From NCBI RefSeq assembly GCF_000022485.1, contig NC_012623.1, forward strand, positions 1,364,001 to 1,428,000: 64,000 nt of DNA, read 5' to 3'. Shown here in pieces: positions 1 through 64,000 of the stretch. A program made the translations under genes and the position numbers. Each line of letters starts with the position of its first letter. The stretch's first letter is position 1. This DNA is from Sulfolobus islandicus Y.N.15.51. Its GTDB lineage: Archaea > Thermoproteota > Thermoprotei_A > Sulfolobales > Sulfolobaceae. A model generated the notes under the pieces. The model made no database searches. It saw only the letters and a program-made list of their open reading frames with translations, and was not told the DNA's origin.

Positions 1-29
1 TAATAGAAATTTTCCTATAATATACTACT

Positions 30-60
30 TAACCAATTTATAAAAGAGGAAAATTGGTTA
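30..60. promoter_or_regulatory. 10-bp inverted repeat over promoter and start of the RHH gene
   Basis: TAACCAATTT at 30-39 is matched by its exact reverse complement AAATTGGTTA at 51-60, with an 11-base spacer. The repeat covers the TATA-like TTTATAAA and the TTG start codon (54-56) of the ribbon-helix-helix gene. Ribbon-helix-helix proteins commonly repress their own promoters by binding such palindromes, so autoregulation is a reasonable inference. There is no binding evidence. Confidence 0.5.
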
Positions 61-178
61 GAGTAATCACTTTTAAAGCAGAGGAGGAACTTTTAGTAAA
101 ACTAGATCTATTTGCATTAAATAGTAGAATGAGTAGAAGCGAAGTAATTAGAATGGCTATAGAAAAATATTTGGAAGA

Positions 179-269
<91 letters not shown>

Positions 270-293
270 TTAAGAAAACTATCATATAATAAG

Positions 294-301
294 ATTTAAA
301 G
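294..301 (-). promoter_or_regulatory. TATA box of tRNA-Thr
   Basis: Read on the minus strand, CTTTAAAT lies about 26 bases before the mature 5' end of tRNA-Thr, the standard archaeal TATA position. Confidence 0.6.
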
Positions 302-400
302 CTTATTGCGATAAAGGAAGGAGTAAGTTTTTCCTAATTCTCGTTTATTCTTCTTGTCTCTTTTATCTAGGGTTGGTCTTTCTTATCTACGTGGTAATAA

Positions 401-408
401 ACTTTTAA
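401..408 (+). promoter_or_regulatory. TATA box of tRNA-Gln
   Basis: ACTTTTAA lies about 26 bases upstream of the first base of tRNA-Gln, matching the Sulfolobus TATA consensus and spacing. A second AT-rich stretch, TTATTTAAATA, sits immediately before the gene and is too close to serve as its TATA box. Confidence 0.6.
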
Positions 409-431
409 GTAATGTTCCCTTATTTAAATAC

Positions 432-504
432 AGCCGGGTAGTCTAGTGGTCAAGGATCCAGGGCTCTGGCCCCTGGGACCAGGGTTCGAATCCCTGCCCG
501 GCTA
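432..504 (+). tRNA. tRNA-Gln (CTG), no intron
   Basis: Acceptor AGCCGGG pairs with CCCGGCT, with discriminator A at 504. The anticodon stem CAGGG/CCCTG encloses the 7-base loop CTCTGGC, giving anticodon CTG. The T arm is CAGGG TTCGAAT CCCTG. There is no intron and no encoded CCA. In archaea this tRNA is first charged with Glu and then amidated by GatDE, whose genes lie about 4 kb downstream. Confidence 0.93.
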
Positions 505-680
505 CCTAGCTAGTAAGTATGAGAATTCTCACTCGGAGCTATTCAATTATTTTAATGATGCCTTTAAATTTTGAGTTCTGAAAAAGCAGATATTATCTTT
601 TTGAAATACGACGAGGTAATACTCTTCTCATGTACAGTATAAAGTTAAATTGATCTAGGTTATAATAATCCTTGAAGACA

Positions 681-3197
681 ATGGAGCAGTTACTATACTC
701 TACATCTTTAAGAAAGATTAAAGTAATTAAACGAGATGGAAGGGTTGACGAGTTTAAATTAGAGAAGATATTATCTAAACTTTCTTCTGTACCAGATGAG
801 GTAACAGATGGTATAGTTAATGATGTCCAAGCAAATGTTAAGGATAACGCTATAGATACTAGAGCAATTGCTGATATAGTAGAAAGAAATCTCATAGAGA
901 ACTCTCTAAAGTATCCTTTCTTAATGGAATTAGCGAAGCGATATGTCTTAGCTAGAATTTACAATCACGTTTTCGGTAAAGGGAAATGGAAAGATTTTAA
1001 TGAAAAGGACTTGCTTCTCTCTTACAATGCATTAAAAGTATTGGAAGCTAGATACTTATTGAAAGATCCAAATACCTTAAGATATATTGAGACACCACAG
1101 ATGTTATTCAGAAGAGTAGCCAGATTTCTTGCATCAGTTGAGAGAAAGTATGGTAAGTCTGAGGCTGAAGTTAAACAGTTAGAAGAGAAGTTTTACGAAA
1201 TGATAAGCAGCCTAAAGTTTGTACCTAATTCGCCAACCTTAATGAATAGTGAAACTAGATTAGGCATCTTATCAGCATGTTTCGTAATTCCAGTTAAAGA
1301 TGCTATGACTACACCAGAGGGAGATGGTATATATGACGCATTAAGAGCTACTGCTCTGGTTCATCAACAAGGTGGAGGGACAGGTTTCGATTTCTCAGAA
1401 TTAAGACCTAAGGGCGATGTTGTTGCTTCGACTGCAGGTGTAGCCTCTGGCCCGGTATCATTTATGAAAGTATTTGATGCCTCTACTGATGTCATAAAGC
1501 AAGGTGGAAAGAGAAGAGGAGCTAATATGGGAGTTATGCATGCATGGCACGCTGATATTGAGGATTTCATAAGAGCGAAAACTGGACAATTGAAGGACGT
1601 TCAGTTGCAGAATTTCAATATTTCTGTAGGTGCTTATGACTACTTTATGGAGGCTGTTGTAAAAGGCGAGAGTGTACCTTTGATTAACCCTAGAAAGACT
1701 AAAATAGCAGGAAGGGATCACGAATATTATATTACAAAAGCTAGAGGTTATATGAATGAGGAGTGGATTCAAGAGGTTATCATATCAGAACTAGAAGAAA
1801 AAGGTGGAGTAGTTTCATTGGATGAGAGTAAAGTCATTACAGTTGATGAGGCCCTCATAATAGCCTCGAAGGAGGGTGCTGTTGTAAGATATGTTAATGC
1901 TAAATCACTATTCGATGAAATCGTTAAAGGAGCTTGGGATAGTGGTGATCCTGGTCTTCTCTTTATTGATACTATTAATAGGAGGCACCCGGTATGGTAT
2001 TTAGGTAAGATTAACGCTACTAATCCATGTGGTGAAGAGCCACTATTACCTTGGGAGAGTTGCAATTTAGGTTCTATAAATCTAGAGAAATTTATTATAG
2101 AGAGAAACGGTAAAGTTGAGATAGATTGGGACGGATTAGCAGAAATTATCAGTTATGGAGTAAGGTTCTTAGATAATGTAATTGATGCAAATCGTTACCC
2201 ATTAAAGCAAATTGAAGATGCAACCAAGAGGACTAGAAAAGTTGGTTTAGGTGTCATGGGATTAGCCAGGATGTTTATTAAATTGGGTATTGCTTATGAT
2301 AGCGTAGACGCAATATACTTGTCATACCAATTAGCCAAGTTTATATTCTATCATGCGTATAAGGCATCTATTGAAGTTGCTAAGGAGAAGGGTCCATTCC
2401 CTACCTACGATTCAAAATTGTATAGAGATATCTGGGAGAGCGCATTGGACTTCAATTCATTACTTCAAATTGCTGAAGTCGCTGATAAACCGTCAGATTA
2501 TGTTAAAAAGCTAACTAGTGTAGTGGATAAGTTAGACTTTGATTTACTAAAAGACGAAAGGTTAAAATATGGTTTAAGGAATTCCACTGTAGTTTCTATA
2601 GCTCCAACTGGTACTATCTCAATAATAGCCGGAACCTCATCTTCAATAGAGCCACTCTTTGCGTTAGCGTTTGTCAGAAATGTTGCAGTTGGAAAGTTTA
2701 TAGAGATTGATCCACTTTTCTTAGAGTATCTCAGAAAATATGAGTTAGATGATCCGGAAGTCATTCAGAAGATAGCTGAAAGTGGAATAATTGACGATAA
2801 TGTATTTATGCCAAGATCATTAAGGAAATTGTTCAGAACTGCTCACGAGGTTCCACCAATTTACCACGTTCTGCATCAAGCAGCTTGGCAACAATGGAAT
2901 GACTCTGGAACCTCTAAGACTATTAACTTAAGGTCCGAGGAACCACCAGAGACTGTAGAGAAGGTTTATTTATTAGCGTGGAAACTTGGTATAAAAGGTA
3001 TAACTGTCTATAGAGATAAAAGCAAACAACAACAAGTAATCTACTTCGGAGTTAAAAAAGAGAGGGAAGAATACGAGAAGAAAAAGGAAGAGGAGGGAAA
3101 GAAAACACAGTTACTTCCTTCCAGTTTAAGGATGGAAAAGAAGTTTGTCGAAGTTTCAGAGACTTATGCTGGCGGATGTAAAACGTGTGAATTATAA
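681..3197 (+). CDS. Adenosylcobalamin-dependent (class II) ribonucleotide reductase
   Basis: Reduces ribonucleotides to deoxyribonucleotides using adenosylcobalamin. An N-terminal ATP-cone ([19 protein letters not shown]) is followed by the catalytic alpha/beta barrel: SACFVIPV near residue 200 carries the first redox cysteine, [20 protein letters not shown] near 450 carries the thiyl-radical and second redox cysteines, and [11 protein letters not shown] near 645 is the phosphate-binding loop. The C-terminal CKTC is the re-reducing pair. The length of about 840 residues fits the class. ATG at 681 is chosen; TTG at 672 is in frame. TATAAAGTT at 638-646 puts the transcript start near 668, so the mRNA would be almost leaderless. 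A T-rich stretch follows the stop and may end transcription. Confidence 0.95.
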
Positions 3198-3250
3198 AAA
3201 CATTTTTATTTATCGGTTTTTATATTATACTGGACTGAAGTGTATTAGCC

Positions 3251-3619
3251 ATGTCATTACAGTTACCATGTGAATTTTCAGTTAGGGAGATTTTACCAGC
3301 AGTTAGAAGTATAGTTGCTCAAAAACTAATAAAGGAGAGAAATTTATCTGAGTATAAGGCAGCGAATTTAATGGGGTTAACACCAGCAGCAGTTTCAAAT
3401 TATCTAAAAAGTAGAAGGGGTAGTAATTTAAGATCTCTTCTAGAGAAAGATGAAAAATTTATGGATCTTGTAAATGAAGTTATGGAAAGAATTTTAAACT
3501 CAAATTCTAATCTTTCTGTATATTATTGTATTTTATGTTCTGAAGGTAAAAAAGTTCTTACAAAGCATGGGTACACTCTAAGCCCATGCCTATATGAGAC
3601 TACAGTTGAACCTAAATAG
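3251..3619 (+). CDS. HTH transcriptional regulator with C-terminal cysteines
   Basis: A 122-residue protein with an N-terminal helix-turn-helix of XRE type (SEYKAANLMGLTPAAVSNYLKSRRG). It resembles the predicted regulators of COG2522, which begin with a LPCE..VREILPAVR motif exactly as here. The C-terminal part has YYCILCSEGKK and a further Cys (LSPCLYE), which could bind a metal or cluster. It follows ribonucleotide reductase after 53 bases with its own AT-rich promoter region and ends convergently with the next gene, overlapping it by 8 bases. The target is unknown. Confidence 0.8.
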   Translation: MSLQLPCEFSVREILPAVRSIVAQKLIKERNLSEYKAANLMGLTPAAVSNYLKSRRGSNLRSLLEKDEKFMDLVNEVMERILNSNSNLSVYYCILCSEGKKVLTKHGYTLSPCLYETTVEPK

Positions 3620-4652
3620 CTTTTCTTTTAAGTAATAAGTCTGGTAATTTTTTTATTTCTAGTTCTAAATTGACAATTCCCCATCTTCTGATAGGAATTT
3701 TAACTCTATCATACTCCGTTGTCATCGTGTTATTCGGCTTTATTATTTTAGTTATTCTCGCTGAGACATACAGAGTAGCTATAACTGGCTTATCGCTGAA
3801 GTTTTCTAATACCATTTGTAAAATATTGGATTTCTCATCAAATTTTATATGTAATGGAATTACAGCAGAAGGTTCGATTCGATATAGGGAAAGAGGAAAT
3901 TGCGGACTACAGTCTATTTCTATTACCTCGTTTGTCATATCCCATAATAATCTATGGAGTTTGGCTTCAGCAAAATTCTTTGTCTTCGAAACTAAAATTT
4001 TTCCATTGGTTTCCACACTAACTTTTCCTAGTTCAAATTTTAAGTCCAAGAGTGAATTGCTTACAAAAGAATACGTCTCTGTCAGTTCTAGGCTTGTAGC
4101 GAAGGTATTATCTATTGAATTATAACCACTTTCTATGTAATAAGGATTTATGTAGAAGAATTGAGGATTTAAGAATTTCGTGTTTATATTTATATGATTT
4201 TCTTCTAGTTTTATATTTTCTATCTCAACATTTCTACCATTCCCAATCTCACCCTCTTTTAATTCTATGGTTCTGTTTTGCGTAAAGTGATATCTTGGCC
4301 AAGGAGAGATGTTAAAAAGTGAAGTCCCCTCTTTACAAGGTGTCAAATATTCTACCAGCTTTTTTAATGAATTAGTATCTAATCTGGTAAATGTCCAAGG
4401 AATTGAAGTCTTGTTTAATGGTGTTCTCATTATTAATTCTTCGTTATTTTCTCCTCCTTCAGTTGATATTGTAGATAGATCGGGACCGAGAATTTTTGCC
4501 TTATATTTCCATTTCACTCTCTTAACTCCGCCAATAGTTAGCAATTGTGGGAGTTGTTCTATATTAAGCATGTCATCTTGCAACTCTATATTTTCACTAA
4601 GATTTTTGAATGGATACTCAGCGGCTACCTTTGTTATATCATCTAGCTTCAT
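3612..4652 (-). CDS. Conserved hypothetical protein, 346 residues
   Basis: No family is recognised. The protein is rich in beta-strand-like, charged stretches with no signal peptide or membrane segment, and contains one PWPRYHF segment near residue 115. It lies downstream of gatD-gatE on the same strand, 72 bases after the gatE stop, with the intervening bases carrying several TGATGA-like boxes. The gene is intact, its codon use looks like that of its neighbours, and its 3' end overlaps the upstream regulator by 8 bases. A cytoplasmic mainly-beta protein is all that can be inferred. Confidence 0.8.
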   Translation of the reverse strand: MKLDDITKVAAEYPFKNLSENIELQDDMLNIEQLPQLLTIGGVKRVKWKYKAKILGPDLSTISTEGGENNEELIMRTPLNKTSIPWTFTRLDTNSLKKLVEYLTPCKEGTSLFNISPWPRYHFTQNRTIELKEGEIGNGRNVEIENIKLEENHININTKFLNPQFFYINPYYIESGYNSIDNTFATSLELTETYSFVSNSLLDLKFELGKVSVETNGKILVSKTKNFAEAKLHRLLWDMTNEVIEIDCSPQFPLSLYRIEPSAVIPLHIKFDEKSNILQMVLENFSDKPVIATLYVSARITKIIKPNNTMTTEYDRVKIPIRRWGIVNLELEIKKLPDLLLKRKAI

Positions 4653-4728
4653 AAGTGGTCAAGCTCATCATTTAAATCCGACAAATGCCTTCTCTTCATC
4701 ATTAATCTGTCCGAGGGTAATTCTTCAC
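4649..4728 (-). ncRNA. Possible C/D-like RNA between gatE and the next gene (weak)
   Basis: On the minus strand the 72-base spacer has GTGAAGA (4722-4728, over the gatE stop), ATGATGA (4696-4702) and ATGATGA (4665-4671), with CGGA at 4710-4713 and 4677-4680 where D/D' boxes might lie. The spacings of 8 and 15 bases and the lack of any CTGA make it a poor C/D box RNA. The last TGATGA may instead be part of a ribosome-binding region for the downstream gene. Confidence 0.2.
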
Positions 4729-6626
4729 TCCATAACATTTTTGAGTCTTGACTTTATTAATTCTAATATAACTTTCCCCTCAGCTCTTCCTTTAACTTTG
4801 CTCATTACTTTTGACATTATTAGGTTTACTGCTTTATCTTTTCTTTTCCTTATCTCGTCTAGATTAGAACTAATTACATCATCTATTATCTTTTCTAATT
4901 CTTCAGTTGGTAATGCCTCGTATTTACGTATGACATCCTTTAGTTCCACATTTTTATTAGTAGTGTATTCTAGGAGTATTTCCGAAATCGAATCCTTGCT
5001 AATTTTGTTCTCATAAACGCTTTTTATTAGCTCCTCTATATCTTCCTCATTTATCTTTGATATATCACCACCTTTTGACTTAACATACTTCAATGTGTTA
5101 GTAATCGTACTCGCTATTACAACTGGAGAGACCTTTGGTGAATATTTGTTAACTAATTCTTCAAATAAGTCGAGTCTGGGATCTCTAATTATCTCCTTAG
5201 CGAGTTCCTCACTTAAACCCAGTGTGATATACCTTTTCATTTTAGACTCTGGCGATTCCGGAACAAATTTTTTAGCATCCTCAAGCAGTTTTTCATCTAT
5301 TCTTCTAGGTGGAATATCAGTTTCTGGATACATTCTAGCTGAGCTTGGCTGTGGTCTTAAGAATTTCGTTGTTCCATCATCTAACGCTCCTCTAGTTTCC
5401 TTAGGAATACCATCAAACGCTAATAGTATCCTGTCCCTTATTACTTCTACAGCTTTATCCAACCTCTCTCTTTCGCCAACGATTAGAATGAAACCATCTT
5501 CGGTCGTCGCATTAAGGGCTTCTCTAACTTTGTTTATCTCCTCTTCAGTTATGCCGTAATTGGGTAGCTCATCAGAATGGAAGAGTCCACCTAATTCTGC
5601 AAGTGCTCTAACGTAATCTGCAATTTCTGTTCCAAATCTTCTCTTTTTTGGTATCAGTTCCCAACCCAATATTCCCTTTAACTTATACGCTCTTATTCCG
5701 TATACTAATCCTCCCTTTTCTATTCCGCTTTTAATGATTTTACTATTTGTGTTTTTAAAAAGTTCTGTGAGATCTTTTACAACAAAATTAGACAAAATTA
5801 GATTTTTACTCACTCCTCTTTTATTCAATTCTTCTTTTATCTTTAGTAAGTTAAATTGTCTCATTGCTTCATATCTAACTATATCGGGTATTAATTCCAG
5901 TTTTTGTACTCCTTTAATTTCTATCTTTGTACCTCCTTTTATAGAGATATTTAGATCTTGTCTTATTGTGCCTATACCCCTTTTAACTTTACCTGTCATT
6001 CTAAGCAATTGGCCAATTTTTAGTGCAACTCTCTCAGCTTGTTCTGGGCTCCTTATATCTGGTCCAGTTGAAATTTCTATTAAGGGAATCCCTAATCTAT
6101 CAAGCGAATAGGTTACTTGATCTGTTCTTTCATCTATTTTCCTTGCAGCGTCCTCCTCAACTGCAATAGTTTGTATTGTAACTCCCTCATCTTTTAGCAT
6201 GCCACCAAGTGCTACTATTGCTGTTCTTTGGAATCCAGTGGTGTTTGAACCATCTATTACAATTTTTCTCATGACATAAATTTCATCTACTATGTTACTA
6301 TTTAGTGCTATAGCGATAGCTAACGCTATTTTTAACGCTTCCTCATTTATTGCATGTGGAGGTTCTTCATCAGCTTCTACAAGACAACTTGTAGTAATAG
6401 GTATTCTGTATACGTATTTTTTACCTTTTTTCCACTCAAACAATGCTGCGACATCGACTTCCCCTAATTCACTTAATGCAGGTCTTAAATATCTCTCTAA
6501 GGTTAGTTTATAATCTTCTTTCAAATTAGTACTACAGTTGCAGAATAATTTATGAGAAGTGTTAAGCTGTTGGTGAATTTCTAATCCTACTTTTAATCCT
6601 AATTCTTCATAATTTAACTCACTCAT
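4725..6626 (-). CDS. gatE: Glu-tRNA(Gln) amidotransferase subunit E
   Basis: GatE is the tRNA-binding and kinase/amidating subunit of the archaeal GatDE complex, which converts Glu-tRNA(Gln) to Gln-tRNA(Gln). The 633-residue length is typical. The N-terminal cradle domain contains [10 protein letters not shown], followed by the GatB/E signature region ([32 protein letters not shown]) and an AspRS-like insertion before the helical YqeY-like tail domain ([14 protein letters not shown] near the end). ATG at 6626 overlaps the gatD stop by 8 bases, so the two subunits are translationally coupled. GatDE is the archaea-specific route to Gln-tRNA. Confidence 0.97.
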
Positions 6627-7956
6627 ATGACCACCTTGGGAAGAGATCCAAAGTGTGACGAGGATTTATTTCCCCCACTAGATTCGATATCATTAAACTT
6701 CGTATTTTTTCTAGATCTTGCTCGTGCGCAAGTACCCACATGAGTTTAACTAATGCAACTTCTGGTAGCATATCTTCCAATGGGGTGACACCAGCATCGA
6801 GTAACTGTCTTCCAGTAGTATACACATTCATATTAACTCTTCCAAATAAACACTGTGTTGTCATTCCTATAAATATGCCATCTTTAGTAGCTTTTCTGAA
6901 TAATTCCACATAATCTGATGAAGTATGACCTAAACCAGTACCAGCTATTATGAGACCTCTTATTTTAGTATTAGTTAAAATGTGCTCTAAGAAGTCTCTA
7001 TCTAATCCAGGGTAATAGTATAGTAAAAATGCTCTATTATCAAATTTAGCGTCAAGTGTAGTTTCGCCTTTTTTGCTCATGTAACTCTTGTCGAGCATAA
7101 CCAGTTTCCTTTCTTTCCAAAGGACTTTGGCTAAAGGTTTATCGTTTACTGACTGAAAAGCATCTCTTCTACTACTGTGCATCTTTCTAACCTTCACTCC
7201 TCTATGTACTAATGCGTAAGTGTCGGAGGAGTCAGCGTGCATGTTTACTACTACTTCTCCAAAAGGCGCATATTTAGCTGTGGTAACTGCGGATAAGAGA
7301 TTTATTGCTGAATCACTACTAGGTCTATCACTACTTCTCTGCGAACCCACCAACACTACTGGTCCTTGTAATGATCTTAGAGAGAAAGCTAAGGCAGAGG
7401 CTGTGTATGCCATAGTATCAGTACCATGAGCAATAACCACTCCAGTGTTTCCTTCATCAAACGCTTTCTTTACTGATTCAGCTATCTTAACCCAGTATTC
7501 AGGTTTCATGTTTTCGCTTAATATAGAGAAAAGTACCTCAGCATCAACTTTTGCTATTTCGTTTATTTCTGGCAAAAATTGTACTATTTCTTCAGTGGTC
7601 AGCGCGGGTCTGACTGCACCAGTTTCGTATTCAACTTTACTTACTATTGTACCTCCTGTGCTAATTATCTTTATTTCGCTTTTAGCACCATTACGGCTAA
7701 CTTCCTTTCTTTCACTCTCTTGAGCTTTACTTGAATTTTTTGTGATTAGTTTAATCTCAGATATATTATCGATAGATATTCCTATATTGTAACCGTTATC
7801 TAATTTTATTACGAATATTCTTTCATCTTTTGAGTAACTTGGTAACAATATGCCTCTTATTCTTAGGTCCCCTTTCTTAATCTCTATTAGGTCCCCTTCC
7901 TCTATATTTAGATTTTTCAAAATATCATAAGCCTTTGCTTTATAATTTTCTTGCAC
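6619..7956 (-). CDS. gatD: Glu-tRNA(Gln) amidotransferase subunit D
   Basis: GatD is the asparaginase-like subunit that releases ammonia from glutamine for GatE. An N-terminal beta domain of about 85 residues ([19 protein letters not shown]) precedes the L-asparaginase type I fold, with catalytic threonines in STGGTIVSK near residue 100 and [10 protein letters not shown] near 180. The start is GTG. The gene is first of a gatD-gatE pair; upstream on the same strand lies ribosomal protein S30e, with only 33 bases between, so all three could share a transcript. Confidence 0.97.
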
Positions 7957-7989
7957 AGAAAAAGATTAGGTAATAGCAAAAATAGTTTA

Positions 7990-8148
7990 TTATCTAGCAG
8001 CAGCTTGTTGCCTAGCTTTTACTACTCTCTTTTCATATTCCTTTCTATTCCTTACTCTTGGTACCTCTTTATGTTTTTCTTTAGGCTGTATTTTTGGTGT
8101 CTGACTTCTAACTTTTCCCGCTTTGGTTAACGAACCGTGTGAAGGCAT
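7990..8148 (-). CDS. Small-subunit ribosomal protein S30e
   Basis: A 52-residue, very basic protein starting at ATG 8148. It reads [20 protein letters not shown], then a [14 protein letters not shown] segment, ending in KARQQAAAR. The [16 protein letters not shown] motif is characteristic of S30e, a small-subunit protein found in archaea and eukaryotes. It is divergent from nop5, with 65 bases of shared promoter DNA, and lies just upstream of gatD on the same strand. Its short length makes it easy to miss. Confidence 0.93.
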
Positions 8149-8213
8149 ATTTACTCTTGTTATAACTTGAGCATTTAAACTTAAAAATTTGTCAGATAGG
8201 TTTGTAGTGAGAG

Positions 8214-9455
8214 ATGATGAAAATATACCTAATCGAGCATGTTATTGGAGCAATTGCTTACGATGAAAACGGTAATATTGTAGACTATATTACAAATCCA
8301 AGAGATTTGGGAAAAATAACTGAGGAACTTTTAAATAATGAAAAGGGCATACCATTTAATGCGACAGTTGAGTTGTTAAAGAAAGTTAACCCACAAGAGG
8401 TAGTAGTCGAGAACGAAGCTGAAGTTCCTAAATTGCAAGCCCTAGGTTATAGGGTTACGTATGAACCATATAGTAAGATTTCGAGGATATTCAGGGAATC
8501 ATTACCTAAAGTAGCTACAGATATAAAATTTACAGGTAATGAAGAGGAGTATTATAATTTTCTTCATGAACTTTCATTAGAGTACACTAGGAGAAAGTTA
8601 AGGACTGCAGCGCAAAAGAGAGATCTTTTGGCTATTCAAGCAGTAAGGGCAATGGATGATATAGATAAGACCATAAATCTTTTCTCAGAAAGATTAAGAG
8701 AATGGTATAGTATTCATTTTCCAGAATTAGATAAGCTTATTGAGGATCACGAAGAATACGCAACCATAGTGTCTAGGTTTGGTGATAGGGGACTCTTAAC
8801 TACTGATGCTCTAAAGGAATTGGGTTTCAATGAGCAAAGAATAAATAGGATAGTCGATGCAGCAAAGAAAAGTATAGGTGCGGATATCTCAGAAGATGAC
8901 TTATCTGCGATGAGGATGATCGCAAACACTATTTTAGACCTGTATAATATAAGGAGAAACCTTAATAATTATCTAGAAGGCGTAATGAAAGAAGTTGCAC
9001 CAAATATAACGGCCTTAGTTGGTCCAGCGTTAGGTGCTAGATTATTGAGCATATCAGGGAGTCTGGAGGAATTAGCCAAAATGCCAGCTAGTACGATCCA
9101 AGTATTGGGAGCCGAAAAGGCTTTATTCAGGGCGTTAAGAAGTGGAGGAAGACCACCTAAACATGGTGTAATATTTCAGTATCCAGCTATTCACACATCA
9201 CCTAGATGGCAAAGGGGTAAGATTGCTAGAGCTTTAGCAGCCAAATTAGCAATAGCTGCCAGAGTTGATGCTTTTAGTGGGAGATTCATAGGTGATCAAC
9301 TAAACGAACAACTAAAGAAGAGGATAGATGAGATTAAGGAGAAATTCGCTCAGCCACCACCTAAAAAGCCTCAACAACAAAAGCCACAACAGCCTCAAAA
9401 ACAGCAAGCAAAAGGTAAAAAAGGTGGAAAAAGAAGAGGTAAAGGAAGAAAGTGA
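8214..9455 (+). CDS. Nop5 / Nop56-58 C/D box RNP scaffold protein
   Basis: Nop5 bridges L7Ae-bound C/D guide RNA and the methyltransferase fibrillarin in the archaeal 2'-O-methylation RNP. The 413-residue protein has the N-terminal fibrillarin-binding domain, a long coiled-coil, and the Nop domain ([20 protein letters not shown] near residue 267, then [20 protein letters not shown] and [11 protein letters not shown]). The C-terminus is a low-complexity PQQ and Lys/Arg tail. Two ATGs (8214, 8217) are possible starts. It overlaps or abuts fibrillarin, its partner. Confidence 0.97.
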
Positions 9456-9460
9456 TAAAA

Positions 9461-10159
9461 ATGTCTGAAGTAGTTACCGTAAAACAAACTAACATGGAAA
9501 ACATTTACGAATGCGAGTTTAACGATGGTAGCTTTAGGCTATGTACAAGAAACCTAGTATCAGGCTTTAATGTTTACGGTGAAAGGCTAATTAAATACGA
9601 GGGTGTAGAATATAGGGAATGGAATGCATTTAGAAGTAAGTTAGCGGGAGCAATACTTAAAGGTCTTAAGACTAATCCGATTAGAAAAGGCACTAAGGTC
9701 TTATATTTAGGAGCCGCTTCTGGAACTACAATAAGTCACGTCTCTGATATTATAGAGTTAAATGGCAAGGCCTATGGTGTTGAATTTTCTCCAAGAGTTG
9801 TAAGAGAATTATTATTAGTAGCTCAAAGGAGGCCTAATATCTTTCCATTATTAGCTGATGCCAGATTCCCTCAAAGTTATAAGTCGGTAGTAGAGAACGT
9901 TGACGTACTTTATGTCGATATTGCCCAACCAGATCAAACAGATATAGCTATATACAATGCCAGATTCTTCCTTAAAGTAAATGGATATATGCTTTTAGTG
10001 ATTAAAGCGAGAAGTATTGATGTTACTAAAGACCCTAAGGAGATATATAAAGCTGAAGTGGAGAAATTAGAAAATTCCAATTTTGAGACAATACAAATTA
10101 TTAACCTAGATCCCTACGATAAGGACCATGCAATAGTTCTGAGTAGATATAAAGGGTAG
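9461..10159 (+). CDS. flpA: Fibrillarin, rRNA/tRNA 2'-O-methyltransferase
   Basis: The S-adenosylmethionine-dependent catalytic subunit of C/D box RNPs. The Rossmann-fold motif [20 protein letters not shown] near residue 72 binds the cofactor, followed by [13 protein letters not shown] and the acidic [16 protein letters not shown] stretch. ATG at 9461, giving 232 residues, begins MSEVVTVKQ as expected; an in-frame GTG at 9452 overlaps the nop5 stop and is less likely. It directly follows nop5 in an operon. Candidate guide RNAs lie elsewhere in the window. Confidence 0.97.
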
Positions 10160-10163
10160 GAGT

Positions 10164-10580
10164 TTGATAGATAAAATTTTTGAGTTTGGACTTAAAGACA
10201 TATTCTCTTCTTCTCCTGCTGAATACGTTACCATTAAAGATGCATTGGAAGGTAAATTAAAGATTAGACTAAATAATAATTTTTATCATGAGATAAAAAA
10301 GGACGAAGTGGAAAGGCTTTCAGGTAAAATTCCACTTTATTTATGGTCTTTAGTAAAAATCCCATTTATATTTATTAAATCACCTGATATTGGAGAATAT
10401 TTCATTAGTGGGGAGCAATGGAACAGAAAGGCAATTTCAATTTTACTTGGAAGAGAAATATCTAATGTAATATTAAATGTGGATGTCGAGAAGCTATTAA
10501 GGGAATATACATCATTAATATTTATAATTCTTAGCTCTACTAGAAGTTATACAGAAGAAACAGAATTAAGTGAGATGTAA
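10164..10580 (+). CDS. UPF0216 (DUF61)-like protein
   Basis: A 138-residue protein starting at TTG with GGAG just upstream, four bases after the fibrillarin stop. The segment NNFYHEIKKDEVERLSGKIP, then LVKIPFIFIKSPDIGEYFISG, and an ISILLGRE stretch resembles the archaeal UPF0216/DUF61 family, whose function is unknown. It sits in the nop5-flpA-regulator-trm1 operon, so a link with RNA modification is possible but only by context. Confidence 0.75.
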   Translation: MIDKIFEFGLKDIFSSSPAEYVTIKDALEGKLKIRLNNNFYHEIKKDEVERLSGKIPLYLWSLVKIPFIFIKSPDIGEYFISGEQWNRKAISILLGREISNVILNVDVEKLLREYTSLIFIILSSTRSYTEETELSEM

Positions 10581-10583
10581 GAT

Positions 10584-11516
10584 ATGAGCAAAAAAATTAT
10601 CAACGAAGTTATAGACATATTGGAGGATAAAAAGTATACTTATACAATGATTGAATATCCAGAACATAATAGAAAATCCGTAGATATCGTTCTCAACTCT
10701 AAGGAACCCACTCTGATTAGAGTATCTGAGGATAAGGTGACCAAAGAGGAAATTTCAGATTTGAAGAAGATTGCAGTATCTACGTTAACCGCGTCATTAG
10801 TAGTCACTAATGAAGAAGAGGAGGATATTGTCTCAGTTAAGGCTGATAATGTTTTTGCAGTCTCACCTGAAGGATTTAAGAAAGTAATCAATGGTGAGAA
10901 AATTTTCCTTTATAGAACTAGAGGAGGTATATTCATAAAGATCAGAAATTATATATTGAAACATAAGAGAGAGGAAATGGGATATAGTATAGGAGATGTA
11001 GCTAAATTTCTTGGCGTTTCTAGAAAGGCCATTTATGATTATGAGAAAGGGGATTCCGACGTATCGCTTGAAGTTGCCGAGAAGCTGATAGATTTGTTTG
11101 GGGATGATATAATAGGCGATGTAATATGGGACTCTATAAAAGGTAAAAAAGAAGTCATTGAAGAGGATATAACAGAGTTTTCTCCGGAGAGTTTTAAATC
11201 AAAGTTAATATACAAATTGAAAGAAAATGGGTTAAACATCCTATCATTGAAATTAACTGCAGCAGATTTGATAGTTAAAGACAACGAAAATAATAGATAT
11301 TTAGTTACAATAGAGAACAAGGATTACAATAAGTCAATGAAGAAATTTTATGAAGCTAAGAAACTTTCATCTTACACTAAATCTGAATTATTGATAATCA
11401 TAAGGACTTCAAAGATGTTAAAGGAATGTGAAGATCTAGGATATAAAACTTATGAAGAAAATGACATACATTCTTTAATAGATGAAATTAAAGGAAGTAA
11501 CGGAAGGCAAAGTTAG
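10584..11516 (+). CDS. XRE-type HTH transcriptional regulator, 310 residues
   Basis: An N-terminal alpha/beta domain of about 120 residues precedes a helix-turn-helix ([24 protein letters not shown], residues about 133-160) and a C-terminal alpha/beta domain. This is the architecture of the archaeal family of putative HTH regulators that often lie next to trm1. The start ATG is four bases after the previous stop and the 3' end overlaps trm1 by 35 bases, so the genes are tightly coupled. The N- and C-terminal domains have a restriction-endonuclease-like look (strand-rich, ending in a K-rich helix), which is only an impression. No target is known. Confidence 0.85.
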
Positions 11517-12618
11517 AATATTCGTACCAGATCCTAAAGAATATATGATAGAAGGGAAATTCGATCCATCATGGGCTCCAGTGTTCTATAATCCTAAAAT
11601 GACTTTCAACAGAGACCTTAGCGTAATCGTGGTTAGCCTGTTAAAGCCTAAGATAATATTAGACGCATTAAGCGCAACGGGTATAAGAGGAATTAGATAT
11701 TATGTAGAGTCGTGGAAAAGTGAACAACTAATTCTGAATGATAAAAATTCAACAGCTGCTTCCCTAATCCAAATAAATGTGAAAAATAATGGAATTGAAA
11801 ACGCTAAAATTTATAATAAAGATGCAAATGCGTTGCTCTACGAAATAAAAAGTGAGTACATTGATATAGATCCCTTTGGATCTCCAGTACCGTTTATTCT
11901 TTCATCCGTAAACGCGACAATAAGAAATGGAATAGTAGCATTTACAGCAACTGATCTATCTCCACTTGAGGGATCTTCACGAACTTCTTGTAGACGAAAA
12001 TATGATGCTATTAACTATAAACTTTCCTCGTCAAAGGAGCTTGGATTAAGAATACTTATCGGCAAGATAATTAGAGAAGCTGCGACGTTGGAAAAAACCG
12101 TGCATCCGTTATTCTCTTTTTATGCAGACTATTATTATAGACTATTCGCAATAGTGGAAAGTGGTGCTAGAAAAGCAGATGAGAACATTAATAAGAATCT
12201 TAAATATTTCGGGGAATGCCCCCGCTGTGGATTTCAGACGTTCGTAGACGAGAATTGCAAGACTAAGTGTCCAATATGTGGTGAAAATTTTATCATTATC
12301 GGTCCTCTATACATTGGTCCTCTTCACAATATGGAATTTTTAAAAAGAATGATAGATACATACAGTGATTTCAATTACTTGTCCTCTTTTAACAGAATAC
12401 AGAAGCTACTTAATGTAATAGAAAAGGAGGCGAAATATAAAAGTGTATTTTACAATATTAGTAAGCTCGCATCTAAATTAAAAGTCTCAGCTATTCCTCC
12501 AATTGATTCGATTTTAGAATGTCTAGGAGATGCCTCTAAGACTCATTTTGCTCCTACTGGGATAAGAACCGATAAGGGATATGAAGAAATAATTAGATGC
12601 GTTAAGAGTTTAAGATAA
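11482..12618 (+). CDS. trm1: tRNA (guanine26-N2)-dimethyltransferase Trm1
   Basis: Methylates N2 of G26 in tRNA using S-adenosylmethionine. The 378-residue protein has [12 protein letters not shown] near the start, the cofactor loop [19 protein letters not shown] near 55, the catalytic [12 protein letters not shown] stretch near 130, and a C-terminal zinc motif CPRCGFQTF...CKTKCPICG near 248. The ATG lies inside the preceding regulator gene (35-base overlap). The 3' end overlaps the convergent rpc34-like gene by 9 bases. Confidence 0.96.
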
Positions 12619-12987
12619 AGCTTTTTCCAAGATCCAGCCCGATAATTTACTACAAGTCTGTGGGCTTACATGTATTCCATTCCCACATTTGGTTAAGCTT
12701 TTACAACTTAAGCAAGGAATCTCATCTAAACCGTTAAGATTTATATAAATGTTTATATTATAATTGCTGTCAACTGCAAATAATTTAACTATGTTTTTTC
12801 CATTTTCTTTCACAGCTTTTTTAATAATTAGTTTCTTCTCAACTAATCTTTTTATAATTCCACTAATTTCTCTTATGGGCAAACCGACTGATTTAGCCAA
12901 TTCTTGTTGCGAAATTCCTTTTTCTCCCATTTCTTTTATCTTTTTATGTACTATTGCTTCATAATTACTTGTTGAATCTGATTCCAT
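12610..12987 (-). CDS. Rpc34-like transcription factor with Fe-S cysteine motif
   Basis: A 125-residue protein with an N-terminal winged helix (residues about 8-60; [20 protein letters not shown]) and a C-terminal cluster C92-x2-C95-x5-C101-x10-C112. This matches the archaeal homologue of RNA polymerase III subunit RPC34/RPC39, which in crenarchaea carries a four-cysteine iron-sulphur site. It is divergent from nothing and shares a strand with tfb2 and gar1 further upstream, placing three general gene-expression factors together. The 180 bases upstream contain an ATATATATAT promoter-like run close to its start. Confidence 0.85.
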
Positions 12988-13168
12988 CTTTTACACCCGT
13001 GTTGGCTAAAATATATATATGCATTCCACGCTTATTTATTTTACTGTTTTTATGGGTACGTTAAACACTCTTTAGTGACAATTGACTACTTTTCAATAGT
13101 TTTAATAATAAATAAGATTTAAAATGAGCAAATACTATACACAATACTTTTATATAATTCTATAAAAA

Positions 13169-14050
13169 TCATAATGTAACAATAATATCAAAATTATCCA
13201 CTATATCCTTATATCTATTCCTAATAGTTACTTCAGTAATATCTAACGAGTCTGCAACCTCTTTCTGCGTCTTTTTTATATCCATTAGTGCCGATATTAA
13301 GTAAACCGAAGCTGCGCTTAAAGATAAGTATCCTTTTCCGCTAGTCAGCCCTTGTTTATGCATTAAGTCTACTAACTCGGATGCCTTTGTTCCTATAATT
13401 GGTGGTAAATTTAATCTGTATATTATTTTTGGTATATATTCTGTTGGTCTGATTTTAGGACGAAAGTCCGGTATTGATTTTGCAACAGATTGAACTCTCT
13501 TTAAGGCGTTCCAAAATTCGCTAGAAGATATGGAATATCTAACTTTAAACTCTTGGAGGTGTCTTGGTACGTTATTCACTTGGCAAGAATAATATAAGGC
13601 AGCAACTATTAGCGTATACTGATCTATCCTTTTGGTTTGTCCAGTTTCTACCATTTTCCTTATTATTAACGATGCAGTTTCTTTGACATGTTCTGGTAAC
13701 TCTAATTTTGAACTCTCATCATTTAAAATAGAAAGTAAGGTGACTAGTTTTTTATCCTTAGGTGACACACGTATCTTATTTTGCATTCTTTGCATCTTTA
13801 ATGTTTTTAGTCTGTCCTTAGCTCTACCGTATCCTATTATAGTATGAAATCCCCAGTCATGTACTTTTGGAGTACTTGGGCTACCTACTCTCTCTTTCTC
13901 ATTTCTGTCTTTTGCGTTATAGGCTCTCCAATCTGGACCTGGATCTACTGCATTATCTTCTATTACACTGCCGCAGTTTGTACATACGTACATTCCCTTT
14001 TCCATATCATATGTTATTGTGTCCTCCGTTCCACAAAATGGACATTTCAT
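13169..14050 (-). CDS. tfb2: Transcription initiation factor TFB (TFB2 type)
   Basis: Archaeal TFIIB homologue that recruits RNA polymerase to TBP-bound promoters. The zinc ribbon uses C3, C6, C23 and C26; the B-reader/linker region contains [19 protein letters not shown] and a [11 protein letters not shown] stretch; two cyclin folds follow (residues about 95-290) with the recognition helix [20 protein letters not shown] near the end. At 293 residues it is shorter than main TFB1, consistent with TFB2 of Sulfolobus. It overlaps the gar1 stop by 4 bases, so it is co-transcribed with gar1. Confidence 0.95.
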
Positions 14051-14319
14051 TTTCTTGCCCTCCTCCCACTATAACTAACGAATATTTTCTCGTTGACTAA
14101 AATTTTTGAATTTTTATCTAACATAGCTAAAGCATAAGGTTCTTTTACGTTTCCTAATACATCTAGGATCTTTCCTATTTTCTGCTCCTTTCCATTATAT
14201 ATAGCCTTTCCTATTATGTTGTACTTCGTAAAGTCTAAATCACTCTTTAATTTAATAAGAATCTTATCTTTTAAAACATTCTTTGTAAATGTGCCAATTT
14301 CATTAAAGTTGTTTTTCAT
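14047..14319 (-). CDS. Gar1-like H/ACA RNP protein
   Basis: Gar1 binds the pseudouridine synthase Cbf5 in H/ACA guide RNPs. This 90-residue protein has the diagnostic segment [20 protein letters not shown] and a small beta-barrel layout of the Gar1 family; the C-terminus is short and basic (YSGRRARK). Its stop overlaps the start of tfb2 by 4 bases. Together with nop5 and flpA it means proteins of both guide-RNP classes are encoded within 6 kb. Confidence 0.92.
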
Positions 14320-14341
14320 CTCATTTTTATGTTACGTCTAT

Positions 14342-14374
14342 ATGGGTTTATTATTATTTGTTGATAATACCCAT
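14342..14374. repeat. Imperfect inverted repeat (hairpin) in the gar1 / coiled-coil spacer
   Basis: ATGGG (14342-14346) pairs with CCCAT (14370-14374), and TATTAT pairs with ATAATA inside it, with a 2-base bulge and a 9-base loop. It lies in the 154-base divergent spacer, about 23 bases before the gar1 start. It may be an operator or an RNA hairpin; nothing else in the spacer is recognised. Confidence 0.3.
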
Positions 14375-14473
14375 GTATTCATCTTAACTGGCGAAGCTCA
14401 TTTTTAGGGCTTACTGAAGGCTATTATGTGGGAAATAGTTATTTATACGTATTCGCTACTAAAATAGACAAGA

Positions 14474-15370
14474 ATGTCATCTATATCAACGGACACAGAC
14501 GAGTTATATAAGAAGATATCTGAGCTTAAAGAGAATATAGTTAGACTGAAGCAACTTAAGTTAGAACTTATTGAAAAAGTTAAAAAAATGAGAGAGAAGA
14601 GAAGGGAAAAGATAGCCAAAGCAAAAGAGTTGACACAGCAAATTAACACAATAAGGCAAGAGTATAAAATGAAATTAGAGGAATTTAACCAGTTAAAGGA
14701 GAGAAGAAAAAATCTAGTAGAAATAATTCAGCAAATCAGAAAAGATTTTGAGGAAGTTAAAAAACTTTCTTCTCAAAATCTAGGTAATCCTGATTCAATA
14801 GAGAGGAAAATAAGGGAGCTAGAATGGAAATTGCAAACTAGTTCCTTAACATTAGAGGAAGAGAAAAAAGTTATACAGAGAATTGCTGAGCTAGAGAAGA
14901 AATTACAAGATGCTAAAAAGGCTATGAAAATAAAGGAGAAGAAAACTGAAGAAAAAGCTGAATTACTAGCAAAAAGGGTTGAGTTAAATACAATTAGGGA
15001 GAAGATTAAGGCACTTATTAACGAGATAGGAGAAAAGAAGAATATTATAAAGAAATTAGTCGAAGAGAGGAATAAGCTAAGAGATGAAATAAATAATTTA
15101 AATAGTGAAATAGAGAATATTTCTAAACAGATAGAAGATTTGAATACAGAAATTAAAAACAAGAGTAACGAACTGAATGAGACGCAAAGAAGACTAAAAA
15201 GCCTTCAAGAAAACCCAGTACAAGTTAATACTACTGAAGTTATTGAAAAAAAGAAGAAGAGTATAGAGGAAAAGCTCAAGCAGAATAAGAGGTTATCTTT
15301 TGAAGAATTTTTAATACTTTACGGGGAAGTAGATAATAAGGATGGTAAAGACAATAGTAATATACGTTGA
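14474..15370 (+). CDS. Coiled-coil protein (COG1340-like)
   Basis: A 298-residue protein that is almost wholly heptad-like, rich in Glu, Lys and Leu (residues about 5-245), with a short C-terminal non-coiled segment (RLSFEEFLILYGEV). It resembles the archaeal coiled-coil proteins of COG1340, of unknown function. The ATG start follows a TATA-like TTATTTATACG about 25 bases upstream, so the mRNA is probably leaderless. It overlaps the next gene by 29 bases, suggesting that the two products work together, perhaps at the membrane. Confidence 0.85.
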   Translation: MSSISTDTDELYKKISELKENIVRLKQLKLELIEKVKKMREKRREKIAKAKELTQQINTIRQEYKMKLEEFNQLKERRKNLVEIIQQIRKDFEEVKKLSSQNLGNPDSIERKIRELEWKLQTSSLTLEEEKKVIQRIAELEKKLQDAKKAMKIKEKKTEEKAELLAKRVELNTIREKIKALINEIGEKKNIIKKLVEERNKLRDEINNLNSEIENISKQIEDLNTEIKNKSNELNETQRRLKSLQENPVQVNTTEVIEKKKKSIEEKLKQNKRLSFEEFLILYGEVDNKDGKDNSNIR

Positions 15371-16409
15371 TATCGACGATGATATAGGAAATTTAGGGTT
15401 TTCTTCACCAATTATAGGAGAAGAGAAATGTAAGCTAGCTCTTGATAAAGCAGCTTATTTTATGCCCACAGATTCCGATTTTAATTCGATGGTAGTGGCA
15501 TTTAATATTTATGTTGATCTAAAAGGAAAAGGAGAAGATGCTGAGATAGTCTTCATATCCGGCTCAAAAAAAGGTGGTACCGAGTCGCAGTTGGAATTTT
15601 CGAAAAAATTAGACAAAGTAATTGAGGAGCTATCACCAGAATATGCAGTAGTAGTATATGATAGTCCGGATGACGCTCGTGCAATACCCATAATTCAATC
15701 CAGGTTAAAGATTTCTGCAGTTCAGCAAGTTATAGTAGAGCAGTATAGGGGAGTAGAGGAAACATATATGCTTCTTGCAAAATACATAAGAAAGGCCATA
15801 ACGGAAAAGAGATATGCGAGAGTTTTCTTAGGTGTACCCGGCATAATATTAGCCTTAGCTGGAATATTGGCTGCTCTGAATTTGTCAGTTTACATAGAAC
15901 CAACAATATTAATTATATTAGGAGGTGCAATGTTCATAAAAGGTCTCAAAATTGATGATCTCATGGAGAGTTGGTGGGAGAATTCCACAATAATGGTAAT
16001 AACGTCTACAGTGTCTATTATCTCACTTTTAATAGGCGTGATTAACCTCTATATACAACTTCAGCTAGTTAGAGGACTAAGTAGTGTCCAAGAATTCGCT
16101 TTTGCAATTCTTCAAATTTTACCATATGCTTCATTTTCCGCCATAATATTGTTTGGTGGTAAGGCTGTCTCCAAGGGATTAAATAAAGATATTAGGGTAT
16201 GGCATGATATAATTAAGATCATAAACATAGTTATAATTTACTTTATATTATTTACCGTTGTGAAAGATATTATAGATAATACATATATTCTGACTATTCA
16301 GTCACTATACACGTTAATATTAGCTTCTATAGTTATCATTTCGATATATATTACCTTAACAGCATTAGAAAAATATGGGATTTTAGAGAAACTCATAAAA
16401 AGAATCTAG
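15342..16409 (+). CDS. DUF373 family membrane protein
   Basis: A 355-residue protein whose N-terminal half is a soluble alpha/beta domain (IVIYVDIDDDIG at the start; FISGSKKGGTESQLEFSKKL; YAVVVYDSPDDARAIPIIQS) and whose C-terminal half has about five or six membrane helices (from VFLGVPGIILALAGILAALN at residue 166 onwards). This is the DUF373 architecture, archaeal and uncharacterised. It starts inside the coiled-coil gene. The acidic DIDDD cluster may bind metal, which is inference. Confidence 0.9.
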   Translation: MVKTIVIYVDIDDDIGNLGFSSPIIGEEKCKLALDKAAYFMPTDSDFNSMVVAFNIYVDLKGKGEDAEIVFISGSKKGGTESQLEFSKKLDKVIEELSPEYAVVVYDSPDDARAIPIIQSRLKISAVQQVIVEQYRGVEETYMLLAKYIRKAITEKRYARVFLGVPGIILALAGILAALNLSVYIEPTILIILGGAMFIKGLKIDDLMESWWENSTIMVITSTVSIISLLIGVINLYIQLQLVRGLSSVQEFAFAILQILPYASFSAIILFGGKAVSKGLNKDIRVWHDIIKIINIVIIYFILFTVVKDIIDNTYILTIQSLYTLILASIVIISIYITLTALEKYGILEKLIKRI

Positions 16410-16602
16410 TTATTTTATCTTTAACTTCTATTGGTAGATTATCCATCTTTATTATCATACCATTCTTAGGTTTATTCTTATTCACATAGTTGGTTAAGAT
16501 GTATTTTTCAGCGGAATTATCATCCCTTGACTTTAGTATCCTTACCTTAATATATTTACCATTATTTAGATCTACATAAACGTACTTACCATGTTTGAGC
16601 AT
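16393..16602 (-). CDS. Small basic conserved hypothetical protein
   Basis: A 69-residue protein beginning MLKHGKYVYVDLNNGKYIKV, then a charged middle and IEVKDKITRFFL at the end. It has no cysteine and no membrane segment and looks like a small beta-rich fold. Its 3' end overlaps the DUF373 gene by 17 bases. It is divergent from the sugar-kinase-like gene with a 45-base spacer containing AT-rich promoter signals. No family could be named with confidence. Confidence 0.7.
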   Translation of the reverse strand: MLKHGKYVYVDLNNGKYIKVRILKSRDDNSAEKYILTNYVNKNKPKNGMIIKMDNLPIEVKDKITRFFL

Positions 16603-16647
16603 TTCTAGACACCAAAATTTTAATGTCGTTTAGCGTTTATATCGTTT

Positions 16648-17493
16648 GTGGAATACCTATTAATAGATGCCGGCGGTACATCTACTAAAGTTTTCGTTTA
16701 TGATGGTGAAAAAGTAGTAAGACAGTACAAATACGAACCGGCAAGTGTAGATAAAGTAGGCCCATATAAGTCAGTTTTAAGATTAAGCAGTATAATCTCG
16801 TCATTCAATAAGAAATTTAACGGAATTGCAATATCTTTAGCCGGTATTGACAGTGAAGTCATGGCGAAAGAGGTAAAAAGTCAACTATATCAACTTCTAA
16901 GTAAATACGCGGATAAGGTAATCATAGAACATGATGCTCACGTTGTGCTTATGTCTAATGCGAATAAGGGATGTATAACTATTGCAGGAACTGGTAGTAT
17001 AGTATATGGTTTTGATGGAAGTAAAAGGATAATAAAGGGCGATAGAGGATGGTTAGTTGGCGATATATGTTCTGGATTCTGGTTAGGTAGAGAGTTCTTA
17101 CATGAGTTGTTAAGAGAGTTTCAAGGACTATCTAATGATAGAAGCTTAATCCAATTTTCTAATTTTAAAACTGAAGAAGATCTAGTGATGTTCCTTTATA
17201 AAAACTCTTGTAATCCAGCCAAAATAGCGCAATATTCAGTTAATTTGTTAAACGCTGCAAAGCGAAATAGCACAAAGGCAGTTAGAATTTTGAATAGTTG
17301 TATGTCAGAATTCTCTACTTTAGTGCAAATAGTATGCAAAGCTGTAAATTCTAATGTGGTCTACTATTTTGGTGGTATGTATGAATCTCCAGTTTACGTA
17401 TCCTTTTTCAGTAGGGAGTTAGAGAAGAAGGGAATAAAAAGCGTTAAAAGTAAAAGTGTAATAAATGGTTTACTTAGGCTTCTAGAGCTCTAA
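16648..17493 (+). CDS. BadF/BadG/BcrA-type ATPase, sugar kinase-like
   Basis: A 281-residue ASKHA-fold protein starting at GTG. The phosphate-1 loop is [17 protein letters not shown] at the N-terminus, the phosphate-2 region is [13 protein letters not shown] near residue 112, and the adenosine region is [14 protein letters not shown] near 245. Related Sulfolobus proteins are hexokinases or N-acetylglucosamine kinases, so phosphorylation of a hexose or amino sugar is likely; the substrate cannot be read from the sequence. It converges on the TBP gene with a 12-base overlap. Confidence 0.85.
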
Positions 17494-18078
17494 TTCTTCT
17501 TCTTCCTCTATGGGTTTGACGCAATCCAGCTCCGCTAGCTTATCAAATATTCTCTTTACTGCTTTAGATACTTCATCTTCTCTCTTTGCCCCAGTTATTA
17601 CCATTTTGCCACTACTGAAAATTAGGAGTACAACTCTAGGATCATCCATTCTAAAAATTAATCCCGGAAATTGTTCTGGTTCGTACATGTTATTTTCCAG
17701 TAAGAATGCAGCTTTATCTAAGTTAACGTTTACATGTAAGTTAGCGGATGCAACTATATTTTGGATTTGGATTTTAGGTTTGCCCATTATTTTTATACCA
17801 TATTTTTTAAGTGTCTTAATTATTCTCTTTACGGCCTTTATTAGTTCTTCTGTACTTTTCGCCCCAGTTACTACCATCTTTCCAGATTTAAATATTAAAG
17901 CAGTAACCTTGGGCTGTTCTAATCTGAAAATTAATCCTGGAAATTGATCTGGATCGTATTCTATGTTGGGGATACTTCTTTCCATAGCGTATAAATCCAA
18001 ACTTTGCTCTAACGTAACTGTTGCCACGATATTTTCTATATTTACAATGGGTTTATACGATACCGCTGAATTGGAGAT
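17482..18078 (-). CDS. tbp: TATA-binding protein TBP, probable ATC start
   Basis: Two direct repeats of the TBP saddle are visible: [19 protein letters not shown], then [15 protein letters not shown], and the matching [20 protein letters not shown], then [15 protein letters not shown]; the tail is acidic (EEEEELEL). The first ATG/GTG/TTG in frame is GTG at 18027, but the conserved first strand ([17 protein letters not shown]) is encoded upstream of it. The frame stays open to a TGA at 18087. ATC at 18078 is preceded by AGGTGATC (18083-18090) and a TTTATAAA box near 18115, and gives 198 residues, which as remembered is the length of other Sulfolobus TBPs. ATC is the proposed start. Confidence 0.85.
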
Positions 18079-18082
18079 AAAA

Positions 18083-18090
18083 GATCACCT
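18083..18090 (-). promoter_or_regulatory. Ribosome-binding site deciding the TBP start
   Basis: On the minus strand AGGTGATC matches the anti-Shine-Dalgarno end of archaeal 16S rRNA. GGTGA ends six bases before the ATC at 18078, and no ATG, GTG or TTG in the TBP frame lies nearby. The nearest, GTG at 18027, is 55 bases away and inside the conserved domain. Confidence 0.55.
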
Positions 18091-18127
18091 TAAAAACTTT
18101 TTGATTCTGCATTTATAAATCCCTCTT

Positions 18128-18883
18128 TTAAATAAGTATGTTCTTAATTAAGCCTAATTCTGGGAACTCCATTATACCTTCTCCCTCAATTATAACATAG
18201 GGTTTCGCTTTTTCTAATATTGCGTGCTCTTTTATCAAATTACTCATATAATTTGAATGTATTAATGATATATCATTGCCAGCTTGATATATTCCAATTG
18301 CAGGCAATACTATAATTTGAGAGTTTTCCCTTTCCTTTATGGGTATTGACAAGAAACATTGCAGTTTCCTAGAGAAACCTAACTTATCTCTTATTGACAA
18401 TCTTGGGTGCTCATGGCCTATGATGTATGTTGTATTGTTTCTCGGCTCTATTACTTTATGTCCATGAGTTATTAGTATTTCTCCAAGGTCTAACTCATCA
18501 ACTAATCTTACATTATCAAATTTTTCCGTAACTAAAGAAATATAGTTATCATGATTTCCTCTAACTATTATAACTTCTACTCCGTTATCCTTTAAATATT
18601 TCAATATTTCATTTAATTCCTCTTTTTCTTGTCTAGTAAGTTTTTCAAAGGTGTGCTTGAAATCTCCGTTTACTATTAACTTCTTAGTATTAAAAACTGA
18701 GAATACTCTATTCGTTATACTAAGAAATCTTTTTTTCTGTATTCTAGGAATATATATACCTTTTCTAGACATCTCCTCTTCATAGCCTATGTGTACGTCG
18801 GACATCACTACACTATTAGCATGTTTTACGTAAAGTGCTGGTAGATCCTCAGCAATTAAGATACCTTTAGTGAGCTCTAGCAT
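18128..18883 (-). CDS. Calcineurin-like metallophosphoesterase (COG1407 type)
   Basis: A 251-residue protein with the metallophosphoesterase motifs SDVHIGYE near residue 28, NGDFKHTF near 71, RGNHDNYI near 108, and histidines in THGHKV and GHEHPRL near 139-158. These bind two metals. The archaeal COG1407 group is annotated as putative phosphoesterases without a known substrate. The start ATG is 42 bases from the divergent dphB start, so they share a promoter region; TBP lies downstream in the same direction. Confidence 0.9.
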
Positions 18884-18925
18884 TTAGATAAGATAATATT
18901 AAACACCATTTTATACATTCTTTTT

Positions 18926-19699
18926 GTGAGCATCTTAAGCCTAGTGGGTCTTGGAATCTCTAAGAAATTCATAACTGAGAATGCTATAGATACATTAAAT
19001 AATTCTGATATCATAATTTTCGATAAATATACGTCTAGATCTTGCGATATAAACGTTGATGTATTAAGAAGATTAGTAAAGGGAGGGAAGACTCTCATAG
19101 AAGCGGACAGGAGTTTATTAGAAAACAACTCGAAGATTATCATGGATTATTTAGATAAGAATTATAACGTGAGTATAGCTAGTATCGGAGATGTATTAAT
19201 AGCTACAACTCATGTTTCACTACTTATAGAGGCTAAACAGCGGGGGCATAATGTAAAAGTGATTCCAGGTATTTCGGTACATTGCTATCTTATATCGAAA
19301 TCTCTCTTATCTTCCTATAAATTCGGTAAGTCGGTCACAGTGACATTTCCTTACAACGATTTCATAGATCCTACTCCTTATAATGTGATTAAGGATAACA
19401 AGGAAAGAGGTCTTCATACCATACTATATCTGGATTTGAAAAGCGAGAAAGCCATGACTGCTAATGAAGCACTACAGATCTTATTGCGACTTGAAGATAA
19501 ACATAGAAAAAATGTTCTTTCAAAATCTGATATTGTAATAGTTGGTGCTAGATTAGGCTGTGATGATGAGAAAATTGTTGCTCTCACAGTAGAAGAGGCT
19601 ACCTTATATGACTTCGGTAATACACCACATATTATTATAATTCCTGGTAACCTTCATTATATGGAGGCTGATGCTATAAAATGGATGTTGATGAGTTAA
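18926..19699 (+). CDS. dphB: Diphthine synthase DphB
   Basis: S-adenosylmethionine-dependent methyltransferase that trimethylates the modified histidine of elongation factor 2 during diphthamide synthesis. The 257-residue protein starts at GTG with [19 protein letters not shown] and has the tetrapyrrole-methylase-type segments [16 protein letters not shown] near residue 90 and VIPGISVHC near 112, then [15 protein letters not shown], typical of DphB. It overlaps ribL by 19 bases, indicating an operon. Confidence 0.95.
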
Positions 19700-20361
19700 G
19701 GAAAAGAATAGAAAAGTACATTAAAGGAATGGATGAACGATTAAAGAATATCGATAGTGCCAACAATAAGGTGGTAGAATTAGCTAGATTATATACTGAG
19801 GATTCTAAATATTATTTAGAGAAAGGTGATTACGTAACCGCATTAGTCGATATTGTTTATGCTGAGGGTTTGTTGGATGCGAAGGAGATTTATGAGAATA
19901 ATGATCCTAAATCTAATGTATCGAAAAAAGTATTTGTCGCGGGTACTTTTGACATATTGCATCCTGGACATATAGAATTCTTGAAGGAGGCATCGAAATA
20001 TGGAAGAGTTTACGTGACTGTGGCTAGGGATTCCAATTCAGAGAGAATTAAAGGTAGAAAGCCTATTAATGATGAGCAAACTAGATTAGAAATTATTAAG
20101 AGTGTAAGATACGTTTTTGATGCAATATTAGGCGATCAAGAAGATTTTCTAAAAAGTGTGGAAAGAATAAATCCCGATATAATTTTCCTAGGTCCAGACC
20201 AGAGAGTAGATGAAACTAAGTTTCTTGAGGAATTAAAAAAACGAGGCTTAAGTCCTCAAATAATTAGATTAAACGAGAGAATAAGGAAATGGCCTCATTC
20301 AAGTACAACAGATATAATAAATGAAATTAAAAAGAGGTATTGTAAATTAGAACAACGTTAA
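19681..20361 (+). CDS. ribL: FAD synthetase-like cytidylyltransferase (RibL) with N-terminal DUF357
   Basis: Residues about 1-75 form a helical DUF357-type domain; residues from about 82 are a nucleotidyltransferase with [20 protein letters not shown] (HxGH active site) and the later RxxxxSSTxI motif ([11 protein letters not shown]). The archaeal family transfers AMP to FMN to make FAD. The neighbours fit: the CTP-dependent riboflavin kinase gene converges on it with a 4-base overlap. The start ATG is inside dphB. The DUF357 fusion is unusual compared with the single-domain methanogen enzyme; its role is not known. Confidence 0.88.
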
Positions 20362-20996
20362 ACATAAACCTCTATTGTTACCTCATTGCCATCTTTTAAA
20401 TTCAGTTTTTCCCTGAGATGAAATGGAGAAATTACCTCTATTACGCTCTTTGGATGTATAGTTCTTAAGGGAATTACTACTGCAGCCGGTGTTAGTTTAT
20501 TAATTGAGGCAGGATATAATCTAACTGCGCCTAATACTCTATCCTTTTGCTTATATTCGGGCACTATTAGAGAAGGTGATGAGTCTAAGAGTAATCTATT
20601 TTCTAGAGATAGTTTATCGTATATTATAATATTTAGCGTACCTGGATAAGGGTCAAATCCCATTACTTTGTTTATATGGTTTTTATAGTAATCCATTGAT
20701 AGAAATATTTTGCCTTCCCCAAGCCCAGATACGATATTTCCTTTTATCTCAAGACTATGAAGTGACAATATGGCATCTTTTAAGCTACTTAAACATGAAC
20801 TCAAAAATCTTTCTCCCTCTTCTGTTAATCTTATTATCTCTCCTTCTTTAGATATTATTCTTACTATCAGTTTATCATCCTCTAATTCTTTTAATTTACG
20901 AGATATTGATTGCTGTGAGAAATTGAGCATCTTAGCTAGCTCTGACTGCGTTACGTATGATTTGCCCTTTGAATAGGCTATAATTTTAGCTAATAT
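20358..20996 (-). CDS. ribK: CTP-dependent riboflavin kinase with N-terminal winged helix (RibK)
   Basis: Makes FMN from riboflavin and CTP. The C-terminal kinase domain shows [29 protein letters not shown] and [21 protein letters not shown]. The N-terminal winged helix reads [20 protein letters not shown], then [19 protein letters not shown]. The first ATG (20930) falls inside this domain and would delete its first helix and half of the second. The frame is open up to the taw1 stop at 21018 with no ATG, GTG or TTG; candidates are ATA at 20996 or ATT at 20984. The coordinate given assumes ATA; 20930 is the conventional choice. The 3' end overlaps ribL. Confidence 0.8.
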
Positions 20997-21017
20997 ACAA
21001 GCGTTTGACTCATCTTT

Positions 21018-22103
21018 TCAAGTTGATCCCTCTGTACAACCTTGTTCTGCTTCCTTATATTCTCCACTCATATCATCTTCTATATCAATAGTAGACCAAT
21101 CCCATTTCTCATTCCACGCATTTCCAATCTTAATTGGCTTATCCAATTTACTTAGAAGAACTATTCTACTGGGCACGTGCTCTGATAAGATTTTATATCC
21201 AGTGTATTGTGCTAAGGTTTTTGCGAATTCTCTTATCTCTTTATGTTTTGGCATCGCATCTCTACTTAATCTATAGGTTGATGGTCCAACGTGCATATAA
21301 GCTTTAATTTCTATATATGTGGGCATTGCAATTTCCATTAACTTCGCAAATTCTCTTGCATCTTGCTCACTCATATTGTATCCCTTTATCATTGTAAATC
21401 TTATCACAGTTGGAGAACTAAAACTAGGTAAGATCTCTAAAGTCTTCATAACTAATTGCCAAGAATTAGCAACTACTGGTCTATTAATCATCTTGTGTTT
21501 TATCTCATTCGGAGCTTGTAGAGATACAAATAACTGAGTAGGCTCTTCTTCTAAGCTTGCTAATATATCTGGTCTTACACCACTTGTTACAAGAAAGGTT
21601 GTCATTCCTCTTTTATGATATTCCTTTATAAGATCACCAAGTTTCTCATAAAGTGTAGGTTCTCCAGTCAAACTTATTGCAACATGCGCGGGTCTCATCG
21701 CATCTTTTACCTTTTGGATGTTAACATCATTTCTTCCTAGATATCCAGAAACGGCCTTCTTATGTTCTTCTATACTCCTCTCTACAATATATTCAGGATC
21801 ATCATATGCGGGCATTTTCGTATCGTCCCACTCTAGTCCAACATCCTCTGGTTCTAATCTCCAACAATGTACGCATCTAAACCAGCACCAGGCTGCAGTT
21901 GGAGTCATTTGTACGCATCTATGACTCTCAATTCCGTAGAATTTGCCCTTATAGCAAGATCTATTAGCTACAAGAGCAGAATGAGTCCAATGACATTTTT
22001 TATATACACTGTGAGTGCCAATGATGTGGTATTTCTCTTTTTGTAACTCTTTAAATATCTCACTTACTGTATCGATCCTTAAATTACTTTGCATATTGTA
22101 CAT
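21018..22103 (-). CDS. taw1: tRNA 4-demethylwyosine synthase Taw1 (TYW1), radical SAM
   Basis: Forms the tricyclic base of wyosine in tRNA-Phe. The radical SAM cluster is C73-x3-C77-x2-C80 (CWFRCVHC). A second cluster is held by C37, C50 and C63, spaced 13 and 13 as in known Taw1. Later motifs include SLTGEPTLY near residue 143 and [12 protein letters not shown] near 170. At 361 residues it lacks the flavodoxin domain of eukaryotic TYW1, as usual in archaea. The stop TGA is followed in the same frame by the riboflavin kinase coding sequence. Confidence 0.96.
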
Positions 22104-22130
22104 TCTACCGCATATAGGATTAAAAAATTA

Positions 22131-23555
22131 TTAGATCTTAATTGGTGCTGTTAAATTGTACAATTTTGTAACATTTCTCTCTATATAGGATGAAATGTTA
22201 ATTAAATAAATATCTGATAGATATTTTCCCATTAATTGTAATCCTATTGGTAAGTCATTATAAAATCCCGCTGGCAACGATAATGCTGGTATTGCAGCTA
22301 AGTTAGCTATTACAGTATTTAGATCCATTGCATACATTCTCACAGGGTCATTGATTACCTCACCTATTTTAGGCGGTAATATAGGCATTGTAGGAGAGAC
22401 TAAAATATCATATTTTTTGAATAATTCGTCTAGACTTTTCTTAATTAAATTTTTAACCTTTAATGCCTTGAGGTAAAATTCCTCATAATATCCAGCACTT
22501 AAGATAAAACTACCAAGGAGGATCCTCCTCTTTACCTCTATACCAAACGCTTCTCCTCTATTTTTAGCATAAACCTCACGCCAATTCCCTTCCATGTATT
22601 TGCTATATCCGTACCTAACTCCATCATATCTAGCTAAATTAGAGCTTGCTTCAGACATTGCTATTATGTAGTATGCTGGTAGTGCGTATTCTGCATTACC
22701 TAATTTGGTATCTTCAATTAGAGCTCCTTCACTAGATAGTTTATCTATAACATCTTTTATCACACCAGATACTGGTTTTTCTGACATTTCTAAAATATCA
22801 CTAAGAATACCTATCCTAACGCTTTTCACATTCTGTTCCTTAAACTCAAAATTTAGAGATAAGTCAATTGTAGTAGCGTCCTTATCGTCAGGTCCAGCAA
22901 TTATTGAGAAAAGCAATCCTAAGTCTTCAGCATTTCTAGCCATAGGCCCTATTTGTTCTAAACTATTTGCATAAGCTACTAGACCAAATCTACTCACTGT
23001 GCCATAAGATGGCTTTAAACCAAAAGTTGCATTATATGCAGCTGGCGCTCTTATAGAACCTCCAGTATCGCTACCTAACGCCAATTCGACATAACCAGCT
23101 GCTAGAGCTGCTCCACTACCTCCAGATGAACCTCCAGGGGTTCTTTCTAAATTCCAAGGATTTCTAGTGGGACCAAAATAACTCGTCTCTGTAGTTGAAC
23201 CCATAGCGAATTCGTCCATATTCGTTTTACCAACAATTACCGCCCCTTCCTTCTTTAATTTTTCTATAACTGTAGCATCATATGGAGGTATGTAATCTTC
23301 TAACATCTTTGATGCACAAGTAGCTCTAATTCCCTTGGTTGAGATGTTATCCTTGATGGCAATTAGTATCCCTGCTAATTTGCCCCCTTTGTTAATGTTT
23401 TCTTTTACTTCCCTTAATACCTCTTCCTTGCTTCTAATAGTTATAAACGCGTTGGTGTACTTATCGTATTTGCCTATTTTCTCATAAGTTCTCTCAACGT
23501 ATTCTTCAGCCTCTAAATTCTTATTTTTCAAATCATTGACTAATTCCACTATCAT
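22131..23555 (-). CDS. gatA: Aspartyl/glutamyl-tRNA amidotransferase subunit A
   Basis: Amidase that supplies ammonia for GatCAB, used in archaea to make Asn-tRNA(Asn). The amidase signature with its Ser-cisSer-Lys triad is clear: AIKDNIST near residue 62, and [16 protein letters not shown] near 133. ATG at 23555 is chosen because GGTGAATAAG lies just before it; an in-frame GTG at 23567 overlaps the gatC stop. The protein is about 474 residues, full length. gatC precedes it in an operon; gatB is not in this window. Confidence 0.96.
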
Positions 23556-23559
23556 AATC

Positions 23560-23853
23560 TTATTCACCGTAAGTTCTAGGTCCTACTATATATCCGTTTT
23601 CTTTTCTTTTCACGTTTTTGAGTGCATTTTCCCTATCTAATGGATCTCTTGGAGTATCTTTCCTTAGTCTCCCTTGAGGGAGAGGATGAAATAGTGGTTC
23701 TACATTACTTAAATCAAGCTCGTTTATTTTCTCAAAGAATTTTATGATATTTGTTATATCATTTTCTAACATTTTTTCTTCATTCTGACTTAATTGAATT
23801 AAAGATAAGTTTTCTAAATGTTTAATTAAATTCTTATTGACCTCTATTTTCAT
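23560..23853 (-). CDS. gatC: Aspartyl/glutamyl-tRNA amidotransferase subunit C
   Basis: The small subunit that stabilises the GatA-GatB interface. The 97-residue protein begins [20 protein letters not shown] and shows the GatC pattern of helical N-terminus, [17 protein letters not shown] and [18 protein letters not shown] at 23853 is preferred to the in-frame GTG at 23862. It is followed directly by gatA, with its stop 4 bases before the gatA ATG. Confidence 0.93.
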
Positions 23854-23963
23854 TGATAACACTTCAGAGAACTAGTTTATATTTTCATTCAGCAAAAATC
23901 TGCCTAAATTAAATCTAATGGCCACGATACATTTTAAACTAGCTTTTTCCTAACATAATAGTT

Positions 23964-24335
23964 GTGAAAATAGAGGAATTAATCACAAATTTACCTTGGA
24001 TCGGATTGGAAGAAGCGTTACAATACGGTTTCTCTGAAGCAGAAGCTTTAGGCAAGAACTTTATAGGCATCACTTTAGATAATGGAGATGGTCTAATTTT
24101 ATACGTAAATCCATTTTTAAATGATATATATAAAATACTTTTAATGAGCAAGTCTAGATATAATTTGCCTTCGATAGGAGTTTTCTCAAATTTTAATGGA
24201 GATAAATACTTTATTTATGATGTAGGGGATATTTCGGAACTTATAAATATTCTTGGTTCTAATTTAAAGGTTATATATGTTGAAGTGATTAAAAATGTCC
24301 TTGAGGACTTTCTATATCAAACAGTGGTTGGATGA
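23964..24335 (+). CDS. Hypothetical protein overlapping the XPB gene
   Basis: A 123-residue, acidic protein starting at GTG, with no recognised domain. It alternates hydrophobic strands and helices ([37 protein letters not shown]). Its last 41 bases overlap the start of the XPB helicase gene in another frame, a tight coupling usually seen for proteins made together. No Bax1 nuclease gene, the known XPB partner, lies next to this xpb. A role as an XPB accessory is therefore possible but rests on position alone. Confidence 0.7.
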
Positions 24336-25977
24336 AGATGATTTCAAAAGATTATTATTGTTCTCGAGATATTTAGGGAGAGATAGTAATGGATCTCAGT
24401 TCGTAATTGATTTGGAAAGAGCTAAAAGAAATGGAGTAAAACCAAGCGAGATAATGGAAATTTTAGAGGATTACGATGTGAAGCTTTCTCAAGAGGATGT
24501 TGCAAGATTGAAGGAAAAACTCCTGGACTGTTCCTTTAAAATAGAGGCCGGTAAAATAATTATGAAACCATATACTTATCTTGCAGACGTTCTAGAGAAA
24601 ATTAATGAGAGAAATGAGAATGGGGAGTACAAGTTCAAAATTAAATATGATAAGCAAAATAGAAGATTCATAATACGTCCAATGGATTATTATAACCTAT
24701 TGCAAAAATTGAGAGAAAATGGATTAGAGATCAAGGAATTAAACCTTTCATTCAAAGAGTTTGAGTTTGAATTTAATGGGCAATTAAGGGAATATCAAAG
24801 AGAGGCCATAGAAAATTGGATTAAGAATGGAAATAGGGGAGTTATAGCACTTCCGACAGGGACTGGAAAGACAGTAGTTGGAATAAAAGGTATAGATGTA
24901 ATCAGAAAGCCTACTCTCATTGTAACCTTTACCAAAGAGCAAATGCTACAATGGAAAGAAGCTATACTAAAGTTTACCTCAAAAAGGCCTGACATTGGGT
25001 TTTATTACTCAGAGGAAAAGAGAATAAGACCAATAACCATAACTACTTATCATACGGCGTATAGGCATCTTCCACAACTATTTGATAAATTTTACCTACT
25101 AATAGTGGACGAAGTTCATCATTTACCTGCAGATAAGTTTAAAGCGATAGCAGAAGGCTTAATAGCTCCTTATAGGATGGGTCTTTCGGCGACTCCCCAT
25201 AGAGAAGATAATAAACATAATGAGTTATTTAGTCTAATAGGTGGAATAGTATATTATAAGTCAGTTACCGAACTAGCTAAGTTAGGTTATCTAGCCTCCT
25301 ATGAAATTATTCAGAAAAAAGTAAGACTAACCTTAGAAGAGAGAAAGAGGTACAATGAGCTATTAAATAAGTTTAAGGCATTATCTAAAGGCAGAAAGGT
25401 AAGTGAGTTAATTGAGTTAGTAAAGAAAGGTGATGAAAGTGCTATTGAAGCCATGAGGGTTTATAATGAAATGAGAAAAATAGTGAATTTTGCTTCAGAG
25501 AAAATGAGGGCATTAGACGAGATACTTAAATCCGAAAAAGGAAAGATTCTAATATTTACTCAGTACGTTGATCAAGCCGAAGAAATAGCTAGAAGGTATA
25601 ACTGTTTATTATTAACCGGTAAGATGTCTAAAGAGGAGAGGAAGAGAGTTTTAGCAACCTTTAAAACTATGAGTGCAGGAATTCTTGTTTTGACTACTGT
25701 GGGGGATGAGGGAATCGATATTCCAGATGCTAATGTAGGAATTATTGTAACTGGAACAAGTTCTAGAAGGCAGTTTATTCAAAGATTAGGTAGGATTATG
25801 AGGCCCTATAATTGCAAGCAAGCAAAACTTTATGAGATAGTTGTAAGTGGTACTCCGGAGGAGTATCAAGCTAAAAAGAGAAAAGAAACTGATATTCTCA
25901 CATTTGAGGGTATACCTTATCAATCCTCCGAAAACTTCGATAAGGATCAAGATAAACTTAGTCCTTTAGATCGATAA
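24295..25977 (+). CDS. XPB-type DNA helicase/translocase
   Basis: A superfamily 2 ATPase of 560 residues. An N-terminal damage-recognition-like domain (about residues 1-160) precedes helicase domain 1 with Walker [10 protein letters not shown] near 184, DEVHH near 273 and SATPHRED near 298; the RED motif is diagnostic of XPB. The thumb insertion follows, then domain 2 with [18 protein letters not shown] and the arginine finger motif QRLGRIMRP near 500. It acts in DNA opening during repair or transcription. Sulfolobus has two XPB genes; this one is not beside bax1. Confidence 0.93.
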
Positions 25978-26481
25978 GGATGGATTTATGTAGAAAAATA
26001 TAGAATATCCCAATAATCTTACTAGAATATCTCTCTTATCTAAAAAACAGAGTCCAACGCTAACTTTTCCCTTATCTATGCTTATTATTGGTTGGTTATT
26101 TACTTTTAATAGAGGTATACCTTTAATAAGCTGGCTTGTGTAGCCTTTTATTTTACCTCCAATCATGTGTTTAAAAGTGAAAGCTGTAAGAAGGGTAGGT
26201 TCTAAAATTTCTATCTCTCCTTCAATATAGTTTTCACATTTGATAAAAGTCACGTTATGAAATATTTCTTGGTTTACTATTATACCTTCTACCCAGCTTA
26301 AATTTTTAATCTCGTTTGTGCACTCCTCGCTAATTAATGAAAGCGGGGGGAAAGTTACTATTTTTCCATTTACGTTTAGAGTAGCAGGATATACTAATAT
26401 TATATCTCCCTCTTTTATTTCCTTTACCTCATTAGGTCTACATATTTTGCTGTCAACGTCTACGTAAGGCATATTAAGCAA
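25966..26481 (-). CDS. Conserved hypothetical protein, 171 residues
   Basis: No family is recognised. The protein is mostly beta, with segments [20 protein letters not shown] and [18 protein letters not shown]; the C-terminus ([18 protein letters not shown]) is hydrophobic but short for a membrane helix. It converges on the XPB gene with a 12-base overlap. It starts at ATG 26481 and is divergent from the small winged-helix-like gene at 26564 across an 82-base AT-rich spacer. Confidence 0.7.
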
Positions 26482-26563
26482 TATTAAGAGATATACTACA
26501 AATAAAAAATATTAAGGATGTATGGACTTGTAAGGACTGAATGGTTGATGAGTAACCAGGCTG

Positions 26564-26848
26564 ATGAATATGAGATGGCTTAAAAAGAGGGAGGTAATAA
26601 TATATTTTCTTCTTTTCAAGAAATTTAGATATGAGAAATTTAATATAGCTGACGCTTTTTCTGTTTTAGGACCTTATTTTTCTAAAAAAGTAACATACAA
26701 TAGTATAAGCTATATGACTAAAATAGGCCTAATAACTAAACTAAGTAATGTTGAATATAGGCTTAATCCCTTTGACGACTTTGTTCTTTCCTTCTTGGCA
26801 AAACCTTATTTGGAAAGAAGAGCTACTCTTCGTCGTAGAATTCAATAG
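26564..26848 (+). CDS. Small winged-helix-like hypothetical protein
   Basis: A 94-residue, very basic protein (MNMRWLKKREVIIYFLLFKK) with a pattern suggesting a winged helix: VTYNSISYMTKIGLITKLSN followed by a strand (VEYRLNPFDDF). The tail is Arg-rich (ERRATLRRRIQ). It overlaps the convergent next gene by 26 bases. GGTTGATGAG upstream may serve as ribosome-binding site. A DNA-binding role is inferred only from composition. Confidence 0.6.
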   Translation: MNMRWLKKREVIIYFLLFKKFRYEKFNIADAFSVLGPYFSKKVTYNSISYMTKIGLITKLSNVEYRLNPFDDFVLSFLAKPYLERRATLRRRIQ

Positions 26849-27143
26849 TTATCTTTACTTTTACCTCTTTCTTGCTTAATGGTGGTATTTTGTCTCCAAA
26901 ATCTACTCCCACGCTTACTGGGTTTCCCATAGAGTCTGTAAATTTTACATCAGCAACATAGTGGAGTTCTTGCCTTTGATTCATCATGTTCATCAACTCA
27001 GAGTATATTCTAGAGAGCGCCATTTGTAATGCCAATGGGCTGGAGAAATCTTCTGGCTTCAATTGTATAGCTTTAAAATTGCCCATCATTTCTCCTATTT
27101 TTGCCTTTCCCTCAAATTCAACTTTAATTGTAGGCTGGTTCAT
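26823..27143 (-). CDS. Conserved hypothetical protein, 106 residues
   Basis: The protein begins MNQPTIKVEFEGKAKIGEMM and continues through an amphipathic helix (LALQMALSRIYSELMNMMNQ) to two beta strands (LHYVADVKFTDSMGNPVSVG; EVKVKITIEFYDEE). No family is recognised. It lies just downstream of alba1 in the same direction, with an 81-base gap, and may be read from the alba1 promoter. It overlaps the convergent 94-residue gene. Confidence 0.7.
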   Translation of the reverse strand: MNQPTIKVEFEGKAKIGEMMGNFKAIQLKPEDFSSPLALQMALSRIYSELMNMMNQRQELHYVADVKFTDSMGNPVSVGVDFGDKIPPLSKKEVKVKITIEFYDEE

Positions 27144-27224
27144 TTATATCGCAAGAATATTTTCTGTTAAGCTCCCTATTAAAAGTAGCGCATAATAAAA
27201 GAAAAGTCTAAAAAACTCAGACAC

Positions 27225-27518
27225 TTACTTTTTCCTTATAGCAATTTCTATTGTTGAAACTCTTGATTGTCTTCCGTCTTGGCTTGTTACTACTTGACTT
27301 CCTACTCTAATTTCCTTAATCTCTATCTTGTCTGGTAAGAATCTGTTCCTTACTATTTCCACAGTATCTACGGCCTTACTAATAGCTCTTCCTCTAGCTT
27401 TGATTACAATTTCGCTAACTCCCTGATTTAGTAGAGTTAATGCAGCTAAGACATAGTTCATTACTGGTTTCTTTCCTATTAAGACTACATTACTTGGAGT
27501 TGGGGTTCCGCTGCTCAT
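27225..27518 (-). CDS. alba1: Chromatin protein Alba1 (Sac10b/Sso10b)
   Basis: Abundant dimeric DNA- and RNA-binding protein of archaeal chromatin. The 97-residue product starts [21 protein letters not shown] in GKKPVM is the well-known acetylation and DNA-contact site. The remaining Alba pattern is intact ([34 protein letters not shown]). ATG at 27518 is used; GTG at 27527 is in frame but GGTGG there looks like the ribosome-binding site. The gene is divergent from the reverse gyrase gene across about 120 bases. Confidence 0.97.
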
Positions 27519-27637
27519 CTTTTCCACCTATTTGGTCTCAAATAGTCATTCATATAAAGCTAAAAAAGTTAACCGAATAGAGTAACACTTCGATAACTCT
27601 TTTAAAAGATCTTACCATCATAAAGTTTTTTCTAGCT

Positions 27638-30600
27638 ATGATTAATGTAATGTATAAAAATTCCTGCCCTAACTGTGGTGGAGATATTTCTGCTGATAGG
27701 TTACTGAATGGTCTACCATGCGAGACTTGTTTACCGTATATTAATGGAATTGATGGTGTAGATATTATTTCAAAGGTAAAAGCACTATACAATATTCTAC
27801 TCAATAACGATAAGATTAAAAATTACTGGAATTTATATTATAATATTACTACATTTGAAATAGTGTTTAAATATTTTAAAGATAAAACTGGATATGAACC
27901 TTGGTCCCTCCAGAAATTATGGTTAAGAAGGCTTGTAAGTAATCAGAGCTTCACTATGTCAGCTCCTACTGGATTAGGAAAGACAACCACATTGATGACC
28001 TATTCCGTCTTTATCGGCCAAGACGTAGTATATATTGTTCCTACAAAGTCCTTAATGGAACAAGTTTGTAAAAGGCTAGAGAAATTGGGTGCTCAAGTAT
28101 CTTGTGGAAAGGTTGATCAAAGGAAAGTAAGCGTGATAACAATAAGTTACCTTAATAAGAACGCGAACTCAATAACAAGTTATAAGCCAAACTTTGTGGC
28201 AATAGACGACGCAGATGCGGTAATCAAAAGTGGTAAAACTACTGGTAGATTGGTTAGTCTATTGGGGATTCCAAATGATGTCTATGAAAGTGCAATTCAA
28301 CTGATTAGATTAAGGAATAAATATTATTTCTCTAATGAATTTACGGAAGAAATTAAAGAGAAAATTAGGGAATTGGAACTTAAGATAGCTGAATTTAAGG
28401 ATAAAATTTCCCAGCTAGTTATAGCCAGCGCGACAATACGACCTAAAGGTATTAAGCAAAAAGCCTTAAGGTTACTAACTGGTTTTGAACCCTCTTCTAT
28501 TCAGTTGTACGCTAGGAATATCATTGATACTTACACGGACAATCTAGATCTTTCAATAGTTAAGGAGCTGGGAAGTGGTGGGTTGATTCTAGTCTCGAAA
28601 GAATATGGAAGATCTAGATTAAATGAAATAAAGAAATATGTCGAAGATTTAGGTTTCAACGCTAAGCTAGCAATAAGTGGAAGAAAATTCCTTGATGATT
28701 TTTCTCAAGGTAAAGTAGATATTCTAGTGGGTTCTGCATCTTATTACGGTGTTGCTGTTAGAGGAATTGATGAGCCTAAAAGATTAAAATATGTAATATA
28801 TTATGGAGTCCCAAAAATAAAGGCTAAGCTATTTGATGCCTTATCTAATCCATTTACTTTACTAAGAGTAGGCAAAATGATTGGAGTCAATTTCTCGGAG
28901 TTACAGAATAAGATTTTGGTACTGAGTCCTTCTGAGACTCAGTTGTTAAAGTTCTCTATAATAAAAGGGGAGACTATAAACTATCAAAAACTAGATCAAT
29001 TAAGACAGGAATTACTGTATTATATTTCCTTAGTTAAAGATAAGTTAAAGGAGATAGGAGAGGAGACTTTAATTTCAGATAATTTCGTAATTACTAAGCA
29101 AAATACGAATTATTACATAATTTACCCAGATATGATAACGTATTTGCAAGGCTCTGGAAGGGCAAGTAGACTTTACAATGGAGGATTAACTCTTGGGTTT
29201 TCAATAATTCTGGTAGATGATAAACATATCTTTGAAATATTGAAAAAGAAAATGCAGAAATTGTTTCCTAACACTAACTTTACTTCATTATCTAATATAA
29301 ATTTATCTGAAATAAAAACTAAACTAGAAGAATCTAGAAAAGAAGAGGGAAATAGAGTACATTTTAATATATCAACTGGTTTACTCATAGTAGAATCTCC
29401 AACAAAAGCAAAGACTATAGCTAAGATGTTTAGCAGACCTTCGGTTAGGGTGATAAATAAAGTACCAGTATACGAAACTATCATAGTAGATGGCAATCAA
29501 ATATATGTGCTAGATGTAGTAGCCTCAAAAGGTCATATTGTAGATCTGACCTTAGAGGATATAGGATATTATGGAATAAAAGTAGAGGATAGTGGGATTA
29601 TAAAACCATATTATGACTTAATAAAGAAATGCCTAGATTGTAATAAGACATTTTCTATTACTTCAGATAAATGCCCTTACTGTGGTTCTACAAACGTTCA
29701 AACAGCTCAGACTACGATTAATTTACTCAGAGAACTGGCGTTGTCAGTGGATAAAGTGTTCATAGCGTCTGATCCCGACACTGAAGGTGAGAAAATAGCA
29801 TATGATCTAGCTTCATTCTTGTCTCCATATAACTCCAATGTTTACAGAATAACATACCATGAAATTACTAAGAAGGCAATATTGGAGGCATTAAGGAATC
29901 CCATGAAGATCAATACTAATCTAGTGATGAGTCAGATAGTTAGAAGGATAGAAGATAGGTGGATAGGTTTCACACTAAGTAACCTACTAAAAACGAAGTT
30001 TAATGGGCATAATCATGGTGCAGGTAGAGTACAAACCCCAGTTTTAGGTTGGATAGTGGATAAAACGATGAAGTACAAGAGTTCAATGGGTTATGTGGTT
30101 TATATCGACATCGCAGGGTACTCCATTAAAATGTATTTCAGTGAAAGAAAGAAAATGGAGGAATATATAAATAATTTACAAGTCGTTAAGATTGAAAAAA
30201 TCTCTGAAGAAAAAATATTGCTATCCCCCTTGCCTCCTTTTACTACAGACACTTTACTTATTGAGGCTAATATGAAATATAAACTATCAGCTAATCTTGT
30301 AATGAAGATTGCCCAAGATTTATTTGAGGCTGGTCTAATAACATATCATAGAACTGATAGTACTCATATTTCCTCTGTAGGAATAGAAATAGCTAAGGAG
30401 TATCTTCAAAAGCAGGGGCTTATTAAAGATTTTGTTCCCAAGTCGTGGGAATCATCAGAAGAAGGTGCTCATGAGGCAATAAGACCAACTAGAGCTATGG
30501 ATGTTAATGAGCTAATTCAAGAAATAGAGGAAAATCCTTATAAGTATTCAATAAGGTTTAGCAAATTGCACTTCTTAATTTACGACTTAATCTTTAGACG

Positions 30601-31138
30601 ATTTATGGCGAGCCAGATGTCTCATGCAGTAGGTACTAAGAGTAGATATTTGATAAAGCTAAACAAGGATGACAATATCAATACAGAATTATTAAGTAAT
30701 GCTGAAGGTGGGTTTATTAAGGTATATCCGGTTAAGGTGTACAATTTACCTTTGGGTGAGGTTAAACCTAAAGTTAACACTGGTAAAGGATCAAGTGAAC
30801 AATTGCTAAGTTACTCGGACGTAATATCATTAATGAAATCAAAGGGGATTGGGAGGCCTAGTACATATGCGAAAACTATAGAGAACCTAGTGAGGCATGG
30901 GTATATAGTTAGTAGTAAAAGGAAGTCATATCTAATAGCAACAAATCGTGGTATCTCAGCGTACCAGTTTCTAAGTTCCAAATTCTACGATCTGGTATCT
31001 GAAGGTACAACAGCGAAATTAATGAGCAAACTGGATGATATTGCACTAAGCAAGTTAAGCGCATCTACAGTGTTATTAGAAATATTTAGTGAGATATCTA
31101 CCTTAGTAAACCCTCTTAAGTCTGAGCAAAATGTATGA
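27638..31138 (+). CDS. topR2: Reverse gyrase (TopR2 type)
   Basis: Introduces positive supercoils at high temperature. The N-terminal zinc finger is CPNCGG...CETC (residues about 9-31). The helicase-like half has Walker [13 protein letters not shown] near 107 and a DDAD Walker B. The topoisomerase IA half starts near residue 580 ([16 protein letters not shown]), contains a second zinc finger CLDC...CPYCG near 667, and the catalytic tyrosine in [13 protein letters not shown] near 900. The 1166-residue length is usual. Its position next to alba1, as remembered, fits the second Sulfolobus reverse gyrase. CTTTTAAA at 27599-27606 is a likely TATA box. Confidence 0.96.
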
Positions 31139-31372
31139 TATACGCCTTCTATCTCTAACCTCACTTCCAGTCTGTACATTTACCAATTGTATGCCATCTC
31201 CTAATCTGTCCTTTAATGAATTGTAAACGTCTACTGCTTTAGAAATTTCTCTTCCTATTCCTTTTAATATTACTTCGTCTATTCCTTGATTAAATAGGAC
31301 AATTACATCTAAAACATGATCTTCTACATTTTTTGTTTTTCTAACTACTATCTCATTTAATTTTTCTGTCAT
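31103..31372 (-). CDS. alba2: Chromatin protein Alba2
   Basis: The second Alba paralogue, which forms heterodimers with Alba1. The 89-residue protein has [11 protein letters not shown]-like and [20 protein letters not shown] segments that line up with Alba1, but the Alba1 lysine motif GKKPVM is replaced by [10 protein letters not shown]. Its 3' end overlaps the reverse gyrase gene by 36 bases on the opposite strand. The two Alba genes thus flank reverse gyrase. Confidence 0.95.
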
Positions 31373-31416
31373 CTTCTCTCACGAGTCATAAGTGGATATG
31401 CAAAAATAAATCTAAT

Positions 31417-31468
31417 GTTCAGTAACACGGGCCCTTATCATCAATCAAATTGAAGGGCATCATCACTA
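31417..31468 (-). ncRNA. C/D box guide sRNA (candidate)
   Basis: On the minus strand: C box GTGATGA (31460-31466), guide TGCCCTTCAAT, D' TTGA (31445-31448), C' TTGATGA (31438-31444), guide TAAGGGCCCGTGTTA, D box CTGA (31419-31422). Terminal boxes are canonical. A TATA-like CTTAAAAATA lies about 22 bases upstream, overlapping the lhr stop. It sits in the 111-base gap between lhr and alba2. Such RNAs direct Nop5-fibrillarin to 2'-O-methylate rRNA or tRNA; the target was not identified. Confidence 0.68.
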
Positions 31469-31483
31469 ATAAGATAGTTATTT

Positions 31484-34279
31484 TTAAGAGTATTTTAAGC
31501 TTTGCAAGTAGGCGACAGCATTTAGCAATAAGTATACTATAGTGTCTTTACCTAAATGGTAATATTTTTGTAGAAATTGATAGGAAGTATCTATAGCTTC
31601 CCTAATCTTAACCTCCTCAATATTATTGAATGGAATCTTTCTCAATATCTCTTCTGGGTTATTAATTAAATCAAATGGTTTAAACAATATTTCAACTTGA
31701 TTATCCCCTGACTTAAGGTTAACTGCAAATATCTCATTATTATTTAAAGGTGAGAATGAGGAATAATATTCTTCAGATTTAACTATATCAATGAAATCTT
31801 CGTACAAGCACCATCTAGTTTCCCTACTATCTACATCTACGAATGATGTTACTTTATATTTATTGTTATTTCTTCTAAGTTGTTTCAACTTATTTTCAAG
31901 ACTTTTAGCTGAGATCCCTAAGATCTCCGACAGCTCATTAACCGTATACGCACCACCTTTTAGTGCTTGATATATGGTTAGATTTAGATCAGAAAGCCAA
32001 GGTCTAATCTGCGCATGAGCGAATATCGCTTCTCTCAACAATCCTGCGTTTTCAGTATATATCATTTTTATTTTGCCTTCCCTAACTTTTTTGATAAATT
32101 CTAGAGTTCTCTTTATGCTAAAGTATCTTTTTATTGTCTGTCTTAGCGCTTCTTTTATTAAGAATTTATCTTCTTTTGTGTTGATTTTTGATATTTTACC
32201 AAAGCTTGGTTGGATCTCCTTAAGTGTAGCTATATAAAGAGGAGATCTCAATATAGATCTCAATACGATTTTTACGATTTTCCTCTCATCCATATTTATG
32301 ATGTCTTTGAATAAATCTACTGGAGTCCCCTTTATTGAGAAACCATATATTGAACTTCTACTAGAAGCGTTTAACGTATATTTTTTAGTTACTAGATAAA
32401 GTAATATATGAGATAAAGTATTTGAAATTCTCTCGTCAATCAGTACAGTGTAAATCCATTCATCCTCCTTATTTTCCACCAGTACTATATCTCCAGAGGG
32501 TATTTTCAGTCCTAACTTTCTATACTCTTCAAATATCTTAATTATACTTTCCTTTGAATTTTTATCCATTATCTCATTCATTGTAAGATAATATTCGTTG
32601 AAATTTTCTATAATTTTTCTAATGTAATCTACTATTAATGAAGATTTAGATGTATTTTCTCCTTTCCATATCGGTATCTCACCTTCACCCTCATTAGCTA
32701 GAGTAACATCTATCGTATTCTTATGGGTATTTATACGCAATACTTTCCAGAACTTTCCACTTATTCTTATTACATCATTTGCTCTCACATGTTTATATAC
32801 GTAAACTGCGTCTATCTCGCCTACGGTTATACCATTATGTTTTAAGGCAAATGTTTCGTCATTGTTAATTAGTGAAAAGAATTCTGAGAAGTCTTTTCCC
32901 CAGCTACTTCTAGCATCCCTATTAAATCTCCATATCTTAAAGAATCCTTGTCCTAGTTTTAAGTAGTTCTCCTCAATCTTTATTATATTATTTTTTACTA
33001 GATACTGTATTAAATCCATCAATCTCGATGATTCCAGATTCCTATAAATATAAGTTCCTCGAATAATACTAAGAGCCTCTTCTATGCTCATTTTTTGATT
33101 TTGTAATACCATGCCAACTATTTCTCTTGCAACAACATCTAATCCATCATCTATGAAAGGTTTTTCCATTTTACCATCTTTTGCTGAAAGATATAGTGCT
33201 AAGGACTCTAATACGTCGAAATCGTAGAAGCAGATTATTTCTCCCTTAGGAACTCCATGGACTATATGTCCACTTCTGCCTAGTCTCTGGAGAAACGAGG
33301 ATACTGAAGTCGGTGGTCTAAGCATTATTACTTTCTTTATATCTCCTACGTGAATTCCCAGTTCTAGTGTTTTAGTGCATACTACTGCCTTCGCATTGCC
33401 ATTTCTTAATTCTCCTTCAGCTAAGTTCTTAAGGTCTCTAGAAACTGACGAATGATGCACGTAGATTTCTTTATTTCCTAATTTTTCTAATTCTTCATGA
33501 AGTCTTTCCGTGGAAAACCTAGAATTTGTAAAGACTAGTGTAGGCTTTTCTATTAGTTGGTTTATTTTTTCTGCTGCATTTCTCCACAAAGTGAAATTAT
33601 TATCAATCTTATTTATTTTTATTTCAAAATTCCTCGTATCATTTAATCTTATTATCTTCATCTTTCTTTCGGAAGATCCGAAGAGAAATTGCGCTACTTT
33701 GTTCTCATCACTCACTGTAGCTGATAAGCCAATTCGTTGAAAGTCGTAGCCAATGAAGTGTTTTAATCTTTCAAGTAGTATTGATAGCTGAGTTCCTCGC
33801 TTGGAGTTTATTAACTCATGAATCTCGTCGACTATGACCCATTTAACGTTTTTGTAATGCTCCCTAAACCTACTAGCCCAGTCTAGATCTATTTCTAATC
33901 CTTCTGGTGTAGTAACAATTATGTGAGGTATTTTCTTTAATCGTAAGTTCTTCTCCTTTTGAGGAACTTCTCCATGTTTCCTGTTTACTAAAAAGCCTAG
34001 TCTAGAGGCCCACCAGTCTATTCTATAAAGAAGATCATTGATTAGTGCTTTCAATGGTGTAATATAAATTACAGTAACAGGTTTAACATCTTCTTTTAAC
34101 ATTCTATTTAATATCGGAAACATTGCTGCTTCAGTTTTTCCATAACCAGTAGGTGCAATGATGAGAGTGTTGTATCCATTAGTAATTGGTTCATAGGACA
34201 TCTCTTGTACTCTAGTTAGCTTAATCCAATTCTTTTCCTCTATTAGCTTTCTTAATCGCTGGTCAAGATGATCTAGCAT
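31484..34279 (-). CDS. Lhr-family superfamily 2 helicase
   Basis: A 931-residue ATPase. Walker A is APTGYGKTEAAMFP near residue 43, the DEIH box is VIVDEIHELINSKRGTQL near 148, SAT is LSATVSDE near 187, and helicase domain 2 ends with SFLQRLGRSGHIVHG. A winged-helix/beta-barrel region and a C-terminal domain follow, the Lhr-core arrangement. It probably unwinds DNA or RNA-DNA hybrids; aLhr2 type fits better than a long Lhr. There are no membrane segments. The ATG start is divergent from the small zinc protein at 34354. Confidence 0.9.
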   Translation of the reverse strand: MLDHLDQRLRKLIEEKNWIKLTRVQEMSYEPITNGYNTLIIAPTGYGKTEAAMFPILNRMLKEDVKPVTVIYITPLKALINDLLYRIDWWASRLGFLVNRKHGEVPQKEKNLRLKKIPHIIVTTPEGLEIDLDWASRFREHYKNVKWVIVDEIHELINSKRGTQLSILLERLKHFIGYDFQRIGLSATVSDENKVAQFLFGSSERKMKIIRLNDTRNFEIKINKIDNNFTLWRNAAEKINQLIEKPTLVFTNSRFSTERLHEELEKLGNKEIYVHHSSVSRDLKNLAEGELRNGNAKAVVCTKTLELGIHVGDIKKVIMLRPPTSVSSFLQRLGRSGHIVHGVPKGEIICFYDFDVLESLALYLSAKDGKMEKPFIDDGLDVVAREIVGMVLQNQKMSIEEALSIIRGTYIYRNLESSRLMDLIQYLVKNNIIKIEENYLKLGQGFFKIWRFNRDARSSWGKDFSEFFSLINNDETFALKHNGITVGEIDAVYVYKHVRANDVIRISGKFWKVLRINTHKNTIDVTLANEGEGEIPIWKGENTSKSSLIVDYIRKIIENFNEYYLTMNEIMDKNSKESIIKIFEEYRKLGLKIPSGDIVLVENKEDEWIYTVLIDERISNTLSHILLYLVTKKYTLNASSRSSIYGFSIKGTPVDLFKDIINMDERKIVKIVLRSILRSPLYIATLKEIQPSFGKISKINTKEDKFLIKEALRQTIKRYFSIKRTLEFIKKVREGKIKMIYTENAGLLREAIFAHAQIRPWLSDLNLTIYQALKGGAYTVNELSEILGISAKSLENKLKQLRRNNNKYKVTSFVDVDSRETRWCLYEDFIDIVKSEEYYSSFSPLNNNEIFAVNLKSGDNQVEILFKPFDLINNPEEILRKIPFNNIEEVKIREAIDTSYQFLQKYYHLGKDTIVYLLLNAVAYLQSLKYS

Positions 34280-34353
34280 TAATTATCACGCCAAATTTAC
34301 TGAATAGCACCATTTACCGTTATTTTTAAAAATATAAAATCAACGTTCAATCT

Positions 34354-34593
34354 ATGTCTCATAAATATACTTGTAATGTATGTGGAAGATCTTTTCCAGA
34401 AGGTCAAGGAATAATAATTGAAATTGGTGGTGATAAACTATACTTTCACAGCAAAAGTTGTGCGTACAAGTTCCTTAAAGAGATGGTTATGGAGGCTGAT
34501 ACGGATTGCATTAATTCTTCATTAAAGAAAGTTAGAAAGAAATACGATGAGATATTAGAGCAAGTGAGCAAAAAAGCTGAAAAGAAAATTTAA
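34354..34593 (+). CDS. Small TRASH-like zinc-finger protein
   Basis: A 79-residue protein: CNVCGRSFPEGQGIIIEIGG, then LYFHSKSCAYKFLKEM. The C-x2-C...H-x3-C arrangement and the FHSKSCAYKF motif resemble TRASH/YHS metal-binding fingers. The rest is a charged helix (KKVRKKYDEILEQVSKKAEK). It is divergent from lhr, whose start is 74 bases away, and 75 bases before rtcB. Zinc binding is likely; its partner is unknown. Confidence 0.8.
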   Translation: MSHKYTCNVCGRSFPEGQGIIIEIGGDKLYFHSKSCAYKFLKEMVMEADTDCINSSLKKVRKKYDEILEQVSKKAEKKI

Positions 34594-34667
34594 GGTTATT
34601 GAAATAAATACTCCATTAATAGGTGTAGTTTTATTTAGGCTAAGTAATATCTCTATTTGATTGAAAA

Positions 34668-37051
<2,384 letters not shown>

Positions 37052-37079
37052 ATATTGTAATATATAGGGTGTAACATTC

Positions 37080-38672
37080 ATGTCTGCTAAAGAAAAGTTT
37101 ACAAGCTTATCTCCTGCAGAATTCTTTAAAAGGAATCCGGAGCTGGCCGGATTCCCTAATCCAGCGAGGGCTCTTTATCAAACAGTTAGAGAGTTAATAG
37201 AGAACTCGCTGGACGCTACCGATGTACACGGGATATTGCCTAATATTAAGATTACGATTGACTTAATTGACGAAGCTAGGCAAATATATAAAGTTAATGT
37301 GGTTGACAATGGAATAGGCATTCCTCCCCAGGAGGTTCCCAATGCCTTTGGTAGAGTATTATACAGTTCGAAATATGCAAATAGGCAAACTAGGGGTATG
37401 TATGGTCTAGGTGTAAAGGCAGCTGTTCTCTATAGCCAAATGCATCAAGATAAGCCCATAGAAATAGAGACTTCCCCAGCAAATTCTAAAAGAATATACA
37501 CTTTTAAGTTAAAAATTGATATAAATAAGAACGAGCCAATAATTGTAGAAAGGGGATCTGTGGAAAACACTAGGGGTTTTCATGGAACGTCCGTTGCAAT
37601 TTCTATACCGGGAGATTGGCCTAAAGCTAAATCAAGAATTTACGAGTATATTAAGAGGACTTACATTATTACCCCTTACGCAGAATTTATCTTCAAAGAT
37701 CCTGAAGGAAATGTAACATATTATCCGAGATTAACAAATAAGATTCCTAAGCCGCCACAAGAAGTTAAGCCTCATCCCTATGGAGTAGATAGGGAAGAAA
37801 TAAAGATACTAATAAATAATCTAAAGAGAGACTATACCATAAAAGAATTTTTGGTTAATGAATTTCAAAGTATAGGGGATACTACTGCAGATAAGATCCT
37901 AGAATTAGCTGGATTAAAGCCCAATAAGAAAGTTAAGAACTTAACAGAAGAGGAAATAACTAGGTTAGTTGAGACTTTTAAAAAGTATGAGGATTTTAGA
38001 TCCCCATCAGCGGATTCACTTTCTGTAATAGGGGAAGATTTAATTGAATTAGGTTTAAAAAAGATTTTTAATCCAGACTTCGCAGCCTCTATAACTAGGA
38101 AACCTAAAGCTTACCAAGGACATCCATTCATAGTTGAAGCAGGTGTCGCATTTGGCGGTAGTATACCCGTTGGTGAAGAGCCTATAGTTTTAAGATATGC
38201 CAATAAGATTCCGTTAATTTACGACGAGAAATCAGATGTCATATGGAAAGTCGTTGAAGAGCTGGATTGGAAAAGGTATGGTATTGAGTCGGATCAATAT
38301 CAAATGGTGGTAATGGTTCATTTATGTAGTACCAAGATACCATATAAGAGTGCTGGAAAGGAAAGTATAGCTGAAGTAGAGGATATAGAGAAGGAAATAA
38401 AGAACGCATTGATGGAAGTCGCACGAAAACTTAAACAGTATTTGAGTGAGAAGAGAAAGGAACAAGAAGCTAAGAAGAAATTACTTGCGTATTTAAAATA
38501 TATACCAGAGGTTAGCAGATCTTTAGCAACCTTTTTAGCATCTGGCAATAAAGAGTTAGTGTCTAAGTACCAGAACGAGATCTCAGAAGGTTTATTTAAA
38601 CTTATTTCTAAGAAATTAGATTTGATTAACATTGAAGAATATAGAAAGGTCTATAGGGTGGATAATGAATGA
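37080..38672 (+). CDS. top6B: DNA topoisomerase VI subunit B
   Basis: ATP-binding subunit of the type IIB topoisomerase. The GHKL ATPase motifs are RELIENSLDATDV near residue 37, VVDNGIGIPPQEV near 75 and TRGMYGLGVKAA near 105; a helix-two-turns-helix insert follows near 240-300, then a transducer domain with the KS(A)GKESIA switch-lysine region near 420. At 530 residues it is full length. It overlaps top6A by 4 bases. The Topo VI holoenzyme relaxes and decatenates DNA. Confidence 0.97.
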   Translation: MSAKEKFTSLSPAEFFKRNPELAGFPNPARALYQTVRELIENSLDATDVHGILPNIKITIDLIDEARQIYKVNVVDNGIGIPPQEVPNAFGRVLYSSKYANRQTRGMYGLGVKAAVLYSQMHQDKPIEIETSPANSKRIYTFKLKIDINKNEPIIVERGSVENTRGFHGTSVAISIPGDWPKAKSRIYEYIKRTYIITPYAEFIFKDPEGNVTYYPRLTNKIPKPPQEVKPHPYGVDREEIKILINNLKRDYTIKEFLVNEFQSIGDTTADKILELAGLKPNKKVKNLTEEEITRLVETFKKYEDFRSPSADSLSVIGEDLIELGLKKIFNPDFAASITRKPKAYQGHPFIVEAGVAFGGSIPVGEEPIVLRYANKIPLIYDEKSDVIWKVVEELDWKRYGIESDQYQMVVMVHLCSTKIPYKSAGKESIAEVEDIEKEIKNALMEVARKLKQYLSEKRKEQEAKKKLLAYLKYIPEVSRSLATFLASGNKELVSKYQNEISEGLFKLISKKLDLINIEEYRKVYRVDNE

Positions 38673-39838
38673 GTTCTGAATTTATATCGAAAGTTGATAA
38701 GGAAGCGAGAAGGAAAGCTGCTAATATATTGCGTGATAAATTCCTTAATCTAGTTGAGCAACTCAAGAAAGGCGAACCGCTAGTGATGGAAATCCCGATG
38801 AGAACTCTATCTAATGCGATTTACGATGAAAAAAGAAAGCTGCTATTATTGGGAGAAAAGAAACTCAAGAGGAATTTCCTAGATTTGAACGAAGCGAAGC
38901 GATTTATGCAAACTGTGTTAATGGCATCAATAATTTATGATGCTTTAGTGAGTGACGAATATCCCACGATACGTGACCTTTATTACAGAGGGAAACACTC
39001 ACTTTTGTTAAAGTCAATCGAAGGCAATAAGATTGTATCCGAAGAGAATACATGGGATGAGCAAAAGGAGTCCGATAGTGTTATAGTTGATATTGAAGTA
39101 TTTACATCTCTTCTTAGAGAAGAAATGCTAATTCTCAGTAAGGAAAAGGGTAAAGTTGTAGGTAATTTAAGGATAAGGAGTGGAAATGATGTAATAGATC
39201 TAAGTAAAACCGGTCATGGAGCCTATGCAATTGAACCTACTCCAGATTTGATAGATTTCATTGACGTAGATGCAGAATTTGTGCTAGTAGTGGAGAAGGA
39301 TGCAGTGTTCCAACAATTACATAGAGCTGGTTTTTGGAAACAGTACAAGTCCATTTTAATAACTAGTGCAGGTCAACCAGATAGGGCTACTAGAAGGTTT
39401 GTTAGAAGACTTAATGAGGAATTAAAATTGCCAGTTTATATCTTAACTGACGCTGATCCTTACGGATGGTATATATTTAGTGTGTTCAGGATAGGTTCGA
39501 TATCTTTATCTTATGAGAGTGAGAGGCTAGCTACTCCAGATTCTAAATTTTTGGGCGTATCAATGGGTGATATCTTCGGTAACTCCAGAAAGAAACCCTA
39601 TCTAAGTGAAGCTGAGAGAAAGAACTATATAATTAAGGCCAAGGATGCAGACATAAAGAGAGCTGAGGAGATTAAAAACTATGAATGGTTTAAGACTAAA
39701 GCATGGCAAGAGGAGATAAATACTTTTCTACAGAGGAAGGCTAAGTTGGAAATAGAGGCTATGGCAAGCAAGGGTCTTAAGTTTCTCGGCTTCCAATACA
39801 TTCCAGAAAAGATAACCAATAAGGATTATATTGCTTAA
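38669..39838 (+). CDS. top6A: DNA topoisomerase VI subunit A
   Basis: DNA-cleaving subunit, related to Spo11. The catalytic tyrosine is in TIRDLYYRGKHSL near residue 105, and the Toprim acidic residues are in VVEKDAVFQQL near 207 and LTDADPYGWYIF near 260. The length of 389 residues is typical. ATG overlaps the top6B stop, as in most archaea. The gene is followed by a 345-base spacer holding a small zinc-protein gene and an sRNA candidate. Confidence 0.97.
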   Translation: MSSEFISKVDKEARRKAANILRDKFLNLVEQLKKGEPLVMEIPMRTLSNAIYDEKRKLLLLGEKKLKRNFLDLNEAKRFMQTVLMASIIYDALVSDEYPTIRDLYYRGKHSLLLKSIEGNKIVSEENTWDEQKESDSVIVDIEVFTSLLREEMLILSKEKGKVVGNLRIRSGNDVIDLSKTGHGAYAIEPTPDLIDFIDVDAEFVLVVEKDAVFQQLHRAGFWKQYKSILITSAGQPDRATRRFVRRLNEELKLPVYILTDADPYGWYIFSVFRIGSISLSYESERLATPDSKFLGVSMGDIFGNSRKKPYLSEAERKNYIIKAKDADIKRAEEIKNYEWFKTKAWQEEINTFLQRKAKLEIEAMASKGLKFLGFQYIPEKITNKDYIA

Positions 39839-39884
39839 TCAGCCGAGACAGGTTATTTCATTTTCATCAATTTTATGGGTTTCA

Positions 39885-40037
39885 TCACTCTTGTTCATAA
39901 TAACCTAGAATCTCATTAAAAGTATTCCTCTTACATACATTACAATAGATATATATGGTTTTTTGTGAACTTATATCAAAGCTAATATTTAATACTTTCT
40001 CAGTATTACAATTTGCACACCTTATCTTCCATGGCAT
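39885..40037 (-). CDS. 50-residue zinc-ribbon-like microprotein
   Basis: On the minus strand ATG 40037 to TGA 39885 encodes MPWKIRCANCNTEKVLNISF, then IYIYCNVCKRNTFNEILG and an acidic end. Two CxxC pairs 21 residues apart (C7, C10, C32, C35) form a likely zinc ribbon. ATTTAAAA about 20-26 bases upstream is a fair TATA box. It lies in the spacer between top6A and aIF5A. The intact cysteine pattern in a random-looking spacer argues for a real gene; its function is unknown. Confidence 0.65.
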   Translation of the reverse strand: MPWKIRCANCNTEKVLNISFDISSQKTIYIYCNVCKRNTFNEILGYYEQE

Positions 40038-40070
40038 ACTTTAATATCTAGTTTTAAATAAAATAAAATT

Positions 40071-40124
40071 GCTGTGAAGACCTAGCTAGGCCTGAAAAGT
40101 GATGAGGGGCCAAAGCTCGGAGCG
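40071..40124 (+). ncRNA. C/D box guide sRNA (candidate)
   Basis: On the plus strand: C box GTGAAGA (40074-40080), 11-base guide CCTAGCTAGGC, D' CTGA (40092-40095), 3-base spacer, C' GTGATGA (40099-40105), 12-base guide GGGGCCAAAGCT, D-like CGGA (40118-40121), then a T-rich stretch. The guide lengths and the 3-base D'-C' gap are ideal for an archaeal C/D RNA; the D box deviates from CTGA and the C box has one change. TTTTAAAT lies about 20 bases upstream. Confidence 0.6.
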
Positions 40125-40182
40125 TTTTTAATAAGAGTAAGAGTTTAAAGTTTAACACTTTTTATATCATAGAGGGTTAAAG

Positions 40183-40578
40183 ATGAGCATAACGTACACG
40201 ACCGTCGGTGAGCTCAAGGTAGGTAGTTATGTAGTAATAGACGGAGAGCCTTGTAGGGTTGTAGAAGTAACTAAGGCTAAAACGGGTAAGCACGGTAGCG
40301 CAAAAGCTAATGTAGTTGCAATTGGCGTTTTTAGCGGAGCTAAAAAAACTTTAATGGCTCCAGTAGATCAGCAAGTTGAAGTTCCCATCATAGAAAAGCA
40401 TATTGGTCAAATAATTGCAGATATGGGTGACAAAATACAAGTAATGGATTTAGAAACTTATGAGACCTTCGAGATCGAGAAACCAACAGAGGACGAACTA
40501 GCCTCTAAAATAAGACCTAATGCGGAATTAGAGTATTGGGAAATAATGGGAAGAAGAAAAATAGTTAGGGTCAAGTAA
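40183..40578 (+). CDS. eif5A: Translation factor aIF5A
   Basis: The archaeal homologue of eIF5A, which rescues ribosomes stalled at difficult peptide bonds. The 131-residue protein has the modified lysine K36 in [14 protein letters not shown] and the two beta-barrel domains ([30 protein letters not shown]). K36 is the substrate of deoxyhypusine synthase, encoded 3.1 kb upstream. GAGGG about 7 bases before ATG can act as ribosome-binding site. It is followed directly by srp54, 2 bases away. Confidence 0.97.
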
Positions 40579-40580
40579 TA

Positions 40581-41924
40581 ATGTTAGAAAATATAAGGGA
40601 TGCCGTAAGAAAGTTCCTTACAAGGTCTACACCATACGAGAAGGCTGTAGATGAGTTTATAAAAGAACTTCAGAAGTCTCTTATTTCATCCGATGTAAAT
40701 GTAAAGCTAGTTTTTTCATTAACCGCCAAGATTAAAGAAAGGCTAAATAAGGAAAAGCCTCCATCTGTTTTAGAAAGGAAGGAATGGTTCATTTCTATAG
40801 TTTATGATGAACTTTCCAAATTGTTTGGAGGAGATAAGGAACCTAATGTTAATCCCACCAAGTTACCCTTTATAATAATGTTGGTTGGTGTTCAAGGAAG
40901 CGGAAAAACAACCACTGCAGGGAAATTAGCTTATTTCTACAAAAGAAGAGGTTATAAAGTAGGTTTAGTGGCGGCTGACGTGTATAGGCCAGCTGCTTAT
41001 GATCAATTGTTGCAGTTAGGTAATCAAATTGGAGTACCAGTATATGGAGAACCAAATAATCAAAACGCCATCGAGATAGCTAAAAAAGGAGTTGATACGT
41101 TTGTAAAGAACAAAATGGATATAATCATAGTAGACACTGCAGGACGACATGGATATGGTGAAGAGACTAAGCTTCTAGAGGAAATGAAGGAGATATATGA
41201 GGCATTGAAACCCGATGATGTAATCTTGGTCATTGACGCGTCCATTGGACAAAAAGCCTATGATTTAGCATCTAGATTCCATCAAGCAAGTCCAATCGGT
41301 TCTATAATAATAACGAAGATGGATGGCACTGCAAAGGGAGGCGGAGCGTTGTCAGCAGTAGCAGCTACTGGAGCTACGATAAAGTTTATAGGTACTGGAG
41401 AAAAAATAGACGAATTAGAAATATTTAATGCCAAGAGATATGTTTCTAGGATATTAGGGATGGGAGATATAGAATCAATTCTAGAGAAAGTTAAAGGATT
41501 AGAGGAATACGAGAAAATACAAAAGAAAATGGAAGATGTTATGGAAGGTAAAGGAAAGCTAACACTTAGAGATGTTTATGCACAAATCATGGCTTTGAGG
41601 AAAATGGGTCCCCTTTCTAAAGTGCTACAACATATCCCGGGTTTAGGTGTTATGCTTCCCACCCCTAGCGAAGACCAATTGAAATTAGGAGAGGAAAAGA
41701 TTAGGAGATGGCTAGCAGCCTTAAATTCTATGACGTATAAGGAATTGGAAAATCCTAGTATAATTGATAAGTCGAGAATGAGAAGAATAGCTGAAGGATC
41801 AGGATTAGAGGTTGAAGATGTAAGAGAACTTTTAGAGTGGTATAACAACATGAATAAGCTTTTGAAAATGGTAAAAAGAAGGAGGGGCAGTATTGATAAA
41901 CTCTTCGGAGGGAAAATCGGATAA
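40581..41924 (+). CDS. srp54: Signal recognition particle GTPase SRP54
   Basis: Binds signal sequences and SRP RNA and targets ribosomes to the membrane. The N domain (about residues 1-85) is followed by the G domain with [15 protein letters not shown] near 106, [11 protein letters not shown] near 188 and [14 protein letters not shown] near 247; the methionine-rich M domain occupies the last 150 residues ([23 protein letters not shown]). At 447 residues it is full length. It overlaps the Pus10-like gene by 32 bases. Confidence 0.97.
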
Positions 41925-43005
41925 TAAAATAATTGAGAAAGCTATACAAATATTATCAAAATATCCCTTGTGTAATAGCTGTTTAGGAAGATGTTTTGCA
42001 AGACTAGGATATGGATTAGAGAATAAAGAAAGGGGTAAGGCTATAAAGATTTCATTAATGATGTTCTTGGACGAAAAGATAAAAGATCATAAAATAGTTG
42101 ACCTTATTTCAATAAAAAGTATAATGGAGAATCTCGGACCAATAGCGGAAAAGTGGTACAAGCTTTATCTCTCTTCAGAATTTCACACTTATCCTTGCTA
42201 TTTATGCCAAAATAAAATAGATGAAATAAAACAAGATTTCTTTGAAAAAGCGTTCAAGCTGCTATCTGGATTAGGTACTAAAAGTTATGTGCTTGGTGTT
42301 GAATTAGATGAGGATACTAAAAAGAAAGAAAATGAAATAATTAAAGAATTCGCTCTTATATATTACGAGAGTATAAAACATGAAATAAAAAGAGAAGTAG
42401 GTAAAATGTTAGCGGAAAGAGGATATCCTCCAAACATGGAGAGCCCTGAAGTAGAGATAGTTTATAGGATTTCTGATAGGCAAGTATTTATTATATCCAA
42501 AAATATAAGAACCTTATACGTTTATAATCGTTTAAATAGAAACCTACCGATATCCTCTTGGTTCTCCAAAAAAGGAAATGAAGGACTTGATAGCTTACTT
42601 CAGAAAAAGATTATTTTCGCATTTTCTGAACCCACGAGTATAAGGGTCCTTGCAGAGTACCCTATTGTTATAGAAAACGAGGAAAGAGATAAGATAGAGA
42701 TAGGAGGGTATAATATTTCCAAAGTAATGACCATTGGAAAGAGGGAATTACAAGCCATATCATCCGCTAAACCATCTATGAGGAGATATAGAGTTACAGT
42801 TTATTCTACAAGTAGTTTAAGTGAAGCTGCAAGAGTATATGGAAACATATACGACCTCTTTATTGACGTCAAATCTTTTAGTGAGCTTAAGGAGAAATTA
42901 AGTAAACTACAGTCTCAATACGAAATTATAATACTATCTATTGATTTAATTGATGTTAAGGGAAGAATCAAGGATATAGTTGGGACTTATCTAAAATCTT
43001 TTTAG
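41893..43005 (+). CDS. Degenerate Pus10-like protein (THUMP-type, no catalytic motif)
   Basis: The N-terminal part matches archaeal Pus10: CNSCLGRCFARLGYGLENKERG near residue 27, a second cysteine pair YPCYLCQNK near 100, and ESIKHEIKREVGKML with a later NRLNRNLPISSW, the counterpart of the KL.R.I.QT.W segment. The pseudouridine synthase signature GREDVDVRxLGxGRP is missing; the matching stretch reads SEPTSIRVLAEYP, with Ser for the catalytic Asp. The protein stops at VGTYLKSF, the place of GTYIKEF, so the C-terminal end is lacking. It starts at TTG with GGAGG upstream. It probably binds tRNA without modifying it, or is decaying. Confidence 0.75.
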   Translation: MINSSEGKSDNKIIEKAIQILSKYPLCNSCLGRCFARLGYGLENKERGKAIKISLMMFLDEKIKDHKIVDLISIKSIMENLGPIAEKWYKLYLSSEFHTYPCYLCQNKIDEIKQDFFEKAFKLLSGLGTKSYVLGVELDEDTKKKENEIIKEFALIYYESIKHEIKREVGKMLAERGYPPNMESPEVEIVYRISDRQVFIISKNIRTLYVYNRLNRNLPISSWFSKKGNEGLDSLLQKKIIFAFSEPTSIRVLAEYPIVIENEERDKIEIGGYNISKVMTIGKRELQAISSAKPSMRRYRVTVYSTSSLSEAARVYGNIYDLFIDVKSFSELKEKLSKLQSQYEIIILSIDLIDVKGRIKDIVGTYLKSF

Positions 43006-43028
43006 CTGTTAAAGATATATGCTATTTT

Positions 43029-43898
43029 ATGAAGGTAGGTCTTATAGGCTTAGGTATAATGGGATATAGAATAGGAGCTAATCTAGCTAAGGCTAATAAA
43101 CTTAATGTAGTATACGATAGAACTCAAGAAAAAGCTGAAAGTTTTGTAAAGGAGTATAAGGTAAATAGGGCGCTAAATCCTAAAGAACTTGTAGAATCAT
43201 CAGATGTTATAATAACAATGTTAGCTGATGATAATGCAGTGAAGTCTATAGTAGAACCCTTAATACCACTAATGAAAGGCAAAATTTTAATCGATATGAG
43301 TACTATAAGCCCAACATTAAGTATTAGCTTAGCTAAGAGAATAGAAAGTAATGGCGGTACAATGTTCGATGCTCCAGTCATAGGAACTTCGATATTTGTT
43401 GAGCAAAAGAAATTGATAGTATTAGTAGGTGGACCTAAGGATAAGTTTGATACCGTTAATGATATAGCTAAAGAGACTGCATCGTCAGTAGTTTATATGG
43501 GTCCTAATGGTATGGGACTTTATGCCAAGCTGGTAAATAACTTACTTTTAGGCTCCTATGTTGCAGCCATAGCGGAAGCCTATAATTTCGGAATAAGAGC
43601 TGGGTTAGACCCTCAGCAGGTTATTAATATTTTAACTACGTTAAGTAGTGCTAGATCTCCCACGACTGAATTAAAAGCACCTAAATTACTAAAAGAAGAC
43701 TATTCAACTCAGTTTGCCACTAAACACATGAGGAAAGATTTAGAGATTGTCATAAAGGAAGCTCAAAATTTAAAGATAATTACGCCAATTTCGTCATTAG
43801 CATTACAACTGTATAAAATGACTGAAGCATTAGGATATTCAGAAGTCGATTTCATTTCAATTGTTGAAGTCTTTAAGAAGCTTTCTCCCAAAACCTAA
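43029..43898 (+). CDS. Beta-hydroxyacid dehydrogenase (3-hydroxyisobutyrate type)
   Basis: NAD(P)-dependent oxidoreductase of 289 residues. The Rossmann motif GLIGLGIMGYRIGANLAK is at the N-terminus, the substrate-binding DAPVIGTSIFVEQKKL region near residue 115 is a variant of the usual DAPVSGG, and the catalytic lysine is in GLYAKLVNNLLL near 167. Substrates of this family include 3-hydroxyisobutyrate, tartronate semialdehyde and succinic semialdehyde; which one applies is not visible. It is followed after 27 bases by an SDR oxidoreductase. Confidence 0.9.
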   Translation: MKVGLIGLGIMGYRIGANLAKANKLNVVYDRTQEKAESFVKEYKVNRALNPKELVESSDVIITMLADDNAVKSIVEPLIPLMKGKILIDMSTISPTLSISLAKRIESNGGTMFDAPVIGTSIFVEQKKLIVLVGGPKDKFDTVNDIAKETASSVVYMGPNGMGLYAKLVNNLLLGSYVAAIAEAYNFGIRAGLDPQQVINILTTLSSARSPTTELKAPKLLKEDYSTQFATKHMRKDLEIVIKEAQNLKIITPISSLALQLYKMTEALGYSEVDFISIVEVFKKLSPKT

Positions 43899-43925
43899 AA
43901 ATCCCTTTTTATACCTAAAATTATT

Positions 43926-44723
43926 ATGAACATTAATATTTCTGGTAAAAGAGTCCTCATTACAGCGTCTACAGAAGGAATTGGGAGGGGAGTTGCTGAG
44001 GCTTTTTTAAGGGAAGGGTGTAATGTTGTAATATCTTCAAGAAGTAAAGAGAAAGTAGAAAAAGCTGTTTCAGAAATGAGGAAAATAGGACCATCAGTAT
44101 GGGGTTTTGTATCAGATCTAACTGATTTCAAATCTCTAGAGGAGTTAATTAACTATAGTTTAAAGATGATGAACGGAATTGATATCTTAGTTGTAAACTC
44201 TGGGAATCCTCCTAAAGAACCTTCCTATTTTTTTGAGAATACTATGGAGGATTGGGAATATGCTACTAAACTATATCTATTAAGTGCGATAAAACTGACA
44301 AATCTGGTATATCAACACATGAAGGCTCAAAGATGGGGTAGAATATTCTTTCTATCGTCTTGGACAGTTAAAGAGCCCCAACGAATGTTCTCATTAGCGG
44401 ATATTACAAGAGCCCCATTAATCCAGATGGCAAAACTGCTTAGTAAAGAAATGGGTGAATACAACATAAGTGTTAACGTAATCTTAATGGGTAGCTTCGA
44501 AACCGAAGGAGCTAAGAGATCTTTAAAGAGGTATGCAGAAAAAGTTGGTCAACCATTAGATGTGATTTGGAAGAGGGAGGTAATCTCTCAAATTCCTATT
44601 GGAAGGACTGGGGATATAAAGAATGAGTTAGGTGCTCTTTTGGTATTTTTATCATCAGATTACGCAGGATACATTAATGGAACGTCAATTTTAATTGATG
44701 GTGGAATGACAAGAGCGATTTAA
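43926..44723 (+). CDS. SDR family oxidoreductase with altered active site
   Basis: A 265-residue short-chain dehydrogenase-like protein. The cofactor motif is TASTEGIGRGVA near residue 12 and VVNSGNPP takes the place of NNAG. The catalytic serine is kept (FFLSSWTVKEP), but where Y-x-x-x-K is expected the sequence reads SLADITRAPLIQMAK, with neither Tyr nor Lys in position. The same exchange occurs in an SDR subfamily with an S-N-x-x-R-type motif, so it need not be inactive. The C-terminus ends with the usual NGTSILIDGG. Substrate unknown. Confidence 0.88.
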   Translation: MNINISGKRVLITASTEGIGRGVAEAFLREGCNVVISSRSKEKVEKAVSEMRKIGPSVWGFVSDLTDFKSLEELINYSLKMMNGIDILVVNSGNPPKEPSYFFENTMEDWEYATKLYLLSAIKLTNLVYQHMKAQRWGRIFFLSSWTVKEPQRMFSLADITRAPLIQMAKLLSKEMGEYNISVNVILMGSFETEGAKRSLKRYAEKVGQPLDVIWKREVISQIPIGRTGDIKNELGALLVFLSSDYAGYINGTSILIDGGMTRAI

Positions 44724-44834
44724 GGGCTAAAATAAACCTTTAATATTACCCTTGAAGGACTTAAGGTATTATACTTCATCTAACTCATGGAAAGGTTTAT
44801 AAAATTAGTCCTATAGTAGTATTATAGAGAAAGT

Positions 44835-45729
<895 letters not shown>

Positions 45730-45730
<1 letters not shown>

Positions 45731-46011
45731 TGGTTATGTCAATACTAGAAGATCCAGAATTTGCAAAATTAAGACAATTTAAAGGGAAAGTAAATTTCGA
45801 TATGGTTATGCAGATATTAGATGAGATAGAGCTAGATATAAGAAGTAGTGATAATATCAAGACATCTATAATATATGTATATTCGAGCCATTTGGATGAG
45901 ATAAGGAAAAATAAAGAATTTTATGACATGATTGCAGAGATACTGCAAAGATATTACAAAAAAATAGGCATAGAGAATGTGAATCAGTTGATACTAAGTA
46001 CTATAAAATAG
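45730..46011 (+). CDS. Small conserved hypothetical protein after pyrH
   Basis: A 93-residue, mostly helical protein (VMSILEDPEFAKLRQFKGKV; MVMQILDEIELDIRSSDN) with no recognised domain. Its ATG shares the A of the pyrH stop TGA, so it is translationally coupled to UMP kinase; an in-frame ATG six bases on is another candidate. Its context suggests a partner of pyrimidine metabolism or simply an operon passenger. The helical pattern is all that can be said. Confidence 0.7.
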
Positions 46012-46042
46012 TTTGTAATTCGAACCTTTCTTTACCAAATTC

Positions 46043-46050
46043 ATTATATA
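46043..46050 (+). promoter_or_regulatory. TATA box of homocitrate synthase
   Basis: ATTATATA is centred about 28 bases before the ATG at 46075. The transcript would therefore begin at or near the start codon, supporting a leaderless mRNA and the ATG over the upstream in-frame TTG at 46060. Confidence 0.6.
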
Positions 46051-46074
46051 TCCTTTACCTTGATTCTCACTTAT

Positions 46075-47460
46075 ATGATAAAAGTAGGTATTTTAGATTC
46101 AACGTTAAGGGAAGGAGAACAAACCCCTGGAGTGATATTCACTGTAGATCAAAGAGTAGAGATAGCCAAAGCCTTATCCGATTTAGGAGTATCTATGATA
46201 GAAGCTGGCCATCCAGCAGTATCCCCAGATATTTATGAAGGGATAAAAAGAATAGTGAAATTGAAAAAAGAGGGTATTATAACATCAGAAATTGTAGGAC
46301 ATAGTAGAGCCGTAAAAAGAGATATAGAAATTGCAGCAGAATTGGAGGTAGATAGGATAGCAATATTCTATGGTGTAAGTGATTTACATTTAAAGGCAAA
46401 ACACAAAGCAACTAGAGAAGAGGCCTTAAGGACAATAGCTGAGACGATCAGCTACGCTAAAAATCATGGCGTAAAAGTCAGATTTACCGCAGAAGATGGT
46501 TCAAGGACAGACTTCGATTTCTTAGTTACAGTATCGAAAACGGCTAGAGATGCAGGGGCAGATAGGGTTAGTATAGCGGATACTGTAGGTATTTTATATC
46601 CATCTAAAACGAAGGAATTATTCAGTGCATTGACAAGGGAAGTACCAAACTTGGAGTTTGATATTCACGCTCACAATGACTTAGGTTTGGCAGTAGCAAA
46701 TGCGTTAGCTGCGATAGAAGGTGGAGCCACAATTATCCATGCTACAGTCAATGGGCTTGGAGAGAGGGTTGGTATAGTACCTTTGCAACAAATAGCAGCA
46801 GCTATTAAATATCATTTTGGTATAGAAGTCGTTAAACTAGATAAATTGCAGTATGTTTCCAGTTTGGTGGAAAAGTACAGTGGAATTCCGATGCCACCCA
46901 ACTACCCCATTACTGGGGATTACGCATTCTTGCATAAGGCAGGGGTCCATGTGGCAGGAGTGTTAAATGATCCTAGAACATATGAATTTATGCCTCCAGA
47001 GACATTTGGTAGAACAAGAGATTATACGATTGATAAATATACGGGAAAGCATGCGTTGAGGGATAAATATGAAAAACTAGGTGTGAAGATTAGTGACGCT
47101 GAAATGGATCAGATTTTAGCCAAAATCAAGTCAAATACAACCATAAGATTTTACAGAGATGTGGATTTGCTTGAGTTAGCTGAAGAGGTAACTGGAAGAG
47201 TTTTAAAGCCAAGGCCACCCGAACAAATAGAGGCGTTAATTTCAGTTAAATGTGATTCTAACGTTTATACCACATCAGTGACCCGTCGTTTGTCAGTTAT
47301 TAATGGCGTTAAGGAGGTTATGGAAATTTCCGGCGATTACGACATATTGGTTAAAGTTCAAGCTAAGGATTCCAACGAATTAAACCAGATAATTGAAAGT
47401 ATAAGAGCAACTAAAGGTGTGAGATCAACACTAACGTCATTAGTCCTTAAGAAAATGTAA
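46075..47460 (+). CDS. lysS: Homocitrate synthase with C-terminal RAM domain
   Basis: Condenses 2-oxoglutarate with acetyl-CoA, the first step of lysine synthesis by the alpha-aminoadipate route used in Sulfolobus. The DRE-TIM barrel shows LDSTLREGEQTPGVIFT, the metal-site HAHNDLGLAVANALAAIEGG near residue 200 and GLGERVG near 225. The C-terminal 75 residues (ALISVKCDSNVYTTSVTRRL ... VKEVMEISGDYDILVKVQA) are an Lrp/AsnC-like RAM domain in place of the LeuA regulatory domain, likely to sense an amino acid. ATG at 46075 gives 461 residues. Function by family; isopropylmalate synthase is the alternative. Confidence 0.92.
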   Translation: MIKVGILDSTLREGEQTPGVIFTVDQRVEIAKALSDLGVSMIEAGHPAVSPDIYEGIKRIVKLKKEGIITSEIVGHSRAVKRDIEIAAELEVDRIAIFYGVSDLHLKAKHKATREEALRTIAETISYAKNHGVKVRFTAEDGSRTDFDFLVTVSKTARDAGADRVSIADTVGILYPSKTKELFSALTREVPNLEFDIHAHNDLGLAVANALAAIEGGATIIHATVNGLGERVGIVPLQQIAAAIKYHFGIEVVKLDKLQYVSSLVEKYSGIPMPPNYPITGDYAFLHKAGVHVAGVLNDPRTYEFMPPETFGRTRDYTIDKYTGKHALRDKYEKLGVKISDAEMDQILAKIKSNTTIRFYRDVDLLELAEEVTGRVLKPRPPEQIEALISVKCDSNVYTTSVTRRLSVINGVKEVMEISGDYDILVKVQAKDSNELNQIIESIRATKGVRSTLTSLVLKKM

Positions 47461-47474
47461 ATCCTCTTCTAAAA

Positions 47475-47482
47475 CTTTTTAA
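47475..47482 (+). promoter_or_regulatory. TATA box of tRNA-Leu
   Basis: CTTTTTAA ends about 27 bases before the first base of tRNA-Leu, in the 48-base gap after homocitrate synthase. Confidence 0.55.
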
Positions 47483-47508
47483 GGAAAACGAGTTTATATT
47501 TAAAATGT

Positions 47509-47607
47509 GCGGGGGTGCCCGAGCTGGTCAAAGGGGGCGGACTCAAGACCCTTTAGTAAGAGATCCGCTGGCGAAGGCCTTCGCGGGTTCAAATCCCGTC
47601 CCCCGCA
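47509..47607 (+). tRNA. tRNA-Leu (CAA) with a 15-nt intron
   Basis: Acceptor GCGGGGG pairs with CCCCCGC and the discriminator is A at 47607. The anticodon stem GCGGA/TCCGC encloses CTCAAG, then 15 extra bases (ACCCTTTAGTAAGAG), then A, giving a 7-base loop with anticodon CAA once spliced. The long variable arm (CGAAGGCCTTCG) marks a class II tRNA. The T arm is CGGG TTCAAAT CCCG. The gene's last 19 bases overlap rpiA on the other strand. Confidence 0.92.
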
Positions 47608-48272
47608 TACATTTCCTCAATCCTACCTTCTTCATTAGCCAATATTATCTTATTATATAATTCCTTACAGAAAATCCCAGTTTCTACTACTGATGGAATG
47701 GTCTTTATCATTCTGTCAAACTCGCATAAATTTTCAGTCTTAACAGAAACATCTAAAATCGCATTTCCATTATCTGAAATAATTGGTCCCATTTTACCGC
47801 TTCCCTCTCTTATTTTTACAGCAAATCCCATTTTCTCTAGCTTATCTTTGACATAACTTACGCCGACGCTTACGACCTCAATTGGAACGTCAATTAGTTT
47901 AGAGTCCTTTAACTTATTGAATTCTCCTATAAAAATCCTATACTTAGAAAAATATGTTAAAAGCTTCTCTCTAAGCAAGGCACCTCCTCCACCCTTTATC
48001 ATTATACCGTCTTTGGTAACTACATCGAAACTATCAACGTAAATTTCAGGTTGAATAGCGGAAAGGAGTGAAATTACTTTAAAACCGTGTTTACTCAATT
48101 CGATTTCAGTATCGAGCGAACTCGCAACTAACAATACAGTTTCTTTAAGATTTTCTTCTTTACTCAAAACTTCTATCAATTTTTTAACAGTTTTTCCTGT
48201 ACCAACACCTATTATCTTCTTTTCTCTTAGATAGTTCAAAGTATACGTTGCCAATAATTCCTTTGGATTCAC
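47589..48272 (-). CDS. rpiA: Ribose-5-phosphate isomerase A
   Basis: Interconverts ribose 5-phosphate and ribulose 5-phosphate. The 227-residue protein has IIGVGTGKTVKKLIEVL near residue 20, VASSLDTEIE, the KGGGGALLREK segment near 93 that holds catalytic residues, and ILDVSVKTENL near 172. The start is GTG. The final codons (MYAGDGI) lie in the antisense of the 3' end of tRNA-Leu, a constrained sequence, so the tail is presumably dictated by the tRNA. Confidence 0.95.
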   Translation of the reverse strand: MNPKELLATYTLNYLREKKIIGVGTGKTVKKLIEVLSKEENLKETVLLVASSLDTEIELSKHGFKVISLLSAIQPEIYVDSFDVVTKDGIMIKGGGGALLREKLLTYFSKYRIFIGEFNKLKDSKLIDVPIEVVSVGVSYVKDKLEKMGFAVKIREGSGKMGPIISDNGNAILDVSVKTENLCEFDRMIKTIPSVVETGIFCKELYNKIILANEEGRIEEMYAGDGI

Positions 48273-48304
48273 GAGTAAATGGTTGGTAAAGTAAATATAA
48301 AACC

Positions 48305-48362
48305 TAACTCAGCGTTTGCACATCCCTCTTCATCGATCTAAGCCTGGAAGCTCATCACTTAT
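48305..48362 (-). ncRNA. C/D box guide sRNA (candidate)
   Basis: On the minus strand: C box GTGATGA (48352-48358), 11-base guide GCTTCCAGGCT, D'-like TAGA (48337-48340), 3-base spacer, C'-like ATGAAGA (48327-48333), 14-base guide GGGATGTGCAAACG, D box CTGA (48309-48312). Terminal C and D boxes are perfect and the D'-C' spacing is ideal. It lies in the 135-base divergent gap between rpiA and the DUF202 gene. The methylation target was not identified. Confidence 0.62.
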
Positions 48363-48407
48363 AAACAAATTATATTTCATAGGTATTTAACCTTAGGGTG
48401 TTTAAAT

Positions 48408-48743
48408 ATGTCAAACTCAGATCATCTAGCAAATGAAAGGACCTTATTAGCATGGATAAGAACTGGAATTGCTCTTATAGGTTTTGGCTTTGTTATAGCT
48501 AAATTCGTACTCTTTCTACATCTTCTAAAGCCAACTGGCAATACTCAGTCTACGTCAATAATTTACGGTGAGGTCATGATAATTTTAGGTGTAATAACCA
48601 TACTTTACGGTTTATATACGTATTTAGCTTACGAAAAGGATTTAGAGAAAGGTTCTATTAAACCAAAAAAGACTGAGAATACTATCTTTTCTGTTATAAT
48701 TATAATTTTTGCAATAATTCTATCATTCCTTCTACTGTTCTAA
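48408..48743 (+). CDS. DUF202 family membrane protein
   Basis: A 111-residue protein with the DUF202 opening NERTLLAWIRTGIALIGFGF, a second helix (EVMIILGVITILYGLYTYLA) and a third at the C-terminus (IFSVIIIIFAIILSFLLLF), three membrane helices in all. The family is widespread and uncharacterised. GGGTGTTTAAAT lies just before the ATG. The 3' end overlaps pyruvate kinase on the opposite strand by 12 bases. Confidence 0.88.
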   Translation: MSNSDHLANERTLLAWIRTGIALIGFGFVIAKFVLFLHLLKPTGNTQSTSIIYGEVMIILGVITILYGLYTYLAYEKDLEKGSIKPKKTENTIFSVIIIIFAIILSFLLLF

Positions 48744-50081
48744 TGTCTTGACTATGACGAAGTTAGTCTTCCCTGCCTCTTGTTTTGGATCCCCTCCTAC
48801 AATAACAATTTTTTTAAATCTTAAGTCCTTAACCTTTTTCTCCATCAGCTTTGTGGAAACGTCTATTATCTCGTCTATTGATTCCATTTTCTTGCTTATA
48901 CTTAGAGGTATTACACCATAACATAGCTTAAACTTCTTAGATAGTTTAGGATCGGGAGAGATTCCTATTATGTTACGCTCAGGCCTTAATCTCGATACAC
49001 GCAATATTGAATTCCCTGATCTACTATACACTACTATTACGTCTGCTTTAGATATTTTACTTGCGTTTACAGCAGCTAAAGCTATTGCATCACTTTCACT
49101 ATTAAGTGGCCCAATTGGTCCGTGCTTTATACTCTTTTCTACATTACTTATAATATTATGAAGAGTTCTTACGCTTTCAACTGGATAATTACCTATGGCA
49201 GTTTCATCGCTTAACATTATAGAGTCTACGCCCTGCATGATTGAGTTAGAAATATCTATAATTTCCGCCCTAGTAGGTATAGGACTGTTTATCATTGAAG
49301 TTAGTACTTGAGTTGCTAAAATAACGGGTTTGCCAAATACTCTTGAAATCCTTACTATTCTCCTTTGAATTAAAGGCAAATTTTCTAGCCCAGTCTCAAC
49401 TCCCAAATCGCCTCGAGCTACCATTATTCCATCTGATTCCTTGACAATATTGGTCAAGTTCTTTAACGCCTCACTCTTCTCTATCTTTGCAATAATCCAC
49501 GCTTCATCTTTTACAAATTCCTTTACCTTCTTTACATCATCTTCACTGATTACAAAAGAGAGACCTATATAATCTGCTCCCAGATCCAACGCTCTTTTCA
49601 AAAGTTTTAAATCGTTATCTGTTATCCCAGATTTTAGACTGACGTTAGGGATATTTATTCCTTTTCTCGATAATAAAATTCCACCCTCTACAACAATTCC
49701 CTCTACTTTATCCTTACTTTTCGACGTGACCCTTACACGTATTGTTCCATCTGCAATTAAGATGTATGAGTTTTCTTTTACAGCGGAATAGAATAGCTCA
49801 TCATCGACTGGAATTCCATCTTTTTGGGAGAAAATTATTTTATCTCCTTTCTTCACCTCTATTGGTTCTTTAAGCTCTCCCAGTCTCAATTTAGGCCCTG
49901 GCAAATCTACTAAGATGCTAGACTCTGGTGCGTATGTCCTAATGAGATCAAAATACTTCTTGTGAGATTTTTCATCACCATGAGCAAAATTTATTCTAAA
50001 AACATCAACGTATTCAGCAAGCTCCTTTACTTTTTCCTCTGAGGAAGGACCTAAAGTGGCAACTATTTTAGTTTTTCTCAT
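48732..50081 (-). CDS. pyk: Pyruvate kinase
   Basis: Makes pyruvate and ATP from phosphoenolpyruvate. The 449-residue protein has KTKIVATLGPSS at the start, VFRINFAHGDEKSH near residue 28, the substrate and metal site IIAKIEKSEALKN near 193 with the catalytic Lys, MVARGDLGVETGLENLP near 220 and ATQVLTSMINSPIPTRAE near 255. The shortened regulatory C-terminal domain is usual for archaeal enzymes. Its ATG shares a base with the TAA stop of the upstream gene. Confidence 0.96.
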   Translation of the reverse strand: MRKTKIVATLGPSSEEKVKELAEYVDVFRINFAHGDEKSHKKYFDLIRTYAPESSILVDLPGPKLRLGELKEPIEVKKGDKIIFSQKDGIPVDDELFYSAVKENSYILIADGTIRVRVTSKSKDKVEGIVVEGGILLSRKGINIPNVSLKSGITDNDLKLLKRALDLGADYIGLSFVISEDDVKKVKEFVKDEAWIIAKIEKSEALKNLTNIVKESDGIMVARGDLGVETGLENLPLIQRRIVRISRVFGKPVILATQVLTSMINSPIPTRAEIIDISNSIMQGVDSIMLSDETAIGNYPVESVRTLHNIISNVEKSIKHGPIGPLNSESDAIALAAVNASKISKADVIVVYSRSGNSILRVSRLRPERNIIGISPDPKLSKKFKLCYGVIPLSISKKMESIDEIIDVSTKLMEKKVKDLRFKKIVIVGGDPKQEAGKTNFVIVKTLEQ

Positions 50082-50593
50082 TACATAATCTTACTAGCTA
50101 TTTCTTTAATGTTTTCACATGCCTCTTTTAATCCATTTTCACATGCCTTCCTTAGGACTTCATTACTTTCTTTGACTGCACCTAGTTTCTTATATGCAAT
50201 TCCTATCTTCAATAAGAACTCTGGATTAATTTTTTCATTTTTCAAATCATTATATAGTTTATCTAATGCATCCTTTTTATTTGACTTGACTATAATATCT
50301 AGTGCCAAATCAACATATTCACTCGCTTTATTCACTAACGCATAACAGTAAACTATTCTCTTTATATTAGCACAAGGGGACATATCAAATATTTTTCCTA
50401 TGGAATCTAGGGTTTTTACAACTGCATCACAATCTGCTGTATCTATTACATTGCATATAATCCAATTTGATTCTTTAATGTTTTCTGATGTAATTGTCTT
50501 AGAGAGAAGTTCAATTCCTTGTTCAACGAAACCATCTAATATCAGTTTTTTAGCTTCAATTAATTTTCTTCTTAGTTCTTGACTCTCGCTCAT
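50081..50593 (-). CDS. Helical-repeat hypothetical protein upstream of pyk
   Basis: A 170-residue, wholly helical protein of TPR/SEL1-like appearance: the segment PEFLLKIGIAYKKLGAVKES, then NEVLRKACENGLKEACENIK, fits paired helices with G-x-A-Y and L-x-x-A-C spacing. Cys residues (ICNVIDTADCDAV; MSPCANIKR; YCYAL) are scattered and do not form a motif. ATG at 50593 is used; the in-frame TTG three bases upstream is less likely. It overlaps pyruvate kinase by one base, so the two are in one operon. Confidence 0.75.
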   Translation of the reverse strand: MSESQELRRKLIEAKKLILDGFVEQGIELLSKTITSENIKESNWIICNVIDTADCDAVVKTLDSIGKIFDMSPCANIKRIVYCYALVNKASEYVDLALDIIVKSNKKDALDKLYNDLKNEKINPEFLLKIGIAYKKLGAVKESNEVLRKACENGLKEACENIKEIASKIM

Positions 50594-50596
50594 CAA

Positions 50597-51688
50597 TAAT
50601 ACTCTACGTATTAATAGTTTAAATTATTTCTTAAACCCCATTTCTTTTAAATTACACTAAAATTGGATGGAAATTTTCTTTATCTTTAACATTATTGATC
50701 TAGCTGCTTTGTTGATTAGTTCATTTTATTTTATAAAGATGATATAATACAAGGAGAATTTTTTGATAACTAGTATTTATTTCAACATTCTTCTCAAGAT
50801 CACACCCTAATACCCAGAGCCCTACCGACTACAGAATTAGCCAGGTGGACCATCCACGCGTAAACCCAGAGCTTAGCCTCAACCACTTTAGATGCAAAAC
50901 TTGTTCTAACAGACTCCCAAAAAGCTAACAGCAGAAAACAAGGACTCAACCTCCATCTAACACCATAACCTCCATCGATCATAACCCAACTTCTTGAACT
51001 CCCGCACAGCCTAAAAGGATGACCACGCTTCGTAGAAACCTAGGTGGGACAACAACCCCAACTCCAGTCTTGTAAACCTCGTTAGCATCATAAGCCTCCA
51101 TAAAACTTCTTTCCCTTATCTCGTAAATCCCTAATCGCAGTTTCAACCTCGTTGCTGGTAACCTCAGCGTTTATCACGTTGAACTGGTCCTTATCCATTA
51201 TTATCTCGATCTTGAGGAATTTTGAATCCCTAGTCTTACCCCATTTTGCTATAATGTATTGTCCTCCCTTACTTGTGCTTATTCCCGTTGTATCTGCTAT
51301 TACTTCAAGTTGGTCGTTTGCTTCTGGGAAGGTCACGCTTATGTTCCTTACTCTCTCCCATTGAGAGGTTGGTTGGGATTATTTTCAATCTCTCTAGGGC
51401 TCTCAATATTCCTTCTATATATAAGGTAGGAAGGCTAGGAATTCGCTGAACTCCTTTGGAGCTCTATACTTGGTTCTGGCATACCTATTCTCCTCTGCTA
51501 GTTAACCAGTGTTCGAAAACGTAGAAGGGGGGAACATTAGCTTGTACCTAGTTATGACGTTCTTGTCGTAGTTGCTCCAGTCTCTTTTGTACTTCCTCTT
51601 TCTCATGGGTAATAATCGACATAATAAGTTATAGATTTTTGTATAATTCTAAAGTAGCCCATAAACCATGATCTAGCGTATCCAGTTG
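50597..51688 (-). mobile_element. Gap holding a decayed IS5-family element
   Basis: This stretch holds no intact gene. Its middle (about 50800-51606) is a broken transposase of IS5 type read on the minus strand. The left 200 bases (50597-50800) and right 80 bases (51607-51688) carry nothing recognised. No matching terminal inverted repeats or target-site duplications could be found by eye, so the element's ends are not defined; the stretch is given as the gap. Confidence 0.6.
50800..51606 (-). pseudogene. Frameshifted IS5-family transposase remnant
   Basis: Starting at ATG 51606 (MRKRKYKRDWSNYDKNVITR), an open frame stops early at a TAA and TAG; the frame then shifts and a second fragment gives VTFPEANDQLEVIADTTGIS, TSKGGQYIIAKWGK and the strand-rich region ending KKFYGGL (51088-51336). 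The DTTG with TSKGG motif holds the first Asp of an IS5-type DDE catalytic site. A further fragment (50800-50982) continues FASKVVEAKLWVYAWMVHLANSVV, the C-terminal DDE helix. At least two frameshifts and several stops separate them. The ISC1234 or ISC1290 groups are possible relatives, not verified. Confidence 0.8.
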
Positions 51689-52786
51689 TTATTCGTGATA
51701 GTATCGTGAAATATAACCAAGATCTTTCACCTTATCTAGGGCTAAATCAACCGCATATCTACCCATAGCTGGTCCATAACTCCATCCTAACCTACACGCT
51801 CCAGTGACTAATACTAGATTATTTCTCCTCCCAATTATTGGGAAACCATCTGGTGAACATGGCCTAAAGCCCATGTTTAAATCATTAACGTATTGGATAT
51901 CAACTAATTCTTTAGCTTTTTTTAGAAATTCTTCAGCTCTTTTGGAGTGAATGGAAAAGTCTGCATCAAATCCTCCAGTTATCTTTATATGATCACTTAA
52001 CGGTGAGATAGCTAGACCGTAATCCACAATAACTGCTGCGCGATTTAGCTTACTAACGCCTTTAACTCTATACCCATAACCCTTAAACGCAGTTAGTGGA
52101 ATTTTAAGTATTCTAGACCAAACCCCAGCTGCTACTATTACCAAGTCATACTTTTCCTCACCTACGTATCCCTCTTTAGATACCTTATTAACCTCTTCAT
52201 TTCTAACCTTTATATTGTCGGTAATTTCTCTTGAAATTCTATCAACGAATTTTTCAGTAGATATTCTACTTAGTTCCGGAAAGAATATCCCACCTGCAAA
52301 ACCCTTTACTTCCTCAACTTCAAACTTAGGACTAAACGGACTCTTTTTCTCATCCTCTATTCCATTTTCAAACTCTTTAGAATTATGATACAATTCAAGA
52401 AGACCATCTTCATGATAATCGAAATCGTTCTTTTCCTCAGCCATTCTCTTGTATTCCGATAGAGAAAACTTAGCCATTTCTCTCATTGTATCCCAAGCTT
52501 CTTTTGGAGGATTCTTTTCTAGATTCTTAATAAGCTCTATCAACCAAAGTTTGTCAACTTCCTTTATGTCAGTACTCCCATTCATTTTATATTTTAACAT
52601 CTTTTTAATCATGCTAAGGGTATTTATTTTATCAAATCTATAAGGCTCTATCAAGCCTGCAGCGTGTATAGAACCAGCTCCTAGGAAACCTTTTTCATAT
52701 ATTATAATGTCTTTTATCCCTTCCTTACCTAGGTAATAAGCAGTAAATAAGCCTACTATCCCTCCTCCTACAATTCCAACTTTCAA
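51689..52786 (-). CDS. FAD-dependent oxidoreductase (DAO type)
   Basis: A 365-residue protein with the FAD-binding VGIVGGGIVGLFTAYYLGKEG N-terminal motif (GxGxxG), DLVIVAAGVWSR near residue 215 and the C-terminal FRPCSPDGFPIIGR and NLVLVTGACRLGWSYGPA motifs of the glycine/D-amino-acid oxidase family. The substrate may be an amino acid or a polyol derivative. ATG overlaps the HEAT-like gene stop by 4 bases. It is last in the glycogen-related minus-strand operon, an odd companion for GH57 and glycogen synthase. Confidence 0.88.
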   Translation of the reverse strand: MKVGIVGGGIVGLFTAYYLGKEGIKDIIIYEKGFLGAGSIHAAGLIEPYRFDKINTLSMIKKMLKYKMNGSTDIKEVDKLWLIELIKNLEKNPPKEAWDTMREMAKFSLSEYKRMAEEKNDFDYHEDGLLELYHNSKEFENGIEDEKKSPFSPKFEVEEVKGFAGGIFFPELSRISTEKFVDRISREITDNIKVRNEEVNKVSKEGYVGEEKYDLVIVAAGVWSRILKIPLTAFKGYGYRVKGVSKLNRAAVIVDYGLAISPLSDHIKITGGFDADFSIHSKRAEEFLKKAKELVDIQYVNDLNMGFRPCSPDGFPIIGRRNNLVLVTGACRLGWSYGPAMGRYAVDLALDKVKDLGYISRYYHE

Positions 52787-53469
52787 GTTAGTTCTTTAAT
52801 TAATTTCTCAGCAACTTTTTTAACTTTACTTTGTTGCATAGTTAGCTCCTCTAGATATCCAATATTTGCCTTTAACTCATCTACACTGATGAAATTTTCT
52901 TTAACAAGCATGAAAGCCGTCCTCCAGGCCAGAATTCTAACATTGGCTTTATTGCTTTTTAGCAATTCAGAAAACCTATGCTTATCTGAGGAGTCAAATA
53001 TCCCTTCATGAACTAATTTAACAAACAGTCTCCAAGCTTTTTTCCTAATAGTTGGATATATACTTCTTAATAATCTCCAATAGGCGTATCTCACGCTTCT
53101 GATGTGTTCTTTTGGAACCATCTCTAGTTGAACTAAATTTAGAACATTACTCCAAGCAGACCATTTTATTTTGTCTGATTGCGCATTTAATGCTCTTTCA
53201 ATCCCCTTTGTCTGTAAGATTTTATACACATGTAAGTGTTTCCAGGCGTCATCTCTAACCCCTTGCAATCTATGCCACAGTAATGATCTTAAGTAATTCC
53301 TATACTGGACTAGTTCATTAACATTCCCAGTTTCGATTAAGAAATCTATAGCTTTCCATCCAACTTCTCTTTCTAATCTATCTTTACTTTTCAGCAAATT
53401 AAGTACACTTCTTATATACCTTATCAAATATTTGATGTCTTTTCTTTCCAATGCGTTCTTTATATCCAT
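52783..53469 (-). CDS. HEAT-like helical-repeat protein in the glycogen operon
   Basis: A 228-residue helical protein. A repeated motif can be seen about every 35-40 residues: LEREVGWKAIDFL, GVRDDAWKHLHV, IKWSAWSNVLNL, TIRKKAWRLFVKL and NVRILAWRTAFML, each with a Trp or Ala-Trp at the same place. This is the pattern of HEAT-like solenoids, used in protein or nucleic-acid binding. It follows the glycogen synthase gene by 10 bases and overlaps the oxidoreductase gene by 4. Perhaps it is a scaffold or regulator of glycogen enzymes; there is no direct evidence. Confidence 0.8.
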   Translation of the reverse strand: MDIKNALERKDIKYLIRYIRSVLNLLKSKDRLEREVGWKAIDFLIETGNVNELVQYRNYLRSLLWHRLQGVRDDAWKHLHVYKILQTKGIERALNAQSDKIKWSAWSNVLNLVQLEMVPKEHIRSVRYAYWRLLRSIYPTIRKKAWRLFVKLVHEGIFDSSDKHRFSELLKSNKANVRILAWRTAFMLVKENFISVDELKANIGYLEELTMQQSKVKKVAEKLIKELT

Positions 53470-53479
53470 AATATCTTCC

Positions 53480-55180
53480 TCAAAAGGAGGCTAAAGCCCT
53501 ATATTTAGCCATATCGAGAGTCCTTCTATAACACTCAATTAAAGAGTTTATCACTGCATCCCATCTAAATCTAGTCTTAACCCTAGTTATTGCATTTTCA
53601 CGTACCTTCTCCCAGTATCTCGTATCATCTACTTTAACCTCACTAGCCTTATATAGCAAATCGCTTCTATTAAGCTCTGAAGCCTCTGACAAATATAACG
53701 CATTTTTTATAGCTCTAGCTAATTCGTCTATACTTTCAGGCTTAATCAAGAAACCTGTGCCATTATTTTTATCCTCTCTAATGTCAACGATTGTCTCTCT
53801 TAAACCCCCTACAGCATAGGCAATTACTGGTAATCCCATAGCCATAGCCTCGATCGAATTTATACCAAACGGTTCCCATCTAGATGGAATTACGAAGACT
53901 GAGGAAACGTAATGAAATAGCTTATATATATCTAAATCCATTCTACCTACTATTAGCCTCATGTTATCCCTAATTTCTGAAGCTCTCTCTATAATATCCC
54001 AAAGCAAGTTATAATCTCCGGACGGAATTCCAAAAACTAAGAGTCTAGCATTATTTATTTCATTCACAACTGTCTTCATAGCCCTAAAAAGTAAATCTAT
54101 ACCCTTTTGATACACTAATCTCCCAGTAAATAAAACCAAGGGCCCTTCCCCTAAATCATCGAAAGTCCAATCATCTCTTACCCCTAACTTACCCCTACTA
54201 TTCCATAGCATATTGCCGGTAGTGTAGTCCTCTGGAATAACTCTGAGTGAGTGTAGAGATGAAAGGAGCCTTCTCCTTAACTCCCTTCTGTCCTTAGTTC
54301 CATACACTGTAACAGCCTTATTCTGGATCTCTTCTACATCCCAATCTGTGCCATTATACGTTACACATGATTTATTGGCTACCCAATTTCCTACAAAATT
54401 GAATACGTCAAAACTTAAATAACTGTAGCTTACACTACTTAACATATCAGCCTCGTAACAACCAAATTTCTCAATTTTTCCATTTGACAACACATCCCAT
54501 ACATATGAATATTTATATAATTCATGCCTGGCCACCATCCAAATATAATGCCAGCAATCCTCAATTCCAGACCAGTCCTGAGAAGCGTAGTGCCAAGGTA
54601 CGCCAATGTAATTCAGCAAGTGAATGGTGTAAATAACTGGGACGATTATTCGTCTCTCTTCCAAGAGTTGTTTTATCCTTACTGCGGGAATTACAGCGTG
54701 CCAATCTTGTGCATGGATTATATCTGGAAGGTTAGATAGATTGCCTAAAGTGAATCCCTCTAATCCTCTTGTAAGGAGCGAAGTTTTCTCCATTGTGTTA
54801 TCATATACGTTCCATGAATCCAATATTCTACCAGTATTATAATCTAATCCTTTTACCAAAATCACCTTGAAATTATCTATTTTTCCTTCTTCAAACCCTA
54901 TTTTATAATGATAATAGTTATTATCTAATCCCTTTCTTCTTCCCTCAACAACCATGTCAATGTGCCTCAAACTTAAGAGAGACCTATAGTATTCATTTAG
55001 ATGCCTTCCATGAGATGGCATGAAAACCGTAACATCTATTCCCTTTTCAGCTAGATGTTTAGCCATGTTATATACAGCATTTCCTAATCCTCCTACACTT
55101 GCTATCTTTTGCAATTCAAATGTTATCATCCACACTTTTTTAATGTCCTCAGGTAACCACAGTGATTCAATCCTTTTCAT
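53480..55180 (-). CDS. glgA: Glycogen synthase (GT5)
   Basis: Transfers glucose from ADP- or UDP-glucose to the glycogen chain. The 566-residue protein has ITFELQKIASVGGLGNAVYN near residue 20, with KxGGL replaced by KIASVGGLG, the N-terminal domain with DIIHAQDWHAVIP near 158, and the C-terminal GT-B domain with VLFTGRLVYQKGIDLLFRAM near 348, then EPFGINSIEAMAMGLPVIA with the E-x7-E pair near 430. It overlaps the GH57 gene by 14 bases. Confidence 0.95.
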   Translation of the reverse strand: MKRIESLWLPEDIKKVWMITFELQKIASVGGLGNAVYNMAKHLAEKGIDVTVFMPSHGRHLNEYYRSLLSLRHIDMVVEGRRKGLDNNYYHYKIGFEEGKIDNFKVILVKGLDYNTGRILDSWNVYDNTMEKTSLLTRGLEGFTLGNLSNLPDIIHAQDWHAVIPAVRIKQLLEERRIIVPVIYTIHLLNYIGVPWHYASQDWSGIEDCWHYIWMVARHELYKYSYVWDVLSNGKIEKFGCYEADMLSSVSYSYLSFDVFNFVGNWVANKSCVTYNGTDWDVEEIQNKAVTVYGTKDRRELRRRLLSSLHSLRVIPEDYTTGNMLWNSRGKLGVRDDWTFDDLGEGPLVLFTGRLVYQKGIDLLFRAMKTVVNEINNARLLVFGIPSGDYNLLWDIIERASEIRDNMRLIVGRMDLDIYKLFHYVSSVFVIPSRWEPFGINSIEAMAMGLPVIAYAVGGLRETIVDIREDKNNGTGFLIKPESIDELARAIKNALYLSEASELNRSDLLYKASEVKVDDTRYWEKVRENAITRVKTRFRWDAVINSLIECYRRTLDMAKYRALASF

Positions 55181-56510
55181 TTCCTAACCACTGCCTTAAG
55201 TTTTTCAAATGAGTTTTAAACCTTTCATCTCTCATTACAATTTCCATGAATTCTTTTTCATTCCAAGCTATTGACGCTCTCTTATCTCCTAACATAAATA
55301 TATAAGGCTCATTCTTAATATTTAATTTATTTATCTCCTCATGTATAAATGTCGATATTGTATAAAATTCATTTATAAATGCGTCTATAGGAGATCCAAA
55401 GGCGTTGAAATAGGAATGTACTTCAGCTGGACTCCCATGCCCTAAATAAAGATAATAGTAATTATCGCTTGTAGTGAAATACCTCCAAACTCTTAAGTAC
55501 TCATTCCCCAATTCCCTTGAGGGCATCTCAGCCCTTCTAACTGCGTCGTCGTAAGCCCATTGCATTATATTACCTAACCAACTTTTCTCATCCTTTTCTA
55601 TATCCGCCCATGAGGTAGTGTGAGAGATCTCTATTTCATCATAGACATCATTGTAAACGTCCTTTGGCATCATCATTTCCACCCCTTTATTCTCAAGCTC
55701 TATTGGTAGCCATTTGAGAAATTCTAAAATTCCAGTATGCTCTTTGTGATGTTCTCCAAAAGTCTCGTAATCTACGAATATTAATCCCACATTTCCCTCA
55801 CTCTTACTTATCCAATCAGCGTATTTGGAAGCCGTTAACGGATATTGATCCCAATTTGGATTAGAAAACCTGAAGGCTATATCGTCACTTAATATGTAAT
55901 TTCTAAACAATATTCTAATCTCATGTCCCTTTAATTTATAGACATAATTTGGACTTCTTCCCCTTAAATTCCTACTAGTCCCTTCGCTTAACATCATCTT
56001 AAAGCCCATCCTTTCAGCTTCTTCTATAATATCCCTTTTAGTTATTAATTCAGTGTTTTCAAAAGTAGTAGGATATTGCCCAAAATACGATTTTATAGCA
56101 TCCCTATGCATCTTAATTTGCTCTCTCCATTCACTTTTATCCTCCCAAAGACCAGTTACTGAGTGATAGTATGTTTGTGCTAGAAATTCAACTTTATGAG
56201 TGTAAGCCAATTGTTGAAACAAGTCTATTACTTCTCTGCCCCATCTTTCAGCTTGCTCTAAGAAAGTACCTGAAATTGAAAAGAAGTATTTAACGTCTTT
56301 ACCTTCCTCTTCAGCTCTTTCAATGGAGTTTAGTATTATATTAGTTGCAGGGATATAGCAGTTCTTCTTTATTCTCTCAAATATATCCTTATTTCTCTCA
56401 GTATCGAAAAACCTATCCTCTAAGCTTTGCCTAAATCTCGGGTTCCAGAAGAAATCTCTTCTAATCCTGAACGGCTGATGAACTTCAAATCCTAATATTA
56501 TTCTTTTCAT
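55167..56510 (-). CDS. GH57 family glycoside hydrolase
   Basis: A 447-residue protein of the GH57 family. Region 1 is FEVHQPFRIRR near the N-terminus; region 3 is MLSEGTSRN near residue 175; region 4 is FVDYETFGEHHKEH near 248 and carries the catalytic Asp. Family members include alpha-amylase, 4-alpha-glucanotransferase, amylopullulanase and branching enzyme, so the exact activity is uncertain; next to glgA a branching or transferase role in glycogen synthesis is reasonable. First gene of the minus-strand operon, divergent from the nucleotidyltransferase across 37 bases. Confidence 0.93.
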   Translation of the reverse strand: MKRIILGFEVHQPFRIRRDFFWNPRFRQSLEDRFFDTERNKDIFERIKKNCYIPATNIILNSIERAEEEGKDVKYFFSISGTFLEQAERWGREVIDLFQQLAYTHKVEFLAQTYYHSVTGLWEDKSEWREQIKMHRDAIKSYFGQYPTTFENTELITKRDIIEEAERMGFKMMLSEGTSRNLRGRSPNYVYKLKGHEIRILFRNYILSDDIAFRFSNPNWDQYPLTASKYADWISKSEGNVGLIFVDYETFGEHHKEHTGILEFLKWLPIELENKGVEMMMPKDVYNDVYDEIEISHTTSWADIEKDEKSWLGNIMQWAYDDAVRRAEMPSRELGNEYLRVWRYFTTSDNYYYLYLGHGSPAEVHSYFNAFGSPIDAFINEFYTISTFIHEEINKLNIKNEPYIFMLGDKRASIAWNEKEFMEIVMRDERFKTHLKNLRQWLGNEKD

Positions 56511-56547
56511 ATCTTTTTATAAGTTACACGTTCATAAATATTATTTG

Positions 56548-57814
56548 ATGACAAAGTGGGATATATCAGATGTAAAAGTCATAATTCCCATAGGTGGGGA
56601 AGCTACCCGATTACGACCTTTAACAATAGAAACATCTAAGGCAGCTATTAGATTACTTAACAGACCACTTATTGAATATACAATTTTAGAGTTAGCTAAA
56701 CAAGGGATTAAGGAATTCATCTTTGGTGTAAGGGGGGTATGTAAATTATAGGTCTTTGTTTGACTTATTCAAGGAGGGTATTGGTTTTTCAGCAAGATAT
56801 AAGATTAAGCCAAGAGTTCACTTTAAGTATCAACCAAGAGTAGATAGTATAGGTAACGCCGATTCTGTGAGAATAAATATCGAATATTATGACATTAATG
56901 AGCCTATTATAGTAGTACAAGGAGATAACATATTCAAGTTGGATATAGCAAAGGCATTGGAATTTCACGAATCTAAAGGCTCGTTGATGACCATAGTACT
57001 AAAGAAATATGAAGGAGACCTAAGTGAATTCGGTGTAGCCGATACTACTGGGGACTTGGCAATAAGAAAATTTGTTGAAAAGCCTAAGAGGAGAGAGGAC
57101 GCGCCATCAGATCTAATAAATACTGGAATTTATATTCTATCCCCCGAAATAAGAAAGATCTTTGAGAGTAATGACGTGAAGGAAATGTATAATATGGGTA
57201 AAATGGATTTCGGAAAGGATATAATTCCATACTTGATAAATAAAGGTTATCCAGTTTACGGATATCCCATGAAAGAAATATGGTTTGATATAGGTACTCC
57301 AGAGCGTTATTTGGACGCAATGATTACGCTATTACACACATTGCCAGATTCTGAAATAGGTGGAATGAGGATAGATCCTAATAGACGTATATTTGTACAA
57401 GGAACAAGCCCGGACTCAAGGAAGAGAAGAAAGGAGATACAGAGAAAATTCAAGAAAGGACTCATAAAAATTGAAGGGGATGTGCTTATAGGTAGACATT
57501 GTCAAATAGGTGACTATACATATATAGAGGAGTCTAATGTAGATAACTTCACGATGATTGGGAAGGGAGTAAAGATAGTAAGAAGCGCGATTATGGATAG
57601 AGGTTATATTGGAGATAACGTATACATTGAAAATTCGATAATAGCTAGGCATGTCGAGATAAGGTCAAACGATGAGAAACCAGTTAGGATAATAGATAGT
57701 GTAATTGCCGACGATGTAATAATAGGGGAAGGTAGTGAGATTATAGGTTCTAGAATTTACCCACACAAGTTTATAAATGCCGGCAGTAGAATTCATGATA
57801 CAATATTAACGTGA
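56548..57814 (+). pseudogene. Sugar-nucleotidyltransferase with left-handed beta-helix, frameshifted
   Basis: The N-terminal frame gives VIIPIGGEATRLRPLTIETS and SKAAIRLLNRPLIEYTILEL, then ends prematurely at TAG 56749. The same protein continues in the next frame from about 56739: YVNYRSLFDLFKEGIGFSAR, IIVVQGDNIFKLDIAKAL, then VWF-type DIGTPERYLD and hexapeptide repeats (LIGRHCQIGDYTYIEES; YIGDNVYIENSIIARHVEI). The shift falls at a run of six G (56732-56737); five G would restore the frame. It is either a recent mutation, a sequencing error, or a slippage site. The enzyme would make an NDP-sugar such as ADP-glucose for glycogen. Confidence 0.85.
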
Positions 57815-57828
57815 TAAGGCATCTCACC

Positions 57829-59697
57829 ATGAGAGTTTCTTCCATAGGAAATGGTAGAATGTTAATAAACTTCGATGAGAAGGGTAGAATAGTTGATATT
57901 TATTATCCTTACATTGGAATGGAAAACCAGACTTCTGGAAACCCAATTAGGTTAGCCATTTGGGATAAAGATAAGAATGTCATCTCCTTAGATGAAGAAT
58001 GGGAAACTACTGTATTGTATCTGGATGAAGCAAATATGGTTGAGATTAGGAGCGACATTAGGAAATTGGGACTTTCTCTTCTCTCTTACAACTTTCTAGA
58101 CCCTGATGATCCGATTTATATGTCTATTATAAAAGTAGCAAATAATGAAAATAATAATAGAAATATAAAAATATTCTTTATACATGATATAAACTTATAT
58201 TCAAATCCATTTGGGGATACTGCATTTTATGATCCCTTATCCCTTTCAATTGTTCATTATAAATCTAAACGATATCTGGCCTTTAAAGTATTTACTACAA
58301 CATCAATATTTTCTGAATATAATGTAGGCAAAGGTGACTTGATTGGTGATATTTACGATGGCAATTTGGGGCTTAACGGTATAGAAAACGGAGATGTAAA
58401 TTCAAGTATGGGTATAGAGGCAAATATAGATCCTAATTCCTATGTGAAATTATACAATGTAATCGTTGCAGATAGAAACCTAGAGGATTTAAGGCAAAAA
58501 ATAAGAAAAATAAACTTCGCAAACGTAGAGACCTCATTCACGCTGACCTATATGTTTTGGCGGAATTGGCTAAAGAAAAATAAACTCTTCAGAAACAGTT
58601 TAATGCAAGATATTAAGAGAGTCTATGATGTTAGCCTTTTTATAATAAGAAATCACATGGACATTAACGGGTCAATAATAGCCTCCTCAGACTTCTCCTT
58701 TGTAAAGATCTATGGGGATTCATATCAATACTGTTGGCCTAGGGATGCGGCAATTGCTGCTTATGCCCTAGATCTAGCTGGTTATAAAGAACTAGCATTA
58801 AGACATTTTCAATTTATTTCTAATATAGTAAATTCTGAAGGTTTCTTGTACCATAAATATAATCCAAATACAACTCTAGCTAGTTCTTGGCATCCTTGGT
58901 TTTATAAGGGGAAAAGGATATATCCAATCCAAGAAGACGAGACAGCATTAGAAGTATGGGCAATAGTTAGCCATTACGAAAAATACGAAGACATTGACGA
59001 AATACTTCCCTTATATAAGAAGTTCGTAAAGCCGGCCTTAAAATTTATGATGTCCTTTATGGAAGAGGGATTACCAAAACCATCTTTTGATCTGTGGGAA
59101 GAAAGATATGGCATACATATTTATACAGTATCTACAGTTTACGGTGCATTGACGAAGGGAGCAAAGTTAGCTTATGATGTAGGAGATGAAATATTAAGTG
59201 AAGACTTAAGTGATACGTCAGGTTTATTAAAAGGAATGGTTTTGAAACGAATGACATATAATGGAAGGTTTATTAGAAGAATAGATGAGGAAAACAATCA
59301 AGATCTAACCGTGGACTCAAGTCTCTATGCCCCATTCTTCTTTGGTCTTGTGGACGCAAATGACAAAATTATGATAAATACCATTAACGAGATTGAAAAT
59401 AAATTAACCGTGAACGGTGGAGTAATAAGGTATGAGAATGATATGTATCAGAGGAGGAGAAAACAACCAAATCCTTGGATAATCACAACATTATGGCTAG
59501 CTGAATATTATGCTACAATTAACGATAAAAATAAGGCAAACGAGTACATAAAATGGGTAATTAATAGGGCATTACCAACTGGCTTTTTACCAGAACAAGT
59601 GGATCCAGAAACTTTTGAGCCGACATCAGTTACACCTTTAGTGTGGTCTCACGCTGAATTCATAATAGCAATTAATAAGCTCTTAAACCATATATAA
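57829..59697 (+). CDS. Glucoamylase-like GH15 glycoside hydrolase
   Basis: Releases glucose from the non-reducing ends of alpha-glucans. The N-terminal super-beta-sandwich begins [20 protein letters not shown]. The catalytic (alpha/alpha)6 barrel has [18 protein letters not shown] near residue 300, [18 protein letters not shown] near 427 with the general acid Glu, and [11 protein letters not shown] near 590 with the base. ATG at 57829 fits the family start; a GTG at 57811 overlaps the upstream stop. It is followed by the debranching-enzyme gene after 7 bases. Confidence 0.93.
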
Positions 59698-59704
59698 CCC
59701 TTGG

Positions 59705-61549
59705 ATGATCCCCTTAGACCAGTGCGAGGAGGAATGGCTTTTACCAACTAGGACTGGAGGATATGCATCATCCACAATATGCGGAATAAACGCCAGGACT
59801 TACCATGGATACTTAATAGTTCCATTAAACCAACCACATCATAGATTCCTAATACTTTCCAAGTTTGAGGATTTCTTGCTTATTAACGGGAACGCGTACT
59901 CGATGTCGACTAATCATTATCCGAACTCATATTATCCAGATGGGTATAAATATCTAGTAAACGTTGAAAAAACCGGTAATAACAAAATAACTTGGTATTA
60001 TGACTTTGGCTATTCACAAGTTCAAAAAACTCTAAAGGTTCATAAAGGTTACAATGCGATAACAATTACCTATATTGCGACTAGGGGTAAATTCAAATTA
60101 TGTCCCTTCGTTACTTTTAGAAGCCATCATCTAGCTAAGAAATTCCAAAACGAATTCTTTACGTATGAGATTTATCCACCAAATATAATTTACGTATTAT
60201 ATGAGGGGAAAAGAATTTTGAACTTTGAAATTCATGATAAGTATGAGCTAATGAATTCTGGTTACTGGTATTATAACTTTATTTATAAATTGGATCAAGA
60301 GTTAGGGAATAATTATATGGAAGATTTATATAATCCATTCTGCATTATCTCAACCTCAAATAAGATCTCAGTTACAGCATATTACGACCAACGTCCAAAG
60401 GATTTGAACGTTGAAGAAACTGATCACTATGATATTTTAAAACTTCTTTCAGTGGCAGGAAAAGACTTTGTAGTCAAAGGAAAAGACGGCTGGGCAATTA
60501 TAGCTGGATATCACTGGTTTGACGAGTGGGGGAGAGACACTTTCATATCTTTAGAAGGACTTTTACTCGTTGATAAACAGTATGATATTGCTAAACAAAT
60601 AATTCTCAGATATTTAAATCTTGAAAAAAGGGGTATGCTACCAAACAATTTCATAAGCTATAACGGAGAACCAGTATACAAAGGTGTTGATATTTCACTC
60701 TGGGCTATAAACGCAATTTATAAAACTTATATTTATTCACGAGATAATGACTTTATTAGAAAGGTATTTGATAAGGTCTTGGATATAATAGACTGGTATT
60801 CCAAGGGAAATGGAGTAGTCTATAACGTTGATAACCTAATTTTCCACAAAGGAGCCCCAAGAACTTGGATGGACGCATCTTATGATAGTAGAATAGTAAC
60901 CCCAAGAGAAGGCGCTGCAGTTGAGATAAACGCATTATGGTATAACGCGTTAAGGATAGCTGAATTCTTACTTAAGGAATTGGGAGAAAAAGCAGAATAT
61001 TTATCAGTTATGGCAGAAAAAGTTAAGAAATCATTTGCAGAAAAATTCATTTCACAAAACGGTCTTTACGATTATATAAGCTGGGATAACATTCCAGATA
61101 AGAGCATAAGACCTAACCAAATATTTTCCATTTCTTTACCATTTCCCATAATAGATGATAAGAATATAGCTTCTAAGATCTTAACACTTATTGAAAGTAA
61201 ATTGCTTAGACAATACGGATTAAGTAGCTTAAGTAGAGAAGATCCTAACTATAAACCAGTATATAAGGGGGATAGGAGAAGCAGAGATGAGGCTTATCAT
61301 AATGGACCCATCTGGCCCTGGCTACTGGGTGCATACGTTGATGCCAAGTTAAAACTTGAAAGTAACATAATGGAACTAAAACTTTTGCTAGAGTACTTAA
61401 ATCCCCTTCTAACTCACGCCAGTAAAAATCAAGGATATATCCCGGAAATTTTTGACGACATACCACCATATAGGCCAAGAGGATGTTTTGCACAAGCGTG
61501 GAGCAACGCAGAGGTATATAGAGTCCTTGTTAACTTATCCAAACTATAG
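59705..61549 (+). CDS. Amylo-alpha-1,6-glucosidase (glycogen debranching enzyme)
   Basis: Removes alpha-1,6 branches. The 614-residue protein belongs to the archaeal GDE_C type: [20 protein letters not shown] at the N-terminus, the catalytic barrel with [20 protein letters not shown] near residue 268, [20 protein letters not shown] near 395, [18 protein letters not shown] near 530 and [14 protein letters not shown] near 600. It is third in the cluster after the nucleotidyltransferase and GH15, and completes the glycogen breakdown set. Confidence 0.93.
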
Positions 61550-61556
61550 GGGTAAA

Positions 61557-61564
61557 CTTTTTAG
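61557..61564 (+). promoter_or_regulatory. TATA box of the MFS transporter
   Basis: CTTTTTAG is centred about 27 bases before the ATG at 61588, so the mRNA is probably leaderless. Confidence 0.5.
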
Positions 61565-61587
61565 GGATAAAACTTTAATCTATTCTT

Positions 61588-62778
61588 ATGAAAGCCAGAA
61601 TACTAACCTTAACTTCATTATCTCACTTTATAAACGATGGAAATAGCTGGTTTCTTCCAGTAGCATTCACATTTTTAATAACATATCTCGACATATCAAA
61701 ATTCCTAATTGGAATACTATCCGGTGCATTCTTCTTCGGCATATCTGCATTAGCCTCTCCATTAGTTTCTAGAGTAGCAGATAAGTTTACTAACTATTCC
61801 AAGATAATGGGAATAGGAATACTACTGTGGGGAATTGGGCTAATACTATTCGGCTACTCAATACAACTTCACTTCTTGCCATTAACATTTATTTCAGTAG
61901 CAATAGCGGGTTTTGCATCAGCATTCTATCATCCAATAGGTGCTGCTGTTCTATCAATAACATACAAGGGAAATGCGGGTATTGCATTAGGTATTAACGG
62001 GTCAATGGGCAGTCTAGGCAGAGCGATTTACCCAACATTAACATTATCTCTATTTGCAATATTGAACAAGGACATGACCTTAGATGCGCTAATAATAGGC
62101 ATAATATCAATAATAGCAGCGTTACCATCATTATTTCTAAAAATTACTATTACGAAAGAAGAGGATCCTAAAACACCTTCTCTCTCAACTACAACCAATA
62201 GTAGAAGTACACTATTTGTAGTAATCTTGCTAACTATTATTGCACTACTACGAAGCGTATTTGGTCAAGGAATCTCACAGTTCCTTCCAACACTATTAGT
62301 AGAAAATTATGGCTATTCTTACAACGTTAATTTAGGTGAAGCAATTACCATAGCCCTAGCCGTAGCTGTAGTAGGGCAACCGATACTGGGATTTTTATCA
62401 GATAGAGTAGGGAGAAGACTAATTTATGTGATATCGACCTTTGGTGCGGCCATAGCGCTACTCCTATTTCTAAAAATACCGAACATAGCATTACTCTCAC
62501 TATTTGGACTCTTTAACTTCAGCGCATTTCCACTAATGCTATCAATAGTTGGAGATTTCGTACCTAGAAACTCAGCAAGTTTTGCTAACTCACTAGTATG
62601 GGGACTAGGAGTTACTGGCGGAGGAGTTATTGGACCAATAATAGTAGGAGCAATATCTCAAGTTTCAAACCTAGTATTTGCGAGCGAAATTGTAACCGTA
62701 ATGGCTTTCCTCGCGGGAGCATTGACAGCCTTAGTTCCCAAACCACCAAAGAAAAGTAAGGTACCATTATTTGGATAA
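61588..62778 (+). CDS. MFS transporter
   Basis: A 396-residue membrane protein with about twelve hydrophobic helices. Typical MFS features are the loop motif between helices 2 and 3 (VSRVADKFTNYSKIMG), repeated after the middle as LGFLSDRVGRRLIYVI, and the central charged loop (KEEDPKTPSLSTTTNSRST). The N-terminus reads LTSLSHFINDGNSWFLPVAF; an opening with F-x-N-D is found in the family of fosmidomycin-resistance-like exporters. Substrate unknown. It has its own TATA box and precedes the padR gene by 32 bases. Confidence 0.9.
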   Translation: MKARILTLTSLSHFINDGNSWFLPVAFTFLITYLDISKFLIGILSGAFFFGISALASPLVSRVADKFTNYSKIMGIGILLWGIGLILFGYSIQLHFLPLTFISVAIAGFASAFYHPIGAAVLSITYKGNAGIALGINGSMGSLGRAIYPTLTLSLFAILNKDMTLDALIIGIISIIAALPSLFLKITITKEEDPKTPSLSTTTNSRSTLFVVILLTIIALLRSVFGQGISQFLPTLLVENYGYSYNVNLGEAITIALAVAVVGQPILGFLSDRVGRRLIYVISTFGAAIALLLFLKIPNIALLSLFGLFNFSAFPLMLSIVGDFVPRNSASFANSLVWGLGVTGGGVIGPIIVGAISQVSNLVFASEIVTVMAFLAGALTALVPKPPKKSKVPLFG

Positions 62779-62779
62779 G

Positions 62780-62787
62780 CTTTTTAT
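62780..62787 (+). promoter_or_regulatory. TATA box of the padR gene
   Basis: CTTTTTAT is centred about 27 bases before the GTG at 62811, in the 32-base gap after the MFS gene. This gives a leaderless mRNA and supports GTG as start. Confidence 0.5.
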
Positions 62788-62810
62788 CCATAAATTTTAT
62801 ATAGTTCTTT

Positions 62811-63158
62811 GTGGCTACAAGGACAGAAAAGATTCTTGGTGGGATAATAACACTACTAATTTTAAAGACGCTTTTAGAAGAGCCAAAACACGGATATGAA
62901 CTCGAAAAGATAATAAGAGAGAAGTTGGATTATAAACTACCAGAAGGGTCAATATACGTTATATTGAAGAACTTAGAAAGAAGAGGACTGACAATACCGC
63001 AAGTTATGAAAAACGAAAGAGGACAAGAGATAAAGAAGTACTTTATAACTGATAAGGGCAAAAGATTTTTACTATCCCATGAGAAACCGCTAATAGCTGT
63101 AAAAAAGGTACTAGACGAGTTGATAGCAGACATCCAAAAATTAAAGGTTAGAGAGTAA
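62811..63158 (+). CDS. PadR-family transcriptional regulator
   Basis: A 115-residue winged-helix protein. The segment LLILKTLLEEPKHGYELEKI, then LPEGSIYVILKNLERRGLTI and the wing EIKKYFITDKGKRFL, is the PadR pattern; a C-terminal helix (VKKVLDELIADIQKLKVRE) is the dimer arm. The start is GTG. Lying directly after the transporter gene, it may regulate it; such regulators often control exporters. The 3' end overlaps the DUF302 gene on the opposite strand by 18 bases. Confidence 0.92.
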   Translation: MATRTEKILGGIITLLILKTLLEEPKHGYELEKIIREKLDYKLPEGSIYVILKNLERRGLTIPQVMKNERGQEIKKYFITDKGKRFLLSHEKPLIAVKKVLDELIADIQKLKVRE

Positions 63159-63512
63159 ACTTTCCATGAACTTATCCATCTTCTCTAACAATTCTCCATG
63201 TCTTATATTATACTCCTCTCCAACCTCACTCGGCTTCCTATAACCAATCTTAACAACACCATTTTCACTCCAGACTAGGAACCTTAACGGTAACTCATAA
63301 GCGATATGCCTATTCTTAAGCATTAATAAAGTACCAATTCTAGGGTTTCCAAAATAAACTACTACAGTAGGCTCTAAATTAAGCCCAACCTTTCTCGCGT
63401 TCTCAGAGTGATCAATAATTGCAAAAACTTCAGCTCCAGATGATTTTATCCTTTCAATTAATGTCTTAATGCACTCGTTAAAGCTAAGCTTACATTCCTT
63501 AATGTTGAACAT
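63141..63512 (-). CDS. DUF302 family protein
   Basis: A 123-residue protein with the DUF302 signature: EVFAIIDHSENARKVGLNLE, TVVVYFGNPRIGTLLMLKN, and IAYELPLRFLVWSENGVVKI. The family is small, soluble and of unknown function. ATG at 63512 lies at the edge of an inverted repeat (63511-63531), with a TATA-like CTTTTTAAG at 63535-63543 upstream. Convergent with padR. Confidence 0.88.
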   Translation of the reverse strand: MFNIKECKLSFNECIKTLIERIKSSGAEVFAIIDHSENARKVGLNLEPTVVVYFGNPRIGTLLMLKNRHIAYELPLRFLVWSENGVVKIGYRKPSEVGEEYNIRHGELLEKMDKFMESLLSNL

Positions 63513-63531
63513 ACGTTAGGCTGTAACGTAT
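63511..63531. promoter_or_regulatory. 8-bp inverted repeat abutting the DUF302 gene start
   Basis: ATACGTTA (63511-63518) and TAACGTAT (63524-63531) are exact reverse complements, 5 bases apart. They lie between the TATA-like CTTTTTAA (about 63535-63543, minus strand) and the start codon of the DUF302 gene, exactly where a repressor would block transcription. The adjacent PadR protein is one candidate binder; this is inference. Confidence 0.45.
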
Positions 63532-63553
63532 TACTTAAAAAGTTTTTCCAAAA

Positions 63554-64000
63554 TTAGATTTTTTCTACATCAAGAGAGAAATCCAAAGATCTAGAACTAT
63601 GTGTAGTATAACCACTGGAAATAATATCCACGCCAGTCCTAGCGTAATCAACAACATTATCCGGCGTTATCCCACCAGAAGCCTCTAAAATGACCTTACC
63701 CTTAAGCTCATTGACTATTGGTAAAATCTCGTAAGGTTTCATATTATCTAGTAATATGGCATCAGCACCAGCCTTATAAGCCCTTATTGCGTCTTCATAA
63801 GAGGAAACCTCAACTTCAATAATTTTAGTAAAACTCACCGAAGATTTAACCCTCTTAATAAGCTCCTCGATATTCCCATACAAAGCAATGTGATTATCCT
63901 TAATCAAAACAGCATCGGATAAATTATACCTATGAGGATCACCACCACCAACCTCAATAGCATACTTCTCAAATAACCTAAAGCCCGGGGTGGTCTTCCT
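63554..64000 (-). CDS. nadC: Nicotinate-nucleotide pyrophosphorylase, 3' part
   Basis: The reading frame runs off the end of the window: its first visible codons give [20 protein letters not shown] and [18 protein letters not shown], the quinolinate-site region of NadC (RKTTPG, GG..HR..L, KDNH). The rest carries [19 protein letters not shown] and [20 protein letters not shown], the C-terminal barrel motifs. The enzyme converts quinolinate and PRPP to nicotinate mononucleotide in NAD synthesis. The N-terminal half and the start are outside the window. DUF302 lies downstream on the same strand. Confidence 0.93.

Follow-up and report, generated by a model that had tools for sequence, protein, structure and literature searches.

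A conserved taw1–ribK junction in Sulfolobaceae that may combine restart at UUG with an immediate +1 slip

Introduction

In the genes for bacterial release factor 2 (prfB) and eukaryotic antizyme, a functional protein is produced when the tRNA in the ribosomal P site slips forward by one base, in prfB with an upstream Shine–Dalgarno (SD)-like stimulator. In both, the slip follows an elongated reading frame and takes place at a slow stop codon. In other gene pairs the stop and start codons share bases (NUGA), with an SD sequence inside the upstream gene. Examples are termination–reinitiation at overlapping ATGA pairs in archaea and bacteria (PMC6728339) and the A4-dependent correction at NUGA starts of Escherichia coli (PMC9841429). 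In these pairs the overlapping start also sets the frame of the downstream gene.

Archaeal recoding has been reviewed with a short list of cases: readthrough for selenocysteine and pyrrolysine only, and one −1 frameshift, in fucA1 of Saccharolobus solfataricus (PMC8211752, PMC8037382), which occurs on A-AAA-AAT between two overlapping open reading frames (ORFs) within a gene. To these, PMC5009743 adds HSTV-2, a virus of archaea in which a +1 frameshift is likely, and the magnesium chelatase of methanogens, for which −1 frameshifting is probable. No +1 frameshifting in archaeal cellular genes is reported in these reviews (PMC8211752, PMC8037382, PMC5009743), and archaeal +1 frameshifting in general is little documented.

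Here we analyze the junction of taw1 and ribK in a window of 64,000 nucleotides from Sulfolobus islandicus Y.N.15.51. The ribK product has the same domains as RbkR, described as a bifunctional regulator and riboflavin kinase (TA1064, as cited in PMC8305020; structures 3cta and 5trd). The start of RbkR is not known to be unusual, in contrast to that of ribK. The arrangement that we propose resembles prfB and antizyme in the +1 slip of a P-site tRNA, but the slip would take place on AAAA as the second codon, immediately after ribosomes restart at a codon overlapping the stop. Like fucA1, ribK would be a recoded cellular gene of the Sulfolobaceae, but in the +1 direction; and it shares with the ATGA and NUGA pairs the overlapping stop and start, whereas the ribK frame lies one base further on than that of the start.

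Results

The taw1 and ribK reading frames

On the minus strand of the window, taw1 (4-demethylwyosine synthase; 21018..22103) ends at a TGA at 21020-21018. Its product matches TYW1/Taw1 (TIGR03972, 434 bits against a cut-off of 318) and consists of a radical SAM domain (PF04055) and a Wyosine_form domain (PF08608); Pfam and NCBIfam give these two only, in agreement with the original prediction that Taw1 lacks a flavodoxin domain. The same frame is open again directly after the TGA, from AAA (21017-21015) to TAA (20360-20358), and encodes RibK (20358..21017, minus strand; 219 codons and the TAA), an RbkR-type chain in which an N-terminal winged helix is joined to a CTP-dependent riboflavin kinase domain (PF01982, E=5.7e-39). 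A match to PRK14165 runs along the length of RibK, yet scores 176.7 bits, below the curated cut-off of 279. From its sequence, RibK is predicted to make the vitamin-B2 cofactor and to switch the riboflavin pathway. In a search by protein family, each of the 31 genomes examined contained ribK; a homology search of the genome contigs with RibK returned only unrelated winged-helix genes.

The sequence bears out the earlier observation that the two genes occupy one frame broken by a single TGA and that the first 29 codons of ribK (20931..21017, minus strand) contain no in-frame ATG, GTG or TTG. That these codons complete the winged helix is likewise upheld. The solved structure of a riboflavin kinase, 3cta/5trd, can be aligned to codons 12-30 (3cta, E=1.9e-35; in this alignment query residue 1 is ribK codon 2), so that the winged helix of the known structure extends over the segment before the first ATG, and a structural model of RibK (mean pLDDT 89.9) places helices at 5-16 and 24-31 there. 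In this confident model, the 29 codons are predicted to form the first helix of the winged-helix domain and the greater part of the second. The first in-frame ATG, codon 30 (20928..20930, minus strand), is not conserved; it is present in two of seven congeners, with TTG, TTA or ATA in the others. This internal ATG is the likely choice of annotation software, and a protein starting there would lack helix 1 and almost the whole of helix 2 in its DNA-binding domain.

At the junction itself, a TTG (21019..21021, minus strand) overlaps the taw1 stop as TTGA, one base off the ribK frame, and is followed by a run of four A (21015..21018), after which G (21014) is always next. A tRNA that reads the first AAA and moves forward by one base to the overlapping AAA would be in the frame of ribK; read simply as sequence, one A fewer would give an ordinary in-frame start, TTG AAA GAT. 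Seven nucleotides 5′ of the TTG lies GAGG (21029..21032, minus strand), which doubles as the Taw1 codons E-G, so its SD role is only putative. An ATG at GATGAGTC, right after the motif, was considered as the ribK start and rejected, as it is out of frame and found in g1 only (genera are labeled g1 to g11 here).

Conservation across Sulfolobaceae

NTG-AAAA-G stands at the junction in 19 species of six Sulfolobaceae genera (g1, g4, g6, g7, g8 and g9), as TTGAAAAG in 18 species and as CTGAAAAG in one; the arrangement is present in all seven species examined of the genus of the window and in five further genera. These 19 species have no common in-frame start ahead of the winged helix. Their next in-frame starts lie anywhere from codon 12 to codon 82, many of them inside or past that domain. 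The proposed start codon is TTG in 18 and CTG in one, and the AAAA, which permits perfect AAA-to-AAA re-pairing, is invariant, while the bases flanking NTG-AAAA-G and the residues they encode vary between species. The base before the TGA is T in 18 of the 19 despite a changing codon (ACT, ATT, AGT, AAT). Except in g8, GAGG precedes the TTG by 7 nt, and hence the slip codon by 10 nt, in every species without the ATG start. Conservation of the TGA in relatives, which the original prediction had put forward as a check, is complete: the stop is TGA in 19 of 19 species across six genera, never TAA or TAG, in a fixed 3′ context of AAAG. Since 19 species in six genera have the odd junction in common, it is neither local nor due to chance or sequencing error, and a sequence correction that would create an upstream ATG, which the original prediction had allowed for, is excluded.

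In genera g2, g3, g5, g10 and g11, ribK begins with an ordinary ATG; in g3 and in the majority of g10 this codon shares bases with the taw1 stop (ATGA). The proposed start gives an N-terminal length in the same range as in these genera. In a tree of RibK and Taw1, with weak basal support, the odd start falls in three separate clades, which would correspond either to an ancestral state with about three losses or to three independent origins.

Genus g8, represented by two genomes, is a special case. Here taw1 ends two codons earlier and the TGAAAAG motif is retained (GGT TGA AGC TGA AAA and GAG TGA AAT TGA AAA), so that two TGAs rather than a single in-frame stop separate taw1 from ribK in both species. 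The earlier stop is overlapped by TTG (L027) or GTG (L028) in the pre-slip frame, whose readings are TTG AAG CTG AAA A|GAC and GTG AAA TTG AAA A|GAC, respectively. Both would be read as M-K-L-K before the slip, and the differences amount to choice of start codon and synonymous changes; the argument thus consists of two genomes and two synonymous changes. Lysine codons in these g8 genes are 18% AAA and 82% AAG, and AAA is nevertheless kept at the slip site. The occurrence of CTG rather than TTG at the slip-site start in L027 counts against our proposal.

Selection on the 5′ segment and nucleotide constraint

Over ribK codons 1-28, pN/pS is 0.16 in g1 (seven species) and 0.18 in g4. These values indicate that the segment is under purifying selection and is translated as protein, in g1 for codons 8-28, where pN/pS is 0.135. 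In g1 codons 1-7 there is hardly any change at any site, and pN is close to pS, so the pN/pS test does not support translation of these seven.

Synonymous change is depressed at the same place. Across the last 14 taw1 codons and the first 7 ribK codons, pS in g1 is 0.147 against 0.551 overall (P<5e-5; none of 20,000 permutations was as low), and together with the profile this delimits a stretch of about 100 nt (20982..21080, minus strand). The corresponding rates in g4 are 0.194 and 0.545 (P=0.0016). No fall is seen at the junction in g10, the best-sampled of the genera that use ATG (0.877 versus 0.869), and little at the control junction DUF655/ksgA of the same g1 species (0.439 versus 0.554, P=0.11); g3, which also uses ATG (three species), has a milder dip, confined to taw1 codons (P=0.014). 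With the dip present in g1 and g4 and absent in g10, the odd start tends, on these rates, to be accompanied by a cis element some 100 nt long. The constraint reaches further into taw1 than would be needed for an SD sequence, and the upstream part of the stretch may be a promoter (with TATA-like GAATATAAGG), a coupling signal or another element. A search for a stimulatory RNA structure at the junction found none (z-scores 0.6 to 0.9).

The junction in its genomic context and other unusual starts

We sampled 1.66 Mb of the genome, in which 411 coding ORFs have TGA as their stop. AAAG comes directly after the TGA in five of them, and in a single case, that of ribK, the next element is a coding ORF in the same frame that lacks a start. 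GAGG-N4-10-TGAAAAG is not enriched genome-wide (20 occurrences against 30 for the reversed control) and is therefore not a general signal. Other genes, too, lack a standard start, but the ribK arrangement is unique within the 1.66 Mb sample.

ATA, GTA, ATT or CTG seems to serve as the start codon of further genes in the genus. The gene ksgA/Dim1 (L060, about 11500, minus strand) was considered as a second case, with TTGAAAAG before a start-less frame. We dropped it as support because the motif there codes for residues L/I-E-K in the product of the preceding gene and because GTA, GTG or ATA stands at the usual start position: GTA in six congeners, GTG in one and ATA in g3 (L060 about 11491, minus strand; L091-L097, L110, L114). 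The start of ksgA and the stop of the gene before it overlap. Candidates in L077 and L053 were also rejected as ribK-like cases, ATA starts being likely instead. The one in L053 (about 19513-19511, minus strand) is a SUMT/cobA-like gene with ATA after GAGGTGA in this species; at about the same place its congeners (L128-L134) have ATG in two, ATA in two more and GTG in one, and another has ACG at this position and, two codons before it, an ATG. The one in L077 (about 14534, plus strand; L121-L127) is a gene of about 177 codons with ATA at the likely start in seven of seven species of the genus, preceded by a conserved AGAGGCGNGAGAAGT-like leader. A cas1-like gene (L166, about 11871, minus strand; N-terminus KTLIISEYGAYLSVKKG) has an apparent ATT start after GAGGTGAGGGGAA. 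Finally, a nadM-like gene (RGLYPGRFQPFHLGHL; L077, about 2338, plus strand) has no in-frame ATG at its start, which would be either CTG after GGTGATGAGAT or an ATG, with the frame broken after ATG AGA TCT GTC.

Discussion

A conserved sequence, in-frame translation of the 5′ segment, the absence of a standard start and nucleotide constraint are the observations that any account of ribK expression has to accommodate. On balance, and with modest confidence, we favor the idea that ribK is made by termination–reinitiation with an immediate +1 slip. Ribosomes would end taw1 at the UGA, held by the upstream GAGG, and restart 7 nt past it on the UUG that overlaps the stop (UUGA). The second codon would be AAA, and its tRNA-Lys would move one base onto the overlapping AAA of the AAAA run. 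Ribosomes that do not shift would read UUG AAA AGN and terminate no more than 0-6 codons later; those that slip would enter the RibK frame (M-K-D-E-S-N-A-C…) and make the whole winged helix and kinase. In a variant of this mechanism, the initiator tRNA would take UUGA as a four-base start and set the ribK frame directly, giving the same protein. We infer UUG use, the slip and the coupling alike from sequence. Of the features looked for in +1 frameshifting, the junction has a conserved slippery sequence and a start codon in the pre-slip frame, and of those looked for in a termination–reinitiation pair it has a stop/start overlap and an SD-like GAGG inside the upstream gene. The shared frame of taw1 and ribK would follow, because the four-nucleotide NTGA overlap shifts the start back by one frame and the slip shifts it forward again. 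A start of this kind followed by a slip would also account for the T before the TGA, the invariant AAAA and an N-terminal length like that of species with ATG. Further points in its favor are the recurrence of NTG-AAAA-G in three clades, the spacing of the GAGG, the M-K-L-K reading and the retained AAA of g8, and the suppressed synonymous change at the junction in g1 and g4. Of the routes named in the original prediction (an ATA or ATT start, reinitiation or readthrough), reinitiation is thus the best supported, in a new form in which the UUG overlaps the stop one base off frame and the AAAA after it would allow the start to slip by +1.

The shared frame without a start, the exclusive use of TGA in 19 of 19 species and the fixed AAAG context would also be expected if a fraction of ribosomes read through the UGA, producing a Taw1–RibK fusion with a whole winged helix. 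We consider this unlikely because in g8 taw1 stops earlier and the motif stays in place, so that two UGAs (TGA AGC TGA and TGA AAT TGA) would have to be read; moreover, five genera begin ribK at ATG and make the proteins separately, so the fusion is not needed, and readthrough leaves the T before the TGA in 18 of 19 species unexplained while its codon changes. Readthrough in archaea is, besides, established for selenocysteine and pyrrolysine only (PMC8037382). The fusion that the original prediction had entertained is thus disfavored. Its suggestion of an ATA or ATT start belongs with a wider idea, in-frame initiation after the TGA at a near-cognate ATA, ATT or CTG, which gains some credit from the apparent use of ATA in the SUMT-like gene and in another gene in seven species, and of GTA or ATA in ksgA, and from ATA or ATT at ribK codon 8 in g1. 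No near-cognate codon, however, occupies a shared position across the six genera, the codon 8 ATA sits more than 30 nt from the GAGG, and neither NTGAAAAG nor the suppression of synonymous change upstream would be explained, which makes initiation of this kind distinctly improbable.

The remaining explanations are more remote. The RNA polymerase could drop one A of the AAAA, so that the transcript would carry an in-frame UUG AAA GAU; the loss of a single A would yield a perfect start, and the motif would look as it does under ribosomal slippage. Four A are short for polymerase slippage, and we regard this as very improbable. We give slightly less credence still to the possibility that the 5′ codons are untranslated and that RibK starts internally, with the junction acting, within taw1, as the promoter or operator of ribK. 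The TATA-like GAATATAAGG about 35 nt before the TTG, inside the g1 synonymous dip, would suit such a role, but pN/pS of 0.16 over codons 1-28 speaks against it, as do the later in-frame starts, scattered from codon 12 to codon 82 and in many species within or beyond the winged helix, and a promoter by itself supplies no start codon. Against reinitiation with a +1 slip itself, in turn, counts the one adjacent stop/start pair tested in S. solfataricus, for which no coupling was found (PMC6728339). Other points against it are the absence of +1 frameshifting in archaeal cellular genes from the reviews cited above, the negative search for a stimulatory RNA structure, the coding role of GAGG in taw1, a constrained stretch longer on its upstream side than an SD needs, the similar pN and pS of codons 1-7 in g1, and the milder dip in g3.

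If reinitiation with an immediate slip is correct, ribK would represent conserved +1 recoding of a cellular gene in archaea, with the recoding step at initiation. The organisms concerned, Sulfolobus-type archaea that live in hot acid, are open to genetics and cell-free translation. More tentatively, the UUGA-AAA start could be ancient and family-wide, an initiation and +1 slip in one step that was present in the ancestor of most Sulfolobaceae. It would have persisted for a large part of the family's history, possibly because it limits an FMN-making regulator, and plain ATG would have replaced it in several lineages. Reinitiation with a slip would also mean that, in the genera that have the odd start, ribK is likely to be annotated too short, with the consequence that the DNA-binding domain is lost from the predicted protein and a regulator of riboflavin metabolism is missed.
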